Assembly: GCA_946566685.1 (NCBI GenBank)
Contig: CAMNXA010000001.1
Coordinates: 124,001 to 188,000 of the forward strand
Length of the DNA: 64,000 nt
Reading direction: 5' to 3'
Origin: an uncultured Lachnospiraceae bacterium
GTDB taxonomy: Bacteria > Bacillota > Clostridia > Lachnospirales > Lachnospiraceae
Positions 1 through 64,000 of this stretch are shown in pieces. The position numbers were made by a program, and so were the translations under genes. The number at the start of each line of letters is the position of its first letter. Within the stretch, counting starts at the first letter, position 1. The notes under the pieces were generated by a model, which worked only from the letters and a program-made list of their open reading frames with translations, ran no database searches and was not told where the DNA came from.

Positions 1-407
1 CTGCTGGCAAAGATACAGGTGACCAAAAAGAACAGGTAGAAAAGATAATAACTATTCGGTACAGCCTGATGTGATGCAGACTTAAAAAACTGCAAGCCAA
101 TTCCTTCCACAAGCGCAGACAGAATACAGGATATCACGATATTCTGTAACTCTGTCTCCCCCGCAAACGCCCAGAGACTGCTGTATAACCGGAACATATA
201 AAAAATAAACAATGTCAAGGCAATATTGATCGGCAAAAACATCTCTATCGGATGCAGAAAGTACTGCGGGATCGCATCCATATGGAACTCATACCGGGCC
301 ACTATCGCCAGATAACTCGACAGGACGATGCTGATGATATCATAGATAATCAGACAGGTCCATCTATAAAACAGTTTTACATTAAAAGGTTTTCGTGTCT
401 TTTTCAT
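1..407 (-). CDS. PglF/CapD-like nucleoside-diphosphate-sugar 4,6-dehydratase, N-terminal part (cut by window edge)
   Basis: Only the first 135 codons are inside the window. The visible part begins MKKTRKPFNVKLFYRW and holds about four hydrophobic segments, with the pattern of the membrane domain that precedes the SDR catalytic domain in the CapD/PglF/EpsC family (an ARYEF motif after the first helix, then FRLYSSLWAFAGETEL, close to the family's 'YRSLWRYA..REL'). These enzymes convert a UDP-sugar to the 4-keto-6-deoxy form. The NAD-binding and catalytic parts lie beyond the edge, so the family call rests on the membrane domain alone. The gene starts 16 bases after the stop of the preceding gene; an AGGA overlaps that stop codon and may serve as ribosome binding site. 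It belongs to the same transcription unit as the genes to its right. Confidence 0.7.
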   Translation of the reverse strand, partial: MKKTRKPFNVKLFYRWTCLIIYDIISIVLSSYLAIVARYEFHMDAIPQYFLHPIEMFLPINIALTLFIFYMFRLYSSLWAFAGETELQNIVISCILSALVEGIGLQFFKSASHQAVPNSYYLFYLFFLVTCIFAS

Positions 408-423
408 ATCCGCGTCCAGTTTC

Positions 424-2910
424 CTAAATTTCTTCTTTCCGTATATCAAATAACAATGGTGCCAGTGTCAAAAGCAGGCAGTACGCAATCGGACAGCATG
501 GATGGAAAATCCACTCCGCCAATCCGGCCACTGCAAACAGCACCAAAATCGCCAAAGGCAGCATGGCACACACCGTATCATCCTTTCTCCTTCGGTAGTA
601 GATGAACGCCTGTATCAACGTGCCCACACCTAACAGGATAAATACAATCCCCACATAAATCCCATGGTCATATGCCACCTGTAAATAAATATTGTGCGCA
701 TGTACCAGGAAATTACCATCAGCCTCCGTAATGCCCATTTCCTCATGTCCAAAAGCATTCAGATTATTGTAATACTGTCTGAATATATACAATCTGCCAT
801 TTGTATAGGATTCTTCCTCTTCCTCCTGTGCAGCCGCCGCCATATCATCAGACGATGCCAGAAGAATGGGCGGTTTCTCTTTCAGATACAATTCCTTATA
901 CACTGGCGCACTGTCAGCTGCGGAAAAGAACAGAAAAGCATTCAAACACTTTTCTTCCGGAATCCCCAGCACCTTCATCTGGAACACCTGTACAAAACGT
1001 TCTACCGTAATGTAGTAGTAGGAATCCATGTCCCTGCCGTGTATCAGTTCCGAAGGGATCTCCTCAATCTCAAGAGGTTCCGGCTCCGCTGTCACGGCAG
1101 GCAGCATACGCTGCGCCGTAAAAACGACCGGAAAACAAACAATCGCCGCCAGCGCCATCATCCCGATGCTCTGCACAAGCCGCTTCCACTTGTTTTCCAT
1201 GGTAAGACATGCCATCGGAATCATCACAACTGCGGTCACAAAAACTGCCAGATACCCGGTCCTGGAAAGTGAAAACACCAGATAAGCCACGGAAACCCCC
1301 AGCATGATCAGTTCCTTATAAGTGCCGGCAAACGAAGGATGCCTTCTATAGGCATCTAAGAATTTCACCAGCGCCGCACACACTACCAACGCCAGATATA
1401 CTGCCGAAATCGTCACCGTATGAAAGATAAACGGGTATCTGTAATAGCGGAAATACATATACGGCCTGTGCATCAGGCAGTAAATTACCATCACCCCGAA
1501 ATGAAGCAGGATACCATTACATATATTCTGCAACAATGCCGTTTTTTTATCCCAGGCCGCCATACGCAGATAATACAACCCAAAGGCACACACTAAATAA
1601 ATCGGCCATCCCCTGGTATTCCTGTAAATAATAATGAGCGCAAAGAAAAGCGCAACCAAACTCCCATACCATATGGATACTCTGCGAATTTTTCTGCCGA
1701 ACAGGATCCTGAGCGTGTTCAGAATCACAAAACCAGCAAGAACTCCCACCCAGGCCGTCAGCTGCACTGTCAGAATCTCCAGTTCTTCCGGCTCCTGCAA
1801 AACACTGACCGTACTCTGGTAATAATAATAACCGGCCACAGAAGCAACCGCAGCATAAATCAGGTTCACCAGATTGAAAAGTTCCTGGCGTGTATAAGTC
1901 ACGATCACCGCCAGCGCAAAGAATATGAGCATCTGCCTGTATGCCACCGTATGATGAATCTCATACAGACCATTCATGTAATTACAGCAGGCCCAGATAG
2001 CTCCCGCAAACATGGCCGACTGCAAATACCCCTGCCATCTTTCCTGCAACACAGCCACTAATGTCCTGTCCGTGGCACAGCCTGTCCTGTCATGGTTCAC
2101 CGCATAGAGGGCTGTCAGGACAGTAAACAGCACGCCCACTTCATAAAATACAATGGACACAATGTCATTGGTAAAGGTCATACAGGGCCCGATCAGAATA
2201 AACGCCGCCACACCAAGGAGGATGATGATCGGATTCAACACCGCCCGCATGGTACGCTCCACTGTCAGCAGCGTATTCTTCTCCGGATATTTACCATAAT
2301 ATCGGCCGGACAGATACGTTACCAGAACTGCCGCAAGAAGCATGAGCACGTCAATCGCAAACGTCTTCGCCTTGCGAAGGGGCATCACGTAATTATAGGA
2401 TGCGATCATACAATGCTCCGTATCCCCTATTTCGCTGTAAAAAAGCGGGCCAATATAGGGATTCTCCAAGGCCGCCGTGTCCGCATAGCCTACCCGAAAT
2501 TCCATCTCCATATTCTGAAGCAGGAAATAATATTCCTTCCCCACTTCCAGATCCAGATTAATCTGTACCGTACAATAACCTGGAACCTGCTCCATATCTT
2601 TGGTACTTATGACCTGCTGCATGATGATATTCATGGCCCCGTCATAGAGTACAAAGTTAAATTCCTTCCCAATCTCAGCACTGGTCAAAAATACATCGAT
2701 ACTCTGCAGCCTGTCAAACTGTGCGACAAACATCTGGTGTATCGCAGAGCCGCCTGAAACAGTCTCGGACTCCATCACCACCTGCTCATCACTCTTAGAC
2801 GACACAGTCTCCTTAACCAGCCGAAGCGGCCACAGGGCTAGCACTACACATATGACAATAATCCAGACCGTACCACAGACAGCCTGTCTTTTGTTGATAA
2901 CTCGATTCAT
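424..2910 (-). CDS. O-antigen ligase / polymerase-like (Wzy_C type) membrane protein
   Basis: The protein has 828 residues. A signal-anchor helix (about residues 11-30) is followed by an extracytoplasmic domain of roughly 150 residues, then a dozen or so membrane helices. Two stretches match the Wzy_C/WaaL family: FSLSRTGYLAVFVTAVV, and near the C-terminus VHAHNIYLQVAYDHGIYVG, where the H-N...Q...HG.G pattern is the ligase signature. Such proteins join polyprenyl-linked glycans to each other or to an acceptor on the outer face of the membrane. An acidic loop (AAAAQEEEEESY) precedes the HN motif. The N-terminal soluble domain makes it larger than typical WaaL (about 400 residues). AGGAG lies about 10 bases before the ATG. 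Whether it polymerises or ligates cannot be told from sequence. Confidence 0.75.
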   Translation of the reverse strand: MNRVINKRQAVCGTVWIIVICVVLALWPLRLVKETVSSKSDEQVVMESETVSGGSAIHQMFVAQFDRLQSIDVFLTSAEIGKEFNFVLYDGAMNIIMQQVISTKDMEQVPGYCTVQINLDLEVGKEYYFLLQNMEMEFRVGYADTAALENPYIGPLFYSEIGDTEHCMIASYNYVMPLRKAKTFAIDVLMLLAAVLVTYLSGRYYGKYPEKNTLLTVERTMRAVLNPIIILLGVAAFILIGPCMTFTNDIVSIVFYEVGVLFTVLTALYAVNHDRTGCATDRTLVAVLQERWQGYLQSAMFAGAIWACCNYMNGLYEIHHTVAYRQMLIFFALAVIVTYTRQELFNLVNLIYAAVASVAGYYYYQSTVSVLQEPEELEILTVQLTAWVGVLAGFVILNTLRILFGRKIRRVSIWYGSLVALFFALIIIYRNTRGWPIYLVCAFGLYYLRMAAWDKKTALLQNICNGILLHFGVMVIYCLMHRPYMYFRYYRYPFIFHTVTISAVYLALVVCAALVKFLDAYRRHPSFAGTYKELIMLGVSVAYLVFSLSRTGYLAVFVTAVVMIPMACLTMENKWKRLVQSIGMMALAAIVCFPVVFTAQRMLPAVTAEPEPLEIEEIPSELIHGRDMDSYYYITVERFVQVFQMKVLGIPEEKCLNAFLFFSAADSAPVYKELYLKEKPPILLASSDDMAAAAQEEEEESYTNGRLYIFRQYYNNLNAFGHEEMGITEADGNFLVHAHNIYLQVAYDHGIYVGIVFILLGVGTLIQAFIYYRRRKDDTVCAMLPLAILVLFAVAGLAEWIFHPCCPIAYCLLLTLAPLLFDIRKEEI

Positions 2911-3001
2911 AATCTATAATCTCCTATCGGCTGCAATCAACCGCTTCGACCCATTGGCTCAGGTCATAACAAACTGCCCTGACATGGATGATCCTTACGC
3001 C

Positions 3002-3036
3002 AAAGCAATCATGGATTAGTATATCACGATTGCTTT
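3002..3036 (+). terminator. Hairpin with plus-strand T tract, between two minus-strand genes
   Basis: AAAGCAATC (3002-3010) pairs with GATTGCTTT (3028-3036), and nine T residues run on the plus strand. It looks like an intrinsic terminator for plus-strand (antisense) transcription. On the minus strand, the direction of the flanking genes, only three T residues follow the stem, so termination there would be weak. Confidence 0.4.
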
Positions 3037-3046
3037 TTTTTTACAA

Positions 3047-4855
3047 CTAAGGGCTGTCAGACAGCGGCTCCACCATCATTGCCCCCAGAAGCGGCAGACC
3101 GAACCAGAATATCAGCACATATCTGGGCAGATAAGTCGGCCCCAGAATCACCGTCAGCCACACAGCCAAAATCATAAAGAACGGCAATAACACCTGATAT
3201 CTTCTTTTATATAGAAAATACACAAAACAAAACGCATACAGCCAGAACATCCCGCCCATGGAAAACAGCATGGACAGTAACGGCACTTTTTCTTTCCAGA
3301 GTTCCAGCGACAGTCTGCGGTAGATCTCGTCAAGCCATGGGATCTTGCTCTCCCTGGCGCCCGGCTGCTCCACCTCATAGCCAAAATAGGAACTGTCCTC
3401 ATAAGTAAAGGTAAATACCGAGTTACCCTGATAGACATTGACTACTGCATCCGGGTACCAATAACCATAGGACGTCATCCACCAGGCATTCAGATAAGAC
3501 AACGGTTTTCTTAAGCCAATCTTTATCCACAGCCATGCATATTTAGACTTGTCCTTTTGAAAAGCAGTGTTTTCAAAACGCACCTTGACCGGGTCAGAAA
3601 GTCTTGCATTATACATTCTGAGCGCTTCTTCCGGCAAAATCTCATGCAGTGTCTTCGTATCCTCCTCATCAAACACTTCCGGCGTGTATTTGTATGTCCT
3701 GGCCAGCTGCTGGATCGGCACTGTCAGGATCTCCTGATTCTCACTGTCATCCGCATGCAGCACTGCTTTCAGTCCGGCATTGACAAGAAGACACCCCGCC
3801 ACCGCACAGACCACGCACAGACACAACCTGATACGATGATGCTTCATCCACAGAAGAAGGACAGGGAACATCAGAATAAAGGCATACAATCCATTGTTGC
3901 GAAACAGCATCATCCCTGCCGCACTTATCACCAGAAGCGCCTGCCATATTTTGGATGCAAAAAACATCTCCTCCTGCAATCCCATCTGCAACATGCAGAT
4001 CAGAAGGAGAAGAAGCGCCGCGCTAAACAGGGCATCTTTTGCTGAACACAGGGAAAACATGACGATCACTGGAAAAAGGGCAAAGTAAAATACGCCGGCA
4101 AAATAAACTGCCCGCGATACCTTTTTCCTGCGAAGATAGGACAACAGAAAAGCAAAACAGCCGGCCACACACAGCATCTGTACCACAACATAACACGCAA
4201 TCCCCATGTTGTAGGAGCCAAGCGCCTTGTGTACCGCGCAGATGATACCGCCCAGCATCAGCACATGGACCAGCGGGTGGTGGGTAGAAAACATCCTGGT
4301 CGCCACCTGCACATATTCATCCTGGGCATCGTACACAAAAAATCCCGGATACACCGCCAGAAAGACCGGTATCCAGCACAGCATGATAAAGATAAAAGAA
4401 AGAATATCCGTCCTCTTTTCCCGAAGCTGCAAAGGCCATCTGATCTTTTCCCCGGAAGGCCTCTGCGCCCTTCTTGCAAGCCACTGATCCCAAACATCCC
4501 ATAGGCTCCGAACCAGCACCGCAAAATACACCGTCAGTACCGGCATGGATATCCAAAGCCTGATATCCTTGAAATCCACATTTTCCATGCGATCCAGCCG
4601 CACGCCAAAGAGCATCGCCGCCGTAAAAAGCAGGGCGAATAGCAGGGCAATCCTCCACCCTCTCCGCTCCTGAATATCCACGCTCCCCAAAGAACGCTTC
4701 AACGTATAGAAAGAAAGCCCCCACAAAAGTACTGCAAAGATACTGTTCGTAAAAGTCAGACTGTTCTCCCCACTGTTCAAGATCTGGGGAAAACACAGTG
4801 TTGCCGCCGTTGCCAGAATAAGCGCGGCGGCATTTATCCGTTTGCTGTTATTCAT
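3047..4855 (-). CDS. DUF6020-like polytopic membrane protein, putative GT-C glycosyltransferase
   Basis: About 602 residues with 12 or more hydrophobic helices. The segment VYPGFFVYDAQDEYVQV followed by FSTHHPLVHVLMLG resembles the DUF6020 family seen next to polysaccharide genes of Clostridia. An acidic motif in the first long external loop plus a polytopic body is typical of polyprenyl-phosphate-sugar-dependent GT-C enzymes, so a transfer reaction on the outer membrane face is inferred, not shown. The frame is open from a GTG at 4876, but ATG at 4855 has GGGAG four bases upstream and overlaps the stop of the preceding GT2 gene by eight bases; ATG at 4870 is the alternative. The overlap suggests coupling to the GT2 gene, which may supply its lipid-linked sugar donor. 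Confidence 0.6.
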   Translation of the reverse strand: MNNSKRINAAALILATAATLCFPQILNSGENSLTFTNSIFAVLLWGLSFYTLKRSLGSVDIQERRGWRIALLFALLFTAAMLFGVRLDRMENVDFKDIRLWISMPVLTVYFAVLVRSLWDVWDQWLARRAQRPSGEKIRWPLQLREKRTDILSFIFIMLCWIPVFLAVYPGFFVYDAQDEYVQVATRMFSTHHPLVHVLMLGGIICAVHKALGSYNMGIACYVVVQMLCVAGCFAFLLSYLRRKKVSRAVYFAGVFYFALFPVIVMFSLCSAKDALFSAALLLLLICMLQMGLQEEMFFASKIWQALLVISAAGMMLFRNNGLYAFILMFPVLLLWMKHHRIRLCLCVVCAVAGCLLVNAGLKAVLHADDSENQEILTVPIQQLARTYKYTPEVFDEEDTKTLHEILPEEALRMYNARLSDPVKVRFENTAFQKDKSKYAWLWIKIGLRKPLSYLNAWWMTSYGYWYPDAVVNVYQGNSVFTFTYEDSSYFGYEVEQPGARESKIPWLDEIYRRLSLELWKEKVPLLSMLFSMGGMFWLYAFCFVYFLYKRRYQVLLPFFMILAVWLTVILGPTYLPRYVLIFWFGLPLLGAMMVEPLSDSP

Positions 4856-5792
4856 GATTCTCCCGTTCATCGACACACTCTCTGATCACATACTGCGGGG
4901 AATTATTCATGGAAATATAGATCCTTCCCAGATATTCTCCGATGATTCCCAGCATCAGCAGAATAATCCCGCAAAAAAACACCAGCGCCGCCATCAGGGC
5001 GCTGAACCCCATTGGTATATCCGGCATTATCAGCTTCTTGATAATTGTATAGATCCCATACAGGAATCCGCCGCAGGCAGAAACGACACCGATCACCGTG
5101 GCAATCCGCAGCGGCTTGACGCTGAACGCCGTAAAGCCATTAAACCACAACCCCAGCAGCTTCCCCAGCGTATATCCGGAAGTCCCGCTCATCCGCTCCC
5201 TGTGCGTCACATCCACATTGACAATGTTCTTGGTCGCCCTGAGAACCAGCCCGATCACATAGGGATACGGATTCTCATAACGCAAGATTTCATCTACCAC
5301 AAACCGCTTTACAGCAAAGTAACTTGATATATATAGTTCCTTGGGCTTACCCAGCATCACGCGCGTCATCCGCTCGTTGACCTTGCTGCCCAGATTACGA
5401 AATCCTGAGTGCTGCTTATGGGTATACCTGGCATACACCGCATCCGCCCCCGCCTCAATCCCCGCAAGCAGTTTGCCCGCTTCATCCGCCGGCGTCTGCC
5501 CGTCATCGTCCAGGCATACCACAATCTCGCCTTTCGCGCGGGCAAAGCCTGCCATCAGGGCCGCATGCTGGCCGAAGTTTCTGGCCAGATTCACCCCGCA
5601 GATATTTTTGTGCTGTTCACAAAGCCGCCTTATCGTTTCAAAAGTATCATCCGGCGAAGCATCATTGACCAGAATGATCTCATGGTCGTACTGAGACATA
5701 GTCCCCATGGTCTTATTAATTTCTTCCACTACCTTGCCGATCGTCTGCTCCGACCGGTAACAGGGTATCACAAAACTGACAAGCTTACTCAT
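4848..5792 (-). CDS. GT2 glycosyltransferase, GtrB/ArnC/DPM type with C-terminal membrane helices
   Basis: The protein has 314 residues from ATG 5792. The GT-A domain begins KLVSFVIPCYRSEQTIGKVV, with the nucleotide/metal region VNDASPDDT and CLDDDGQTP, and HKQHSGFRNLGSKV in the acceptor part. Two helices at about residues 225-300 (ATVIGVVSACGGFLYG and LVFFCGIILLMLGIIGEYLG) are standard for GtrB/ArnC enzymes, which load a sugar onto undecaprenyl phosphate at the cytoplasmic face. The frame extends to GTG 5828, but ATG 5792 has GGAGG upstream, though 15 bases away. It overlaps the downstream GT-C-like gene, consistent with a donor-synthase plus transferase pair. Confidence 0.85.
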   Translation of the reverse strand: MSKLVSFVIPCYRSEQTIGKVVEEINKTMGTMSQYDHEIILVNDASPDDTFETIRRLCEQHKNICGVNLARNFGQHAALMAGFARAKGEIVVCLDDDGQTPADEAGKLLAGIEAGADAVYARYTHKQHSGFRNLGSKVNERMTRVMLGKPKELYISSYFAVKRFVVDEILRYENPYPYVIGLVLRATKNIVNVDVTHRERMSGTSGYTLGKLLGLWFNGFTAFSVKPLRIATVIGVVSACGGFLYGIYTIIKKLIMPDIPMGFSALMAALVFFCGIILLMLGIIGEYLGRIYISMNNSPQYVIRECVDERENHE

Positions 5793-5833
5793 GTTATCTT
5801 CTTTGCTCCTCCAATACGACTCTGTCACAACCT

Positions 5834-6367
5834 TTAATTCTTAACCTTTGTGACACGCCAGGTCTCACGGTCGATCTCCATAAAGAAAACCTGCCGTTCC
5901 CCCTGTTCCAGCAAAACCGTATCCTGTTTATTGCCGATCATCTGAAAACCCGCATTCTCATAGCTTTTACGGGCACCCACATTTCCTTCCACAAACCGCA
6001 GATACACCCTTTTAAGCCCTAATGTCTCAAAAGCATATGCCAGGGCAAGCCTTGCTGTCTGGGAACCATAACCGCAGCCCAGGGCATCTTCCTCTCCGAT
6101 AAAAATACCGTACTCCGCAGTCTGCGCTTCTCTGTCAATATCCCGGAAATAGACACTGCCGATCTCCCTGCCGTCTGCCAGGCAGATAATGAACTGCACC
6201 ACATGGCCGGGCTTCACCTGCTCCTCAATCCACCTAAGATGCCCCTCCCTGGTGAAAGGCTTCTGATATATGAAATTATGTCTTACAAAATCTTTATTGC
6301 GCCAGGCAACGATCTTCGATGTATCGTCCGCCGTCATCAGCCGCAGATGTACGCTCTGTCCATTCAT
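5834..6367 (-). CDS. GNAT-family N-acetyltransferase, candidate amino-sugar acetyltransferase (WecD- or PseH-like role)
   Basis: The protein has 177 residues and is a single GNAT domain. It starts with RLMTADDTSKIVAWRN and REGHLRWIEEQ, as in sugar-nucleotide acetyltransferases, and carries the acetyl-CoA loop GCGYGSQTARLALAYAF and the motif B region NVGARKSYENAGF. It lies one gene from a WecE-like aminotransferase, so acetylation of a 4-amino-4,6-dideoxy-sugar nucleotide is the natural guess. It is also the only GNAT in the window and therefore the best candidate for the missing PseH step of the pseudaminic acid module 40 kb away. The sequence alone does not decide between these two roles. 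Its ATG directly follows the TAA of the upstream gene. Confidence 0.75.
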   Translation of the reverse strand: MNGQSVHLRLMTADDTSKIVAWRNKDFVRHNFIYQKPFTREGHLRWIEEQVKPGHVVQFIICLADGREIGSVYFRDIDREAQTAEYGIFIGEEDALGCGYGSQTARLALAYAFETLGLKRVYLRFVEGNVGARKSYENAGFQMIGNKQDTVLLEQGERQVFFMEIDRETWRVTKVKN

Positions 6368-8155
6368 TTATTTTACCCTGTTTATCTGATAAACACCATA
6401 GTTCTCATTCACTCTGTCACTTTCCTGCACGTTCACAACAATCCCCTTGGATGCATAATACGAGGTAATCCAGTCCAGTCCCTGTTCCAGAACCTCTCTG
6501 TCGGAAATGATCAGACGGACATTATCCTTCTCAAGAAGCGCCGTATCCGCTCCTTTCACATCATAACGCGCAAGTTTCTCCCTGTAAAGCGGACTTTTGG
6601 ACATCCAGCCGCCCAGAATATCGTAGTTGGCATAGGTGTTGGCATCCCCCGCAAACATTTTCTGGGAAAAGGACACGGTAGAATAAACATCCTCAAAATA
6701 AAAATTGTCCCCTCGTTCCCTGCAATATTCGTCTATGGCATACCAGTCCTGATTCACCTGTGCGCGCACCTTTTGATCAGCCGCCACCCGCTCTATGCCT
6801 GGGACGATACGCCCCGCCATCATCACAGTGACAAGAATCACCATGAGATGAAGCAGCCCCTTTCTGTGCCGGACAGCAGGAAGATACCGGATAAACATTG
6901 CCGCAAGCAAAACAAATTCCACCAGATACAGCGAATGTGTAATCCGTTCCGGATCCCGTCCCCGTATCAGGATAAACATCCAGACAGCGCTTCGCATCAC
7001 TGCCAGCAAAAGAAGCTGCCATAGAAAAGCAAGGCCGCCATATCCCCTCTTACGGCTTTCCCTACTGTCTGTCCGTATGGATAAAACGCCTGCCAGGAAT
7101 ACCGCTGCATAGCCCCATATCACCAGCAGATTATAAGGCGCATCACCACCATGAAACGTCCGATAAATATATGATTGAAGGCTCTTCTTTAAAAGAGCGC
7201 CAAAGTCCCTTGTCCCGCCCACAGACACCTTTGCGTACTCTGCAATCCGCTCCAGCATCTGCGTGTCAATACCATCATCCAGTCCAAAATTATAATTGTA
7301 AAGCAGCGTCTGTTGCGCCCCGGAAACTCCAAGTGCAGACAGATCCTCCCTGTATGCATCCTCCGTCACCACTTCCGGATAAAAATCATAGACAGTCGTC
7401 CTGGCATCAAAAAAGTCCCGGAACTCCTTCCAGCCGCTGCTTCCATAAGCTATAAAATCTGCACCCAGGGACAATATCATCCCTGCCAGCATGATCCCCA
7501 GAACCGCGCCGTACTTTTTCCAGTTCTCCCGCGTAAAAATATGTTCTTCCGCCGACCAGCGCACCATCCCCGCCAGACCGATAAAGGGAAAGGTCAAAAG
7601 CAGCATTTCCGTGCGCAGCTGATAGGCCAGAACAACCAGCGCCATGGATGGAATATTTTGGACGATAAACCGCCGCGTGCTTAGTCCCTGCGGCGTTGTC
7701 AGGAACAGAAAAACTGCCGTTGCAGACATAATGGCACAGGTAATCGTATACTGGACATTCACCAGATGTTGCAGACATACCGCCCAGAAAAACACTGACA
7801 GACAAAACAGCATTCCCAGTTTACCAGACTTTTTCTCGACCAGACTGCAAAGCCGCACCCCTACCAGATAAAAACAGCCAAACTGACACAGACACAAAAA
7901 CAGACCGTACCAGGGAATCGCCCGGCACAGCCTGTAGCCCAGACTGATCAAGCCCCCTAAAACATAAAGCGTCTGCATATTATGTCCGTCCGGCACGCCA
8001 CTGTAGACACCTGCCATAACATCTTTCATCATCATGTCATCGTTTAAATCATAATAGACATCAAAGCAGATTCCCAGCAGTATCACATTGCATATCACAA
8101 CGATCCCCGCCAATATGCCGTTCTCATATTTCCTGTATAACCCTTGTAACGTCAT
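6368..8155 (-). CDS. Polytopic membrane protein, GT-C-like, function unknown
   Basis: The protein has 595 residues, about ten predicted helices and a C-terminal external domain of roughly 150 residues (from about residue 440). An acidic cluster after the first helix (FDVYYDLNDDMMMKDVMAG) resembles the catalytic loop position of GT-C transferases, but no diagnostic motif is complete. It lies between the WecE-like aminotransferase and the GNAT, with no gap to the GNAT, so it may use or polymerise the same amino-sugar. Not recognised beyond this. AGGAG is 12 bases before the ATG. Confidence 0.5.
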   Translation of the reverse strand: MTLQGLYRKYENGILAGIVVICNVILLGICFDVYYDLNDDMMMKDVMAGVYSGVPDGHNMQTLYVLGGLISLGYRLCRAIPWYGLFLCLCQFGCFYLVGVRLCSLVEKKSGKLGMLFCLSVFFWAVCLQHLVNVQYTITCAIMSATAVFLFLTTPQGLSTRRFIVQNIPSMALVVLAYQLRTEMLLLTFPFIGLAGMVRWSAEEHIFTRENWKKYGAVLGIMLAGMILSLGADFIAYGSSGWKEFRDFFDARTTVYDFYPEVVTEDAYREDLSALGVSGAQQTLLYNYNFGLDDGIDTQMLERIAEYAKVSVGGTRDFGALLKKSLQSYIYRTFHGGDAPYNLLVIWGYAAVFLAGVLSIRTDSRESRKRGYGGLAFLWQLLLLAVMRSAVWMFILIRGRDPERITHSLYLVEFVLLAAMFIRYLPAVRHRKGLLHLMVILVTVMMAGRIVPGIERVAADQKVRAQVNQDWYAIDEYCRERGDNFYFEDVYSTVSFSQKMFAGDANTYANYDILGGWMSKSPLYREKLARYDVKGADTALLEKDNVRLIISDREVLEQGLDWITSYYASKGIVVNVQESDRVNENYGVYQINRVK

Positions 8156-8179
8156 GGGACGTATGTGCTCCTGTTCTTA

Positions 8180-9307
8180 TTAGGTATAAAAAGCCTTTAC
8201 CTGATCCGTGATATATTGCACCTGATCCGCCGTCAGCTTATAAAACATCGGCAGACGCAAAATCCGTTCACTCTCCTTCGTTGTATAACGATCCTCCCCG
8301 TGGAACCTGCCATACTTCATGCCCGCAGGCGCAGAGTGTAACGGCACATAATGGAAGACAGAAAGAATGTCCTTTTCCTTCAGATAAGCGATCAGCCGGC
8401 TGCGCTCCTCCATGTCCTTTGTCTTAATATAGAACATGTGGGCATTGTGGGTACAATAGGATGGAACATAAGGCAGTTCAATCCTGCCTGCCTTCGCAAG
8501 CGGCGTAAGCTGCTCCCAGTATTCCTGCCAGCGGTCGAGCCTGGCCTGTGTAATCTCCTTGGCCAGTTCCAGCTGGGCATAGAGATAGGCCGCATTCATA
8601 TCACTTGGCAGATAGGAAGAGCCATAATTCTGCCAGCGGTACTTGTCCACCTGCCCACGGAAATACTGGCTCCTGTCCGTGCCCTTTTCCCGGAAAATTT
8701 CCGCATCAACAATATCCTGCTCATCCCGGATCAGGAGCGCACCACCCTCACCCATGCTGAAATTCTTCGTCTCATGAAAACTAAAGCATCCAAACTCACC
8801 AAAAGTGCCCAGCGCCTTCCCCTTATAATCTGCCATGATACCCTGCGCCGCATCCTCCACCACTTTCAGATGATGTCGCGCCGCGATATCCATAATAGTA
8901 TCCATCTCGCAGCCTACACCCGCATAGTGAACCGGCGCGATCGCTTTCGTCCGCTCCGTAATGGCATCCTCGATCAGCGCCTCATCTATATTCATGGTAT
9001 CCGGCCTGATATCTACAAAGACAGCAGTCGCTCCCCGCAGCACAAAGGCATTGGCTGTAGACACAAAGGTATAGGACGGCATGATGACCTCATCCCCGGG
9101 CTTAATGTCAAGAAGCAGCGCTGCCAGTTCCGTTGCATGGGTACAGGACGTGGTAAGCAGACATTTGGTCGTGCCTGTCTGCGCTTCGATCCACTCACTG
9201 CACTTTTTGGTAAAGGGCCCGTCACCGCAGATCTTCTCATTTTCCACGGCTTGTTTGATGTATTCGAATTCTTTTCCCGTATAGGGTGGTACATTAAAAT
9301 TGATCAT
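8180..9307 (-). CDS. wecE: dTDP-4-amino-4,6-dideoxygalactose transaminase (WecE/RffA-like), DegT/DnrJ/EryC1 family
   Basis: The protein has 375 residues, the usual WecE length. It begins INFNVPPYTGKEFEYI, and the PLP region FSFHETKNFSMGEGG contains the Schiff-base lysine (K181) with the HETKN context of the WecE subfamily; EDAAQGI supplies the PLP-contacting acidic and glutamine residues. WecE converts dTDP-4-keto-6-deoxyglucose to dTDP-Fuc4N using glutamate. No rmlA/rmlB genes for the dTDP-sugar precursor are present here, so that supply must come from elsewhere. GGAG lies five bases before ATG 9307, and a promoter-like sequence lies at 9392-9421, so this gene may head a sub-operon. Confidence 0.85.
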   Translation of the reverse strand: MINFNVPPYTGKEFEYIKQAVENEKICGDGPFTKKCSEWIEAQTGTTKCLLTTSCTHATELAALLLDIKPGDEVIMPSYTFVSTANAFVLRGATAVFVDIRPDTMNIDEALIEDAITERTKAIAPVHYAGVGCEMDTIMDIAARHHLKVVEDAAQGIMADYKGKALGTFGEFGCFSFHETKNFSMGEGGALLIRDEQDIVDAEIFREKGTDRSQYFRGQVDKYRWQNYGSSYLPSDMNAAYLYAQLELAKEITQARLDRWQEYWEQLTPLAKAGRIELPYVPSYCTHNAHMFYIKTKDMEERSRLIAYLKEKDILSVFHYVPLHSAPAGMKYGRFHGEDRYTTKESERILRLPMFYKLTADQVQYITDQVKAFYT

Positions 9308-9391
9308 GGTTTCTCCATTTCTGTGTCTTGTATATCATACTCCCACTACTGTTGAATCTGCATCTGCGCACTGCTCATTGCTTTCGCGTAC

Positions 9392-9421
9392 ATTGTATCA
9401 CAGGAATTGATTGTTTCGCAA
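9392..9421 (-). promoter_or_regulatory. Putative sigma-A promoter upstream of the wecE-like gene
   Basis: On the minus strand TTGCGA (9416-9421) is separated by 18 bases from TACAAT (9392-9397), about 85 bases before the wecE start. It lies in a 187-base gap (9308-9494) that holds no gene. The -35 element is imperfect, so this is tentative. Confidence 0.35.
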
Positions 9422-9494
9422 GGTTCAGGCATTCCACTCCTACAAGTATTATCCCAATAAGAGTTGCCAACAAGCCTATCTTCTGCAAAACTGC

Positions 9495-11384
9495 CTACTC
9501 CCTCACATACACCACATACCTTGCATTGCCAAACTTCTCCACATACCCAAACTCCTGCATAAATGCCCCTATCTGCTTCAGTTTCTCATCCGCGCCCAAC
9601 TTCTCCTGATCCACTCCGAACCAGTTCATGGCATCTGCATCTTCGCTCAGATAGGCTGCTGCTGAGGAAGCCAATATGATGACCGGCGCTTCCCCTCCTG
9701 CCTCCACGCGGCGTTCCACCGCCGCAATATCCCTCTCAAATTCCGCCATACGGTAGGAGTCCAGATCCGGCCAGAAAGTGGACAATGCAGGGGGCATGTC
9801 AAGCAGATACCCAAGCCCCGGTATCTCCCCGTACAGGATCACTTCTTTTCCGGAAAGTCCTGCGCCTTCCACATAAACTGCAAGTTCCTCCAGCAATTCT
9901 CCATTATCCTGATTCGTATAAACGCCTGCTGCCTTGGCCGGCGTTGTGATCAGAGTATCCCTCTTTTCTCCCCATATGCCATCCTGAAACACAAACTGCA
10001 TATGGAAACCTATGCTCTGCACCATGACAAATGCCAGCAAGATACAAAAAGGTGTCTTCCACACAAAACCGCCTGCCTGCCCAAACCGGTCATACACCAC
10101 CCATAACAGAAACGGCACCGCAAGAAACAGATTATTAATCATCGGGTGCAGCGCATTGTTACTGCCAAGCGGCGTCAGAAGCACCTCCAAAATGAGAAGG
10201 AACGCAAACACTTTTTGTTCCAGGCTGATCCCCTTTTTGACCAGACAATAAATCGCTGTAAACAATACCACCAGCAAAAGCAGGACCACCGGATAATACA
10301 CGCTTCCATAATCATATGCATAATACCGAAAATGAAACATACCCCTGCCCCAATAGAATCGAAGCAGAATCAGGAAGACTGCCACATAACAAACCTGGCA
10401 CAGGCCCCGGAAAACCGGGATACCATAAATAGACTTCTCCCTGGTATCAGAAATATTATTTTTTCCCAATCTTTTAAAAATTCCACACACGAGCCAGCCG
10501 CCCAGCATACAGATCCCTGCAAACAGCATCCAGAGCAGTCCCTTGCCATAATCGCCAAACATACCTGTCAGCATGGACGAAGGTTTATAATCCGCCGCCT
10601 TTTCCGTCATGGCAAACATGGTCTGCACCATGGAAGGATAAGCCGGCAGGCCATAACGGATACAGATAATCGCAAGGGGAACTCCAAACCCGATCAGATA
10701 ACCGTCCACACACCACACTGTGGAACGAATCATTCGATAACGAAGTAACCTGCCCCTTTCCTTTTGGTCTGTCTTTTCGGCTGACGCATCCTTTCCCGTC
10801 ATCCACACGCCGTACCACACCGCCAGGATCAGCGCAGCCTGTACCACATTCGGCATACGCACCGCCACATTTGCCCCCAGACAGATTCCCGCCGCCATAA
10901 AATACCACCTGCGGCGGTTCTCCTTCCGCTCCAAAATCCCCCCATACAATAATAAAATCCCTGCCGTCAGCAGAAGATACGTGAGATAATTATACAGGAT
11001 GGCAGACGGACACCAGCACAGTCCCAACGCCATAAATTCACCGGTAAGCACAAGCAGAGCCGGTATTTTTTTACGCAGTACAAAATAGACAGCCAACGCC
11101 GTCAGCGCCTGAATAGAGGCCGTGTAGAAATTTATGCCCAGAAGGGTATCACCAAAAGGAAGATGCATCAACAGACTTCCCACTGCATTTGCCAGAAAAG
11201 TAGCCACCATCCAGGTGCCATTCATCTGCCCGAAATATTGAAAATTAGACAGACTGTATGTTGTGTCAGATACGTCAATCCCCTGATTGATCTTAAGTAA
11301 TGGATACAGAATCAGTACCAAAGGAAGCAAAATATTCTCTATAATTTTTTGATATCTTATATAACATTCTTTCACCCGTTTCAT
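9495..11384 (-). CDS. Polytopic membrane protein, putative GT-C glycosyltransferase
   Basis: The protein has 629 residues with about twelve hydrophobic helices and a soluble C-terminal part from about residue 490. The first external loop carries GIDVSDTTYSLSNFQYFG, with an acidic residue where GT-C enzymes bind the lipid-phosphate sugar. No exact family is recognised. It lies 21 bases downstream of an acyltransferase gene and is preceded by GAGG nine bases before the ATG. The last part (EQVGAFMQ-like helix pair then FGYVEKFGNARYVVYV) resembles the C-terminal strand seen in other GT-C proteins of this window. Confidence 0.5.
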   Translation of the reverse strand: MKRVKECYIRYQKIIENILLPLVLILYPLLKINQGIDVSDTTYSLSNFQYFGQMNGTWMVATFLANAVGSLLMHLPFGDTLLGINFYTASIQALTALAVYFVLRKKIPALLVLTGEFMALGLCWCPSAILYNYLTYLLLTAGILLLYGGILERKENRRRWYFMAAGICLGANVAVRMPNVVQAALILAVWYGVWMTGKDASAEKTDQKERGRLLRYRMIRSTVWCVDGYLIGFGVPLAIICIRYGLPAYPSMVQTMFAMTEKAADYKPSSMLTGMFGDYGKGLLWMLFAGICMLGGWLVCGIFKRLGKNNISDTREKSIYGIPVFRGLCQVCYVAVFLILLRFYWGRGMFHFRYYAYDYGSVYYPVVLLLLVVLFTAIYCLVKKGISLEQKVFAFLLILEVLLTPLGSNNALHPMINNLFLAVPFLLWVVYDRFGQAGGFVWKTPFCILLAFVMVQSIGFHMQFVFQDGIWGEKRDTLITTPAKAAGVYTNQDNGELLEELAVYVEGAGLSGKEVILYGEIPGLGYLLDMPPALSTFWPDLDSYRMAEFERDIAAVERRVEAGGEAPVIILASSAAAYLSEDADAMNWFGVDQEKLGADEKLKQIGAFMQEFGYVEKFGNARYVVYVRE

Positions 11385-11405
11385 GGTACAATTCCTCTGT
11401 CTCAG

Positions 11406-12482
11406 CTATTTTTCCTCTTTACTGTCCTGTCTCCCAAAGCAGGAAACCGCTTTTTGAAACAACCATGCCCGCACCATATCCACCGCGCTCCCCACCGAGT
11501 ATACCATCAGCACAGCGCCAATCAGATGCAGCACAAAGCGATAGCTTCCAACCACCCGTTCGATCCGCAGCCACTTCATCCACTCATAACGCACCAGGAC
11601 ATGCTCGTGCAGCAGATATACCCCAAACGTGTAGGGCGCAAGCGTACAGATCATCTCCGAGATTCCCGACTCCCTGATCTTCATATTTTTAAATAAATAA
11701 AAAAGCGAGACCGCCCCCGTCAGACACAGAAGATGATTATAGGTATAAGGCATATTTTCATAATAAGAAAAAGCGTCAATCCTGCCCGCAAGCACATGCG
11801 AACCACAGGACAATCCCCAGATCAGCAAACAGGACAATAGATAACCCGCCGCCGCATGGGATTGCTTTTCCAGCCATGGAATACCGTATCTTCTGATATA
11901 ACCGGCAAATACAAACAGACATAAGAACCAGCCAAAGCTATATCCATACTGGTCTGTCACAAGTTTTACCGGAAAGATTGTCTTGCCCACGGAAAAGAAG
12001 AATAACAGGAGCGCTGTCACAATCTGTAACTGCCGCTTCTCCATCTGCCGGATTCCAGACGCCAAAAAAGGCGCAAAAAGATATAGAAGCAGATAAGACG
12101 TGGCAAACCAATAATGTTCCGTCTCAATCGGGAGCACACAGCCAATCCAGTCATAAATGCCCATATCGCGCCACGATACCATGCCGGCGACAATCATCAC
12201 ACAGGGAATCAAAAGTGCATAAAAAAGAACCTGACAGAGCAGGGAGACTACCCGTCCCGGCTTCCACTCAGATTCCACCAAAAAATAGCCGCTGATCAGA
12301 ATATAACAGTTCACCGCCACAATGCAGAACGCTTCTATCAGCCATGCAGTATAGTTGACACTACTGTCATTTTCCGTAAAAGGCACAGCAATCCCGCCCT
12401 TCACCAGATAGTGGAGTGCGATGATCATAAACATCGCCACAATACGCAGCAATTCAAAATTAGCCTGTCGCTTTCTGTTCAT
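11406..12482 (-). CDS. Acyltransferase 3 family membrane O-acyltransferase
   Basis: The protein has 358 residues from ATG 12482, chosen because AGGAAAGG lies directly upstream; the frame extends further only through sequence overlapping gtrA. The start QANFELLRIVAMFMIIALHY is the Acyl_transf_3 signature, with the conserved histidine in the first helix and a second R/E cluster. Ten helices follow. These enzymes move acetyl or other acyl groups across the membrane to decorate surface glycans. The stop of gtrA lies one base before this ATG, so the two are co-translated. Confidence 0.85.
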   Translation of the reverse strand: MNRKRQANFELLRIVAMFMIIALHYLVKGGIAVPFTENDSSVNYTAWLIEAFCIVAVNCYILISGYFLVESEWKPGRVVSLLCQVLFYALLIPCVMIVAGMVSWRDMGIYDWIGCVLPIETEHYWFATSYLLLYLFAPFLASGIRQMEKRQLQIVTALLLFFFSVGKTIFPVKLVTDQYGYSFGWFLCLFVFAGYIRRYGIPWLEKQSHAAAGYLLSCLLIWGLSCGSHVLAGRIDAFSYYENMPYTYNHLLCLTGAVSLFYLFKNMKIRESGISEMICTLAPYTFGVYLLHEHVLVRYEWMKWLRIERVVGSYRFVLHLIGAVLMVYSVGSAVDMVRAWLFQKAVSCFGRQDSKEEK

Positions 12483-12483
12483 A

Positions 12484-12948
12484 CTACCTTTCCTCATCCC
12501 CGCCCTCTGTGGGGTTGGAGTCATTTTTACTTTTAAAAATCCAGAGTTTACTCAAAACATAATTCGCCAGAATCACGATCGTCTGACAGATCAGTTTGGA
12601 AATCTTGTCATTGGCGCCTGCACAATCTACCAGCAGATACATCAGCACCACCTCTAACACCTCTGTGGCTACTCTCGCACTGATAAAGGAGATGAATTCT
12701 TTCCCAATCGACACTTTGTCTTTGTTCTGACTCTTAAAGACAAAGCTTCTATTCGTCCAGTAGGCAAACACCACTGTCAGAACCCACGACAGCACCGTTG
12801 CCGCTATATAGTGCATCTGAATGGTATCTGCAAACACAAAATATAAAATATAATTTAAGACAAAAGCCAGGAAACCAAAAATCAGATAATTGATCCCTTC
12901 CTCATGCTTTTTATACATTCCCCAGCCAAAATCCCACAATTTTTTCAT
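12484..12948 (-). CDS. gtrA: GtrA-family membrane protein
   Basis: The protein has 154 residues and four membrane helices. The pattern YLIFGFLAFVLNYILYF, then FAYWTNRSFVFKSQ, then the second-half NYVLSKLWIFKS, is the two-fold GtrA/DPMS_trans signature. GtrA proteins are thought to flip undecaprenyl-phosphate-linked monosaccharides made by GtrB-type GT2 enzymes. Three GtrB-like GT2 genes (at 4848, 30589 and 62935) and several GT-C transferases in this window could use it. AGGAG is about 14 bases before the ATG, which is long. Confidence 0.85.
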   Translation of the reverse strand: MKKLWDFGWGMYKKHEEGINYLIFGFLAFVLNYILYFVFADTIQMHYIAATVLSWVLTVVFAYWTNRSFVFKSQNKDKVSIGKEFISFISARVATEVLEVVLMYLLVDCAGANDKISKLICQTIVILANYVLSKLWIFKSKNDSNPTEGGDEER

Positions 12949-12996
12949 AATTTATATCCATACTCCTTTCATGGCAGGCAGACTTGCACAACTCCT

Positions 12997-14751
12997 CTAC
13001 CGTTCCCTGGACACTTTGCCATCTTCCACCCGGTACACCATATCACATTTTTCGATGGTCTGCAATCTGTGTGCTATAATAACAAGCGTCTTTCTGCCAT
13101 GCAGTCTGTTGATGGAATCCATGATGGCCGCCTCGGTCTCATTATCCAATGCGGAAGTTGCCTCATCCAGTACCAGCACCTCCGGATCCTCAAAAAGTGC
13201 CCTGGCAATGCTGATACGCTGCCTCTGCCCGCCGGATATCCGGATGCCCCGCTCGCCAATGCTGGTATCCAGCCCCTCCGGCAAACCTCTTACAAAGGTA
13301 TCAAGCTGTGCTTCCTCCAACGCCCGCCACACCTTCTCATCGTCAATCTCTTCCTCCGGATAACCGAACGCCACGTTCTTGCGGATAGAATCATCAATCA
13401 TGAAAACAGTCTGCGGAATATAACCAATATTCTTAAGCCAGGAAGCATAATGCTCCCTGACATCTTGTCCATCTGCCAGTATACTGCCTTCCTCAATCTG
13501 CAAAAGCCCCAGCAGAATATCCACGATCGTGGACTTACCTGCTCCGGTAGTTCCCACAATTCCCACAGAACTGCCAATTGGTATGGTCATATCCGCATGA
13601 TCAAAGATAAGCACATTGGTATTGGGATACTTATAAGTGATATTTTGAAGCCGAATCTCCCCAGTAACATCCAGCTTTTCCACCTCGTTTTTCTGCTGGT
13701 ATACCGAAGCGTCATAACTCACCCTGCCGTCATGGATTTCCTCCTGTAGGTTATCGCTGACGCCCATAAAGAAAGGCTCAAAATAAGAGATAGAGGTCTG
13801 ATAATTATTAATTCTGTTCACACTGGGCAAAAGCCGCATAGCCGCCGCGGCAAGCGCTGTCAGCTGAGGCAGCAGCTCTTTGATCTGCGTTCCCTGTCCC
13901 AGCGTGATCACGAAATACCCTACCATTCCCGTAATACACACGGTTTCAATCAACAGCCTGGGCGTTGCGTTAAACAGATTATATTTCTGTACGGAATTTA
14001 CATACCCTTCCCCGCACTTCGCATAAGCATTGATAAAGTAGTTCTCTTTATTGGCAATCTTAATCTCCTTGATGCCCATCACAGACTGTTCAATCCATTT
14101 ATAGAGTCCGCTGTAGTAATCCTGATTATCCTGTCCGGCTTTGGTCATGATCGGCTTTAACACCTTTTTAATAATAAATAAAAGCGCCACCATCAGGGCA
14201 GCCACAAACATGATCATCACCGCATCCGAATAGATGAACAGTGCCACTACCAGACAGATAAATACAATCGCTTCGCTGAATAACTGCAAACAGCTTAAGA
14301 TCAGTCCATACATATTATTAACGTCAGACGTGATATTACGCTGTATCACTGAAGTGTCTGCATTTAAATAATATTCATAAGGCCGCTGCATAAAATTGAT
14401 CATCATGCGTCTTGAAGTGGCAAACTGGTTCGTATACACAAACTTAAGCTGTGCTTTCTGCTGCCAGAACAAATAGATATTTTTAAGTATTGTCATTCCC
14501 ACGAAGGCCAGAAGCAGGAACATGGCAAACTGCACACTGCTCTCCATGCCAAGCATATCATATACTGTTGAAAGAAGTTTGCTTTCCTCCACCGCCACCG
14601 GATCCATCACCACCGTGACAATCGGAACGAGCATGGAAATCCCCAGACTCTCCAGCACACCGCCAAACAGCATCATAACGATGAGTCCCATCATGGTCCT
14701 CTTCTGTTTCCTGTCCAAAAGAAGATTCATTTTCTTTAAAATCTTAAGCAT
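12997..14751 (-). CDS. ABC transporter half-molecule (permease plus ATPase), PglK/MsbA-like flippase
   Basis: The protein has 584 residues. A six-helix exporter domain (residues 1-330), with FGGVLESLGISMLVPIV as in PglK-type lipid-linked oligosaccharide flippases, is joined to an ATPase domain. The ATPase has Walker A GTTGAGKST (about 400-408), Q-loop, signature ISGGQRQR, Walker B EVLVLDEATSALD and the H-loop IAHRLQTIEKCD. All catalytic residues are present. It probably functions as a homodimer that flips a lipid-linked glycan, or exports a glycolipid, in parallel with the Wzx-type protein at 18721. GAGGA is eight bases before the ATG. Confidence 0.88.
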   Translation of the reverse strand: MLKILKKMNLLLDRKQKRTMMGLIVMMLFGGVLESLGISMLVPIVTVVMDPVAVEESKLLSTVYDMLGMESSVQFAMFLLLAFVGMTILKNIYLFWQQKAQLKFVYTNQFATSRRMMINFMQRPYEYYLNADTSVIQRNITSDVNNMYGLILSCLQLFSEAIVFICLVVALFIYSDAVMIMFVAALMVALLFIIKKVLKPIMTKAGQDNQDYYSGLYKWIEQSVMGIKEIKIANKENYFINAYAKCGEGYVNSVQKYNLFNATPRLLIETVCITGMVGYFVITLGQGTQIKELLPQLTALAAAAMRLLPSVNRINNYQTSISYFEPFFMGVSDNLQEEIHDGRVSYDASVYQQKNEVEKLDVTGEIRLQNITYKYPNTNVLIFDHADMTIPIGSSVGIVGTTGAGKSTIVDILLGLLQIEEGSILADGQDVREHYASWLKNIGYIPQTVFMIDDSIRKNVAFGYPEEEIDDEKVWRALEEAQLDTFVRGLPEGLDTSIGERGIRISGGQRQRISIARALFEDPEVLVLDEATSALDNETEAAIMDSINRLHGRKTLVIIAHRLQTIEKCDMVYRVEDGKVSRER

Positions 14752-14807
14752 GATCCGTTTCCTCTTCTATCTCTCTATGACAGGAATATCTTACCACAGG
14801 AAGACAA

Positions 14808-15320
14808 TTAGCGCAAATCTCTCTTCTTCGCGCTTGTAATACCGGAGATGATCCCGGTAGCAAAAATTCCAAGAACCAGAACGATGATCACACCACCCCA
14901 TATCTTAGAACGGCGCGCCTGATCACGATACCGTTCCACCACTTCCACCATAAACTTTGCTTCCTCCTCTGTCTGCGCCATCTCCTCGTCCAAAGCAGCC
15001 ACATCAATTTCCTGTGGACTTAGGGAGTCTTTGGGAATATATCCAATCTTATCCTGATACATGGCGCGGTACCAGCCGTTCGCCGTCTCACCTGTCACAA
15101 AAACAGAATCTCCTTTTTGATATAACATGATCCCTTCTGCGCCGTCATCCGGCGCTGCCTTCATCTCGACAGACTCCTCTGTCGTCATCAGCTGGCTCAG
15201 TTCGGAGATTTCCGTGTTATCTGCGGCCTGCGCGTACTGCATATCTGCCGCCGCCCAGGACAAGCCCAGGAAAATTCCCAATGCCGCTAACATACCCTTT
15301 GCCTTTATTTGTCTTTTCAT
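14808..15320 (-). CDS. Secreted/membrane-anchored SH3-domain protein
   Basis: The protein has 170 residues. A signal peptide (cleavage likely after AQA, about residue 32) is followed by a bacterial SH3-type domain (about 45-97: KGDSVFVTGETANGWYRAMY, IGYIPKDSL), an acidic helical linker, and a C-terminal membrane helix (about 140-162) with a basic tail. SH3b domains commonly bind cell-wall peptides or glycans. Its place between the ABC flippase and a polymerase-like gene suggests an accessory role at the outer face of the membrane. No specific function is recognised. GGGAGG lies eight bases before the ATG. Confidence 0.7.
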   Translation of the reverse strand: MKRQIKAKGMLAALGIFLGLSWAAADMQYAQAADNTEISELSQLMTTEESVEMKAAPDDGAEGIMLYQKGDSVFVTGETANGWYRAMYQDKIGYIPKDSLSPQEIDVAALDEEMAQTEEEAKFMVEVVERYRDQARRSKIWGGVIIVLVLGIFATGIISGITSAKKRDLR

Positions 15321-15437
15321 ACTCTGGTCCTCCCTTTTTCTAACATTAATCTATGCTTTGGATAAAATTAGTACAACACAACTTTAAGCATGAACTTGGC
15401 ACTTATCATTTACCTCAAATTAATCACCTAAAATCCC

Positions 15438-16751
15438 CTACTCCTTTTGCCCAAAACAAGCTGTCAACAGCAGGTAAAAATAGCAGACTATATTATGTAT
15501 TCCCGGATTCCAGAATAAAAGCTGTATCATAAAAACCACGGAAATCAAAATGAGGATATTTACAGTCGGCCTGTCCGGCGCATAATTCCTGTGTAATCGG
15601 CCCATAAGCAACACTATCGCCACCAATAGAAACATTCCCGGCAACACTCCGATTTCCTGAAAACATTGCAAGATCCCACTTTTACTACGCCCTAAGGTTT
15701 GCGCCAAGGGCACTGTTAAAAATCTGATCGTATCATATGACATGCCTTCCGAAAGCGCCGCCCATCCGCCATCTACGACTATTGCCGCAAATATGACCAG
15801 AAACATTGTCGCTGTAAATCGGTATCCCTTCTGCATCTTCTTAAGCACCAGCCGGCTCAGATCCACCCCTTCCGGAATCCTGTCCCAATAATAAAAGAAG
15901 GCAACGCCTCCCAACGCAATCAATAAGTCCAAATAAACGCTGTACTCCAGAGAATACGAAATCTCTGCCCGGATAATCTGTGTGTATTCCGTGAGAAGGC
16001 TCATATTGCTCAACATGAATAAATAGATAAAAAGCAACTGCATCGACCGCTTTACCAATACAGCAGTCGGCCTAAGTACCACAGGAATCATCAAAAAAAA
16101 GATTCCCATCAACCATAGACTGATGGCATTCTGGTTGAGAAACAATACAAAAAAACTAATCGCGGACACCAGCATATAAAAGATAGAACGCATCCGATCA
16201 CGGCACGCGCAATACGCATATACGGCAATCATTCCAATCAGTAAAAAATAGGATGATATCTGTGCTGTATCTGACAGCAGCGCTTCCGTCACACTGTTTC
16301 TTAAACCATCCGTCAAACTGCACAACAGATATAATCCCGCCATCAAAAGGCCGCAATACAAGAGCAAATCCAAATAAAATGTTTTGAACTGTACACCTGC
16401 GGAAATTAGCAGACAGATGACCGCCAGTGCAATCATTTCCGCATTCCAGGAAAAATCAATCCAGCCTTCCTCTGAAGCACTAAAAAGCTTTACCATAACT
16501 GAGATGATCGCGTATAGAATGACTGTTATGGCTACGGTGTCTGTCAGATACCTGATTGTGGGAAATATCTCACCGCTTCGGCCTGCATAAAGAATCTTCA
16601 GGAACAGCCAGACTAATGTTATGGTTAAAAGCAGCAGGCTGTACAACGGAAAGCCCGCAACCTTTATTCTGAACACTGAGAACATGGATAGGATTAATAA
16701 AATGCAGATGCATTTATCTTCCAGCCATGGGTAGGTGATTTTGTGGGACAT
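15438..16751 (-). CDS. Polysaccharide polymerase-like (Wzy) polytopic membrane protein
   Basis: The protein has 437 residues with about 11-12 helices and one larger external loop around residues 325-365 (DGGWAALSEGMSYDTIRF then GRSKSGILQCFQEIG). That topology is typical of Wzy/O-antigen polymerases, which show little sequence conservation. The neighbours, an ABC flippase and SH3 protein, fit an assembly role. The call is based on topology and context only. AGGA lies nine bases before the ATG. Confidence 0.5.
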   Translation of the reverse strand: MSHKITYPWLEDKCICILLILSMFSVFRIKVAGFPLYSLLLLTITLVWLFLKILYAGRSGEIFPTIRYLTDTVAITVILYAIISVMVKLFSASEEGWIDFSWNAEMIALAVICLLISAGVQFKTFYLDLLLYCGLLMAGLYLLCSLTDGLRNSVTEALLSDTAQISSYFLLIGMIAVYAYCACRDRMRSIFYMLVSAISFFVLFLNQNAISLWLMGIFFLMIPVVLRPTAVLVKRSMQLLFIYLFMLSNMSLLTEYTQIIRAEISYSLEYSVYLDLLIALGGVAFFYYWDRIPEGVDLSRLVLKKMQKGYRFTATMFLVIFAAIVVDGGWAALSEGMSYDTIRFLTVPLAQTLGRSKSGILQCFQEIGVLPGMFLLVAIVLLMGRLHRNYAPDRPTVNILILISVVFMIQLLFWNPGIHNIVCYFYLLLTACFGQKE

Positions 16752-16951
16752 GATGTGGAATCCTTTCTTAATTTTGTATCAACATTCATATCGAAATCAA
16801 AAAACATTTGTATTATTTATTAATTTATGATATATGTAGTATATACTCGTTTTTTAACATATTACTACAAGCAATCGGTTTCTCAAAAACTCTAATCTAT
16901 CTTATTTCTCGGACAGCTTCTTTTGTCGTCCATCTTACGAAAGGCACATCT
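16752..16951. other. AT-rich divergent intergenic region
   Basis: About 200 bases between the divergent polymerase-like gene and the Rpn-like gene. It is strongly AT-rich and must contain promoters for at least the plus-strand gene, for example TTGTAT near 16808 followed 17 bases later by TATATG, but nothing close to consensus was found. No RNA gene or repeat was seen. Confidence 0.3.
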
Positions 16952-17875
16952 ATGAATCATACTGCAAGTACATCTTTACCTTCTTCTACGTCTCACACGA
17001 TTCCAAAACAGCGCGTAAACTGGCATGAAGCCGCAGTCTGTGCTATGCAGATTGAATTACGTGATTATGCTGACTTTTTGGATTTTCAGCCTGAATTTAT
17101 CCTCGGTCAAAACAGCTACCGCATTGACCTGCTCATTATTAAAAAGCTGTATCAATGCCATATCCTTAAGAACATTGCCAATATTTTTAAAACATACAAT
17201 CTATTTGAGATAAAAGGATTGTCCTCTTCTCTTACCACCAGTTCTTACTACAAAAGCATTGGTTATGCCGGACTTCTTATCAATCAGCTTAATATTACTC
17301 ACCCCGCACAATATAGTGCTATGGATATCAGCATTAGCTTCCTGACATTTCACTATCCCCGCAAATTAATCCGGCATTTGAAATGTGAACGAAATTTAGT
17401 AGTTGCAAAAACTTCTCCCGGGATATATCATATCAGTAAAGAGACATTTAAAGCACAGATTATCGTCATCGGAGAATTATCTTCCAAGGAAAACTTATAT
17501 CTGCGATGCCTGGATAATCATTTGAAGGATTCTGCACTTATCAATTGCTTAGCCGATGATTATATAAAACATAAAGACCTTGCTATATATACAAAATATT
17601 TAAACCAACTGACGATTGCCAATCTCAAAACGAAAGGAGACTCAACTATGGTATGCGAAGGATTATTTAACCTTTTTGGTACAACTTCCGAGGAAGTGAT
17701 TGCTCGGGCGAAGAAGGAATCGGAGGATTATTACCTGCCTCAGATTAATGAATTGTCTTCAAATAATAAAACATTGTCTTCTCAGATTGATTATTTAAAA
17801 AACCTTCTGACACAGAACAACATTGCCTTTAATTTAGAGGCTACGATGGGAGGAGCGAATGCGCCTGATCAGTGA
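16952..17875 (+). CDS. Rpn-like PD-(D/E)XK protein (putative transposase-related nuclease)
   Basis: The protein has 307 residues from ATG 16952, which has AAGG eight bases upstream; the frame continues further left without a ribosome binding site. It resembles a large Firmicute family often left as hypothetical or misnamed. The core NSYRIDLLIIKK (D59) followed by YNLFEIKG (E86, K88) fits the D...ExK nuclease motif. The C-terminal 60 residues are a predicted coiled coil. It is one of few plus-strand genes here and sits at the left end of the AT-rich block, interrupting the minus-strand cluster. No terminal repeats were found around it. Confidence 0.6.
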   Translation: MNHTASTSLPSSTSHTIPKQRVNWHEAAVCAMQIELRDYADFLDFQPEFILGQNSYRIDLLIIKKLYQCHILKNIANIFKTYNLFEIKGLSSSLTTSSYYKSIGYAGLLINQLNITHPAQYSAMDISISFLTFHYPRKLIRHLKCERNLVVAKTSPGIYHISKETFKAQIIVIGELSSKENLYLRCLDNHLKDSALINCLADDYIKHKDLAIYTKYLNQLTIANLKTKGDSTMVCEGLFNLFGTTSEEVIARAKKESEDYYLPQINELSSNNKTLSSQIDYLKNLLTQNNIAFNLEATMGGANAPDQ

Positions 17876-17923
17876 TGGTTGGGTATATTTGTTTTTCGCA
17901 TCTATTATCTATATTTCATAATA

Positions 17924-18709
17924 CTATTTTAATGTTCTTTCACAATTTTTAGGACTAAAATACAGCCACTCCCCAAGTCTTCTCCTATGTTCAGCCATAA
18001 TCAAAAATTTTTCTTCTAAAGGTAATATTCCAAATTCCTCTACCGTATATCTGTACACTTTTTCATAGTCATCTATTCCATAAGTCAAGGTATATTCGTG
18101 CGTCTCCTTAAAAATATCAATCAATTTATCCAAAGTCGAACTTTCATATTGAAGCCAATCATGCACTTCTATGAGAAGTTCACAGTTTTGCAAATTCTTT
18201 GCTGTTTTCTCAGTAAATAAATCCCTTTCTGCTCCCTCACAATCAGAAATAATCAAGCTTAGTTCTCCCCAATTTGTTATTTCCAATCTTTGACTAGTAC
18301 ATTCACCCTCTATATAAATCTCGACATTATTAGCCTTGGCCATATTTTGACACAACTTTTGAGCATATAAATCAATATCAAAAGCATAAACCTCAGCTTC
18401 TGGTATTGCTCTCTTCAATCCTATTGCATAGTACCCTTCCGCGCATCCAATATCATAAATATACTTATATTTTTTCTGCATTATGTTATCGAAAATATGT
18501 TGAATCTCTTTCTCATAAATACCGCTCAGTTTAGGATAAAGAGCGCTGCCTGTAGAAATAAAATCCGGATATATCATCCCTTTAAACGGGCCTCTTAATA
18601 CCTCTATTTTTCCGTTCTTTAGATATGATACCTGAATTTCTTTATATAATTTCTTTCTATTCTTAGCTTTCTTAAAATTTTGATACTTGCGATATATACA
18701 ACAATTCAT
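17924..18709 (-). CDS. Class I SAM-dependent methyltransferase
   Basis: The protein has 261 residues from ATG 18709, favoured by GAGGA eight bases upstream; a GTG at 18724 overlaps the upstream stop. Motif I is KYIYDIGCAEGYYAIGL, with the acidic residue of motif II in VYAFDID and a motif IV-like LIISDCEGAERDLF. The order and spacing fit the FkbM/Methyltransf group that methylates sugar hydroxyls. It is the last minus-strand gene of the AT-rich block and follows the flippase gene. The substrate is not evident. Confidence 0.75.
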   Translation of the reverse strand: MNCCIYRKYQNFKKAKNRKKLYKEIQVSYLKNGKIEVLRGPFKGMIYPDFISTGSALYPKLSGIYEKEIQHIFDNIMQKKYKYIYDIGCAEGYYAIGLKRAIPEAEVYAFDIDLYAQKLCQNMAKANNVEIYIEGECTSQRLEITNWGELSLIISDCEGAERDLFTEKTAKNLQNCELLIEVHDWLQYESSTLDKLIDIFKETHEYTLTYGIDDYEKVYRYTVEEFGILPLEEKFLIMAEHRRRLGEWLYFSPKNCERTLK

Positions 18710-18720
18710 ATATTTTTTCC

Positions 18721-20223
18721 TCACTTGTTAAGCAATACTTTTGATAAATACTTCCATTTCAATAATAAAACCGTCCCTATACTAACTAATATACATACGA
18801 CACCTTCTTTCAATATTTGCATCATAAAATCTATCCACGTAATATAATTTGCCGTACCAAAGGTTCTATTTAAAATAATAACTAAAAATAGAGCAACACC
18901 TCCAATCACTAAATGATCTAACCACAACATATTTCTTTTCCCCATAACCTGATATACAATTTTGGCTGTTTTAGGTATAAACAATGCAAACGTTGAAAAA
19001 ACTGTTGCAAACAACACTCCTTCAATCCCCCAATGCCGAACCAATAAAATTGACAATAATAGATTAACTATCCCTTCCTGAAGAGAAAACCATTTACTCT
19101 CTTTATATAGGCCGGCTCCCTCCCTTATAAGATAAAGAATGTCGCGAGTTGTCACATGAATTAAATAAACAGATAATAAAATAGTACATGTACTGCTCAA
19201 TTGGAAATCTTTTCCAATCCATAACGAGACAAAATCATTAATATTTAACGCAAATAATGTTACTGAAACAATGGCAACAATCATATGATATGCTATAAAC
19301 ATCTGGAAATAATCATACAAATGTGAATCTTTTCTATCTATCATTAACCCTATTTTCGTCCTATAATTTTCATCTACTTTATTTATGATGGTTGCAATAT
19401 ATCCTATTACAGTATTATAAGCATGATAAGGAGTTATCAGCATAATATTTGTGATTGAAAGAATTATCATATCAATACTTCCATTTAACAGTCCAGCAAT
19501 TTTAAGTACAAATATATCTCCCGTCATAGTTTCTGGTTCAAAATCCGGCTCTGCTTTTTTCCCTTTCACTCCGTCACAGAATTTCCAAATTAAAATAGTA
19601 TAAATAATTCCCATAACTAGATTTCCAACGCATCCAATTACCAGAACTACATATATGGATGGATGAAAAAAGGTAATTAAGGTCATCTCAACAAATATGA
19701 TAATTATGGATGCAATGCCATCTACTATATCCGTAAAATATTTATAATCATATATACTTAAAAGCGTTTTCGATGCCACACTGGTAAAATAAGGAATTAC
19801 AAGTCTCAATCCAAACAGAAATAAAATTCCCCCCGCCTCTATCATTGACAATGCTATCCTATTAATAACAAATGGATATATAATTGCCACACATCCCAAA
19901 AAAACTAACATCTTTAGTGCGACTTTTTTCATAGACAGCCTAAGTCCCATAAAAAGAGCAATAATTTTTTCAATATTCTTCCGGTTAATCGACTCATACA
20001 ACCGGAATTGATATGCCATGCCCATTCCACTCTCCAAAAGAGAAAAATATGTAAAAATCTGGTTTGCCGTTTGAAATACTGCATTTACTTCACTCCCATA
20101 CCTTGTAATAAAAACTTTTGTTCTCACCATCATTAAAATTGCATATATAAAATATAAAAACAGGTTAATTATTATTCCTATTTTACGATACACTTCTTTT
20201 TTGACATACATTTCTTTTACCAT
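18721..20223 (-). CDS. Wzx-type polysaccharide flippase (MOP superfamily)
   Basis: The protein has 500 residues with 12-14 helices. The N-terminal pattern (RKIGIIINLFLYFIYAILMM, then RTKVFITRYGSEVNAVFQT) fits MOP-family PST/Wzx lipid-linked oligosaccharide flippases. It would move the completed repeat unit across the membrane. It overlaps the upstream GT-C gene by seven bases. No clear ribosome binding site was seen, so translation probably depends on coupling. Base composition is AT-rich like its neighbours, unlike the genes left of 16.7 kb. Confidence 0.82.
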   Translation of the reverse strand: MVKEMYVKKEVYRKIGIIINLFLYFIYAILMMVRTKVFITRYGSEVNAVFQTANQIFTYFSLLESGMGMAYQFRLYESINRKNIEKIIALFMGLRLSMKKVALKMLVFLGCVAIIYPFVINRIALSMIEAGGILFLFGLRLVIPYFTSVASKTLLSIYDYKYFTDIVDGIASIIIIFVEMTLITFFHPSIYVVLVIGCVGNLVMGIIYTILIWKFCDGVKGKKAEPDFEPETMTGDIFVLKIAGLLNGSIDMIILSITNIMLITPYHAYNTVIGYIATIINKVDENYRTKIGLMIDRKDSHLYDYFQMFIAYHMIVAIVSVTLFALNINDFVSLWIGKDFQLSSTCTILLSVYLIHVTTRDILYLIREGAGLYKESKWFSLQEGIVNLLLSILLVRHWGIEGVLFATVFSTFALFIPKTAKIVYQVMGKRNMLWLDHLVIGGVALFLVIILNRTFGTANYITWIDFMMQILKEGVVCILVSIGTVLLLKWKYLSKVLLNK

Positions 20224-22085
20224 AATGAATCATAGCCAATTAGTTTAAGTTCTGTATACCAAACCTCATTGTCATCCAACACGTAACAACTCAAATTTGG
20301 AAAATCCTTCTCTATTTTAGGGTTTCTATCATAGGTCACAATAATATCATTTGCTTGTACCAAATCCGGATAATCGTCCTCAATTCTATACTCATAAAAA
20401 TAGAACTGCAATACAGAAAAAACATACCAATTCTGATCTACTTTTCTGTCATCATATGCAAATATATGCCCAATATTTATATTTGCTTGTTCTAAAAGTT
20501 CTTTTTGTGCATAAGAAGCTAATACCATACTTGATACATCTTCCCGTATAGGTTCATTATAATTCACATTTGCATTTTGATATCCTATCAACAGCAGCAT
20601 AACAATCGGTGTAACTGCTAAACTTTTATATTTTGTTCCATAATATATTATACATGAAAAAAACATAAATATTGCGCAATACAAAATACACTTATAATAG
20701 AACTCAGCCGTGATACGTTCTCTTTTCTCTGATAAATAAGTAAAAAGGAATCCTGCTGCCGCCTCATTTTCCTTAATAATCGGGACAACCAAATGAATAA
20801 ATGAAAATATCATTATAATCCAACCGTAAATGGCTTTCCTAATGCAAGAACGATATTCCTTTTTTTCCAATAAATAAATCCCCGCTAAAATAAATGGCAT
20901 AGAAAACACATTCCAATATCTTACATAACAAAGAGCCTTATAGCAATACGCTTTTCCCATTTCATTTGTATTCCATGTAGAATACATCTCTGAAAACCAA
21001 CTAGAAACTAAAAACGCTGCAAAAGTTGCTCCAACAGCTAATCCAGATATTGTAATAATAATATTTAAATAAATATTTGCTTTTTTTGTTTCTTTAATAG
21101 CATCAAATATATACTTCATGATTGCAACAACAGCAGCTAAAAAAAGACCTCCTGTCAACAAAGATTGTACACTGATATGTCCAATCAACATGTCAAACCA
21201 AATATTCCATGCTTTTGCATCTATCATATTCCACTCAAACCCCAGACGGACTGATGCATTTATTAATTTTCCACCCGATAACCTCCATATACCATTTTGA
21301 TATAATTCAATAAATTTTCGTGCCAACAAAATAATCGGAATAACTATTATCGACCAAAATAATCTCTTCTTCCTTTTATAAATCAATATCCCTAAAACAG
21401 AAATAAATGATGCTATTATCATTGCAAGCGCTCTTGTATGCAGGAGTGAAGCATAAAAAACAGCAGCTATATATGCAAAAAAATACAACATATATTTATA
21501 CAAACATTCTATATGTTCTGCCATTTTACACACCAATATAATAATTATCCAAAGCATAATATCTAAAACAACATCATTTATAATATTTGTATCATTATTT
21601 GGATGCAAAGGAATTGTACATATTATTGCTACTTGCAGCAATATTGCTTTTGATGAAAAGCCCAAATAATATTTGCCAATATAATAGGAAATACTAAATA
21701 TCACACATTCTCTAAGGCAACGGGTAAAAACCAGAATGATTCGGTAAATCATTATAGGTGACAAATGTAACATAAATAATGGAGCAAATATTATATAATA
21801 GCCAAATCCATAATAACCAGATTTATCTATTACACCGCTCCAATCATATCCCGCCAATGATGCCGCTCCAACAATTGTCCCCAACTCGTCTGTTGTAGTA
21901 TGTAATGGGTAGGTCGTAAAAAGAGGCCAAGATAAAAATAATGAAAAAACAACCATCAAAAAGACTATTACAAATATCTCATGATGATTTATGAATTCTT
22001 CCATTTTTTTACCAAACATTTTCACTATATAAACTCCGTACAATTTTCTAAAAATTCCAATACCATAAAGATCATGATTAATCAT
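20217..22085 (-). CDS. GT-C-like polytopic membrane protein (same family as the protein at 31715-33574)
   Basis: The protein has 622 residues with about 12 helices. The first external loop reads TTDELGTIVGAASLAGYDWS and then YYGFGYYIIFAP. The protein encoded at 31715-33574 has the matching DEFG...ALGYDWS...YYSFGYGIILTP, so both belong to one family with a conserved acidic pair and YDWS motif in the catalytic-loop position. A C-terminal external domain of about 90 residues follows. A role as lipid-phosphate-sugar-dependent transferase is inferred. It overlaps the upstream GT4 gene by eight bases. Strongly AT-rich. Confidence 0.55.
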   Translation of the reverse strand: MINHDLYGIGIFRKLYGVYIVKMFGKKMEEFINHHEIFVIVFLMVVFSLFLSWPLFTTYPLHTTTDELGTIVGAASLAGYDWSGVIDKSGYYGFGYYIIFAPLFMLHLSPIMIYRIILVFTRCLRECVIFSISYYIGKYYLGFSSKAILLQVAIICTIPLHPNNDTNIINDVVLDIMLWIIIILVCKMAEHIECLYKYMLYFFAYIAAVFYASLLHTRALAMIIASFISVLGILIYKRKKRLFWSIIVIPIILLARKFIELYQNGIWRLSGGKLINASVRLGFEWNMIDAKAWNIWFDMLIGHISVQSLLTGGLFLAAVVAIMKYIFDAIKETKKANIYLNIIITISGLAVGATFAAFLVSSWFSEMYSTWNTNEMGKAYCYKALCYVRYWNVFSMPFILAGIYLLEKKEYRSCIRKAIYGWIIMIFSFIHLVVPIIKENEAAAGFLFTYLSEKRERITAEFYYKCILYCAIFMFFSCIIYYGTKYKSLAVTPIVMLLLIGYQNANVNYNEPIREDVSSMVLASYAQKELLEQANINIGHIFAYDDRKVDQNWYVFSVLQFYFYEYRIEDDYPDLVQANDIIVTYDRNPKIEKDFPNLSCYVLDDNEVWYTELKLIGYDSLW

Positions 22086-23193
22086 CCAAATATCGGACTA
22101 TCTCTTTGGCCATATTAATCGGCTGAAAATTCTTGCAAGCAGATTGCTGCCCGTATTTTGCAATTGTTTTATACTTCTCACGATTTTGAGCAATGTCATA
22201 AATACAAGCGCAAAATTCTTGTTTATCTCTAAATAACAAACCATTCTTCTGATTTGAGATAAGTTCACTAGTTCCTGCCGCATCTCTTCCCACAACCAAT
22301 AAACCCGAAATCATTCCTTCTACTGTCACCCTCCCGAATCCCTCTGACCTAGAATTCATCAATAAAATATCAGCTTGTTCTAGAGCCGTTAAAATGTTGT
22401 CCATATAAGGAATAATTGTAACATTGCTTTCAAGAGAATTTTGCAATATATATGTATTCAAGTCCTCCAGATAATCTTCTGAAGAATTACCCACTAATGT
22501 TAAATGACAATCGACAATTCTTCGCGCACTCTCAATAAATTCCACTGATTCCTTTGTTCCTTTTGCCTCACATAATGTTCCTATCTGAATCAGTTTAAGA
22601 GTTGATTGTTCTAAAATCTCATGATGTTCTATATAATAATCATCCTTACCTACACCGTTATAAATCACTTTATAGGATTTCAATTTATATAATAAAGTGT
22701 ACTTTTTTGCAATTGCCTGAGATATAAATACTACTTTAGTACTGGTTTCTAACAATTTCTTCATTCGTATCTTTTTTCTATACTCAAATCCAAAATCCTC
22801 TTCCATAAATTCTCTTATATAATACACATGCTTTATATTTAATTCTTTCGCCGTTCTTGCACCAATATCAACGGCCGAAGAGTTTGAAATAATATAGTCA
22901 TATTTTTTCTCTTTTAATCGTCTCTTTAATTTTTGTACCGCCAAAAAATTTACAGTTTCTTTTATTATTTCTTTCCACTTTATTTTCTTCCCAATGGTTC
23001 TGAAATCAGGGTAATAAAACAAACTTATATAAGCAATATCTCTGGCTTTCAAGGTTTTTTCCATTGTACTAGGATAAGGTAATAGCACTTCAATTTCCCA
23101 TTTATATATATCTTGCAAGATTTGTACTAACGTGAGCATCGAAATGCTTGAACCATTTTTACCACTTTCATGTGATACAAATAAAACTTTCAT
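22078..23193 (-). CDS. GT4 glycosyltransferase (GT-B fold)
   Basis: The protein has 371 residues from ATG 23193, which starts MKVLFVSHESGKNGSS as GT4 enzymes do and avoids overlap with the upstream gene. The C-terminal donor-binding domain has the retaining GT4 signature SRSEGFGRVTVEGMISG (E-x7-E, EGFGRVTVE) and an LIQIGTLCEAKG strand. It would transfer a sugar from an NDP donor in the cytoplasm. The sugar specificity cannot be read from sequence. Confidence 0.88.
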   Translation of the reverse strand: MKVLFVSHESGKNGSSISMLTLVQILQDIYKWEIEVLLPYPSTMEKTLKARDIAYISLFYYPDFRTIGKKIKWKEIIKETVNFLAVQKLKRRLKEKKYDYIISNSSAVDIGARTAKELNIKHVYYIREFMEEDFGFEYRKKIRMKKLLETSTKVVFISQAIAKKYTLLYKLKSYKVIYNGVGKDDYYIEHHEILEQSTLKLIQIGTLCEAKGTKESVEFIESARRIVDCHLTLVGNSSEDYLEDLNTYILQNSLESNVTIIPYMDNILTALEQADILLMNSRSEGFGRVTVEGMISGLLVVGRDAAGTSELISNQKNGLLFRDKQEFCACIYDIAQNREKYKTIAKYGQQSACKNFQPINMAKEIVRYLDD

Positions 23194-23207
23194 TTCCCTT
23201 ACATTTC

Positions 23208-24353
23208 CTAACATTCGTTCGCATACTTTTCCATTACATTCTTTATTGCTTCTAAATATCCAAATTTGTTTTTTTGATCCGGCTCTAAATAACCACCCTC
23301 TCCCCACTCATTCCACGCAAAAATGAAGATATAATCATTCTCATATTCTAATTTTGACTTTTTAACTAATTTGTCAAAATATAGCTCGAATTTTTCAGGC
23401 GATGCATTTTGATATATAGTCCCCCGATCTCCCTTTCGAGGCGTATTATCCCAATCAACAAATGCTCCTGGAATACATTTGTTACTTACTGGTTTATGCT
23501 GTAATATAGCATTCCACACCTTATCATAATCTTCTTTAAAATCCATATTGACAAATGCGACACTTGTCCAATCCCGCCATGGCAAAATTACATTTAAAAA
23601 TTTCTTCATTTCTTTAGACAATTTATTGCATAACAAAGTACCTTTTTTCTTTTTCCATTTACGCGCAAAAAGAGGTTGATATTCTATATGATATTTGAAA
23701 CGGGAATCACTGTTTCTAATGTCTTCAAGGTCAGAATATTGATTAGCAAATGCAATGCCACTAAAACCGGTTTCTATCGCCAATTCATTCCAATAATCTA
23801 GCATCTCATTTAAACAATGAATTATATCTGGTCTATAAATAACAAGTAACGGCTTATTATCTTCTTTTATATATCTATCATCTTTAAAAAATGGCAAAAA
23901 ATATTCAAAATGCTTTTTCCATTCACCTTTATCTCCATATTTTTGTTCAAAAATGATTTTTGCTTTTGAATCTACCCATTGTGTTGTCCAGTTTTCATTA
24001 GCCCAACATAAGCAAAAAGGTATATTTAAGTCTTTATTCTCTAAAAATTGTTCGACAGGTTTCTCTAATAATAAGTGTCCGCCAAACCAATAATGATATA
24101 TACAAAATCCATAAATACCATATTCTTTTGCCAATCCGATCTGCCATTTTTTTATATTATCATCTAACAGATTATAATAATTATCATTAAGAGGAATACG
24201 CGGTTGATTATGTCCAGCATATAATGCCTTTGCTCTTTTCACATTTACCCATTCTGTAAATCCTTTTCCCCACCACTTATTGTTTTCTTCAATTTCATGA
24301 TATTGAGGCAAATAGAATGCAATAATTTTGGGCTGTTTTCCAATCTCCGACAT
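23208..24353 (-). CDS. WbsX-like protein (GH99-like domain), polysaccharide biosynthesis
   Basis: The protein has 381 residues, a full-length WbsX domain. Diagnostic stretches are AFYLPQYHEIEENN, WWGKGFTEWVNV, CWANENWTTQWV and the C-terminal FAWNEWGEGGYLEPD. WbsX proteins resemble GH99 endo-mannosidases in fold but occur in O-antigen and capsule loci, where a transferase or trimming role is assumed; the biochemical role is poorly known. AAGGAG is ten bases before the ATG. It lies between two GT4 genes in the AT-rich block. Confidence 0.85.
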   Translation of the reverse strand: MSEIGKQPKIIAFYLPQYHEIEENNKWWGKGFTEWVNVKRAKALYAGHNQPRIPLNDNYYNLLDDNIKKWQIGLAKEYGIYGFCIYHYWFGGHLLLEKPVEQFLENKDLNIPFCLCWANENWTTQWVDSKAKIIFEQKYGDKGEWKKHFEYFLPFFKDDRYIKEDNKPLLVIYRPDIIHCLNEMLDYWNELAIETGFSGIAFANQYSDLEDIRNSDSRFKYHIEYQPLFARKWKKKKGTLLCNKLSKEMKKFLNVILPWRDWTSVAFVNMDFKEDYDKVWNAILQHKPVSNKCIPGAFVDWDNTPRKGDRGTIYQNASPEKFELYFDKLVKKSKLEYENDYIFIFAWNEWGEGGYLEPDQKNKFGYLEAIKNVMEKYANEC

Positions 24354-24379
24354 ACTATATAAACTCCTTTTTTGAAGGT

Positions 24380-25561
24380 TTACTCCAATAAGTCTTCTAT
24401 AAAATTCCTTTTTTCCAATTTCATTCGCTGATTCATTATAACCATAGCTTCCGCAACGCGTTTTTCATATAAACTTAATTTCTCATCATCACATAAATAA
24501 GCAATTTCTCTCGCAATTGCAGTATCATCTGTTGGATAGGCATAACGCACCGCAGATCCTATTACTTCTGGGATAGATGTGGTATTTGAAGCAACACATG
24601 TTTTTCCATATGTGGCAGCTTCCAAAACTGGCAAACCAAATCCTTCATTTTTTGACATATATAATACAAACTTACAATTTATGTATAAGCCTGCCAGTTC
24701 TTCGCTAGAGACATACCCCAATAATATTGCATCCCTTTTAATAATTTTTCTATCTAAATTGGGCAGCTTACATAAATTATTAAATACATTTCTATTTATC
24801 CCAGTTATTACAAGTTTCACCAAACTATCAGGATTCGCTTTTTTATATTCCGAAAATCCCAACAGTGCGTGGCTTAAATTCTTTAATGGTCTTGCACCAC
24901 TGACAAATAAAATATAATCGTCACAAAAATCCTTTGTAAAAACAGGCGTTTTATTTGCATCAAATGATTGATAATACCAAGATATTTTTACACGTTTGTC
25001 CTCCGCTAAAATATGTTGCATCGAATAATTAGAAACCGTATACACTTTATCTAAAGACTTTAGGCATTTTTTTAAAGCAGGCCTTTTTAGTATTTTTTTT
25101 ATAAGATTATCCACTATAAAACTTTTCAGTGGAAATAAAATCTTTTCAATTCCATTACTATAATATTTTTCTGTATAATCAACTGTATAATGTAAAAAAC
25201 GTACATCATGTAGCGTAGCGCAAATTTTTAATGTTGGATTCCGCTTTCGTATTTTTACAATATCTCTTAAATCCCTTAACCATCCTAGCATGGGATAATA
25301 TAAAATACTCTTCTCTTCAAAATCTGATATATTTATTATAGCTTTAACATTTTTCCAAATAAGATTATCGTATTTATACAACTCTGGCTCATTTTCATTT
25401 GATGGAACAAACCAGCTGGGACATAGAAGAATTATTTTTATTTGATCATTATCTAATTGCAACAACTCGCCAATAATATTTCTTGTGTAATTTCCTCCCC
25501 CATGATATTCCACACCGTCCTTTTGTGGTAATGCACTAAAAAAATCTATATATATGTTCAT
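24380..25561 (-). CDS. GT4 glycosyltransferase
   Basis: The protein has 393 residues. The N-terminal domain has the GGGNYTRNII loop near the start. The C-terminal domain has ILFVSGARPLKNLSHALLGF, and the donor-site motif KNEGFGLPVLEAATYGKTCV contains the paired glutamates of GT4 enzymes. The SIPEVIGSAVRY stretch is also typical. It likely adds one residue of the repeat unit. AT-rich and in line with its neighbours. Confidence 0.88.
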   Translation of the reverse strand: MNIYIDFFSALPQKDGVEYHGGGNYTRNIIGELLQLDNDQIKIILLCPSWFVPSNENEPELYKYDNLIWKNVKAIINISDFEEKSILYYPMLGWLRDLRDIVKIRKRNPTLKICATLHDVRFLHYTVDYTEKYYSNGIEKILFPLKSFIVDNLIKKILKRPALKKCLKSLDKVYTVSNYSMQHILAEDKRVKISWYYQSFDANKTPVFTKDFCDDYILFVSGARPLKNLSHALLGFSEYKKANPDSLVKLVITGINRNVFNNLCKLPNLDRKIIKRDAILLGYVSSEELAGLYINCKFVLYMSKNEGFGLPVLEAATYGKTCVASNTTSIPEVIGSAVRYAYPTDDTAIAREIAYLCDDEKLSLYEKRVAEAMVIMNQRMKLEKRNFIEDLLE

Positions 25562-25616
25562 GATTTCTGGTAATACCCCTCTCCTAGTCAGACAATTGTT
25601 CTATAGATTTTTCGGT

Positions 25617-26396
25617 TTATCCTGCTAACTTTTTTATTAGTCGTCTCACCCACCTCAATGGTAACAATGCCCTGCTTTGTAAAATATGAATATATTTTTC
25701 ATACCTTTCCCTCTCCGAATAAAATGTTACATCATAATAGTTTTCCAAATGTTCCATGTCCTGAAATCTATTTATAATATCCCTCTTCTCCGCTAATACA
25801 TAATATCTATTAGCATACTTTTTCCCTACATACAGATAACCACTTTCTGTTACTATATTTTCCCACGCAACATATCCAGGATTTTCTGCTGATGGTTCGT
25901 CTGACTCGAGACACAGTATCCAAGGCCGGTATTGTTTAAAATCCATGCCTTTAAGACATTGCTTTTCCCATCCTTCAACATCTATTTTTAAAAAATGAAT
26001 AGTTTGATTAGGCTGAATGTATCTATCACAAACTTCCTTCAAGGTCCATACCGGGATAATAGATGAGTACATACCCCTAACATGCTTGTTTGTTATATCA
26101 AAACTCGCTGATTCTCCTTTTCCATGCAATTTCATTTCTCCATGTACGTCACTAATTCCAATCATAAGGTTAATGTCATTGGGCCTGTCCATCGCATATT
26201 TTGGCGCATATAAAGATTGTGGCTCAATATTTATTCCACCCCCCCCCCTTACAGAAAAAAACTTCGTCACTGAATCAAATACCGGATCATTAGCTCCTAC
26301 GTCAATCCAAAAAATATTTGTTTCTGGCTTTAGTACATGATATAAAATGATGTCTTCCATCGTTTTTTCATGAGAAAAGCTTAATAAATATTCCAT
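25617..26396 (-). CDS. FkbM-family methyltransferase with an internal G10 tract
   Basis: The protein has 259 residues. The SAM-binding region is FWIDVGANDPVFDS, followed by RGGGGINIEPQ, KIDVEGWEKQCLKG (motif IV region) and ILCLESDEP. FkbM enzymes O-methylate sugars. In this family the fold position occupied here by RGGGG usually reads G-W-x-G before the INIEP strand. Here the coding strand carries ten consecutive G residues (26239-26248) encoding the glycine run. The frame is open as sequenced, but any change in tract length not a multiple of three would truncate the protein within about the first quarter. AGGAG is 11 bases before the ATG. Confidence 0.85.
   Translation of the reverse strand: MEYLLSFSHEKTMEDIILYHVLKPETNIFWIDVGANDPVFDSVTKFFSVRGGGGINIEPQSLYAPKYAMDRPNDINLMIGISDVHGEMKLHGKGESASFDITNKHVRGMYSSIIPVWTLKEVCDRYIQPNQTIHFLKIDVEGWEKQCLKGMDFKQYRPWILCLESDEPSAENPGYVAWENIVTESGYLYVGKKYANRYYVLAEKRDIINRFQDMEHLENYYDVTFYSERERYEKYIHILQSRALLPLRWVRRLIKKLAG
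26239..26248 (-). repeat. Homopolymer G10 tract inside the FkbM methyltransferase gene
   Basis: Ten consecutive C residues on the plus strand, G on the coding strand, at codons 50-54. It stands out in a gene that is otherwise about two-thirds A+T. Tracts of this length are prone to slipped-strand mispairing. Confidence 0.9.
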
Positions 26397-26423
26397 TTGC
26401 GTGTTGACTCCTTTTTTATATTT

Positions 26424-27509
26424 TTACTCTCTTGCACTGTCAATCAGATCAAACCATTGTTTTGCAGCTTTTTCCCAGCTATATACTGATAAAATCTTTT
26501 CTGCACTATCTATCCGCATGGATAATACTTCATTCAAGTCAATGTTACCTCTATCAGCATCTATGTAATACACGCTGTCTGCATATATTTCATGCATAAC
26601 AGGAATATCCGAAACAATTGCCTTGCTTCCGAGCGCTAATGCTTCTAACGGTGGTATTCCAAATCCCTCTATATAAGACGGGTATAACAACGCCTTACAA
26701 TTTTTCAATAAATATTTCATATAACTATCCGATATATGCCCAAGATATATAATATTTTTCTTTTCCTTCAACCCATCTACAATATTATCCGGAAGCCTTC
26801 CTGCAATCACAAAATATTCCTTCATAATTTCAGCTTCCTCTAAAACCCATTGTAAATTTTTATGAGGATTCAATTTTGCAATAAAAAAGAAATAGTTCTT
26901 TTCAATTATTCTTGAGTCTGCCTGTTCATCACGTTCCTCAATATTGTTAATATGTTCCCATCCATTACCAATAACGGCTACATTTTTTGATTTAAAATGA
27001 AAATTTCCACATAGTTCTGCTTTGGAAAATTCCGATACAGTAACAAGTTTTTGCGCAGTACATTCCTTAATAAAGATTTTGCTTTTATACCATATTTTAT
27101 CTATAAACTGTCCAAATTTTACTTTTATTCTTTCTTTAAAAGAAAAATGAAATGGATATTTGTAATTTTGCAATAAAATCGTGTCATGAATTGTCGTTAT
27201 AGAGTCTTGTACCCACTCAGCCCGATTAGTCAAATTTACATTTAATCCTTTTCTTTTTCTAACATAGGATCCATATACAAATAACCCCCAAATTGGACCT
27301 GACACCTCCCTTTTTCTCCCACGATCTTCCCATGTACATATCTCTATGTTTGATAGCCTTGGAACTTTGTTCGCATTACGCGGTACCACCAGTATCGCTT
27401 CTCCCGGCTTAAAATATTGATCTATTCTTTTTACTATTTCCATCGCGTATCTTGGTACTCCATAAATACGTTCTTTTGTGAAATAACCATTAATATACAC
27501 CGTTTTCAT
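26424..27509 (-). CDS. GT4 glycosyltransferase
   Basis: The protein has 361 residues. It starts with MKTVYINGYFTKERIYGVPR, has the mid-domain TVSEFSKAEL, and the donor-binding half contains FFIAKLNPHKNLQWVLEEA and PSYIEGFGIPPLEALALG, with the EGFGIPPLE signature of the Mtf/WbdA-type GT4 group often acting on mannose or rhamnose. AAGGA is nine bases before the ATG. The sugar donor is not known. Confidence 0.88.
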   Translation of the reverse strand: MKTVYINGYFTKERIYGVPRYAMEIVKRIDQYFKPGEAILVVPRNANKVPRLSNIEICTWEDRGRKREVSGPIWGLFVYGSYVRKRKGLNVNLTNRAEWVQDSITTIHDTILLQNYKYPFHFSFKERIKVKFGQFIDKIWYKSKIFIKECTAQKLVTVSEFSKAELCGNFHFKSKNVAVIGNGWEHINNIEERDEQADSRIIEKNYFFFIAKLNPHKNLQWVLEEAEIMKEYFVIAGRLPDNIVDGLKEKKNIIYLGHISDSYMKYLLKNCKALLYPSYIEGFGIPPLEALALGSKAIVSDIPVMHEIYADSVYYIDADRGNIDLNEVLSMRIDSAEKILSVYSWEKAAKQWFDLIDSARE

Positions 27510-27530
27510 TTTACTTTATCCTTACTTTCT

Positions 27531-28388
27531 CTATGTCCATTCTTTAATATCTCTCTTTGAATTCCCCCATTCGTTTCCATATGTCCGCCTCTTTACCGCA
27601 CAATATTTACAAAGTGGAATTGGCTGCGTCAGTTTTCTGATCACTTCTTCCGTGCTATAGTTTTGATAGATATCAATGCCGTCTTTTTCTGTAACCGGAA
27701 TATTTTTGTTAAAATAATTATTAAATCGATCCATGCATGCCGCATAAGAACAGGTATAAAGATGACCACGCGCCAGATTAATGCAATGTCCTGCCATATG
27801 ACAATGCGTAAATCCATATATTTCATCCTGACTCCCCGTCTCATCCAATGGCAATTTATACTGTTTCTTTTTAAGAAATTTTGTTCTTCCTTTATAAATA
27901 ATCTTAACCTTTCCTTTATGTACCTTCATAAGTTTTTTGATTTTCTCATAATCAAATTTCACCGGATACTTTGTGATTTCTATCACAATGTTATATCGAT
28001 AACATATATCCCAAAACTCTTGATCCATTTTATCCAATAGAAAGCCGTTCGTTATAATATAGATTGGCAGTTTTTTGTATGCTTGTCTGGCGATAACAAG
28101 CATCTCATTGATGTTGGCATGTAATAGCGGCTCTCCACCTAAAATATAAAAGCGTTTAACACAATCATCCGGCAATAATGCACTCGTTCTCCTGACATCT
28201 CTTCTGAAATCCTCCACATCAATAAACCATTTTTCTGCAATAGGCGAAAAGTGTGTACAGCCTTTACAATTTAAATTACAATGACTAACTAAATCTATCT
28301 CAATAGAATCTATCTGGGTGACCTTTTTCTTCAAATTTTTAGGCAGCCAGCTTTTATATGGTCTTTGAATATAATTAATAATCTTCAT
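27531..28388 (-). CDS. Radical SAM enzyme in a glycan cluster
   Basis: The protein has 285 residues from ATG 28388, chosen because GTAGGA lies directly upstream; a GTG at 28409 overlaps the preceding stop. The [4Fe-4S] motif CNLNCKGC (C37, C41, C44) is preceded by IEIDLVSH. YILGGEPLLH is the GGE motif and IITNGFLL another standard strand. Further cysteines (HCHMAGHCINLARG, TCSYAAC and PLCKYCAVKRRTYG) may bind an auxiliary cluster, as in SPASM/twitch proteins. Its position between GT genes suggests a radical modification of a sugar or lipid-linked glycan. The substrate is unknown. Confidence 0.8.
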   Translation of the reverse strand: MKIINYIQRPYKSWLPKNLKKKVTQIDSIEIDLVSHCNLNCKGCTHFSPIAEKWFIDVEDFRRDVRRTSALLPDDCVKRFYILGGEPLLHANINEMLVIARQAYKKLPIYIITNGFLLDKMDQEFWDICYRYNIVIEITKYPVKFDYEKIKKLMKVHKGKVKIIYKGRTKFLKKKQYKLPLDETGSQDEIYGFTHCHMAGHCINLARGHLYTCSYAACMDRFNNYFNKNIPVTEKDGIDIYQNYSTEEVIRKLTQPIPLCKYCAVKRRTYGNEWGNSKRDIKEWT

Positions 28389-28405
28389 AATTTGTCCTAC
28401 CCTCT

Positions 28406-29410
28406 TCACAATTTATAAAACACTCTCACAAACCATTTTGCACAATTCCAATGAATCATTCTCATAAAAACTGTAACGGCCAGTTTTTGTTTGGTTTCAA
28501 TATCAGTTTTCTTCATTATAGATAAATAGGGATTGCACATATATGCAGGGCAATAGCTTTCAAGAATCCTCTTTGCGTAATCGCACAATTCATCCAGCAT
28601 CTTAACATCGCTTTTTCTGTCTGATAACTTATAATATCGATGTTTCCTATTTGCTTCTAATATGAAATATGTAAAAAAACTCATTAACGTATATTCAAAG
28701 ATATCATAATCATCTGGCTTATAATCAATCACATACTGAACGGATTCCTCTAATTCTTTATATGGCACATCGGTCCGTAAAATCTTTCTTGTTGTTATAC
28801 TATCCAAATGAACCAGCTGAAAATATCCCTCATATTGCAAAAAATCTATATGATCAGTCAAAAAAAAAGCTGCCAGGTTAAACGGGTTATCTTCATACGT
28901 TTTTCCTTCCGGAAATCTCAAATTATGCATTTTCAAATAATCAAGCCGATACATTTTCCCATGCATATTCAAATGTCTAAGAATACACTTTCCCTGTTTA
29001 TCCAAATGATACCGCACATGAGAAATAATCTGACCATCTTCCGTAATTCGATATTGCCCACTGCATACGACATCCGATTGATTTTTTTCGGCCTTCGTTA
29101 CTAAATTGCAAAGATATTCTGAATCTAAATAATCATCACTATCTAAAAAAACAACGTATTTGCAATGCTCTAATCTATCCATTCCATAATTTCTTGCACT
29201 GGATAAGCCACCATTTTCTTTATTGTAATAGCTGATAAAAGAGTATTTACTTCTATATTCTTTAATAATGTCCTCGGTATGATCAAAGCTTCCATCATTA
29301 ACAATGACAACTTCGTAATCATCAAAATTTTGATGCACAACGGATTCTAAACATTTACGTATATACTTTTCCGCATTGTATGCAGGAATTATTATCGTCA
29401 CAAGGCTCAT
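28406..29410 (-). CDS. GT2 glycosyltransferase
   Basis: The protein has 334 residues. The GT-A core is intact: VTIIIPAYNAEKYIRKCLES, VNDGSFDHTEDII, ENGGLSSARNYGMD and FLDSDDYLD (DxD-type metal site). The C-terminal 120 residues are helical and carry no membrane span. It is a cytoplasmic inverting transferase of the repeat-unit assembly type. GAGGA is nine bases before the ATG. It is the first gene after the Rpn cassette and the right end of the AT-rich block. Confidence 0.9.
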   Translation of the reverse strand: MSLVTIIIPAYNAEKYIRKCLESVVHQNFDDYEVVIVNDGSFDHTEDIIKEYRSKYSFISYYNKENGGLSSARNYGMDRLEHCKYVVFLDSDDYLDSEYLCNLVTKAEKNQSDVVCSGQYRITEDGQIISHVRYHLDKQGKCILRHLNMHGKMYRLDYLKMHNLRFPEGKTYEDNPFNLAAFFLTDHIDFLQYEGYFQLVHLDSITTRKILRTDVPYKELEESVQYVIDYKPDDYDIFEYTLMSFFTYFILEANRKHRYYKLSDRKSDVKMLDELCDYAKRILESYCPAYMCNPYLSIMKKTDIETKQKLAVTVFMRMIHWNCAKWFVRVFYKL

Positions 29411-29528
29411 ATGGAAAATTCCTCTTTATACATTAATCTCTTCTTTCGTCAGTCTTTGTGCCAAAATAATCCGCTCCAAACAAAAAAATCCCGACACAAA
29501 GCATGTCCATGCACTGTACTTACCAGTC

Positions 29529-29553
29529 CAATTTCATACTTTATATCAGGATT
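29529..29553 (+). repeat. Left inverted repeat of Rpn cassette
   Basis: Inverted partner of 30547-30571, 24 of 25 positions identical. It lies 57 bases beyond the Rpn stop codon. Confidence 0.75.
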
Positions 29554-29610
29554 TTGTTATATTATTCCATATTGCAGAACCTTGTGCCTATTTCTATCTT
29601 TCTATTTACA

Positions 29611-30528
29611 CTACCAGTTCTGCCTAATCTTTTCCTCCGCTTCCGCCTCGCTCAGACCAAACTGTCTGGCCAATTGCTGGCAGGTAATCTCTCTGGAAAC
29701 AGATGCTTCTTTCATCATTCTAATCGCAAAGACAATGCCTTCCTCTATTCCTTCCTCTCTGGCTACCCGCCGGGTCTCCTGCACATCATATGCTTCAAAA
29801 TTTGCAAATAGTTCTCCCATATGCCGCTCCTTTACTTTTCCTGAAAATGCTTCTGCCTCCTCACGTGGCACATTAATCTTCACAAGCAATATTTCCACTA
29901 TCTGGGCTATGATATCCAGCAGGTATTCCGGTGATTTCGATGCAATGCCATTTAAGTACTCTGCACTGACATCTTTGCTGAGCTCTGCAAAGTCAGCTGC
30001 TTTCTGTAATTTGCTGATCATCATTACGATTGACAGTTCATCTTTCTTTTGCATGATCTCCGCATTGCTATAATCTTTTAATTGTACCAGAATGCATTTA
30101 AAGTTTGGTATATAGTCTTCAAAAACAGCACTTAAATAAACTCTGTTTTCCAATTCGATACCGTCATTCCAGTCAGCTGTCCCATCATAATAAACAATTG
30201 GAAGTACAGGAGGGTACTTAAAATCCTTTGTCTTGCTGATACCCTTATGTTCTCTTTCCTGCTCTTTCTCATAACTTTCCCAGATATAAACCATATAGCG
30301 TAATACCTGCATGATTACATTATAATCCACCCGGGATTTATGTTCAATAAGAGAAATCAAATAGAACGGTGTTTCGTTTCCTTTTAGGCGAATCTTTTTT
30401 ACAACATCCGAGTTCCTCTCCTCTGTGAACATATAGACATACTGTTTGGAAACATCTTCAATATCTTCCGGCTTCACATCTTTCAGCAGTGGTATATTCA
30501 CATACCCCTGTAGGAACTGGGAACACAT
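29611..30528 (-). CDS. Rpn family recombination-promoting nuclease / putative transposase
   Basis: The protein has 305 residues of the PD-(D/E)XK Rpn/YhgA-like family. D41 (ERNSDVVKK) and the ExK of YLISLIEHKSRVDYN (E62, K64) form the nuclease site. LRYMVYIWE and PPVLPIVYYDG are further family motifs. The C-terminus (ETRRVAREEGIEEGI then a helix-turn-helix-like QLARQFGLSEAEAEEKI) matches the usual end of Lachnospiraceae members. The protein starts at MCSQFLQGY, so roughly 20 N-terminal residues common in relatives seem to be absent, although no start lies further upstream. GGGAAGG lies directly before the ATG. Flanking inverted repeats support mobility. Confidence 0.8.
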   Translation of the reverse strand: MCSQFLQGYVNIPLLKDVKPEDIEDVSKQYVYMFTEERNSDVVKKIRLKGNETPFYLISLIEHKSRVDYNVIMQVLRYMVYIWESYEKEQEREHKGISKTKDFKYPPVLPIVYYDGTADWNDGIELENRVYLSAVFEDYIPNFKCILVQLKDYSNAEIMQKKDELSIVMMISKLQKAADFAELSKDVSAEYLNGIASKSPEYLLDIIAQIVEILLVKINVPREEAEAFSGKVKERHMGELFANFEAYDVQETRRVAREEGIEEGIVFAIRMMKEASVSREITCQQLARQFGLSEAEAEEKIRQNW

Positions 30529-30546
30529 CCTTCCCTTTCTTGCAAG

Positions 30547-30571
30547 AATCCTGATATAAAATATGAAATTG
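30547..30571 (-). repeat. Right inverted repeat of Rpn cassette
   Basis: Inverted partner of 29529-29553. It lies between the GT2 stop codon (30589) and the Rpn ATG (30528). Confidence 0.75.
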
Positions 30572-30588
30572 TCAAGGTACCTCTTTTC

Positions 30589-31638
30589 TTACATCTCAGC
30601 CTGCAATTCTTCCTGCACCGGCATTTCCTGATGTATCTTTTTTCCCACCACCTGATAGGTCTTTATTACTTCCTTCTCCATTTGCATCTGCATATAAATC
30701 GCATCATACTCGGTCTTTCTCGCATGATACTGCGTATCCTGAAGGAGTTTCCTGTTGGCCGCGATCACGTCAGCCAAAAGCCCTATCATAAATGTCAAAA
30801 AACCTATGATAATCAGCGTACATGCCAGGATAAGAGACTGCACATGTCCGCCGGATTGTCCCACTGCCATATAAAACAAAAATCGAAAACCAATTACCAG
30901 CCCGATCACCACCGGTGTGATTGCCAGATAGGTAAAAAACTTGAGCGGCTTATACATCATATACGCCCGAAGGATTGTAAGCATACTCTTTTTCACATAT
31001 CCCCAGATGCTGTGAAAAAGTCTTGATGGCCGAAGTTCCGCGTTTGTCCGCACCGGTACGCTTGTGAGCGCTATCTTCTCTCTGCCTGCCTGTACGATGG
31101 TCTCCAGCGTATAGGTATAATCATTGACCACATTGATACGCATGGCCGCTTCCCTGCTGAACGCCCTGAACCCGCTGGGCGCATCAGGTATGCTTGTATT
31201 GGAAGCCTTTCGTACCACCCAGCTTCCAAAATGCTGTAATTTCTTTTTGATAAAGGAAAAATGTTCGGTCTGGTCGATCGGCCTTGCCCCAATCACCATA
31301 TCTGCCTGTCCGTCCAGAATCGGTTGTATTAATTTCTGGATATCCTCGGCACAGTACTGGTTATCTGCATCCGTATTGACGATGATATCGGCCCCATTTC
31401 TAAGGCAGCCATCCAGTCCCGCCATAAACCCTTTGGCAAGCCCCTTATTCTGCTTAAAGTTGACCACATGTTGTACGCCCCATTTTCTTGCGACTTCTAC
31501 CGTATTATCCTGACTGCCGTCATTGATGATCAGATATTCTATTTCATCTATCCCTTCCAATTCTTTCGGAAGATCGTTAAGTGCGATCTCCAGCGTATCC
31601 GCTTCGTTATAACAGGGAATCTGGATAAGCAGTTTCAT
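30589..31638 (-). CDS. GT2 glycosyltransferase, polyprenyl-phosphate sugar synthase type (DPM1/GtrB-like)
   Basis: The protein has 349 residues from ATG 31638, preceded by GGAGG. The core is MKLLIQIPCYNEADTLEI, INDGSQDNT, VNTDADNQY (metal site), and PSGFRAFSREAA in the acceptor part. Two helices follow (about 235-260 and 275-300), then a C-terminal cytoplasmic tail. It resembles the DPM1-like branch and probably makes an undecaprenyl-phosphate monosaccharide used by one of the GT-C proteins, most simply the one encoded immediately upstream. Confidence 0.85.
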   Translation of the reverse strand: MKLLIQIPCYNEADTLEIALNDLPKELEGIDEIEYLIINDGSQDNTVEVARKWGVQHVVNFKQNKGLAKGFMAGLDGCLRNGADIIVNTDADNQYCAEDIQKLIQPILDGQADMVIGARPIDQTEHFSFIKKKLQHFGSWVVRKASNTSIPDAPSGFRAFSREAAMRINVVNDYTYTLETIVQAGREKIALTSVPVRTNAELRPSRLFHSIWGYVKKSMLTILRAYMMYKPLKFFTYLAITPVVIGLVIGFRFLFYMAVGQSGGHVQSLILACTLIIIGFLTFMIGLLADVIAANRKLLQDTQYHARKTEYDAIYMQMQMEKEVIKTYQVVGKKIHQEMPVQEELQAEM

Positions 31639-31714
31639 TATGTATACCTCCACTTCTCACTTTCGGAATAAGCCATTTTGTTATGCTGTTTTCATGGCAT
31701 AACGTCTCTGTTTT

Positions 31715-33574
31715 TTATTCCACCATAAACAATACAAACGATTGACTTTCACTGCATTTTTGATATCTGTCTTCCAGTACGTCCAGGCAGGTAAAATCCT
31801 GATCCACAACCAGAAAGCCTTCCGTTGGCAAAATACTTTCCAGTTCTTTCCATTCTGCTGTTTTATCTTCGTCCGTCCTATTGTTCTGCGCAGTTTCGCA
31901 TTTTAGATACTCCGTATCCTGCAAGCTGACAATCTCTATCTCTCTTTCTCTCACGGCAAACTGTATCAGATCGATATGAGGAAATCCCCCTCCATACAAA
32001 TAGGTGACCGGCATCTCATAATCCTCGATATATTGCGCGATCTTCAGATTATAATAATTGGTGTCATTAAAAGATTTGGTATATTTTTCTCCCAGAGTAA
32101 GCGCTAATACCGTTTCCATCAGCACAAACACGCCTAATAAATATAGGTATTTCTTAAATCGCATTCCTGCATATATGCCAAACATCACGCCCGCCATGAG
32201 CAGTAGTCCCAGGATAAAGCCTTTCGGGAACTCTGTCCTGATATCGTAGTTCCAATCATCTGACAGATAACTGATTCCAGGTGCAAAATAGCCCTGCATG
32301 ACAGTCAGGCCGCTTTGCAGCGCGCTTTTAAATGTAATTACAAACATCATTGCTGCCAGTACTGCACTCCCTGTAAATACGCGCAGTTTATGCTTCATCT
32401 CACCAAAAGAGAGAAGGCCAATTCCTATAAAGACCGGCAAAATATGTTCGTTGTATCTTCCGTAAACAAACCCGTCCAGTCTGCCGGGAGACATCATGGC
32501 AATTGCCGTGATCATAAATTGCCCTGTCATAGAGAGCAGGCAGAAAAAATAGAAATAATTTTTGTTATCATCATCTTTCGACATATTTTCCTCTTTTTGC
32601 TTTGGAAAATAACCTTGCAGCAGCCGCCCTGTCTTTTTGAGGCAGCTATATACGGCCGGAACAAGCAAGCCGAAAGATGCCATGATCAGATAATATAATT
32701 TCCCTGCACTGCTTTTCAAAAACTCCTTCATTCCATGAACTGTCAGCAGCGCTTTCAGCGTTTCCATGCGCCCCGTATAGTCATTCACAGAAAGTAGGCT
32801 GGCATCTGCTGCCATATATACGGTATCCATGACTTGTGCTTTTATCCACAAACCGCACATACCGCCTGCCGCCAATAAGACAATGACTGCTGCCAGGCTC
32901 TTACGGGCAGAAGGCTCCTTCCATGCATACATAAGGAGTGTCACAATCGCGGCGATGCATATGCCTGCCGTACGCATATGCACAAAGTATATATAAAGAA
33001 GTGCCAGCGACAACAACACTGCACTTATCCTATTCGGTTTCTCAATAAACAAAAGCAGCCGATAACAGAGGAACACATACAGAAACATAAGCAACGCTTC
33101 CGCTAATGTCATCTGCACATAAAATGACCACGGCGGATAGAAGACTGCCAATCCTACCGCCACTATAATCTGCATTTTTCTTTCCTGCTGCCCTTCTGCC
33201 GGATACAGTCTTTTATAAATTCCCCACAGTATTCCAACAGCGCTGCATTGCAATAGCATATTGACGGTAAGCGCTGCGCGGTATGCCATGATACTGTCCT
33301 TAAAGATCCACAAAACAGGCGTAAGAATGATCCCGTATCCAAAAGAATAGTAGGAACCAAGCGCTGTCGCGGCAGACCAGTCATATCCCAATGCCTGCGC
33401 TGCACTCGCCCAGTAGCCAAACTCATCCGGATAAATGGAAAAACCGCATACTTTATAAATATGAAATTGAAAAATGCAAAAAATAAGCAGCACAAAGAGC
33501 AATAAATACCGGAAGAAGAATCTTTTTCTTCCTCCGGTTATTGCCTGCATATCTTTAATACTTAACGATTGCAT
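31715..33574 (-). CDS. GT-C-like polytopic membrane glycosyltransferase
   Basis: About 619 residues with 12-13 helices. The first external loop carries YPDEFGYWASAAQALGYDWS then YYSFGYGIILTP, matching the protein at 20217-22085. VHMRTAGICIAA and MMSPGRLDGFVYGRYNEHI are other conserved-looking loops. A C-terminal external domain starts at about residue 500. ATG 33574 has AGGG five bases upstream and overlaps the preceding gene by 20 bases; ATG 33550 is an alternative lying just after that gene's stop. It forms the second gene of the operon that starts at the inverton and is followed by a GT2 able to make its donor. Confidence 0.6.
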   Translation of the reverse strand: MQSLSIKDMQAITGGRKRFFFRYLLLFVLLIFCIFQFHIYKVCGFSIYPDEFGYWASAAQALGYDWSAATALGSYYSFGYGIILTPVLWIFKDSIMAYRAALTVNMLLQCSAVGILWGIYKRLYPAEGQQERKMQIIVAVGLAVFYPPWSFYVQMTLAEALLMFLYVFLCYRLLLFIEKPNRISAVLLSLALLYIYFVHMRTAGICIAAIVTLLMYAWKEPSARKSLAAVIVLLAAGGMCGLWIKAQVMDTVYMAADASLLSVNDYTGRMETLKALLTVHGMKEFLKSSAGKLYYLIMASFGLLVPAVYSCLKKTGRLLQGYFPKQKEENMSKDDDNKNYFYFFCLLSMTGQFMITAIAMMSPGRLDGFVYGRYNEHILPVFIGIGLLSFGEMKHKLRVFTGSAVLAAMMFVITFKSALQSGLTVMQGYFAPGISYLSDDWNYDIRTEFPKGFILGLLLMAGVMFGIYAGMRFKKYLYLLGVFVLMETVLALTLGEKYTKSFNDTNYYNLKIAQYIEDYEMPVTYLYGGGFPHIDLIQFAVREREIEIVSLQDTEYLKCETAQNNRTDEDKTAEWKELESILPTEGFLVVDQDFTCLDVLEDRYQKCSESQSFVLFMVE

Positions 33575-34229
33575 ATGCACCCTGACCACCTGTTGTATCA
33601 AAAGTGATCGTATTAGGATTGGTGTCTGTATCCTGAAGGACACTTACTGCTCCACCCGGACGTACGCAGATTACTGCATATGTTTTACCATCCTGTGCGA
33701 AGGATTTCGGAATACCAACTTTCACGGAGATCTTCTCACCTTCCTGTGAAAGCAGACTGAACTGACCGCCAGCCTTCTTACCGATTTCGATGTTGATGCA
33801 GGGACCCACTGTAGCGCCTATAGCTGCTGCTGCATTGTCGATCACTGCCTTTGCAAGACTGCTCTTCTTGACATCCATATTGGAAAATCTTGCGTAAGGA
33901 ACTTCCCCGGCTGTGAGACCATAGCTTCCTGCAATCCCTGCAAGGCTGCTCGTGATCGCTGTTCCGTTTACACTGGTTGCGATATAAACACCCTGCACTG
34001 TGGACTTTGTGCCTGCAACCGTATTGGTTACAGGAATCTCGGCAATGCTGCTCACAGAAGACTCGCCGCCGTCACTAATGCTCTCACTAATGATCTCAAT
34101 GACTTTGTCTTCTGATTTAGAAGAGGAACCACCTGAGCCACCACTTGCAAGTACGCTCATGGACGGTGCTGCAACGAGAGCAACTGTCAAAGCGCTTGCC
34201 ATCATTCTTTGAATGAATTTTGTTTTCAT
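33555..34229 (-). CDS. Secreted protein of unknown function, first gene behind the invertible promoter
   Basis: The protein has 224 residues. A clear signal peptide (cleavage near VLASG, about residues 28-30) is followed by a Ser/Gly-rich linker and a predominantly beta domain ending TTGGQGAYAIVKY, which resembles the end of immunoglobulin-like or 'TYALV'-type domains of Clostridial surface proteins. There is no membrane anchor, LPXTG or lipobox. AGGAGG lies eight bases before the ATG, one of the best ribosome binding sites in the window. Only 26 bases separate the ATG from the left inverted repeat of the inverton, so expression should follow the orientation of that segment. Function is not recognised. 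Confidence 0.75.
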   Translation of the reverse strand: MKTKFIQRMMASALTVALVAAPSMSVLASGGSGGSSSKSEDKVIEIISESISDGGESSVSSIAEIPVTNTVAGTKSTVQGVYIATSVNGTAITSSLAGIAGSYGLTAGEVPYARFSNMDVKKSSLAKAVIDNAAAAIGATVGPCINIEIGKKAGGQFSLLSQEGEKISVKVGIPKSFAQDGKTYAVICVRPGGAVSVLQDTDTNPNTITFDTTGGQGAYAIVKY

Positions 34230-34255
34230 TCTTCTACCTCCTTATAATTTTCTTG

Positions 34256-34285
34256 AAATTTCATAAAATAAAATATATTACGAAA
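34256..34285 (-). repeat. Left inverted repeat of inverton (IR-L)
   Basis: Thirty bases identical to the reverse complement of 35533-35562. AT-rich, with one CG step near the inner end. It lies 26 bases upstream of the ATG of the secreted protein gene. Confidence 0.93.
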
Positions 34286-34306
34286 CAGGCTCTCCAGCGT
34301 CTGTTT
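34283..34306 (-). terminator. Hairpin after the recombinase gene
   Basis: AAACAG (34283-34288) pairs with CTGTTT (34301-34306), extended by a G-U and a G-C pair. Leftward transcription is followed by the T-rich inverted repeat. It could terminate recombinase transcripts before the polysaccharide operon in the present orientation. The stem is modest. Confidence 0.4.
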
Positions 34307-34344
34307 ATGCATATCAGCAGCACCCATACCAAATTTTTGACGGC

Positions 34345-35451
34345 CTAAAGATTCCCATTTAGCCGTTCCATCAAAATACGTTTTTGTCTGATAGATGTGT
34401 GTACATACAGCTGCAATGTGATCCGTATATCGGAATGTCCCATAATCTCACACAAACTTTTTGCATCGAATCCCAACTCTACACATCTGCTTGCGAAACA
34501 ATGTCTCAGGGCATGAAAGCGAAAACTTTGAAACCCATTTTCTTTCAAAAAACGTTTAAAGCGATATTGCAGTGTACGCGGTTCACAATAGGCAACTCTT
34601 TTTCCGGGAACAACATATTCTTCCGGCGAACTCTTTTTGCATTTCAGAAATCGGATCAGATTGCTGGGTAATGGGATATCTCTCACGGCATTTCTTGTTT
34701 TGGGCTCCATAATATAGATTTTTGTCTCAGAACTTCGACCAGAATATGTTCGTATCCTCTGCATCGTCTTATTGACATGAATCATGCCGCCATCCAGATC
34801 CACATCTTTCCAGCGCAGAGCGCATAATTCTCCGATTCTGATTCCGGAATTAATGGCAAGCAATATACCTGCCTGCTCCGGCACATCTTTTATATATAGC
34901 ATTTTTTCTACTTCTTTTATAGTTTCTATGGAGGGGAGTTCTTTGATCTCAGATTTGTTTTCGTATTTTCCTGTAAACGATAGGTTCGGTATCACATAAT
35001 GGACATTCTCATGTTGATTCTCATAATATTTGAGCGCCTGCCGAAACAGTCCAAGCATATTTTTAATGTATTTAGAAGATAGGCCGTCATCTTTTTTGGT
35101 CAGGATGAATTTTTGCACTCTGTCAGCACTCAACATTTCCGGATGCATCTGTGCCCAATATGGCAGCAGATGGTTTTCAACAATCTTTCGATAATTTGCA
35201 TAAGTTGATGGTTTCCAATCTTTTCTTTTCTGTTCCAGCCAGAAATACAGGATAATCCCTATGGTGTCTCCCTTTCCTCTGATATCGCCATATTTCTCTA
35301 TATATTTCTGCATTTTTCCCTTTACTTCGCTATAGTTCTTGCCATAAACAGAATGATATTTTCGCTTTTTATCCTCATCATACCCCAGGATAACCCTTCC
35401 TTCCCATCTGCCGTCTTTGCGTTTATAGATGTTTCTTCCTCTTCTTGGCAC
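34345..35451 (-). CDS. Tyrosine site-specific recombinase (integrase family), probable DNA invertase
   Basis: The protein has 368 residues. An arm-binding domain (NIYKRKDGRWEGRVILGY, residues 7-24) and SAM-like core-binding domain (about 60-155) precede the catalytic domain with R205 (SGIRIGELCALRW), K251 (EPKTRNAVRDIP), H313-x-x-R316 (HALRHCF), H339 (MGHSD) and nucleophile Y349 (QLYVHT). All active-site residues are present. GGAGG is eight bases before the GTG start. No excisionase, relaxase or other mobile-element gene is nearby, so this is not an obvious integrative element. The flanking perfect inverted repeats suggest its substrate is its own segment. Confidence 0.92.
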   Translation of the reverse strand: MPRRGRNIYKRKDGRWEGRVILGYDEDKKRKYHSVYGKNYSEVKGKMQKYIEKYGDIRGKGDTIGIILYFWLEQKRKDWKPSTYANYRKIVENHLLPYWAQMHPEMLSADRVQKFILTKKDDGLSSKYIKNMLGLFRQALKYYENQHENVHYVIPNLSFTGKYENKSEIKELPSIETIKEVEKMLYIKDVPEQAGILLAINSGIRIGELCALRWKDVDLDGGMIHVNKTMQRIRTYSGRSSETKIYIMEPKTRNAVRDIPLPSNLIRFLKCKKSSPEEYVVPGKRVAYCEPRTLQYRFKRFLKENGFQSFRFHALRHCFASRCVELGFDAKSLCEIMGHSDIRITLQLYVHTSIRQKRILMERLNGNL

Positions 35452-35491
35452 TGTAATTTCCTCCGATCCACTGTAAATTTTTAAAAAAACA

Positions 35492-35519
35492 TTGACATAA
35501 CCTGAATTTGCGTTACAAT
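35492..35519 (+). promoter_or_regulatory. Strong sigma-A promoter inside the inverton, reading rightward out of it
   Basis: TTGACA (35492-35497), 16-base spacer, TACAAT (35514-35519). The start point would fall near 35526, just before the right inverted repeat, so the repeat becomes part of the leader. As drawn it points away from the recombinase gene and into a terminator. Inverted, it would give a leader of about 63 nt to the ATG at 34229. Confidence 0.8.
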
Positions 35520-35532
35520 TAAAAAAGGTAAA

Positions 35533-35562
35533 TTTCGTAATATATTTTATTTTATGAAATTT
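35533..35562 (+). repeat. Right inverted repeat of inverton (IR-R)
   Basis: Perfect inverted copy of 34256-34285. Seven bases or so downstream of the predicted start point of the outward promoter. Confidence 0.93.
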
Positions 35563-35633
35563 TTAATTTGTTTGAAAGAATATGGGGTTTCTTCCGAATG
35601 TTTATAAGATAAGAATCGTTAGATTATAAGAGT

Positions 35634-35670
35634 CTAAAAAAGGATCTTGGGAAAGTTTCTCAAGATCCTT
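35634..35670 (-). terminator. Strong intrinsic terminator between the sialyltransferase-like gene and the inverton
   Basis: A ten-base perfect stem (35640-35649 with 35661-35670), extendable inward, is followed on the minus strand by six T residues. It should end transcripts of the 35761-36837 gene. On the plus strand the same hairpin is followed by ACCTGTTTTA, so it may also stop the inverton promoter in its present orientation. The rest of the 309-base gap (35452-35760) holds the inverton end and nothing else recognised. Confidence 0.75.
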
Positions 35671-35760
35671 ACCTGTTTTATCAGGAATATATTGCTTTGA
35701 AGGAAGCACAATTTAACCACAGTGCCTTATTCGTGTCTTATTTACTGCTTAGATGCAGTG

Positions 35761-36837
35761 TCAATCAATCATTTCATTCTGTCTGTGCAGCTCCGGAGCC
35801 TCATATTGATCCATGAAATCCTCTCCCAAAAACACTATCTCCTCAGCAAACTTAATACCGTTTGGAACCGTAAATACAGAGACCACCCGTTTAAAGCAAA
35901 GTCCGGGAATATAGTTCAGAATTTCCATGGGGAATTTACCCTGCAACACAATATGCTGCGGAAATTCCTTCTCATAATCAAGCACATCCCTGGGGTGGGG
36001 CTTGATCAGAATCTGTGCACGCCTGCCATCAACAACACCATATTCTTCTATGATATCTGTAAAAATCTGCCGGCGCACCTTAAGATCACACAGCGGCTCC
36101 GACAATACCAGCACTTTCTGCTCGGCGCCCTGCGCAAGCTGCTTCATCAGCCCGTCCAGATCTTCAATAAACAGACGCACCAAAAGATCTTTATCCTCCG
36201 GTGTCAGTCTTTCCACCAGCTTCGCCCGCGGCACCTCTTTATATTTCTTGCAGGGATACGTAAGTACACTGATATCATTTACTTCCATATCCAGACAATA
36301 TTTCCCGTAACCGTTCTGGATAAAGATCAGATTCCGCGCCGCCATCCAGACTTTCAGCCCGAAATGTCCTCTGTTGTCATAGCGGGCCGTATCATAGTAC
36401 TGGATACAGTTGAGGCCGTCCTCCACTGCGTGATAAGGAATTTTTTTATAACTTAAATAGTACCCGATCGGATCTGAATCACAAAACACATAGATGTCTT
36501 GATATTGTTTAAAATCGACCGGCACATAGGGCTCCTGCAATTTGCCCAGAAGTTTTGTATACTTGATCCTGGCCAGCATGTTTAAGACCAGATTTCCCCG
36601 GTCTGTATGACATTTCATAAGTTCCGGGAAAAAACTATCCTCTTTTTCATCGAACATCACCACCTGCTCAAAGAGAGGACATTTCTCGGCACGTTCCTTC
36701 AGATTTCCAAACGGATTGGACATGGTACTCATCACCAGTGTGGCATGTCCCTGCTTTTCCTTCGGCAGCGCCAGTTCCTTCAGGCAGGCTACATATACAT
36801 GATAAAAGGTGTGACATACATAGATTCGATCTTTCAT
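35761..36837 (-). CDS. GT52/polysialyltransferase-like glycosyltransferase, probable nonulosonate transferase
   Basis: The protein has 358 residues from ATG 36837 (AGAGG six bases upstream). It begins RIYVCHTFYHVYVACLKEL, like GT52 and polyST enzymes. The two motifs shared by bacterial sialyltransferase families GT38/GT52/GT80 are visible: D/E-D-G as YHAVEDGLN (about residue 130) and HP as ILIKPHPRDVLDYE (about 285). The enzyme would use a CMP-activated nonulosonic acid; the adjacent pseI and pseF genes make CMP-pseudaminic acid the likely donor. It has its own near-consensus promoter and a strong terminator, so it is an independent transcription unit. Exact GT family and acceptor are uncertain. 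Confidence 0.72.
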   Translation of the reverse strand: MKDRIYVCHTFYHVYVACLKELALPKEKQGHATLVMSTMSNPFGNLKERAEKCPLFEQVVMFDEKEDSFFPELMKCHTDRGNLVLNMLARIKYTKLLGKLQEPYVPVDFKQYQDIYVFCDSDPIGYYLSYKKIPYHAVEDGLNCIQYYDTARYDNRGHFGLKVWMAARNLIFIQNGYGKYCLDMEVNDISVLTYPCKKYKEVPRAKLVERLTPEDKDLLVRLFIEDLDGLMKQLAQGAEQKVLVLSEPLCDLKVRRQIFTDIIEEYGVVDGRRAQILIKPHPRDVLDYEKEFPQHIVLQGKFPMEILNYIPGLCFKRVVSVFTVPNGIKFAEEIVFLGEDFMDQYEAPELHRQNEMID

Positions 36838-36881
36838 AATAAACCTCTTTTCCTGGGTTCTATAGATGTCAATCATAATTT

Positions 36882-36910
36882 ATTATAATATACCTTATCA
36901 GAATTGTAAA
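36882..36910 (-). promoter_or_regulatory. Sigma-A promoter of the GT52-like gene
   Basis: Minus strand TTTACA (36905-36910), 17-base spacer, TATAAT (36882-36887). The predicted leader to ATG 36837 is about 40 nt. Confidence 0.7.
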
Positions 36911-36967
36911 ACTTCGCACTGCTTACCTTGTCACTCTTTTCAAAATAGGGTAAGATGAGAACAGTGA

Positions 36968-36996
36968 TTTACACTTGCAATAGCTTATTTTATAAG
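36968..36996 (+). promoter_or_regulatory. Possible promoter of the PLP-decarboxylase gene
   Basis: TTTACA (36968-36973), 17-base spacer, TATAAG (36991-36996). The match is good, but the predicted start would fall near 37003, after the AAAGGG ribosome binding site at 36998-37003, giving an almost leaderless message. It may be coincidental. Confidence 0.35.
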
Positions 36997-37010
36997 AAAG
37001 GGATTGCCCT

Positions 37011-38219
37011 ATGACCGCACAGATACAGACACCTTATTTCGTGATAGATGAACCCATCTTACAGCGCTACTATGACATGCTCACGGATTCTCTATCCCAG
37101 AACTGGCCCAATTACTTAGTCGGCTACTCTTTCAAGACCAACTCCCTGCCCTGGCTTGTCTCTTTTGTAAAAAGAAACGGCGCCTATGCGGAGGTGGTAT
37201 CGGAAGACGAATACCTGCTGGCCCGGCATCTTGGATATACAGACCATGAAATCATCTACAACGGCCCCTATAAGAGCCAAAGATCTTTCTGTGATGTGCT
37301 GCTTGCCGGCGGCTATGTCAATCTGGATTCTATGCAGGAACTGGGTTGGTTGACTGATTTAGTCAATTCCTTTCCTGATAAAACTTTCAAAGTCGGTATC
37401 CGCGCTAATTTTGATCTGGAAAAAATGTGTCCCGGCGAGACCACCATGGGGGAGACCAGCGGACGATTCGGCTTCTGTTATGAGACTGGACGTTTTGCAG
37501 AAGCGGTGCAGATCATCCGCTCCATGCCTGCCGTGCAGATTGCCGGCCTGCACCTGCATTCCAGCAGCAAAACACGCAGCGTGGGTATTTTCCATGCAAT
37601 TGCACAGATGGCCTGCCGTTTGCAAGGAGAATTCGACTTTTCCCTGGAATATATAGATATGGGCGGCGGTTACTGCGGCGGTATGGAGGGCAGACCGGAA
37701 TATCCTGATTACTTCCCGGTGATAGCGGAGGAACTGCGCAAATGTTTTTCCCCTGAACAGACCCGGCTGATCGTAGAACCCGGTATATCCCTGATCTCGA
37801 AGTGCACCACCTTCGTGACCAGCGTATTCGATTGCAGAGATATCAAGGGCAGCCGCTACCTGATGACAGACGGCAGCCGCTTTAATATCGATCCCACCAT
37901 GATCAAAAGTTCCCACTTATTTCATATAGAATACAATGAGGGTTATACGCAGGAACGGCCACTCATGGAAAGCCAGGTGGTCAGCGGCTTTACCTGTATG
38001 GAAGTTGACCGGCTTTTTACACATAAGAATCAACCTGAACTGGTGCCCGGTGACCGAATCATTTATGAAAATGTAGGGGGATATACCATGAGTTTAAATC
38101 CCCTTTTTATTCAATATTTTCCTGCTGTGTATGTGCAAAAGGGAAGTGAGATGACGCTGGTACGCCGGAAATGGACACCGGAAGACTATGTGCAGGGAAG
38201 TATCCTGCCAAATGAATAA
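37011..38219 (+). CDS. PLP-dependent fold-type III decarboxylase (ornithine/diaminopimelate decarboxylase-like)
   Basis: The protein has 402 residues. An alanine-racemase-like barrel carries the PLP lysine in GYSFKTNSLPW (K42), AEVVSEDEYLLAR, LHLHSSS (H that stacks on PLP) and the phosphate-binding IDMGGGYCGGM. The C-terminal beta domain holds GFTCMEVDRL, the equivalent of the catalytic C-x-x-x-D. It is followed 33 bases later by an ATP-grasp ligase gene. In a primary-metabolism setting such an enzyme makes lysine or a polyamine, but here, inside a nonulosonate module, an amino acid or amine destined for the glycan is more likely. That last step is inference. Confidence 0.82.
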   Translation: MTAQIQTPYFVIDEPILQRYYDMLTDSLSQNWPNYLVGYSFKTNSLPWLVSFVKRNGAYAEVVSEDEYLLARHLGYTDHEIIYNGPYKSQRSFCDVLLAGGYVNLDSMQELGWLTDLVNSFPDKTFKVGIRANFDLEKMCPGETTMGETSGRFGFCYETGRFAEAVQIIRSMPAVQIAGLHLHSSSKTRSVGIFHAIAQMACRLQGEFDFSLEYIDMGGGYCGGMEGRPEYPDYFPVIAEELRKCFSPEQTRLIVEPGISLISKCTTFVTSVFDCRDIKGSRYLMTDGSRFNIDPTMIKSSHLFHIEYNEGYTQERPLMESQVVSGFTCMEVDRLFTHKNQPELVPGDRIIYENVGGYTMSLNPLFIQYFPAVYVQKGSEMTLVRRKWTPEDYVQGSILPNE

Positions 38220-38252
38220 ATCTTATCGTTATCTGGAAGGAAGCAAACTATT

Positions 38253-39218
38253 ATGAACATCTTAATCTTAAGCTGCGGCACCAGGAATCTGCTGGTGCGG
38301 TATTTTAAAGAACCGGACAGTGGATTCGACCGGGTCATCGGTACGGACTGCAGTCCTTATGCGCCTGCCTTATATGAGACGGACGCCCATTATCTGGTGC
38401 CCCGCATGACGGAACCGGATTATCTGGATACGATACTGGATATCTGCCGCAAAGAATCCATCAACGCTGTCCTGCCCCTGCAGGAGGATGAACTGGCGCT
38501 GATTGCTTCCCAGCGCAGTCTATTCACCGGCATCGGCGTGACGCCCGTGATATCGGCTCTTTCCGCCGTAGATTTATGCCGCGATAAATATGCCTTTTAC
38601 CAGCATCTGATCCATCATCAGCTGCCCGCCCTCACAAGCTGTGACAGCTTCTCCTCTTTTCTGAAAGAAAAAGAGGCCGGCCGCATGGATCTTCCGGTAT
38701 TTGTCAAGCCCACAAGAGGCTGCGGCAGTATTGGCATTCAGAAGGTGGAACATCTGGAACTTTTAGAAGTCCTCTGCAAATACGCAGACGAGGATTATAT
38801 GATCCAAACGCTGGCACAGGGTGAAGAGTTTGGCGCAGACATTTATGTGGACATGCTCTCCCACCGACCTGTTTCCCTGTTTGTCAAAAAGAAGCTGCGG
38901 ATGCGTGCCGGGGAGACCGAAAAATCTGTCTCCTATCAGGATGAAACCCTGTTTCAGTTAATTCTTAATACTGTGGCAACTCTGGATCTGTCCGGCCCCA
39001 TCGATATGGATATCTTTCGGGTAGATGGAACCTACTATATTTCTGAAATCAATCCTCGTTTCGGCGGCGGCTATCCTCATGCCCATAATTGCGGCATCCG
39101 TTTTCCGTACCTTATCGCAAACAACCTTGCCGGAAAAGCAAATACAGATACCATCGGCTCTTATGAGGACGGTATCTGCATGTTAAAGTATACGGATTTG
39201 ATGATAATCAAAAGTTAA
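38253..39218 (+). CDS. ATP-grasp carboxylate-amine ligase (CarB/PylC-like)
   Basis: The protein has 321 residues. A pre-ATP-grasp domain (MNILILSCGTRNLLVRYF) precedes the ATP-grasp fold with VFVKPTRGCGSIGIQKV (nucleotide lysine and glycine-rich loop, about 150-167), IQTLAQGEEFGADIYVD and the metal-binding YISEINPRFGGGYPH (E and N). Such enzymes join a carboxylate to an amine through an acyl phosphate. Co-transcription with the PLP decarboxylase suggests the two make and attach an amino compound. No substrate can be named. GGAAGC precedes the ATG. Confidence 0.82.
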   Translation: MNILILSCGTRNLLVRYFKEPDSGFDRVIGTDCSPYAPALYETDAHYLVPRMTEPDYLDTILDICRKESINAVLPLQEDELALIASQRSLFTGIGVTPVISALSAVDLCRDKYAFYQHLIHHQLPALTSCDSFSSFLKEKEAGRMDLPVFVKPTRGCGSIGIQKVEHLELLEVLCKYADEDYMIQTLAQGEEFGADIYVDMLSHRPVSLFVKKKLRMRAGETEKSVSYQDETLFQLILNTVATLDLSGPIDMDIFRVDGTYYISEINPRFGGGYPHAHNCGIRFPYLIANNLAGKANTDTIGSYEDGICMLKYTDLMIIKS

Positions 39219-39240
39219 GTTGCTTCGCAAATTCACTTTG

Positions 39241-39262
39241 CGAGGACCGCTTCGCGGCCTCG
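39241..39262. terminator. Stable hairpin between convergent genes
   Basis: CGAGG and CCGC pair with GCGG and CCTCG with one bulged A and a TTC loop. It lies between the ends of the ATP-grasp and pseI genes. It has no T tract, so the role as bidirectional terminator is tentative. A second small hairpin (TCGCAA with TTGCGA) lies just to its left. Confidence 0.35.
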
Positions 39263-39302
39263 GATAAGCGGGGGTCTATACTATAAAATACAGGCAGACT
39301 CT

Positions 39303-40355
39303 TTATTCCTGCAACAGTTCCCAGGCCAGTGGAGTGCCTTTCTCAATATCCCGAACCGCCGTCTGTCCCATGACCTCATCATAGTACATCGTGTGAAGCC
39401 CGGCATGAGGCCGGATGGAACGCACATTGTCCGGAGTGATTTTTTCACCGGCCCTGATATCCTTTACTACAAAAAGAGACCTTGATCCACTGCGTTCCTG
39501 CTCTTGTTTTTCGGTCAGTTTATATTCTGAAGTCCCGAGCGCCTTTTCGACAATTCTGATATGGTCTACCATTTCCTTAAATTCCTGTGGTTCCATGGAA
39601 AAAGCCCCATCCGGACCACCATCTGCCCGGCGCAGTGTCAGATGCTTCTCTACCATTTTTACGCCCAACGGAATAGATGCCACCGGTACCAGACTGCCCA
39701 TGGAATGATCTGATAGCCCCACCAGACAATGATAGGTCTTGGCCAGCGTAGGAATCATATTTAAGTTAATTTCTTCATAAGGTGTCGGATAGGCCGACAC
39801 ACATTTTAAGAGCATGATCTCCTCATTGCCCTCTTCCCGGCAGACTTGCAGCGCTCTCTCAATATCCTCCGCATGCGCCACTCCAGTAGCAATAATCACC
39901 GGCTTATGCAAAGCCGCTACTTTCCGAATCAGCGGGATATCATTGATCTCATAGGATGCAATCTTATAGGCAGGCATCTTATGCGCTTCCATAAAATCCA
40001 CCGCCACATGATCAAAAGGTGAAGAAAAACATATAAGCCCCAGTTTCCTGGCGACTTCCTGCAATTTGGGCTGCCAATCCCAGGGCGTACAGGCTTCCTG
40101 ATACAGCTGATACTCCGTCATCCCATCCCAAAGGCCGCCACGAATCTGGAAATATTCCTTATCACTGTCCACAGACAGACTGTCCGCCGTATAGGTCTGC
40201 AATTTGATCGCATCTGCCCCTGCTTCTTTGGCCGCATGGATAATCTCAACTGCCCTTCCGTAATCTTTTAGATGGTTTCCCGACATTTCTGCCACACAAA
40301 AACAGGGTTGCGATTCCCCGATGAGTTTATTTTCAATTTTAAACTCTTTTTTCAT
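39303..40355 (-). CDS. pseI: Pseudaminic acid synthase
   Basis: The protein has 350 residues, an NeuB-type TIM barrel (about 1-280) plus a C-terminal SAF/antifreeze-like domain (from RSLFVVKDIRAGEKIT to the end). PseI rather than NeuB is indicated by KLQTYTADSL, GGLWDGMTEYQLY, ACTPWDWQ, FSSPFDHVAVDFME, SAYPTPYEEINL and SIRPHAGLHT. The enzyme condenses 6-deoxy-AltdiNAc with phosphoenolpyruvate to give pseudaminic acid. Catalytic-site motifs look intact. A legionaminic synthase is the main alternative but fits the GLWDG motif less well. It lies downstream of pseF in the same direction, 92 bases away. Confidence 0.88.
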   Translation of the reverse strand: MKKEFKIENKLIGESQPCFCVAEMSGNHLKDYGRAVEIIHAAKEAGADAIKLQTYTADSLSVDSDKEYFQIRGGLWDGMTEYQLYQEACTPWDWQPKLQEVARKLGLICFSSPFDHVAVDFMEAHKMPAYKIASYEINDIPLIRKVAALHKPVIIATGVAHAEDIERALQVCREEGNEEIMLLKCVSAYPTPYEEINLNMIPTLAKTYHCLVGLSDHSMGSLVPVASIPLGVKMVEKHLTLRRADGGPDGAFSMEPQEFKEMVDHIRIVEKALGTSEYKLTEKQEQERSGSRSLFVVKDIRAGEKITPDNVRSIRPHAGLHTMYYDEVMGQTAVRDIEKGTPLAWELLQE

Positions 40356-40447
40356 ACTCCTATCTAATCACTCCTCTTTGTTTCTACTTACAACCGCTAT
40401 TCCAGGCTTTACTTTCATTGATTATCACAATCTCTCTTCCGCTTTCA

Positions 40448-41164
40448 CTATCTGCGCCAATCTCTGGAGCTATCAGCTTTTGACATCATCTGCTGATATT
40501 TTAACTCTGCAATTGCCCAGTCATCCGGATTATCAATATCCTGGACCTCCAGTTCACTCATGATCATAGGTATCATCCGCGGCAGATCCGTTGTTCCATA
40601 TCGTATAAAAGGCGCTGTACGACAGCAATAAAACTGCCCGCAGTCATGATAATAAGGTTCCAGATCCTGAGACCGCGTCCTGGCATGTTCCGGCCATTTC
40701 ATCCGCAATTCACCCGCTTCGTTGATCACCATACAACGCTGCGGCGGAAAAGAAAAAGGCACCACCGGCATCACAGAATCCGCTTTCTCCAAAAGTTCCA
40801 TCGCTGCTTTCAGTTTCTGTGCCGTCACAAAAGGCGCCGTTGGATAAAGACAGCAGAAAGAATCAAATTCCCTGCCCCGCTCCCTATATGCCGTAAGCAC
40901 TTCCAGAAGCACATCATCTGTAGAAGCATAGTCCCCGGCACATGCACTGCTCCTCATAAAAGGAACCTTTGCTCCATATTCGGAAGCTATCTTCGCAATT
41001 TCCTCATCATCCGTAGAAACCATGACTTCCTCGAATAATCCCGCCTGAATTGCCGCCTCTATAGAATAGGCAATGATTGGTTTCCCGCAAAATGATTTTA
41101 TATTTTTACGCGGAATACGTTTGCTGCCGCCCCTGGCCGTAATAATAGCAATGGATGCACCCAT
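40448..41164 (-). CDS. pseF: Pseudaminic acid cytidylyltransferase (CMP-Pse synthetase)
   Basis: The protein has 238 residues from ATG 41164. It starts IAIITARGGSKRIPRKNIK, the CTP-binding signature, with VMVSTDDEEIAKIA, CLYPTAPFVTAQKL, PPQRCMVINEAGE and RSQDLEPYYHDCGQFY, all typical of PseF. It activates pseudaminic acid with CTP. A TTG at 41236 has a perfect AGGAGG site, but a consensus promoter at 41249-41277 would start transcription after that site, so the ATG giving the usual N-terminus is preferred. AAAGGA lies about 11 bases before this ATG. Confidence 0.88.
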   Translation of the reverse strand: MGASIAIITARGGSKRIPRKNIKSFCGKPIIAYSIEAAIQAGLFEEVMVSTDDEEIAKIASEYGAKVPFMRSSACAGDYASTDDVLLEVLTAYRERGREFDSFCCLYPTAPFVTAQKLKAAMELLEKADSVMPVVPFSFPPQRCMVINEAGELRMKWPEHARTRSQDLEPYYHDCGQFYCCRTAPFIRYGTTDLPRMIPMIMSELEVQDIDNPDDWAIAELKYQQMMSKADSSRDWRR

Positions 41165-41248
41165 GAAAATTCGTTTCCTTTCCTTCAAAGAAGATTTTCC
41201 CTCTTCCCAGACAATATCCTTCAGCGTCCTAGTCAAACCTTTCCTCCT

Positions 41249-41277
41249 ATTATACTCTGTACCATTTGTTTTTTCAA
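41249..41277 (-). promoter_or_regulatory. Consensus sigma-A promoter upstream of pseF
   Basis: Minus strand TTGAAA (41272-41277), 17-base spacer, TATAAT (41249-41254). Predicted start near 41242, leader about 78 nt. The AGGAGG at 41243-41248 falls before the start point and is probably not in the message. Confidence 0.7.
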
Positions 41278-41305
41278 TCACTCCTCCTGACAGAAAATAG
41301 GAGGG

Positions 41306-41332
41306 AAAAGAAGCGGCATAAGCTGCCGCTTC
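41306..41332 (-). terminator. Intrinsic terminator after the coiled-coil gene
   Basis: GAAGCGGCA (41310-41318) pairs with TGCCGCTTC (41324-41332) around a five-base loop. On the minus strand four T residues follow. It separates the coiled-coil gene from pseF. Confidence 0.6.
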
Positions 41333-41341
41333 CCTATGGCC

Positions 41342-42247
41342 TTATGATATTTTCTTAAGCATCTCAGAATGCGTCTGCACCGTCCTGCTTACATTGGATA
41401 CCGTTGCAAACAATTCCGGAAGCCTGTCAGTATAGGCCTTATAACGCTCAAAGGTGGTCATATAGCATGACTCTATATTAGCCACACGAGGTACCAGATT
41501 ATTCTCCAGATGCACCACCTCAATTCGTTTGATACTCCCCTGCTGCTCTTGCAGACATTTTTCTATATTGTTAAGTCTGCTGTTGGTGCGCTCAGAGGAT
41601 TTCTCCAAATTGGCTGTCCTGCCGGTCAGGTCTATGATATTATCCTTCAGCTGCGTCACTTCCCTGATGAGAACATCAAACTTATATTCCATATTAGTCA
41701 TTCTCTTATCCAGACCTGTCATATCATCTCTTAAGTCTGCCGTTTCCGCATTGAGATTTGCTACGTCTTTCTTTAAGACTGTTACATCTTCCTTCAGGAC
41801 TGTTACATCGGCTTTCAGTTCTGCTACATCCTCCTTTAAGACTGCTACATCCTCCTTTAAGACTGCTACATCTTCCTTCAGGACTGTCACATCGGCTTTT
41901 AGTTCTGCTACATCCTCCTTCAAGACTGCTACATCTTCCTTCAGGACTGTTACATCCTCCTCCAGCCTTGTCACCCTCACCTTCAGTTCTGCCACGTCTT
42001 TCTTTAAGACTGCCATTTCAGCTTTCAGTTCTGCTACGTCCTCCTTTAAGACTGCTACATCTTTCTTCAGGACTGTCACATCGGCTTTCAGTTCTGCTAC
42101 GTCCTCCTTTAAGACTGCTACATCCTCCTCCAGCCTTATCACCCTCACCTTCAACTCTGCAATATCTTTTTTAATGGGTTCTAAATGTATCTGAAGTTTT
42201 TTCTCTAATAAATCTTCTATTGATAACAGCAATGCTTCATTATCCAT
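41342..42247 (-). CDS. Heptad-repeat coiled-coil protein of unknown function
   Basis: The protein has 301 residues with no signal peptide or membrane helix. Residues 28-160 are nineteen consecutive seven-residue units of the type DVAVLKE, DVAELKA, DVTVLKE or RVTRLEE, with V and L at a and d positions, an uninterrupted parallel-type coiled coil about 20 nm long. The C-terminal 100 residues (NIEKCLQEQQGSIKRIEV, VPRVANIESCYMTTFERYKAY) are non-repetitive and also helical; similar ends are found in other Clostridial hypothetical proteins. It has its own promoter and terminator, in the middle of the Pse module. Function is not recognised. GGAGG is seven bases before the ATG. Confidence 0.75.
   Translation of the reverse strand: MDNEALLLSIEDLLEKKLQIHLEPIKKDIAELKVRVIRLEEDVAVLKEDVAELKADVTVLKKDVAVLKEDVAELKAEMAVLKKDVAELKVRVTRLEEDVTVLKEDVAVLKEDVAELKADVTVLKEDVAVLKEDVAVLKEDVAELKADVTVLKEDVTVLKKDVANLNAETADLRDDMTGLDKRMTNMEYKFDVLIREVTQLKDNIIDLTGRTANLEKSSERTNSRLNNIEKCLQEQQGSIKRIEVVHLENNLVPRVANIESCYMTTFERYKAYTDRLPELFATVSNVSRTVQTHSEMLKKIS
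41768..42166 (-). repeat. 21-bp minisatellite encoding heptads
   Basis: About nineteen tandem 21-base units, several identical at DNA level (the plus strand repeats CTTTAAGACTGCTACATC with small changes). Unit loss or gain would keep the frame and change coiled-coil length by one heptad. Confidence 0.85.
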
Positions 42248-42290
42248 ATTTTATCCTCCCTTGTACTATATTTTGTTCCCGCTCACCTCT

Positions 42291-42319
42291 CTTATATCAC
42301 TATATTGCACGGAATGCAA
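42291..42319 (-). promoter_or_regulatory. Promoter of the coiled-coil gene
   Basis: Minus strand TTGCAT (42314-42319), 17-base spacer, TATAAG (42291-42296), about 40 nt before the ATG. Confidence 0.5.
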
Positions 42320-42378
42320 ATCCTTTTTGTTTAAAAACATGTAGAACTTTTACAACGTTGGTACAATAGTGTATCTGT

Positions 42379-42446
42379 TATCTTGTGGTTCCCTGTTGAT
42401 AACTCTTTGTAGTTTCCATATATATTCATACATAAACCACAAGATA
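42379..42446. repeat. 12-bp perfect inverted repeat upstream of pseG
   Basis: TATCTTGTGGTT (42379-42390) and AACCACAAGATA (42435-42446) are perfect inverted copies 44 bases apart. A partial third copy (ACAAGATATA) follows near 42472. The spacer contains TTGATA, 17 bases, TATATA, a promoter-like order reading toward pseG. It could be an operator or a small invertible promoter. The rest of the 309-base gap 42248-42556 holds two promoters only. Confidence 0.5.
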
Positions 42447-42482
42447 TGGTATTGTGCACATTGCCATAACGACAAGATATAT

Positions 42483-42511
42483 TTGCCTTTTTATGATAAT
42501 ATCTATATACT
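42483..42511 (+). promoter_or_regulatory. Putative promoter of pseG
   Basis: TTGCCT (42483-42488), 17-base spacer, TATACT (42506-42511). AGAAGGAG follows ten bases before the pseG ATG. Confidence 0.5.
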
Positions 42512-42556
42512 AACAAATAAAAGAGGTAGTTTGCTTTCAGAAGGAGATGGCAAATC

Positions 42557-43747
42557 ATGACGACAATTTATTTCAGGGTAGATGGCAACAGCGATATCGC
42601 TACGGGACACATTATGCGCTGTCTTGCGATTGCACGGGCCTGTATGCAGGCTGGCAAAGAACGGGCACATCGCGTTCAGATTTCCTTTCTTGTCTCAGAT
42701 AATGAGAGTTATTCGCTATTGGAGAATCGTTTTGAAAAACCAAATGAATTTCCCATTCATTCTCTTAACAGTGATTATCAACACATGGAAGAAGAAGTGT
42801 CCGATCTGCTTGCCTATATCACGGCTAAGGCGGATTCTGACAGATTCCTGTCCAATGATATCATCTATGAAAAACCCTGGCTTTTTATAGATTCCTATTT
42901 TGTATCTGCCAGTTATTTTCATATCCTGTCTGACCACTGTAAGATTGCCTATCTGGATGATCTTCGGAGTTTTGACTGTCCGGTAGACCTGCTCATCAAC
43001 TATGATACGGAACTGGATTGTCCACACTACGCCAAAGCCGCTCATAAACTGCTGGGCATACAATATACCCCGCTGCGGACACAGTTTCAGTCGCCCGCCT
43101 ATCAGATTCGCCCAGAGGCTGCACATGTTTTTGTTTCCACCGGCGGCACGGATCCTTACGGGGTAGCCGAATATTTGCTGCATACCGTTTATGACTGCAA
43201 ACCTTGTCGAAATATGCAGGCAGTGAACCATGCTTGTACTTCCGAACATTTGGAGACAGCCAGACTGCAATCCCTGCATTATCATATTGTCACCAGCAGA
43301 GCCAATCTCCGTTATGACAATCTGGTTACTCTGGAAGCAAATAATCCACATATTCACATCCATGAAAATGTCACCGACATGGCTTCCCTTATGGCATCCT
43401 GCGATCTGGCCATATCCGCAGGCGGCACCACGCTGTCGGAACTGTGCGCTGTGGGAGTGCCGGCAATCAGTTATCTGATGGCAGACAACCAACGCACTGC
43501 CGTAGAAACCTTTGCCGCCAAAGGCATTATCCCCTGTGCAGGTGATATCCGTCCTGCACAGATACATGATTTTGCGAATCGGACCTCTGAAGATTTAAAA
43601 CTTTCCTATCCCATAAATAATATTCTGCAATTTATGACAGATATGTCAGAAAATATGGAAATGCGTCAAAAAAGCTCTCATGCTATGAGAGCCTTTCTGG
43701 ATGGCTGCGGCGCCAGACGGATTGCCGATGCACTGCTTGCCATTTAA
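42557..43747 (+). CDS. pseG: UDP-2,4-diacetamido-2,4,6-trideoxy-beta-L-altropyranose hydrolase (PseG)
   Basis: The protein has 396 residues with a GT28/MurG-like double Rossmann fold. The N-terminal motif IYFRVDGNSDIATGHIMRC holds the catalytic histidine (H18). LFIDSYFVSASYF, CKIAYLDDLRSF, VFVSTGGTDPYG and CDLAISAGGTTLSELCAVG are PseG motifs. It removes UDP from UDP-6-deoxy-AltdiNAc to give the PseI substrate. It is longer than the Campylobacter enzyme (about 275 residues), mainly through insertions, but no fused acetyltransferase is visible. It is transcribed on the plus strand, apart from the other pse genes. Confidence 0.85.
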   Translation: MTTIYFRVDGNSDIATGHIMRCLAIARACMQAGKERAHRVQISFLVSDNESYSLLENRFEKPNEFPIHSLNSDYQHMEEEVSDLLAYITAKADSDRFLSNDIIYEKPWLFIDSYFVSASYFHILSDHCKIAYLDDLRSFDCPVDLLINYDTELDCPHYAKAAHKLLGIQYTPLRTQFQSPAYQIRPEAAHVFVSTGGTDPYGVAEYLLHTVYDCKPCRNMQAVNHACTSEHLETARLQSLHYHIVTSRANLRYDNLVTLEANNPHIHIHENVTDMASLMASCDLAISAGGTTLSELCAVGVPAISYLMADNQRTAVETFAAKGIIPCAGDIRPAQIHDFANRTSEDLKLSYPINNILQFMTDMSENMEMRQKSSHAMRAFLDGCGARRIADALLAI

Positions 43748-43808
43748 TCTTTGCAGCATATTCCTATCAGGATTCGAGCATCAAAAGGTGCAAATGATAA
43801 ATAGAGAT

Positions 43809-44037
43809 GGCAGATTACACAAAATGTTCTCTTGTATCGGGCTCCGTCATATGGATTTTCTAAAATATTCCAGAAAAGTTCTGTCAACGGACGAAAACGC
43901 CCTCCATTCGCCATCCAGGCTCATGACGGGCTTTTCAGGACATCCATGTCCTGAAATTTCTGGCAATGAAACGGAATATTAAGAAAATCGCATATTCCTG
44001 CGCAAGATAACTTCGTGAACATTTTGTGCAATCTGCC
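43809..44037. mobile_element. MITE-like element with 21-bp imperfect terminal inverted repeats
   Basis: The ends 43809-43829 and 44017-44037 are inverted copies with one mismatch (GGCAGATT followed by A or G, then CACAAAATGTTC). Inside, a second inverted pair (ATTTTCTAAAATATTCC-like near 43853 and GGAATATTAAGAAAAT near 43972) and a perfect 11-base palindrome (43933-43943 with 43946-43956) continue the symmetry. The 229-base unit has no convincing gene and fills the 337-base gap 43748-44084 between convergent genes. No clear target duplication was found. Confidence 0.55.
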
Positions 44038-44084
44038 AGTAAAATTTTATGGAAGCACCTTTTGACCCTCGAATCCTATCAGCC

Positions 44085-46331
44085 CTATATTACAGGTTCA
44101 GGTTCTTCGCCTGCCTTACAGGTATCCTTTCTTCTGCGAACAGGGTACCAGACGCAGCCGGCGATCGTCAGCGCAGAAACCAGATTTGCAATCACAAATC
44201 CCATGACCGGACCATACCGTACATAGATTCTGTGCTCTTTCCCATCTCCCAGAACCATAAAACGCATTCTCGCACCGTTGCCGCGTTCAATCTGTAACGC
44301 ATTACCGTTTTCATCCGTGGCACGATAGCCGTGATAACTGAGTACGGGCAGTTCTATATAGCAATCCGAAGCTGTGGCCGTATAAGCCACCGCCGCCTTC
44401 GTTCCCTTTTTCTGATAATCCCTGACAGTCACATAGTTCATATCGGAAACCACCACACTGGTGACCAGCTTTTCATCTGATGCCCCGTCAAGCCGCCATT
44501 CATGGGGATAGAACATCCCAATATTGGTGATCAGCTTGCTCTCATGTCCTTTGGACGCCACTGCCTGCGCATTGTCATACGGCATGTGATTATTGTCAGC
44601 CGGCACAGACACGATCACCAGCAGATTTAATCCCACCAGCAGCGCAAATACATAATTGCGATAAGGCCTTAAAATCTCCGAGCGTGACAGGCCGATAGCG
44701 CCCACAAAGACAAAGCAGGTTGAGGCAGGCCCAAGAAATCTCCAGGGAAACTGCAACATCGTTGCAATATTTTCAAACACACCGTTTTCCATCAAAACAC
44801 GGTTGGGGAAGTATCCCGTTATCATAAAGGTAAGCACGGCTCCCAGCACGAGCAGATACAGCAAGAAACCTTCCTGCTCCGTCATCCGGCTCCGGCGTTC
44901 ATACAATAAATAAATAATCCCAATCCCGATACAGCCAAACAGTGCCAGTCCCAGTGAAAAGTACTGCTTGTTATAGAGGCTCAATGTCTGCGTCAGATTG
45001 GATGGGTTAATGGACTGTTCAAAATAACCGCTCCATCGCAGCACATCCTTGGCTATATCTTCTCCAAAATAATAGTACAAAAACGGCGCCAAGTACCATG
45101 CGTTAAGCAAAAGAGAAAGCCCAAGCGACTTTCCAATTTCCCGATATCTGTGTTCCTTAATAATCCGCCCACAATACATCAGCGCCGTGATCACACAGAC
45201 TGCCGCCACAAACGCCGCACTTAGGATATGGCTCTGCAACGCCCCGGAAAATCCGATCACCAGATAATACCACTTTTTACGGTCACCCATAATCACATGA
45301 TATAGACCGGCGATTACGAGAGGCCAGAATACCAACGCCAATGTCTCACCCAGATCCCCTCTGGAAAAAATATTGGTGAACCGATACGGCATCAGCGTAT
45401 ATAAAATCACCGCCAGTATCACACTGCGCCTTGATTTTATCATTGATTTCATGGCCACATAGGCACAGACCGCCGACCCTAAATTCGCCAGAAATACAAT
45501 GACTTTATAGGATAACGCCAGCGATACCCTGCAGATACGCAGAAAGGCGCCAATATACAGGAACAGATAGGGATACATGGCATTCAGGTAGCCATTCCCC
45601 CGCAGTCCTTCCGGCTGGATATTGACCGGGATCTGTCCATCCAGAATCCCATCTTTGAGTCCCTCCAGCCTGGCCAGATGATAACACAGATCATCCCCGT
45701 TATAGAGATACGTCTGCATCATAGGGGAAGTTGCTAACAGCGCCACACCCATGATGATACTATAATCCAGTAACTTCTCCTGTGTAATTACTTTTTTACC
45801 TTTCTGAAGATATAGAAATCCCAGTCCATTTATCAATAAAAAGAGCAGAATGCAGAAATAAGTATCCGTATAGAACAAAGTATGCGGTGCTATTTCCAGA
45901 CTTTTAACCGTCAGGTTTCCACTCCCGCCATAATTAATCCGCACCTGTAGCTGTTTGGCATCCTTGGAGAGCGTAAAATCCGCAGAGAACTCCCGCGCCT
46001 GCGGATCCACCTGCCAGGCAGCAATCTTATTCGCCTGTTCCCACAGTTCCACCACGGTATCTTTCTCTTCCGCAATATACTGCATCCGAACCGTATAACT
46101 GCCCTTGTTCATGACATATTGAGGCGTCTTGGCTATAACACCCGCATTGGCCACCGCTTCCTGAACCAGGAGCGCTTTCTCCGAATCCACCACACCCACA
46201 GTACGCTGCAATTCAAATCCTGTGTAGACAATCGGCTGTCTTCCCTCATCCCCAATCCACATAAGTACGACTAAAAGGCAGACCATAACAACGTATATAA
46301 TCTTACTTTTCAACGATATTTCCCTGATCAA
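44085..46331 (-). CDS. Large polytopic membrane protein, PTPS-related/YfhO-like, putative GT-C transferase
   Basis: The protein has 748 residues. An N-terminal helix and a beta-rich external domain (about 30-165) come before 11-12 helices and a C-terminal external domain (about 560-715) and last helix. The loop YNGDDLCYHLARLEGLKDGI after the second helix matches the '6-pyruvoyl-tetrahydropterin synthase-related' membrane family, in which D/H residues occupy the GT-C catalytic loop. The start is TTG at 46331 with GAGGGG nine bases upstream. It is the last gene of the pseB-pseC-GT2 operon, so it may transfer a sugar made or modified there. Confidence 0.6.
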   Translation of the reverse strand: MIREISLKSKIIYVVMVCLLVVLMWIGDEGRQPIVYTGFELQRTVGVVDSEKALLVQEAVANAGVIAKTPQYVMNKGSYTVRMQYIAEEKDTVVELWEQANKIAAWQVDPQAREFSADFTLSKDAKQLQVRINYGGSGNLTVKSLEIAPHTLFYTDTYFCILLFLLINGLGFLYLQKGKKVITQEKLLDYSIIMGVALLATSPMMQTYLYNGDDLCYHLARLEGLKDGILDGQIPVNIQPEGLRGNGYLNAMYPYLFLYIGAFLRICRVSLALSYKVIVFLANLGSAVCAYVAMKSMIKSRRSVILAVILYTLMPYRFTNIFSRGDLGETLALVFWPLVIAGLYHVIMGDRKKWYYLVIGFSGALQSHILSAAFVAAVCVITALMYCGRIIKEHRYREIGKSLGLSLLLNAWYLAPFLYYYFGEDIAKDVLRWSGYFEQSINPSNLTQTLSLYNKQYFSLGLALFGCIGIGIIYLLYERRSRMTEQEGFLLYLLVLGAVLTFMITGYFPNRVLMENGVFENIATMLQFPWRFLGPASTCFVFVGAIGLSRSEILRPYRNYVFALLVGLNLLVIVSVPADNNHMPYDNAQAVASKGHESKLITNIGMFYPHEWRLDGASDEKLVTSVVVSDMNYVTVRDYQKKGTKAAVAYTATASDCYIELPVLSYHGYRATDENGNALQIERGNGARMRFMVLGDGKEHRIYVRYGPVMGFVIANLVSALTIAGCVWYPVRRRKDTCKAGEEPEPVI

Positions 46332-46350
46332 CGTTTTCTTCCCCTCGGCT

Positions 46351-47388
46351 TTATCTCTTTTTCATTCGTAAGGATTTGCGCAGATTCCGATAAGCCCATA
46401 ATAGTTTATAATAGCAGATAAACTGTACTGTGGATTTGATCTGCATTTTCACCAGTTTCTTCTCCTCCGCACCAATACGTTCCTGGTAGTACACATTTTC
46501 CTGAAAGTCCGGGAATGTCGCAACCATTTCCTGCCCCAGTTTTTTGACAAAGCTGCTCTTAACAGGACGTACTCCCTGCATATAAGTAAACAGCGTATTC
46601 ACATAAAAGAGTGTGGTAAAACTAAATGCCAGCTCCGAACGATATTTTTCAAGATAACCGTACTCTTTAGCCTCCCGCAGCATGATCCGTCCCGCCTCCA
46701 TGCGGTCCTCGCAGCGTTTCACACTGATGGTATGCACTGTGGAAGCGCCATGCTGATAATAATAATACAAAGGCTCATCAATATATTCAAAATGTGTCGC
46801 CCGCAGCATCCAGGAATTGGCAAGTGCATTATCCTCATAAAAGATTCCTGTCGGGAAACGCCCCGGATGGTCTATTACGATTTCCCTGCGGTAAACCTTA
46901 ACCACCAGAGAACCACTGTCCAGGATCAGAGACCGATACTTCTCTTCGTTCAAAACTCCCGTCTGCTCCGGCTTATTATTGTGCACCACCTGTCCGATTG
47001 CCATACTGTGTTCGCTGGTCAGATGATAATCGCAGCCGACCATGTCCGCGCCCGTCTCTTCCCCTCTGGCAATCAGCCGTTCATAGAAATCTTCCGTAAT
47101 CCAGTCATCGCTGTCAATAAATCCAATCCATTCTCCCTGGGCAAGACTCATACCTATGTTCTTGGCGCCTCCCTGCTTCTGATTCACAGAAGAATGGACA
47201 GCCCGGAATCTATCAGGATATTTTTCCTGATATGCCTGCAAGATCTGATAAGAATCATCCGTGGAACAATCATCCACCGCAATGATTTCATAGTCTTCTA
47301 TGGTCTGCCTCACAAGAGAATTCAGACAATATTCCAGTTTTCCATCGGCCGCCATATTGTAGACAGGCACTATGATCGACAGTTTCAT
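46351..47388 (-). CDS. GT2 glycosyltransferase
   Basis: The protein has 345 residues from ATG 47388 (GAGG six bases upstream). The GT-A core is KLSIIVPVYNMAADGKLEYC, VDDCSTDDSYQIL, NQKQGGAKNIGMS and FIDSDDWITEDFYE. Its C-terminal half resembles that of capsular and teichoic acid GT2 enzymes and has no membrane segment. It lies between pseC and the membrane protein gene with short gaps, so it probably acts on the same glycan. Confidence 0.9.
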   Translation of the reverse strand: MKLSIIVPVYNMAADGKLEYCLNSLVRQTIEDYEIIAVDDCSTDDSYQILQAYQEKYPDRFRAVHSSVNQKQGGAKNIGMSLAQGEWIGFIDSDDWITEDFYERLIARGEETGADMVGCDYHLTSEHSMAIGQVVHNNKPEQTGVLNEEKYRSLILDSGSLVVKVYRREIVIDHPGRFPTGIFYEDNALANSWMLRATHFEYIDEPLYYYYQHGASTVHTISVKRCEDRMEAGRIMLREAKEYGYLEKYRSELAFSFTTLFYVNTLFTYMQGVRPVKSSFVKKLGQEMVATFPDFQENVYYQERIGAEEKKLVKMQIKSTVQFICYYKLLWAYRNLRKSLRMKKR

Positions 47389-47411
47389 TCTAATCCTCAT
47401 TTCCGTACAGT

Positions 47412-48605
47412 TTATCTGCGATAGAATTCTACAATCTTCTGCACTGCCTCGATGACACTCTCCACGTCCCTATCACTCATCGCATAATAGAGCGGCAGTG
47501 TTATGATCTCCTCATACAGTTTCTCCGCATTGGGACACAGGCCCTTCCGATATCCCAGCTTTTCATAATACGGGAAATAATAGACCGGTATATAATGCAC
47601 ATTGCAGCATATATTCTCCGCTCCTAGCGCTTCGAAGAATTGCTTTCTGTCAATCGTCAGTTTCTCCGGCACAATACGCAGGATATACAGATGTCTTGTG
47701 GTATCAGACTCCGGAATCTCCCGCTGTACAAACACTTCCGGCATATTGGAAAAAGCCTCATTATACCTGGCCACGATCTCCTTCCTGCGCCTGATGAACA
47801 TGGGCAGCTTATTTAACTGACTGATGATCAGCGCCGCCTGCATATCCGTCATACGATAGTTATATCCCAAATCCACCTGTTCATAATACCACAGCCCCTC
47901 CGGTTCATGCTGCATCTGTTCCACATCCCGAGTGATTCCGTGAGACCTGAAAAGCAATAACTTTTTATACAAAGCCTCCTCATTGGTGAGAATAACACCG
48001 CCCTCACCGCCGGTCACTGTCTTGACCGGATGAAAGCTGAACATGGTCATATCCGCGATTGAACCATTCATCTGCCCCTGATATTTTGTGCCAATCACAT
48101 GGGCGCCGTCCTCGATCAGTAACAGGTTATGCTCTCTGCAAATTTTTAAAAGCGGTGCCAGATCAGCCGACTGTCCTGTATAGTCCACAGCTACCACAGC
48201 CTTTGTCCTTGGTGTGATTGCCTCCTCTACTTTCTTTGGATCAATATTATAGGTCTCAGGGTCAATATCGGCAAAGACCGGTCTTGCTCCACAGTATAAT
48301 GCGCAGTTAGCCGATGCGGCAAAGGTGATCGGTGTCGTGATCACTTCATCGCCCTCTCCCACGCCCGCAGAAAGCGCTGCAATATGCAAGGCCGCCGTAC
48401 CATTACTGCACACCACCGCATATTTGGCTCCGGTCAGTTCACACAATTTGCGCTCCAATTCGGTAATCTTAGGGCCGCAGGTCAGATAATCGCTCTTAAG
48501 TACTTCCACCACTGCCTGAATATCATCCTCATCTATATACTGGTGTCCATAAAATATCTTTGACTCCCTGACGGGCTTTCCGCCTGCTATCGCTGGTCTC
48601 TCCAT
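47412..48605 (-). CDS. pseC: UDP-4-amino-4,6-dideoxy-N-acetyl-beta-L-altrosamine transaminase (PseC)
   Basis: The protein has 397 residues from ATG 48605 (GGAG six bases upstream); ATG 48617 is possible. A DegT/DnrJ/EryC1 enzyme with GGKPVRESKIFYGHQYID at the start, SDYLTCGPKITELE, VCSNGTAALHIAAL, IEDGAHVIG and the PLP lysine in SFHPVKTVTGGEGG. The start and SDYLTCGP segment are those of PseC, which aminates the 4-keto product of PseB. It follows pseB by 95 bases, supporting the assignment. Confidence 0.88.
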   Translation of the reverse strand: MERPAIAGGKPVRESKIFYGHQYIDEDDIQAVVEVLKSDYLTCGPKITELERKLCELTGAKYAVVCSNGTAALHIAALSAGVGEGDEVITTPITFAASANCALYCGARPVFADIDPETYNIDPKKVEEAITPRTKAVVAVDYTGQSADLAPLLKICREHNLLLIEDGAHVIGTKYQGQMNGSIADMTMFSFHPVKTVTGGEGGVILTNEEALYKKLLLFRSHGITRDVEQMQHEPEGLWYYEQVDLGYNYRMTDMQAALIISQLNKLPMFIRRRKEIVARYNEAFSNMPEVFVQREIPESDTTRHLYILRIVPEKLTIDRKQFFEALGAENICCNVHYIPVYYFPYYEKLGYRKGLCPNAEKLYEEIITLPLYYAMSDRDVESVIEAVQKIVEFYRR

Positions 48606-48700
48606 AATCTTCTCCATTCTGAAACGACATTTCCTCGTTTCTCTCAAAATCCTGCGAAAACAAAGGACACGTATCACTGCCTACATGTCCTTTCCCTGTC

Positions 48701-49696
48701 TTATTTCTCTAAATCCACATCCCTTAACAACTCTCTGATATCTTCCACACTGAGCCAGTCCGTGTTGTTGGCAGAGCTGTAAGAAAATCCTTCCATTACC
48801 TTCTGCCCGGAAAGATCCGGCTGTTGTCTGTTATTCCAGGTCATCTGCGGATAAACAATAAAATGTTTATCGTACTCATATGTGGTCAAAGAATCTTCCA
48901 TGGTCACCATAATCTCATGCAGTTTTTCTCCCGGCCTGATACCTGTTTCCCTGATCTTACAACCCGGCAGCATTGCCTCCGCCAGATCCGTGATCTTGAA
49001 GGAAGGAATCTTACTGATAAAAGTTTCGCCGCCCGTGGCCTCCGACAACGCCTTGATCACCAATTCAACCCCCTGTGTCAGGCTGATCCAGAATCTTGTC
49101 ATACGCAAGTCCGTAATGGGCAGTTCCTGCGCTCCCTCCCTGATCAGTTTGTGAAACAGAGGAATCACTGATCCCCGGCTGCCCGCCACATTACCATAAC
49201 GCACAATGGAGAAATTGATATCTTTTGCTCCCGCATACGCATTGGCTGCCACAAAGAGCTTGTCCGATACTAACTTAGTCCCTCCATACAGATTCACCGG
49301 ATTGACTGCCTTATCCGTTGACAAAGCCACCACTCTGTGGACACCGCTGTCCAATGCGGCATCGATCACGTTCATGGCCCCATGGATATTAGTCTTGATC
49401 GCCTCATTAGGATTGTACTCACAGGCGGGCACCTGCTTGAGAGCTGCCGCATGAACGATGTAATCCACGCCTTCACATGCTCTTCTCAGACGCTCCACAT
49501 CCCGCACATCACCGATAAAGAAACGAAGTTTTTCCTCATATTCCTTAAACTCGTTGGCCATCATCCACTGCTTGAACTCGTCCCGGGAATAAATGATGAT
49601 CTTCCGCGGTTCATAATGCGTCAGCACATATTTGGTAAAACATTTTCCAAAGGAGCCTGTGCCCCCGGTGATTAATATTGTTTTATTCGTCAACAT
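48701..49696 (-). CDS. pseB: UDP-N-acetylglucosamine 4,6-dehydratase (inverting), PseB
   Basis: The protein has 331 residues from ATG 49696 (GGAGG seven bases upstream). It is a soluble SDR with ILITGGTGSFGKCF, IIIYSRDEFKQWMM, VHAAALKQVPACEYNP, LSTDKAVNPVNLYGGTK (YxxxK) and the GNVAGSRGSVIPLF stretch of PseB/FlaA1. It lacks the membrane domain seen in PglF/CapD proteins. It begins the pseudaminic pathway by converting UDP-GlcNAc to the 4-keto-6-deoxy-L-arabino sugar. An extended -10 promoter lies upstream at 49743-49771. Confidence 0.9.
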   Translation of the reverse strand: MLTNKTILITGGTGSFGKCFTKYVLTHYEPRKIIIYSRDEFKQWMMANEFKEYEEKLRFFIGDVRDVERLRRACEGVDYIVHAAALKQVPACEYNPNEAIKTNIHGAMNVIDAALDSGVHRVVALSTDKAVNPVNLYGGTKLVSDKLFVAANAYAGAKDINFSIVRYGNVAGSRGSVIPLFHKLIREGAQELPITDLRMTRFWISLTQGVELVIKALSEATGGETFISKIPSFKITDLAEAMLPGCKIRETGIRPGEKLHEIMVTMEDSLTTYEYDKHFIVYPQMTWNNRQQPDLSGQKVMEGFSYSSANNTDWLSVEDIRELLRDVDLEK

Positions 49697-49742
49697 AGAT
49701 TTTCCTCCAACATTACTGTTTTCAAGGTCTGCACCGCCTCTA

Positions 49743-49771
49743 AGTATAGCACAGGCGCCTATGGTTTGCAA
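49743..49771 (-). promoter_or_regulatory. Extended -10 promoter of the pseB operon
   Basis: Minus strand TTGCAA (49766-49771), 17-base spacer, TATACT (49743-49748) preceded by TGC, an extended -10 element. The start would fall near 49736, giving a leader of about 40 nt. Confidence 0.65.
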
Positions 49772-49827
49772 TCAATCTTACTTCCTAAAAAAGGCAGAAA
49801 TTCATGCGAACGCCACTCTTTTCATTA

Positions 49828-51456
49828 TCACTTCCTACCGTAAAAATAATACACATCACAATACTTTTCTTCATATTGCAGCGCATAATCCGTCAAATTC
49901 TTATTTTTGGCCAAAATCCTGTCCATCTGCGCCTGTATATCTGCCCCGTCCGCCACATACACCACCAGTGAATGCGCATTTTTAATAACAGAGTCCTCTA
50001 TCGGGCTCTCACTTCCGGCCGCCGCAAAATATACCCCGTCATATTCCAATAGTTCATTAGTCACATCCCAGATGCACCATGAAGCGCCCTCATCATAAAA
50101 ATACATCACCGGTGTCCCCGCCTGCGCCTGCTGCCTAGCAAAAGCTACCTGCTCCTGGTCTTCCGGATACAGAAACACCACCCGTCCGGACATAAGACCG
50201 GCAATATCAATCACAAGACATATCACAGCCGCCGCGGCTGTCATACAGCCCGTCCAGTTCTGCCGGGGCACACAACATTTCCACATCATAGTAATGATTC
50301 CAAAAAGCAATAAAACAACCATGCCGTATATGGGCAGCTGATAACGATTGGAAGTATCCCCCAACAGAAGCGCCGTCTTGGAAACCGTCAGGAAATATCC
50401 GATTACCGCGAAACAGATTATCCCCAAAGGCCACCACGGAACCACCGTATCCTGTGCCAGAAGCTGTCCCCTGCTCCGCCTGAAATACAGAAACAGGAAC
50501 AAGCCAATGACCACCAATAAAAACCCGGCCAGCAATTTCCCAAACACATACTCATCCAACAAATTCAGGAAAAACCGAAACCGCATCATGGTATTGGACA
50601 TATCAAAAAAATTCTCCGCAGCCTGGGCTCCCCGCTGCCCCCGAAACATCTGTCCCAGACAGGACGGATACGTCAGATAAGCCAGTCCAAAAGCCACCAA
50701 CTGACTGATCCCATAACGCAGACAATTCCACAGATTCTTATCCCGCCATAGAAGAAAGACGCAAAAAGCAATCGCTATATAGAACAAAAAGATGAAATAA
50801 TAGTATTGTGTCAAAAAACCAAGATAAGTAGTCACCATAAGTGGTAACAAAAACCGTATAAATGACAATTTCCCGGACTGTGGCCGACAGACTGCCCTCA
50901 CATGCAAGACCGCACAGATCAGCACAAACATGGTCAGAAGTTCATACATTCTGATAAAAACCACCCCGCTGACAGCCGCCGGCGTCAAGCCATAAAATAA
51001 TGTCACCATAAGCGCCAGTTTTTCGTTCCTGCCGCCCGCCAAATATGACAATAATGTCAGTAATACTATATTAATCCCATGAAAAAAGAGATTGATCCCC
51101 AAGCCGATCCATTTGGAAAAAACACCCGGCACAAAGGAAGCCACTGTGTGAAATATCCAATAGTAGACCGGCGGATGCACATCCCAGGACTGCACCTGTC
51201 TGACAAGGCCATATTGAAACTGCTGTCCGGGAAGCACTACAAATTCATTCCGATAAGTTTCCGCGTCCATCCATTTCCCATCTTCCACGTAGAAACCTGC
51301 TGTCCGGGCTGTGGAATAATAGGTATAATATTCATCTTCATGGAAGCCTGTCTTCTGGGTACAAAAATAGAAGGCCGCTGCCATCTGTATCGTCCAGATT
51401 ATGATGAAGTATATAAGGTATTTTCTTTTTTTGATGTTGTTTTTTATGTTGTTCAT
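49828..51456 (-). CDS. GT-C glycosyltransferase-like membrane protein (ArnT/PMT-like)
   Basis: The protein has 542 residues with about 11 helices. The first external loop has the acidic pair in TGFHEDEYYTYYSTAR and then VQSWDVHPPVYYWIFHTV, the 'DE' and 'HPP' motifs of ArnT/PMT-type GT-C enzymes. A small C-terminal external domain (about 425-540) follows the last helix. Its ATG overlaps the stop of the AlbA_2 regulator gene (ATGA), and the AAGG directly before it is too close to be a good ribosome binding site, so translation is likely coupled to that gene. It would use a polyprenyl-phosphate sugar. Confidence 0.75.
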   Translation of the reverse strand: MNNIKNNIKKRKYLIYFIIIWTIQMAAAFYFCTQKTGFHEDEYYTYYSTARTAGFYVEDGKWMDAETYRNEFVVLPGQQFQYGLVRQVQSWDVHPPVYYWIFHTVASFVPGVFSKWIGLGINLFFHGINIVLLTLLSYLAGGRNEKLALMVTLFYGLTPAAVSGVVFIRMYELLTMFVLICAVLHVRAVCRPQSGKLSFIRFLLPLMVTTYLGFLTQYYYFIFLFYIAIAFCVFLLWRDKNLWNCLRYGISQLVAFGLAYLTYPSCLGQMFRGQRGAQAAENFFDMSNTMMRFRFFLNLLDEYVFGKLLAGFLLVVIGLFLFLYFRRSRGQLLAQDTVVPWWPLGIICFAVIGYFLTVSKTALLLGDTSNRYQLPIYGMVVLLLFGIITMMWKCCVPRQNWTGCMTAAAAVICLVIDIAGLMSGRVVFLYPEDQEQVAFARQQAQAGTPVMYFYDEGASWCIWDVTNELLEYDGVYFAAAGSESPIEDSVIKNAHSLVVYVADGADIQAQMDRILAKNKNLTDYALQYEEKYCDVYYFYGRK

Positions 51457-52988
51457 CCTTGTTCTTTTACTACCCAGCGTCCATTCCTGTTGCTACCTTC
51501 TCTTACAAGCAGCCCCTCTTCTCGTAGCTGTTTCATATCTTTCTGTATTTGCTTTCTGGTCAAATCTGTTTCTTCCATAAGCTGAATTTGGGTGATTGTT
51601 GGGTTTTTTGCCAAAATATCTAATATTATTTTTCTTCTCTCAATTACTTTTTGGCTCCCTTTTGGCTCCTTTTTGGCTCCTTTTTGGCTCCTTTTTGGCT
51701 CCTTTTTGGCTTCCTCTAGTTCATCATTTGATACCTCAATAAACTCTTCATGTATAAATAACCTTGTTATGAAATAACTTCTATCATCATCTGTTTCAAA
51801 TTCCGGTTTGGGTGATCCGTTTGCCTCCAATGCATCTAGAATTTTTTTGAAGCCAGTGTTCCTGCCTTCTGTCAAATGAAGTTCTTTTAAAAAGTCTCCA
51901 ATTCGGCGATTTCTGTAACGGCGATTTGAAACACGATAGTTTCTTAGCCCTTCAATGGTCACAGAACGATCTGGCCCAGGAAAACTTACTATTTCAATTC
52001 TGTCATTTTCCACACGTACTTCAATTGGCTCACGTTCGTCATATGCTCGATGATAAACGGCGTTGGATAATGCCTCTTCCACAGCTGGATATGGAAAATT
52101 AAAGAAACGATCTGATTCTGCCCTGTCAGGATATTTTACAACTTTCTCTGTAATGATTACATTATGAATATACTGCAAAGCATCACGAAGCTGTTGCTGG
52201 ATTGGTCCCTTAAAAGTTTTTTCTATGATATCATCACCACCCAGACCTCTCGGAAACTGTACCACATCAATCTGGGTATATGGGAAAAATTTGTCAGGTG
52301 TCATGTTAAAAAACATCAGGCCTACATTTTTGGGCTTAACATATTCCGGAAGATTGCTGATAATATTCATATCACGGCACACCTCAACAAAATCTCCCGT
52401 CCGTGCTTTCTCGTACAATGAACTATTGATTTCTCTTAAATAATTTTGAATAAGTGTTATATTCAAATCCGATATTTCTGCCTGATGATTCACACGATCA
52501 TCAAACGGAACTCTGTTTGCCAGACTAAACAAATCTTTTTCATCTTCATTAGATGGCTCTATGGTATTAGAGCATTTGCGAATATAATGTATGCGTTCCT
52601 TGTTGTCTCTTTGCATCGTTTTGGGAGCCGAATACGGGCGTGTTTCACCACCAGGACACCACAGGACAACAAACTTCTTTTCCTGATAATCAACCACCTC
52701 AATAATCGGCATATATGCTGGTCTAATAAGTCTACATTTTTCCAAAATACTTTTCTGATAAGCATCAATCCTATTTATTGGCACTCCTTGTAAAGGATAA
52801 ACCGGACGTCCATTATTTTCTTTCACGCCTATAACAATATAACCGCCGCCCCAATTATCAAGATCATTGGCAAATGCACAGACTGTTTTCAAAGAAGCCG
52901 CAGGATCCCATGTTTCTTTAAATTCAATTCTTGCCCATTCAACTACATCGCCGGATAATAATGTCTTTATGTTTGTCGGTATCGCCAT
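51453..52988 (-). CDS. AlbA_2 (Schlafen-like) / HATPase_c_4 regulator with C-terminal HTH and phase-variable repeat
   Basis: The protein has 511 residues. The AlbA_2 domain spans about 14-135 (EFKETWDP, GGGYIVIGVKENNGRPV), a helical middle follows, then an ATPase-like domain (about 290-400: YPAVEEALSNAVYHRAYDER, RIEIVSFPGP, GRNTGFKKIL). Residues 426-448 are a Lys/Glu/Pro/Gln run encoded by six tandem 11-base units. The last 60 residues form a winged helix (ITQIQLMEETDLTRKQIQKD). Such proteins act as transcription regulators or in stress defence. Changing the repeat number by one or two would shift the frame and remove the HTH. AAGGTG lies five bases before the ATG. Confidence 0.82.
   Translation of the reverse strand: MAIPTNIKTLLSGDVVEWARIEFKETWDPAASLKTVCAFANDLDNWGGGYIVIGVKENNGRPVYPLQGVPINRIDAYQKSILEKCRLIRPAYMPIIEVVDYQEKKFVVLWCPGGETRPYSAPKTMQRDNKERIHYIRKCSNTIEPSNEDEKDLFSLANRVPFDDRVNHQAEISDLNITLIQNYLREINSSLYEKARTGDFVEVCRDMNIISNLPEYVKPKNVGLMFFNMTPDKFFPYTQIDVVQFPRGLGGDDIIEKTFKGPIQQQLRDALQYIHNVIITEKVVKYPDRAESDRFFNFPYPAVEEALSNAVYHRAYDEREPIEVRVENDRIEIVSFPGPDRSVTIEGLRNYRVSNRRYRNRRIGDFLKELHLTEGRNTGFKKILDALEANGSPKPEFETDDDRSYFITRLFIHEEFIEVSNDELEEAKKEPKRSQKGAKKEPKGSQKVIERRKIILDILAKNPTITQIQLMEETDLTRKQIQKDMKQLREEGLLVREGSNRNGRWVVKEQG
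51647..51712 (-). repeat. Six tandem 11-bp repeats inside the AlbA_2 regulator gene
   Basis: Unit CTTTTTGGCTC on the plus strand. Units 1, 3, 4 and 5 are identical, unit 2 has one change and unit 6 differs at its last base. Because 11 is not a multiple of three, the protein reads the unit in all three frames in turn (KKEP, KRSQ, KGA). Confidence 0.93.
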
Positions 52989-53173
52989 GTAATCACCTTC
53001 TTTCCGTCAACAATCTATATTCATTGAATTTCATATTACTAATATTTCCCTCAGGCTACCTGATCTTTCCAGTCAGGCATCTGATTCTCCTCTGATAAGC
53101 CCAAAGATATCTGATATGGCACTTAATTTTCTCATTTCAATAATTTTCTTGCTGTTTTTCCTATCTCCATACA

Positions 53174-54169
53174 CTAATGCCTCCCCACCCCCATCTTCCA
53201 CCCATGCACCACCCTGACCATCTTCGGCGCAATAGTAAGCAACACCAAATACCCCTTATTCTTCTTCGTCAAATAAGGATTCGTCACCGTATCATACAGA
53301 TGCCCCCGCAGATACTTTTTCACCTTCTGATAAAAGACATTATCCCCTCTCATCTGCGATACCGGCACATGCAGCATATAGTCCAGCCTCTGAAACAGAC
53401 CAAACCGGACCGCATAAACATGCAAAGCAGGATACTTCCTGTCCACCAGTTCCTGTATCCTGTCCGCGTTGTCCACAATATCTAAAAAAACCCGTGAAAA
53501 GCTGTCCTTCGTCTTCTTACGGGTGGTACTCTCTTTTCTGCACACCACATGATATCCCTGCTCGGGCAGGATCACGATTCCCTCAATCTCCTGCAAAAGT
53601 TCCACCAGAAGTCTGAAATCCTCATTCAGTTCTCCCTCCGGAAACTGGTGTCCCTCCATAAGTTCTTTCTTTAACAACTTAGTACAGAAAGAACAATCGC
53701 CCCGGTGCATCAGGAGTTCCTTCACAAACGTCTGCGCTTCGCAAAACTGTACCTGCTCCGGCGGCATACACACGTCCGGCAGACGCCTGCCCTCTTCATC
53801 CACTTCATCCCTGGAAATCTGCGCCACCGGGCAGTCCCTCTCAGTAAGCGCCTTCATCAACTTCTCATAAACATAGGGCTCGATATAGTCATCGCTGTCC
53901 ACAAAGCCCAGAAACTCACCGGAAGCCAGCTTGATACCGACATTGCGGGCTGAGGAGGCACCGCCGTTTTTTTTATGGTACGTGCGGATACGGTAATCCT
54001 GTTTGGCCAGCTGTTCACACAATCTGTCCGTCCCATCCGTGGAGCCGTCATCGATCAGAAGGATTTCCAGATCAGAATAGGTCTGCGCACAGATAGACTT
54101 TACGCACTTTTCCAGACAATCTATGGAATTATATACCGGTACGATGACGCTGATTTTTTGAGTATCCAT
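53174..54169 (-). CDS. GT2 glycosyltransferase
   Basis: The protein has 331 residues. The GT-A domain is complete: ISVIVPVYNSIDCLEKCVKS, LIDDGSTDGTDRL, NGGASSARNVGIK and FVDSDDYIEPYVYE. The C-terminal half is helical without membrane spans and is close in kind to CpsI/EpsJ-type transferases. It is the last gene of the operon starting at 63867. GGGG lies ten bases before the ATG. Sugar specificity unknown. Confidence 0.9.
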   Translation of the reverse strand: MDTQKISVIVPVYNSIDCLEKCVKSICAQTYSDLEILLIDDGSTDGTDRLCEQLAKQDYRIRTYHKKNGGASSARNVGIKLASGEFLGFVDSDDYIEPYVYEKLMKALTERDCPVAQISRDEVDEEGRRLPDVCMPPEQVQFCEAQTFVKELLMHRGDCSFCTKLLKKELMEGHQFPEGELNEDFRLLVELLQEIEGIVILPEQGYHVVCRKESTTRKKTKDSFSRVFLDIVDNADRIQELVDRKYPALHVYAVRFGLFQRLDYMLHVPVSQMRGDNVFYQKVKKYLRGHLYDTVTNPYLTKKNKGYLVLLTIAPKMVRVVHGWKMGVGRH

Positions 54170-54196
54170 TGCCCTGCTTCCCCTTTTTCTCTTTCC

Positions 54197-55384
54197 TTAT
54201 CTTACCTCTCCCTGCATCATCGCCCGGTACATCTTCCCCGGCGCCGTTACAGGAGCTATGCTTAAGGGGCCTTCCGGCTCCGGTTCTATCACACCTTGCT
54301 GTAACCCCTCCACAAACCGCAGAAGCGCCTGGGCCGCATGTTCTGCGTTCCACATGTCGCGGATGGTCTCATAAGCTGCAAGGCCCATCTGCTTTCGCTT
54401 CTCCCAGTTGGCAAATAGATCCAGCACTAATTCTTCCATCTTATCATAATTATCCTGCGGATAAACCAGACCGTTTATTCCATGTCTGATCAGATAGGGC
54501 GCCGCCCCCACCTGGGCATTGACCACTTCCACGCAGCCGCTGTTCATGCCCTCATTGACCACGGCTCCCCAGCCTTCCAGATAATTGCTGGTAAAAAGAT
54601 GAATGTGACACCTCTCCATCACATCCCGCACCTTCTCAGGCTGTGTATAGCCATAAAATACAAAAGATTCCGTGAGGCCGGCGCTTTCCACATCACGCCG
54701 AAGTACCGGCTCCAATTCTCCATCTCCCAACATATGAATCTTACAGGCATATCCTTTTTCCCGCAAAACCCTGGCCAGCCGCACCACGTATTCCGGGTGT
54801 TTCAAGGGAATAAACCGCCCTGCCCAGACAATCTGAAGCACCCCGTCCTGCGGTTTTAAGGCCGCGAATTCTTCCTCTGTATAAGTACGAAGCCTTGTGA
54901 AATAACCCCATTTAAACAGTTTGTCCGGATAGGCGCCAATCAGGTGAAAATCCGAAGCCGCATAGGCACCGGCACAGAGCATACATACATTCTGTCTGCG
55001 GTATCTGATATGCTCCCTATATTTCGCCGCAAGTCCCCGGGGCGACACCATCTTCCACTGTCCCTCCCGATAAAGCCGTTCGCTCACCCGAAGGGTCGTC
55101 TTGCCCGATAGCAGTCTGGGTTCCACGATATCTTCCCGGCCGGTCCATCCAAAGAGCACCACATCGCTCTCCATAATCTTCTTTTGACATTCATATTCTT
55201 TCTCATAGAGGCACTCCACATAAGAAATCTCCTCCACATTCACACTCCAGCCCATTTCCACGCGCTCTTTTTCCATAGGCATGGTCTGGATAAAAGTAAA
55301 ATCCTCCCCCAGCTGCGCATACAAAGCCTCGCACAGCGGAATCTGATGATGATTGATATAGTTAGATACAAAGGTAAAGGTCAT
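54197..55384 (-). CDS. GT4 glycosyltransferase
   Basis: The protein has 395 residues. The N-terminal domain starts TFTFVSNYINHHQIPLCEAL. The donor domain has IVWAGRFIPLKHPEYVVRLA, FYGYTQPEKV and SNYLEGWGAVVNEGMNSG, with the E-x7-E pair of GT4 enzymes. GGGAG lies eight bases before the ATG, which overlaps the upstream stop by four bases (ATGA). A Pro/Glu-rich tail of about 25 residues ends the protein. Confidence 0.88.
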   Translation of the reverse strand: MTFTFVSNYINHHQIPLCEALYAQLGEDFTFIQTMPMEKERVEMGWSVNVEEISYVECLYEKEYECQKKIMESDVVLFGWTGREDIVEPRLLSGKTTLRVSERLYREGQWKMVSPRGLAAKYREHIRYRRQNVCMLCAGAYAASDFHLIGAYPDKLFKWGYFTRLRTYTEEEFAALKPQDGVLQIVWAGRFIPLKHPEYVVRLARVLREKGYACKIHMLGDGELEPVLRRDVESAGLTESFVFYGYTQPEKVRDVMERCHIHLFTSNYLEGWGAVVNEGMNSGCVEVVNAQVGAAPYLIRHGINGLVYPQDNYDKMEELVLDLFANWEKRKQMGLAAYETIRDMWNAEHAAQALLRFVEGLQQGVIEPEPEGPLSIAPVTAPGKMYRAMMQGEVR

Positions 55385-56667
55385 TCTGACATCTCCCTGT
55401 AAATGCGCATCAGACGGTAATAATTCTGGTCTGCATCATGATTGACGCGCGCATGTTTTCTGGCATTATCGGAGAGACGTTCCACAATTGCCTCCTTGGT
55501 GAAAATCTCAATGATACTGTCAGCCAGCGCATCCACATCCCCCGGCGGATAGAGGAAGCCGTCCCCGCCATCCGTCAAAAGGTTATGTATGCCGCCCACG
55601 TTCGCCGCCACACAGGGCACACCCAAAAGCATGGCCTCGCCCACAGAATTGGGAGAGTTCTCCAGTGCAGACGGGCAGACGAACACATGGCAGCTTAGGT
55701 ACTGCTCTTTCATTTCCTCCGCACCGATGCGCCCCAGCATATGAATTTTCTCTTCCAGATGATTCTCTTTGATCAGTTTCTTTAAATATTTGCCATAAGC
55801 CGGAAGTTTCAGCACATCTTCCCAGGTTTCCGCCCGCAGGATATTGCTTCCCGCCACATAAACCTCCGCATCCGGAAACTGTTCCAAAATCTTCGGCATC
55901 GCCTTTAACAGATAATGGAAGCCTTTTAACGGATAGTCACCCTGGCTTAAGAAAATACGATAGGACTGGCAGGTGCTGCTCTTCCACCTGTCACGATAAA
56001 ATACACTGCGCAACGTCTCATTCAGGAAATGATAGACCGCGTCCGGATTGATCTTGGCCGTCTCCGCATGGTCAAAATCTGTCCGTCCCGCAATATGCTT
56101 CACCCGCTTGATAGCCTCAATCTCGTACTCACCGCGCTTTTCAAATTTCTTTTGCTGCTGCCGCAGACTGTCCTTTCTGATCATATCGCGGAATGTGGTC
56201 TGTCTTTGTACCTTCATCGGCAGATCCGCCATATAAACTTTGGCACAGGCGGACACCAGCCCCTGGATCCCGATCAGCGTCCGCTCCGGCTGGTCAAAAA
56301 CCTTGACCGCCGCAAGCGCATGAGGAAACTCCGTGCCAAACACATGCAGAAGATCCGGTTTATAATCATCTATGATCAGCTTGAAAAAGGCTTCTAATTC
56401 CACATCATAATTTTCCGGTGTATTCAGATTTTCCACAAACGCATAGCAGTGGCAGGAAATGTTCTCTCCCAGCTGCATGACCTGGTCAAAGGCGCCCAGG
56501 GATTCATCCACCGGAAAGGCAATCCCCAGTTCAATACGATTTCTGTCCTGTTCCATGATCACTCTGTCTAACAGGCCGCTGAGCCACCCTTCCCGATTAC
56601 TGTAAGGGAGGTTTAAGCGTTTGGCAATTACCGGCAGCATAATATTACACACCCATAAGATTTTCAT
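55381..56667 (-). CDS. GT4 glycosyltransferase
   Basis: The protein has 428 residues from ATG 56667 (GGAGG six bases upstream). It starts MKILWVCNIMLPVIAKRLN and has PDLLHVFGTEFPHALA, then the donor domain YRIFLSQGDYPLKGFHYLL, EVYVAGSN, CPSALENSPNSVGEAMLLG and GDGFLYPPGDVDAL. The SALENSPNSVGEAM motif places it among GT4 enzymes like those of EPS clusters. It would add one residue of the repeat unit. Confidence 0.9.
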   Translation of the reverse strand: MKILWVCNIMLPVIAKRLNLPYSNREGWLSGLLDRVIMEQDRNRIELGIAFPVDESLGAFDQVMQLGENISCHCYAFVENLNTPENYDVELEAFFKLIIDDYKPDLLHVFGTEFPHALAAVKVFDQPERTLIGIQGLVSACAKVYMADLPMKVQRQTTFRDMIRKDSLRQQQKKFEKRGEYEIEAIKRVKHIAGRTDFDHAETAKINPDAVYHFLNETLRSVFYRDRWKSSTCQSYRIFLSQGDYPLKGFHYLLKAMPKILEQFPDAEVYVAGSNILRAETWEDVLKLPAYGKYLKKLIKENHLEEKIHMLGRIGAEEMKEQYLSCHVFVCPSALENSPNSVGEAMLLGVPCVAANVGGIHNLLTDGGDGFLYPPGDVDALADSIIEIFTKEAIVERLSDNARKHARVNHDADQNYYRLMRIYREMSE

Positions 56668-56699
56668 ATGTTCCTCCATTCTGAAGCAGCAGATTTTCA

Positions 56700-57590
56700 T
56701 TATCGCTTCTTTCCAGATATTCTTCTGTAGACCTCATATACCTTTCTCTTACATGTCTGATACATCCCAGCCGTCACCGGACTGCGCGCCAGATATGTCC
56801 TCACCGGGGCAAGGGTTATCATCATTAGCAAACGATATTTCGTCACTTTAGAAGCCGGCATGTATTTCCTTACGATTTGTCTGTGCTCCTTCGCAGATAT
56901 TCGGATATTTTCCCCTGTCTCCGAAAATCCCCCGCCCTCGTAAGAAGCCACCGTCACCGGCAGATACACAGTATGCGCCCTCGCTTTATAAAAACACCAC
57001 AGGAAATGTTCATAATCGGCACGAACCAGGTAGCCGGTATCAAACCCGCGGGATGCGAAGAGCTTTCTGTCATAAAAGCAGGCCTGATGACAGGGTACAT
57101 TTCGATAGCAGCCAAAATCATCCATCCTGGGATTCGACTGCACCAGGGCGCCGGTCATCCGCTCCCGGATATTGCCATAGAAAAGTAACGGCCTGCTCAC
57201 ATCGCGCTCCGCCTCTGCCTTACGGCCATGCAGGCTTTTTTCCGCTTTGCATTTATATTCTTCTATCAGCCTCTTTACCTTGAAAAGCACATCTTCCTGA
57301 TAAAAGTAATCCCCACAATTTAAGAATAAAATGTACTCTCCGGACGCATGCTTTACTGCCTGGTTCATAGAATCGTATATCCCGCTGTCCTTTTCCTGGT
57401 AAATCCTGCATCGTCCACTTTTCATGGGTAACTTTCCTGATGCGATCAGTTCCTCCACCGAACCATCCGTTGAACCGCCGTCCTTGACGATAATCTCATA
57501 GTCATCTTCCGTCTGATCCAGGATACTTTTTACCGTCTTATGCAGTTTTTCCCCTTCATTGAGACAGACTACAATAATACTGAATGTCAT
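56700..57590 (-). CDS. GT2 glycosyltransferase
   Basis: The protein has 296 residues. TFSIIVVCLNEGEKLHKTVK, VKDGGSTDGSVEEL, EKDSGIYDSMNQAVKHASGE and FLNCGDYFYQED identify the WcaA/EpsE-like GT2 branch, in which the metal site reads N-C-G-D rather than D-x-D. VRADYEHFLWCFYK is the acceptor-side acidic motif. The basic C-terminus may contact the membrane. It lies 32 bases before the next GT4 gene. Confidence 0.88.
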   Translation of the reverse strand: MTFSIIVVCLNEGEKLHKTVKSILDQTEDDYEIIVKDGGSTDGSVEELIASGKLPMKSGRCRIYQEKDSGIYDSMNQAVKHASGEYILFLNCGDYFYQEDVLFKVKRLIEEYKCKAEKSLHGRKAEAERDVSRPLLFYGNIRERMTGALVQSNPRMDDFGCYRNVPCHQACFYDRKLFASRGFDTGYLVRADYEHFLWCFYKARAHTVYLPVTVASYEGGGFSETGENIRISAKEHRQIVRKYMPASKVTKYRLLMMITLAPVRTYLARSPVTAGMYQTCKRKVYEVYRRISGKKR

Positions 57591-57691
57591 AACAATTCAT
57601 TCCCCGATTGATAATAAGTTTTCCCAAAGCCCAATTCCCGGAACCTATCCATTCCTTCTCTTATGACATGACAGTTAATTTGACATGACGA

Positions 57692-58816
57692 TCAATTCAT
57701 GTCCGACAGAATATTGACCATATCATGGAAGAAAAAACTCTTGTACGGCAGGATAAGCACCCCATCATTCGATGCCCTGCTTAAATACATCACAAAGTAT
57801 AACATTGCCGCCAGGATCACGCCCAGACGAAGTACCTTTCTCCACCGTCTGTCCGCAATCTGTCCGAGTAACATCGGCAGAAACAATATCTGGCTCACCG
57901 TCAGATAATAACCGATACGGGAAATAATCGGCAAAAAGGAGCAGAATACATACAGCACCAGTCCTCCCAGATTCAGATAAAAATAGAACCAGAACCGTCT
58001 CCTTTGGAAAACAGAATCCCCCTGCCTTTTATTCACCAACTTCACAATCCCTGCAAATACAAGGACCGCCGCACAGCGCAGGATATTAATATAACTTGTG
58101 CCGCCTTCCAGATATTCCGTATCTTCATAGGTAGGATAGAGAAACACCACCACCTTAAGATAAAAGTCCTGTAGGAACAAAAAAGTGGTACAAAAAAGCG
58201 CCGCCAACGCAAGCTGCCACTTCTTCCAGGGCAGGGATGCCAGGATATAGAGAGGAATCACCACCAGCAGAGACTTATGAAAGGTGGAACCAAAAAGCAC
58301 CAGCACAATGAATCTTCCCCACTGTCTGCGGAGCACAAACTTCATGGCATAAAGCGCAATGGCCAATGCCAGATAATAGCGTACCGTGCTGAACGTCTGA
58401 AAATAATAGCCCAGCGCCATGAAAAGAAAGAAGGTGAGCGGGAAATCGTCACTCCCCTCATACATTGCCAGCAAAAACAAAAACACCGTTACAAAAGCAT
58501 AGAAAGCAAACACCAACAGAAAATTTTCAAATCCTGAAAGGCCATAGATGATCTTCACCATCAGGTTAAAGCCAATCTCCGTAGGCACATAGGAATCACA
58601 GTTGACCAGATGCATGAACTCCACATACTTGGCATAGTCATTGCCCACATTAATCCTGGCCGCAGACAGGGCAAAGAGGATGACAAAGATGCCCGTCAGG
58701 CAGACGCGGTTGCACATCTGCTGCCTGGTCACGTTATACGGTTGTGTGGCCGGGTGATTGTTCACAAACCCCGCAAGCAGCACCGTGACGGCTGCCACCG
58801 TGATGTATAAGATCAT
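57692..58816 (-). CDS. EpsG-family polysaccharide polymerase-like membrane protein
   Basis: The protein has 374 residues from ATG 58816 (AAGGA eight bases upstream), which overlaps the upstream stop by four bases. It has about ten helices. SAARINVGNDYAKYVEF after the second helix, with GNDY, is the EpsG signature, as is YYLALAIALYAMKFVL later. EpsG-type proteins are thought to polymerise exopolysaccharide repeat units (Wzy function). It sits in the operon with the initiating transferase and Wzz-type protein, so it probably polymerises the product of this operon. Confidence 0.85.
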   Translation of the reverse strand: MILYITVAAVTVLLAGFVNNHPATQPYNVTRQQMCNRVCLTGIFVILFALSAARINVGNDYAKYVEFMHLVNCDSYVPTEIGFNLMVKIIYGLSGFENFLLVFAFYAFVTVFLFLLAMYEGSDDFPLTFFLFMALGYYFQTFSTVRYYLALAIALYAMKFVLRRQWGRFIVLVLFGSTFHKSLLVVIPLYILASLPWKKWQLALAALFCTTFLFLQDFYLKVVVFLYPTYEDTEYLEGGTSYINILRCAAVLVFAGIVKLVNKRQGDSVFQRRRFWFYFYLNLGGLVLYVFCSFLPIISRIGYYLTVSQILFLPMLLGQIADRRWRKVLRLGVILAAMLYFVMYLSRASNDGVLILPYKSFFFHDMVNILSDMN

Positions 58817-59595
58817 TGTCTTTTTCCTTCTCTGATTCCGGCCCGCATCAGGGCAAACGCCTTCTGAAGCGGAATTTCCCCGCACATCTGCTGCCTGTGC
58901 ACCCACAGGAAACGAAATGACAACAAAAGCGCCATTTTTCCGTACAGGAAATGATAAAGCACGCCTCTGTCCCTAAAGAATTTTTCATGGTAACCGCTAA
59001 ACCAGGTAGATTCCCTCTCTATTTCTTCCCCGATACAGACCGTATGTGCATAAATCTTAAGCCCGGCTTTAAGACAATCCCTCAGAAACAGACTGTCTTC
59101 CCCGTTGCTGTATTTCGCACCGCCGCCAAATAACACCGAATAGTATACATTGGCCCGGCGAAGTGCGTCTCGTTTCGCCGTAATACTATAAGCCGGATAC
59201 CGCCCATAATTGCGATAAGTAACCCGATGGATATCTTCATTCCAGTAGGTTCTGCGGGTCGGTGCGACTTTTACATTGACTAAGATCATGTCCGCGTCAG
59301 GCAGTTCCTGATAAGCCCCCAGAATTCTTTTCTCATAATCATCTGCCAGCACTATATCTTCATCAGCAAAAAGACAGATATCCCCCTTTGCGTGGAGCAG
59401 GGCTGTGTTGCGGCTTAGTCCCACCCCCCGTTCCGGCATGGAGAAGCACTTTACCGTCCCATTAGATACCGGTATTTGCGCATAATCATACCGGCCGCAC
59501 TGGTTGACGAGTACCGCGTCCGTGTGTATATTCATTTTTGCCACAAGTTCTGTCAGGTTTTGTTCCACCGCAGAAGCGAGCACTTCAATCTTCAT
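58813..59595 (-). CDS. GT-A fold glycosyltransferase (GT2-like)
   Basis: The protein has 260 residues. Motifs are VKCFSMPERGVGLSRNTALL, CLFADEDIVLADDYE (acidic metal site) and FGGGAKYSNGEDSLFLRDCL, all typical of a compact GT2 subgroup seen in Firmicute EPS loci. It lacks membrane helices. Its stop overlaps the start of the EpsG gene, pointing to translational coupling. Which sugar it transfers cannot be read. Confidence 0.8.
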   Translation of the reverse strand: MKIEVLASAVEQNLTELVAKMNIHTDAVLVNQCGRYDYAQIPVSNGTVKCFSMPERGVGLSRNTALLHAKGDICLFADEDIVLADDYEKRILGAYQELPDADMILVNVKVAPTRRTYWNEDIHRVTYRNYGRYPAYSITAKRDALRRANVYYSVLFGGGAKYSNGEDSLFLRDCLKAGLKIYAHTVCIGEEIERESTWFSGYHEKFFRDRGVLYHFLYGKMALLLSFRFLWVHRQQMCGEIPLQKAFALMRAGIREGKRQ

Positions 59596-59673
59596 ACCTG
59601 TTCCATTTCCATTCTACTGATATCCTCGCAGTCCCAATCCTGTTAACTATCCGTGTCACCACTTTGATGCACT

Positions 59674-60630
59674 CTATCCGTAATACCTGCGCAAAAATTT
59701 CTCATCCGTGTCCCGTATCGCTATCCCGCATACATTACACTCCTGTGCCGTAAGCTGCTCCAATAGATAAGATAAATAAGTCCCCTGCATTTTCCCATAG
59801 GGTACGGTCAACACCACACCATCTGCCCCGCGCAGTTCCTCCAGCTTCTCGCCCTGCAAAGCCGCCTTTTGTACCACATCATAAACCTGAATGTTGCCAA
59901 ACCGCTCTTTGAGATACGCTATATGATTTTCATAATCTTTCTCAAAGACATCTCCAGCCGAAAGATATCCCGAAAATGACAAATTTGTCACTTTTTTCAC
60001 ATCACTGACAACCATGATCCGGTCATCCATCACATAATATAAATTTACAGCAAGCAAAGATAACGCTAACCCGATCAGCAGTCCCACAAGCACAGCCTGG
60101 GCCATCCTCGAATCCGCCACCACCATCTTCGCCTGGGTAGTCTGGATTGTCTGAACCTCTATAAATTCTTTCGCCTGGTCCCCATAAGTCTCAAGCGCCC
60201 GGTCCGTGGCTGCCAGAATCGCATCTGTCCGCTCTGCATTGTGGGTAGTGATCGTCACCGTAAGCAGCCTTAAATCTGAAAGAATGGTAGCCTCCGTAGC
60301 CGCCATCACTTCTTCCCTGCTGTAATCCGCAGACAGATTTGCCATCGTCAGATCAAGAATGGGATCCGTCACCATCAGATCATTCCAGGTATACCCATTA
60401 TATTCCTGATAAATCTCTCCAGTCTCATCCGCCGCAAAGTCCAGATAAATCTTGGAAAAGGCGCTGTACTCCCTTTCTGATTCGGGAACCGTCCGCACCA
60501 CTGTATACACCAGGGCGCCAAGCAGGGCGCCGAGTACTGCCGCAGCTACAATAAGCGGTATCTTTTTGAACAGACAGAGCATATATTTTTTCATATCCAT
60601 GCCGACATCGGCATAACGTATTTCCTTCAT
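59674..60630 (-). CDS. Wzz/YveK-type chain-length determinant protein
   Basis: The protein has 318 residues. Two helices, about 24-46 (LIVAAAVLGALLGALVYTVV) and 178-200, flank an extracytoplasmic domain with the Wzz pattern. A cytoplasmic C-terminal part of about 110 residues follows with strands resembling a P-loop kinase fold (VYDVVQKAAL, GVVLTVPYGKMQG) but no Walker A motif. It would set polysaccharide chain length. A BY-kinase and phosphatase usually found with such proteins are not present in this window. The ATG follows the upstream stop by one base. Confidence 0.82.
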   Translation of the reverse strand: MKEIRYADVGMDMKKYMLCLFKKIPLIVAAAVLGALLGALVYTVVRTVPESEREYSAFSKIYLDFAADETGEIYQEYNGYTWNDLMVTDPILDLTMANLSADYSREEVMAATEATILSDLRLLTVTITTHNAERTDAILAATDRALETYGDQAKEFIEVQTIQTTQAKMVVADSRMAQAVLVGLLIGLALSLLAVNLYYVMDDRIMVVSDVKKVTNLSFSGYLSAGDVFEKDYENHIAYLKERFGNIQVYDVVQKAALQGEKLEELRGADGVVLTVPYGKMQGTYLSYLLEQLTAQECNVCGIAIRDTDEKFLRRYYG

Positions 60631-60631
60631 G

Positions 60632-62038
60632 TTACTGACGTTCTCCCATCTCCTGTGCAGACTCGTTCTTCAAAGCCGTAGTCTGCGTGCTGGACACGCC
60701 CTCCGTGCTCTCCGGCTTGATCAATATTTTCAGCGTGAGCAGCATCAATTTCAGATCCAGCCAGAAAGAATACTGCTCAATATAGGTCAAATCCAATTTC
60801 AGCTTATCATAGGGTGTCGTGTTATATTTTCCATAAACCTGTGCATACCCCGCAAGCCCTGCTTTCACCTTCATACGAAATGAGAACTCCGGCATCTCCT
60901 CCATATACTGGTCGATGATCTCCGGCCGCTCCGGTCTCGGCCCGATAAAGGACATATCCCCTTTCAGGATATTGATCAGCTGCGGCAGTTCGTCAATCCT
61001 TGTCATACGGATAAACTTTCCTACCGGCGTGATGCGGGAATCGTTCTTCGCCGCCAGTCTGGCCACACCGTCCTTCTCCGCATCCACCTTCATACTCCTG
61101 AATTTCAGAATATAAAATTCCTTCCGATCCTGTGTGCAGCGGATCTGCTTATAAAGCACCGGGCCGCCGTCATATGCCTTGATCAGGATTGCTGTGATCA
61201 GCATGAACGGAGAAGCGATGATCAGAAGAAGTACCGAACAGATCAGATCCACCGCCCGCTTCGCCATACGCTGCTCCACCTTAAGCGCATACTCCCTGGT
61301 CATATAAAGCGGGGTATCAAACAGATGCAGCTGATCGGCTCCCTTGATCAGCACATCCGATATCTTGGGCATGGTATAAACGCGGATAGAACGGCTATAG
61401 CAGTACTTTAACAGCAGATTCCTGTCCGTGGCGGAAATATCCCACAATACCACAGCCCCATAATCACCAACGACTTCCTTTTTAACAGCTTCCATTCCCT
61501 CTGCAATATTGATACATTTCGCAATCTTATACTTGTCCCTTCTGGACTCAAATTTTGCAATAATATCGTCAATAGGCCTCTCTCCGTGAACGATCAGAAT
61601 GTCCCGGGGCGGAAAAGCCTTATAATAACAAAAGTTACAGATAAATACCCAAACGGCAGAAAAAATCGTCTGTATCAGCATCGTCCATGCAATGGGTTCC
61701 ACCTTCACCACCCAGTTGGCCATCAGCGATATCTGAAAATAGGAAATGATATTCACAAACAAAAGCGAGAAAAACTCTGAGATCAGGACATCAATCGGTT
61801 TCAGATACCCTACCTTAAGTGCGCCATACGTATTGGCAAAGAAAAACAGCAGCACAAAATAGATTCCCAAAATCAATACATGCCCTTTAAAGTAATATTT
61901 GAAGTTCCTGTGATACCGCAGGAACGGATAATATTCCTCAAACCAGAAATAAGCATAAATAGCCGTATGAAAGAGCAGCCCGACAAAAGAAAGCTGCAAC
62001 ACAATAAATCTTGTCAGTGTTTTTATCCGTTGTCTCAT
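60632..62038 (-). CDS. Initiating undecaprenyl-phosphate sugar phosphotransferase (WbaP/EpsE-type polyprenyl glycosylphosphotransferase)
   Basis: The protein has 468 residues. Four to five N-terminal helices (1-150), a Rossmann-like cytoplasmic region, then a catalytic domain from about residue 255: KRAVDLICSVLLLIIASPFM (re-entrant helix), FYILKFRSMKVDAE, RIDELPQLINILKGDMSFIG (catalytic D-E pair) and PRPERPEI. It transfers a sugar-1-phosphate from a UDP-sugar to undecaprenyl phosphate, the first step of the repeat unit. GAGGG is six bases before the ATG. It is the only initiating transferase in the window, so the region E cluster either shares it or uses one outside. Confidence 0.92.
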   Translation of the reverse strand: MRQRIKTLTRFIVLQLSFVGLLFHTAIYAYFWFEEYYPFLRYHRNFKYYFKGHVLILGIYFVLLFFFANTYGALKVGYLKPIDVLISEFFSLLFVNIISYFQISLMANWVVKVEPIAWTMLIQTIFSAVWVFICNFCYYKAFPPRDILIVHGERPIDDIIAKFESRRDKYKIAKCINIAEGMEAVKKEVVGDYGAVVLWDISATDRNLLLKYCYSRSIRVYTMPKISDVLIKGADQLHLFDTPLYMTREYALKVEQRMAKRAVDLICSVLLLIIASPFMLITAILIKAYDGGPVLYKQIRCTQDRKEFYILKFRSMKVDAEKDGVARLAAKNDSRITPVGKFIRMTRIDELPQLINILKGDMSFIGPRPERPEIIDQYMEEMPEFSFRMKVKAGLAGYAQVYGKYNTTPYDKLKLDLTYIEQYSFWLDLKLMLLTLKILIKPESTEGVSSTQTTALKNESAQEMGERQ

Positions 62039-62054
62039 AACAATCCCTCTAACT

Positions 62055-62876
62055 CTAAATCCGTCTTACAGTCGCCCTGTAGGCCCAGAATACAAAATAA
62101 AATGCACTGGCCGCCACAGACAATCCCTCCTGCCTGCGGTAAAGATTCCAGATCCGTTTCACCGCCTTAAACTTATTGGACGAAAGAGACTTCGCCGGCC
62201 GGCGGTAGATCGCAAGCACCTCATCAAGCCCATATGCTGTATGTCCCCCTCTCAGGATCTGCCACCAGGTGGCTGTGTCCTCACTGGGAACTGCCGGCAT
62301 CCGGATCAGCGTATCCTGAATGATTTTCCGATCAATCAGCACCGTTGTGGTAAAGATAACCGTTCTGGATAACGCCTTATGATAAGTCAGCTGCGGCGGC
62401 ACATGGACTACCTTTCCTGTAGGCTGTCCTGCCTCATCCCCAAATTCATAAGCGCTGAATACAAACCCTGCCTGTTTCTCTTCCATAAAGGCAAGTTCCT
62501 TTGTCAGCTTGTCCGCAAACCAGATATCATCGGCATCCAGAAATGCAATATATCTGCCTGCGGCCACCGAAAGCCCTGTGTTTCTTGCCTTTGCCGCACC
62601 TTCATTATTCCTTTTACAGATAAGAAGGATACGCCTTCTGTCATCCCATTGATATTCCTCGATTCGTTCTGCCTCTTCCGGAATATCTTTGATGCTATGA
62701 TGCGGGTACGCGGCAAGCGCCTCTTCAATCGCTTTCACACTCCCGTCATCAGATCTGTCGTCCACAAGCAGCAGTTCCCAGTTCTCCCAGGTCTGCCGTC
62801 TCACCATCTCAATCGTCTGTGCTATATAAAGCTGTGCCCGATACACCGGCACGATAATACTGACTAAACCGCTCAT
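62055..62876 (-). CDS. GT2 glycosyltransferase
   Basis: The protein has 273 residues from ATG 62876 (GGAGG five bases upstream); longer starts at 62888 and 62942 are open. LVSIIVPVYRAQLYIAQTIE, VDDRSDDGSVKAI, NNEGAAKARNTGLSVAAGRY and FLDADDIWFADKLTKE are GT2 motifs. PSEDTATWWQILRGG is typical of the branch annotated as teichuronic or capsular transferases. It lies 16 bases before the initiating transferase gene. Confidence 0.9.
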   Translation of the reverse strand: MSGLVSIIVPVYRAQLYIAQTIEMVRRQTWENWELLLVDDRSDDGSVKAIEEALAAYPHHSIKDIPEEAERIEEYQWDDRRRILLICKRNNEGAAKARNTGLSVAAGRYIAFLDADDIWFADKLTKELAFMEEKQAGFVFSAYEFGDEAGQPTGKVVHVPPQLTYHKALSRTVIFTTTVLIDRKIIQDTLIRMPAVPSEDTATWWQILRGGHTAYGLDEVLAIYRRPAKSLSSNKFKAVKRIWNLYRRQEGLSVAASAFYFVFWAYRATVRRI

Positions 62877-62934
62877 GCCATCCTCCATATCAGAGAATCT
62901 TCTCCATCTGTTTCTCCATGTCAGAGCAGCTTCC

Positions 62935-63867
62935 TCAATCAATCTCCTCTTTCACCAAATAGACCGGCCTGTTCTTCACTTCCATGTAGGTCTTAGATAA
63001 GTATTGCCCCACAATGCCCAGACAAAACAGCTGTACTCCACTGACCAGCAATATGATACACACCAGGGACGGCCAGCCGGCAGTGGGATCGCCAAACATC
63101 ATTTTTCGCACGATGGTCACAATGATCATCACAAACGCCAGCACGCAAAACAACACTCCCATCACGGAAGCCATAATCAGTGGCATTGTGGAAAACGCCA
63201 TGATGCCTTCCAGCGAATATAAGAACAGTTTCCAGAAGGACCATTTGGTCTCTCCCTTCCTGCGCTCCACATTCTCATACTCCAGCCACTTGGTCTCATA
63301 TCCTACCCAGCCAAAGATGCCCTTCGTAAAGCGGTTATACTCCGTCATCGAAAGGATGGCATCCACCACCTGTCTGGTCATCAGCCGATAATCCCGGGCC
63401 CCGTCCACAATCTCCGTCCGGGAAATCTTATTCATCAGCTTATAGAACATCCTGGCAAAGAAAGAGCGGAGTATCGGCTCTCCTTTGCGCGTCACACGCC
63501 TGGTCGCTACGGAGTCGTAGCCCTGTTCAATATAACCGTACATCTCCGGCAAAAGCGCTGGCGGATCCTGTAAATCCGCATCCATCAACACCGCGAAATC
63601 GCCCTTACATTTCTGCAAGCCCGCATAGATAGCGGCCTCTTTGCCAAAATTGCGGGAAAAGGATACCAGCCGCACTCTGCTGTCCTGTTCATGCAGCTTT
63701 CTAATTTCCTGCACAGTCTTATCCTTGGAGCCATCATCAATGTATAAAACTTCCACGTCCAATTCCTTCTGCTGGAAAAAGGCTGTATTTTTAAACAATT
63801 CATCATAAAAATCCCGGACATTTTCTTCTTCGTTATAACAGGGGACTATGACACTTAATAATTTCAT
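62935..63867 (-). CDS. GT2 glycosyltransferase, GtrB/DPM type with C-terminal membrane helices
   Basis: The protein has 310 residues from ATG 63867, where GGAGG lies five bases upstream inside a longer open frame. Motifs are LLSVIVPCYNEEENVRDFYD, IDDGSKDKTVQEI, FSRNFGKEAAIYAGL, MDADLQDPP and DYRLMTRQVVDAIL. Two helices (about 225-250 and 262-290) end in GIVGQYLSKTYMEVKNRP, standard for GtrB-like enzymes. It makes a polyprenyl-phosphate sugar. It is the first gene of the region A operon. Confidence 0.9.
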   Translation of the reverse strand: MKLLSVIVPCYNEEENVRDFYDELFKNTAFFQQKELDVEVLYIDDGSKDKTVQEIRKLHEQDSRVRLVSFSRNFGKEAAIYAGLQKCKGDFAVLMDADLQDPPALLPEMYGYIEQGYDSVATRRVTRKGEPILRSFFARMFYKLMNKISRTEIVDGARDYRLMTRQVVDAILSMTEYNRFTKGIFGWVGYETKWLEYENVERRKGETKWSFWKLFLYSLEGIMAFSTMPLIMASVMGVLFCVLAFVMIIVTIVRKMMFGDPTAGWPSLVCIILLVSGVQLFCLGIVGQYLSKTYMEVKNRPVYLVKEEID

Positions 63868-63950
63868 ATGGGCCTCCATGCTGATCTTCCATTATCTGCT
63901 TTTCCTGCAAGAAGTCAGACAAACTCAAGGTAATTCTATCATAAATGCGA

Positions 63951-63979
63951 AAAAAAAGGAAGAGACGTATCTCTTCCTT
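63951..63979 (-). terminator. Strong intrinsic terminator of the unit upstream of this locus
   Basis: AAGGAAGAGA (63956-63965) pairs perfectly with TCTCTTCCTT (63970-63979) around CGTA, and eight T residues follow on the minus strand. It marks the right-hand boundary of the polysaccharide locus. The 60 bases between it and the first gene must contain the operon promoter, but no convincing one was found. Confidence 0.85.
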
Positions 63980-64000
63980 GCTCAAATCATTCTTGTATGT

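Follow-up and report, generated by a model that had tools for sequence, protein, structure and literature searches.

A candidate self-contained promoter inverton with its own tyrosine recombinase at the head of a glycan operon in an uncultured Lachnospiraceae bacterium

The H-segment of Salmonella carries an outward promoter, and Hin is a serine recombinase that uses hix/enhancer sites and Fis. Hin has been named as a recombinase within the invertible segment (PMC5903667), and the PsrA/hsdS inverton of Streptococcus pneumoniae is described as having a tyrosine recombinase gene among its four genes (PMC12324116). In the hCom2 gut strains, inverton group 139 comprises 33 invertons, 32 of them from class Clostridia, and is statistically linked to a tyrosine-type recombinase group, invertase group 35; its example from Clostridium sp. 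D5 has 26-bp arms and, at 257 bp, is too small for the recombinase gene (PMC11892184). In the RecV/cwpV switch of Clostridioides difficile, recV is located away from cwpV and the promoter lies beyond the invertible segment; the OFF RNA has been proposed to form a terminator (PMC2784873).

Here, we followed up a preliminary description of a 1.3-kb segment (34256-35562) in a 64,000-nucleotide stretch of DNA (the window) from an uncultured gut-type Lachnospiraceae bacterium. Judging from its sequence and that of its relatives, the segment is likely to be an autonomous promoter inverton that switches the operon starting at 34229. The preliminary description had reported perfect 30-bp inverted repeats at the two ends, and these held up: a repeat search found the arms complementary at 30 of 30 positions, and when 34200-35620 was searched against the whole 3.9-Mb genome (E ≤ 0.001), the matches were the segment itself and its two arms, with no further copy. 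Under a null of local base shuffling (five block-shuffles for each of the 66 related loci introduced below, 330 in all), the best flanking inverted repeat scored 14, compared to 30 at the window locus, which together with the uniqueness in the genome rules out a chance repeat. The claim that nothing else of an integrative element is present also stood, as far as repeats and ORFs of at least 80 aa are concerned. None of the direct repeats in 32-38 kb frames the element (short or weak two-copy matches among the best 20 of 22 families, the top one of the families listed being 26 nt at 73%), and the ORFs of at least 80 aa inside the segment are the recombinase gene and an antisense overlap at 34384-34671. 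Since the segment is framed by inverted arms alone and has no cargo among ORFs of this size, we rejected an integrative element (ICE, prophage, or IME). The features of the locus are collected in Table 1.

Table 1. Features in and around the candidate inverton, in window coordinates.
Feature	Coordinates	Strand	Basis and remarks
Presumed remainder of the glycan operon: GT2, radical SAM, GT1, FkbM methyltransferase, GT1, WbsX, GT1	22078..29410	-	Gene order similar to that on contig C5 of the same genome
Glycosyltransferase family 2	30589..31653	-	Third gene of the conserved block
Membrane-type protein, start uncertain	31715..33643	-	Second gene of the conserved block; no Pfam match
224-aa protein, signal-peptide-like start (by eye and crude script)	33555..34229	-	First gene of the presumed controlled operon
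Leader with AGGAGG ribosome-binding site	34230..34255	-	Separates the left arm from the ATG of gene 34229; 25/26 columns invariant
Left inverted-repeat arm	34256..34285	.	Putative recombination site: two 11-bp half-sites and 5-bp centre AAAAT; 29/30 columns invariant in three species
Tyrosine recombinase, 368 aa	34345..35451	-	Pfam, active-site residues, alignments, dN/dS; within the invertible segment
Predicted outward sigma-A-type promoter, TTGACA-N16-TACAAT	35492..35519	+	11/12 consensus positions; z 5.0 vs shuffles
Right inverted-repeat arm	35533..35562	.	Exact inverted copy of the left arm; 28/30 columns invariant
Hairpin, 14 pairs	35640..35670	.	Outside the right arm; 30/31 columns invariant

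The recombinase is full-length, matches Pfam Phage_integrase (E 2.7e-25) plus Phage_int_SAM_3, and possesses R205, K251, H313, R316, H339, and Y349, which we take to be the catalytic residues of tyrosine recombinases. All six are invariant in the three closest members aligned, and the window recombinase was also aligned to a solved Int chain; the Pfam match and the alignment confirm the earlier claim of a full-length recombinase with six active-site residues. By the NG86 method, dN/dS is about 0.13 against L051 (record CAMXIF010000002.1; dN 0.029, dS 0.224) and about 0.07 against L052 (record CAMNSD010000007.1; dN 0.062, dS 0.860). A XerC/XerD chromosome-dimer recombinase was rejected at NCBIfam scores of 70 bits (cut-off 335) and 60 bits (cut-off 330), as was a Hin-type serine inversion system, since Phage_integrase places the protein in the tyrosine family. 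We infer that the recombinase in the segment could act on the arms around it.

The predicted promoter sits between the 5' end of the recombinase gene and the right arm and points right, away from gene 34229; neither it nor the hairpin outside the right arm appeared in the preliminary description. A segment bounded by short inverted repeats, with a conserved outward promoter predicted at one end, has the make-up of a promoter inverton. The hairpin has its better T run on the minus strand, and the one that a transcript from the outward promoter would meet is poor, so the hairpin may end the transcript of the right-hand GT52 gene, besides or instead of the outward one. With the segment as it now stands, no promoter match was found in the 140 bases ahead of the ATG of gene 34229. 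A search for terminator-like sites from the recombinase stop to the left arm also found none, so an OFF operon could still receive some transcription by read-through. We then counted invariant alignment columns across three species (the window, L051, and L052) and found that the arms, the promoter, and the leader of gene 34229 are invariant at 93-97%, compared to 53-78% for their non-coding neighbours. The stretch from promoter to arm (35492-35532) keeps 39 of 41 columns, and the drifting stretches are those from right arm to hairpin (41/77), from recombinase stop to left arm (33/59), and from promoter to recombinase start (31/40). The kept pieces, the hairpin apart, are those that the ON state would join.

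We propose that the recombinase would bind the 11-bp half-sites in both arms (family consensus TTTCGYARAWT) and that strand exchange across the central spacer would invert all 1.3 kb and the recombinase gene with it. In the present orientation, the outward promoter would fire right towards the hairpin and the operon at 34229 would be OFF. When the segment is flipped in silico, 69 bp separate the end of the -10 box from the ATG of gene 34229, and the transcript path runs through promoter, arm, and AGGAGG leader to the ATG; inversion in the cell would turn the operon ON by this geometry. We infer that the window copy inverts today, with its recombinase acting on its arms and expression following the promoter, and the inverton mechanism is very probably right for the family.

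The element had been placed at the head of a polysaccharide cluster, which agrees with our finding that gene 34229 heads a presumed glycan operon left of the element. From gene 34229 onwards, the window genes are secreted protein, membrane protein, GT2, Rpn-like, GT2, radical SAM, GT1, FkbM, GT1, WbsX, and GT1; the 224-aa secreted-type protein matched no Pfam or NCBIfam family, and the Rpn/YhgA-like gene within the operon (29611-30528) is of transposase type. The switch may reach no further than the first gene, since a hairpin (33508-33538) lies where the second one starts. In G013 and G008, whose recombinases are 83% and 67% identical to that of the window, the secreted-protein, membrane-protein, and GT2 genes hold the same left-side place, and the right-side gene is GT52 in the window, MATE-like in G013, and nitroreductase-like in G008 (the latter two named by eye). 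Since the right-hand genes differ, the controlled cluster would be the minus-strand one on the left, and control of the right-hand genes was dropped. A second cluster in the same genome, on contig C5, has a similar order, with a secreted protein (59% identical), a membrane protein, and GT2, continuing with radical SAM-, glycosyltransferase-, and FkbM-like genes and with an Xre-like gene in front (names by eye). No arm pair was found at this cluster, and one degenerate half-site pair lies partnerless ahead of its first gene. The lone site scores 31.5, equal to the level of a window arm, so single matches at this score can be chance in AT-rich leaders.

The window element is not a stand-alone oddity, since 38 of 77 genomes from the genus, the window's own included, carry related recombinases (51 matches at E ≤ 1e-45). 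From these matches, the partial G069 was left out, and G036, G046, and G053 were added from a separate search; among 22 further loci, L051-L054 duplicate G092C2, G084C7, G013, and G008, and L068-L072 are partial. This gave 66 loci, 65 of them distinct, as G046 and L058 are one contig. Arms were sought over a span of 2.5 kb upstream and called at a score of at least 16 (maximum in 330 shuffles, 14). Flanking inverted repeats were found at 49 of the 66 loci, 45 with short arms of the window type and 4 with long repeats of another nature; at least 4 of the 17 loci without arms at this score are close to a contig end. Family elements are mostly 1.3-1.6 kb. Longer ones of about 2.3 kb occur in G083 (L108) and G087 (L120), with about 1.1 kb from arm to recombinase, as also in G003 (L038), where a Uma2-like gene (named by eye) lies upstream of the recombinase. 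The much longer inverted repeats beside related recombinases measure 155/166 in L034/L058, 99/99 in L057, and 299/309 in L064, and in L034 each of the two repeat copies falls within an open frame, so what is exchanged there might be the ends of genes and not promoters.

Spacer and promoter counts exclude the long-repeat loci G046, L057, L058, and L064 (n = 45). The consensus half-site, inverted around a 5-bp centre, is common to most of the 45 arm pairs. We found that the two arms have the same centre in 43 of 45 pairs, with 32 different centres among the 45 loci, and the two unmatched centres (G029 and L059) look like register errors of the half-site score. Centres change in lock-step within pairs, which fits strand exchange across the centre; their non-palindromy is uninformative, since a sequence of odd length cannot be palindromic. 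With a home-made scoring, an outward promoter at z > 2 was found in 29 of 45 loci and an inward one in 1 of 45, and the common family form, TTGACA-17-TATAAT, lies about 60 bp inside the arm in many loci. The outward promoter is weak in three of nine loci with the same target as the window (G007, z 0.9; G021, 0.5; G061C11, 0.5), a scoring that left out G085C23. As a control, we took the tyrosine recombinases of four genomes, 30 of 66 matches being examined as loci, and ran the arm test on the 27 from outside the family. Arms were present at 2 of them, both among the 18 whose flanks were long enough, compared to 47 of 66 family loci. Both positives (G000:C46, L190; G013:C5, L194) are small invertase-like recombinases of 193 residues between near-exact 30-bp arms with ATGCAAC-like ends, beside flagellin-like genes (named by eye), and by sequence they are another type of self-contained inverton.

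Class labels were assigned by hand, with class B denoting a TnpB-like gene or an ~850-aa protein family beside the element. In classes C and D (e.g. L096 and L101), the first genes abutting the invertons encode a CpsB/CapC capsule protein, or a LytR-CpsA-Psr protein followed by a sortase-like one (23.5 bits, below the Pfam cut-off of 26.6; one protein of each kind was scanned). The preliminary description had looked to relatives for the opposite orientation. Within the family, both orientations occur in class B. In G000C4 (the other family copy of the genome that holds the window) and in G086C7, each compared to G003, both flanks are shared and the element core is reversed; G003, in which one site and no arm pair was found, was used for orientation only. 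The element is also reversed relative to the target-side flank in G000C4/G002, G083/G002, G000C4/G064, and G091/G036. In four of the six comparisons (G000C4/G002, G083/G002, G091/G036, and G086C7/G003), the homologous flank extends into the arm and breaks off at its inner edge or close to it, so that these alignments document arm-bounded inversion in other family members. On a quick recombinase tree with two long branches joined, the 21 labelled class-B loci have 15 promoters pointing away from the target and 6 towards it, with at least 6 orientation changes. Outward neighbours at a distance of up to 300 bp were counted at the 49 armed loci: 27 loci have one on the recombinase 3' side only, 6 on the 5' side only, 9 on both sides, and 7 have none.

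The window's target class differs in this respect from class B. In all nine counted loci, the window's four nearest relatives among them, the recombinase 3' end is beside the target (OFF), and a tenth, partial locus outside the count (G069) looks to have the same orientation. The window subfamily therefore gives no orientation polymorphism, and a single orientation in assemblies could come either from a mostly-OFF population or from a locked switch. Of the earlier proposal that the segment inverts and controls the operon, the self-contained inverton with its own recombinase at the operon head agrees with the promoter geometry, the conservation footprint, the family promoter, and the inversion in other members, and the opposite orientation of the window copy was found in none of the nine loci. 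As a separate observation, the recombinase match in G036 (L024/L048) has in-frame stops (three TGA and one TAA) between exact 29-bp arms, with an outward promoter on the class-B gene side, and G036 is perhaps a switch locked ON.

TnpB-like proteins (L036:7309-8613, L140:4378-5745, and 14 others of class B) are encoded first or second beside invertons. The two that were scanned scored 51 and 57 bits for NCBIfam guided_TnpB, below the cut-off of 100, and the L036 protein matched Pfam Cas12f1-like_TNB above cut-off. None of the 16 aligned proteins has acidic residues at the positions that we presume to be those of the RuvC triad, so they look nuclease-dead and are reminiscent of TldR. In Flavonifractor plautii, inversions beside hin near csrA-tldR loci are mentioned in the available part of one report (PMC13418256). 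Outside the window, the same genome also holds a recombinase-less copy of 440 bp with the same half-site type (G000:C1:249788-250227; L140:5789-6228), which has the centre AAGAT in both arms and, by eye, TTGACA-N17-TATAAT inside, pointing away from the TnpB-like gene. It has no ORF of at least 70 aa and is presumably flipped in trans. More broadly, the loci could form a family of self-encoding promoter cassettes in Lachnospiraceae, each with a tyrosine recombinase, an outward promoter, and shared half-sites, in which the centre serves as a per-locus address that keeps the switches of one genome apart. Such cassettes would have been recruited repeatedly to surface-glycan and nuclease-dead TnpB-like operons, with recombinase-less derivatives flipped in trans; we hold this wider picture to be evenly poised between right and wrong.

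The single orientation of the window's target class bears most directly on an alternative in which the element is a relic of the inverton family, locked or very rarely flipping, fixed one way in its clade, and with its promoter serving something else. All nine counted same-target loci, including all five of the window's clade, fit this reading. However, a mostly-OFF population would also yield one orientation in every assembly, and a relic fits poorly with the low dN/dS of the recombinase, with arms that are kept while the adjoining DNA drifts, and with both arms being altered together in G013 and G008, which makes it unlikely in our view. The operon might instead be ON in the present orientation, by read-through from the recombinase gene, which is upstream and co-directional. 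The lack of a terminator-like site between the two agrees with this, as do the 27 of 49 armed loci whose outward neighbour lies on the recombinase 3' side only. On the other hand, strong outward promoters were found in 29 of 45 loci, compared to a single locus with an inward promoter at z > 2, and the stretch that such a transcript would cross from recombinase to arm drifts (33 of 59 columns invariant); we regard read-through as improbable.

Still less credible is a small integrative or transposing element with terminal inverted repeats, in which the recombinase serves movement rather than inversion. The genes next to family cassettes do vary from genome to genome, and the same secreted-protein target has three separate recombinase lineages as neighbours, as movement would predict, but none of the direct repeats listed frames the element, the leader of the target is conserved along with the arm, and the reversals have their flanks in place, so we give this reading hardly any weight. 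An inverton whose promoter would be turned towards the operon remains the reading that we prefer.

Such an element would be a compact, portable switch. Its recombinase gene would change direction together with the promoter, so that orientation feedback on recombinase expression becomes testable. It would also make phase-variable surface operons predictable from sequence in many uncultured Lachnospiraceae, and the varied centres are natural site pairs from which to learn spacer rules in tyrosine recombinases. Among the matches listed in the open-licence literature, we found none that describes a tyrosine recombinase residing in a compact promoter cassette. Inverton group 139 with invertase group 35 is perhaps the same family as the window's, a likeness drawn from its concentration in Clostridia, its link to a tyrosine-type recombinase group, and the 26-bp arms of its example (PMC11892184).

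A recombinase that flips its own gene had been singled out as a compact design. The self-contained design stands, but it is not unprecedented, and the window copy belongs to a large family. Like the window element, the Hin/H-segment of Salmonella has its recombinase gene inside the segment that is inverted, as far as the available text describes it (PMC5903667); unlike Hin, which is of the serine family, the window element uses a tyrosine recombinase and has 11-bp half-sites in its arms. PsrA likewise is a tyrosine recombinase with its gene within its own inverton, but that system rearranges the hsdS coding sequence via three repeat pairs, and the available part of the account describes no promoter switch (PMC12324116). 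RecV/cwpV, also from Clostridia, resembles the window case in having a tyrosine recombinase and an inverting switch that governs a surface protein; its promoter is outside the segment and its recombinase gene remote, whereas the window element carries both inside (PMC2784873). Altogether, a recombinase inside its own segment is known from Hin and PsrA, and what appears to be new is the compact promoter cassette recruited to many surface loci.
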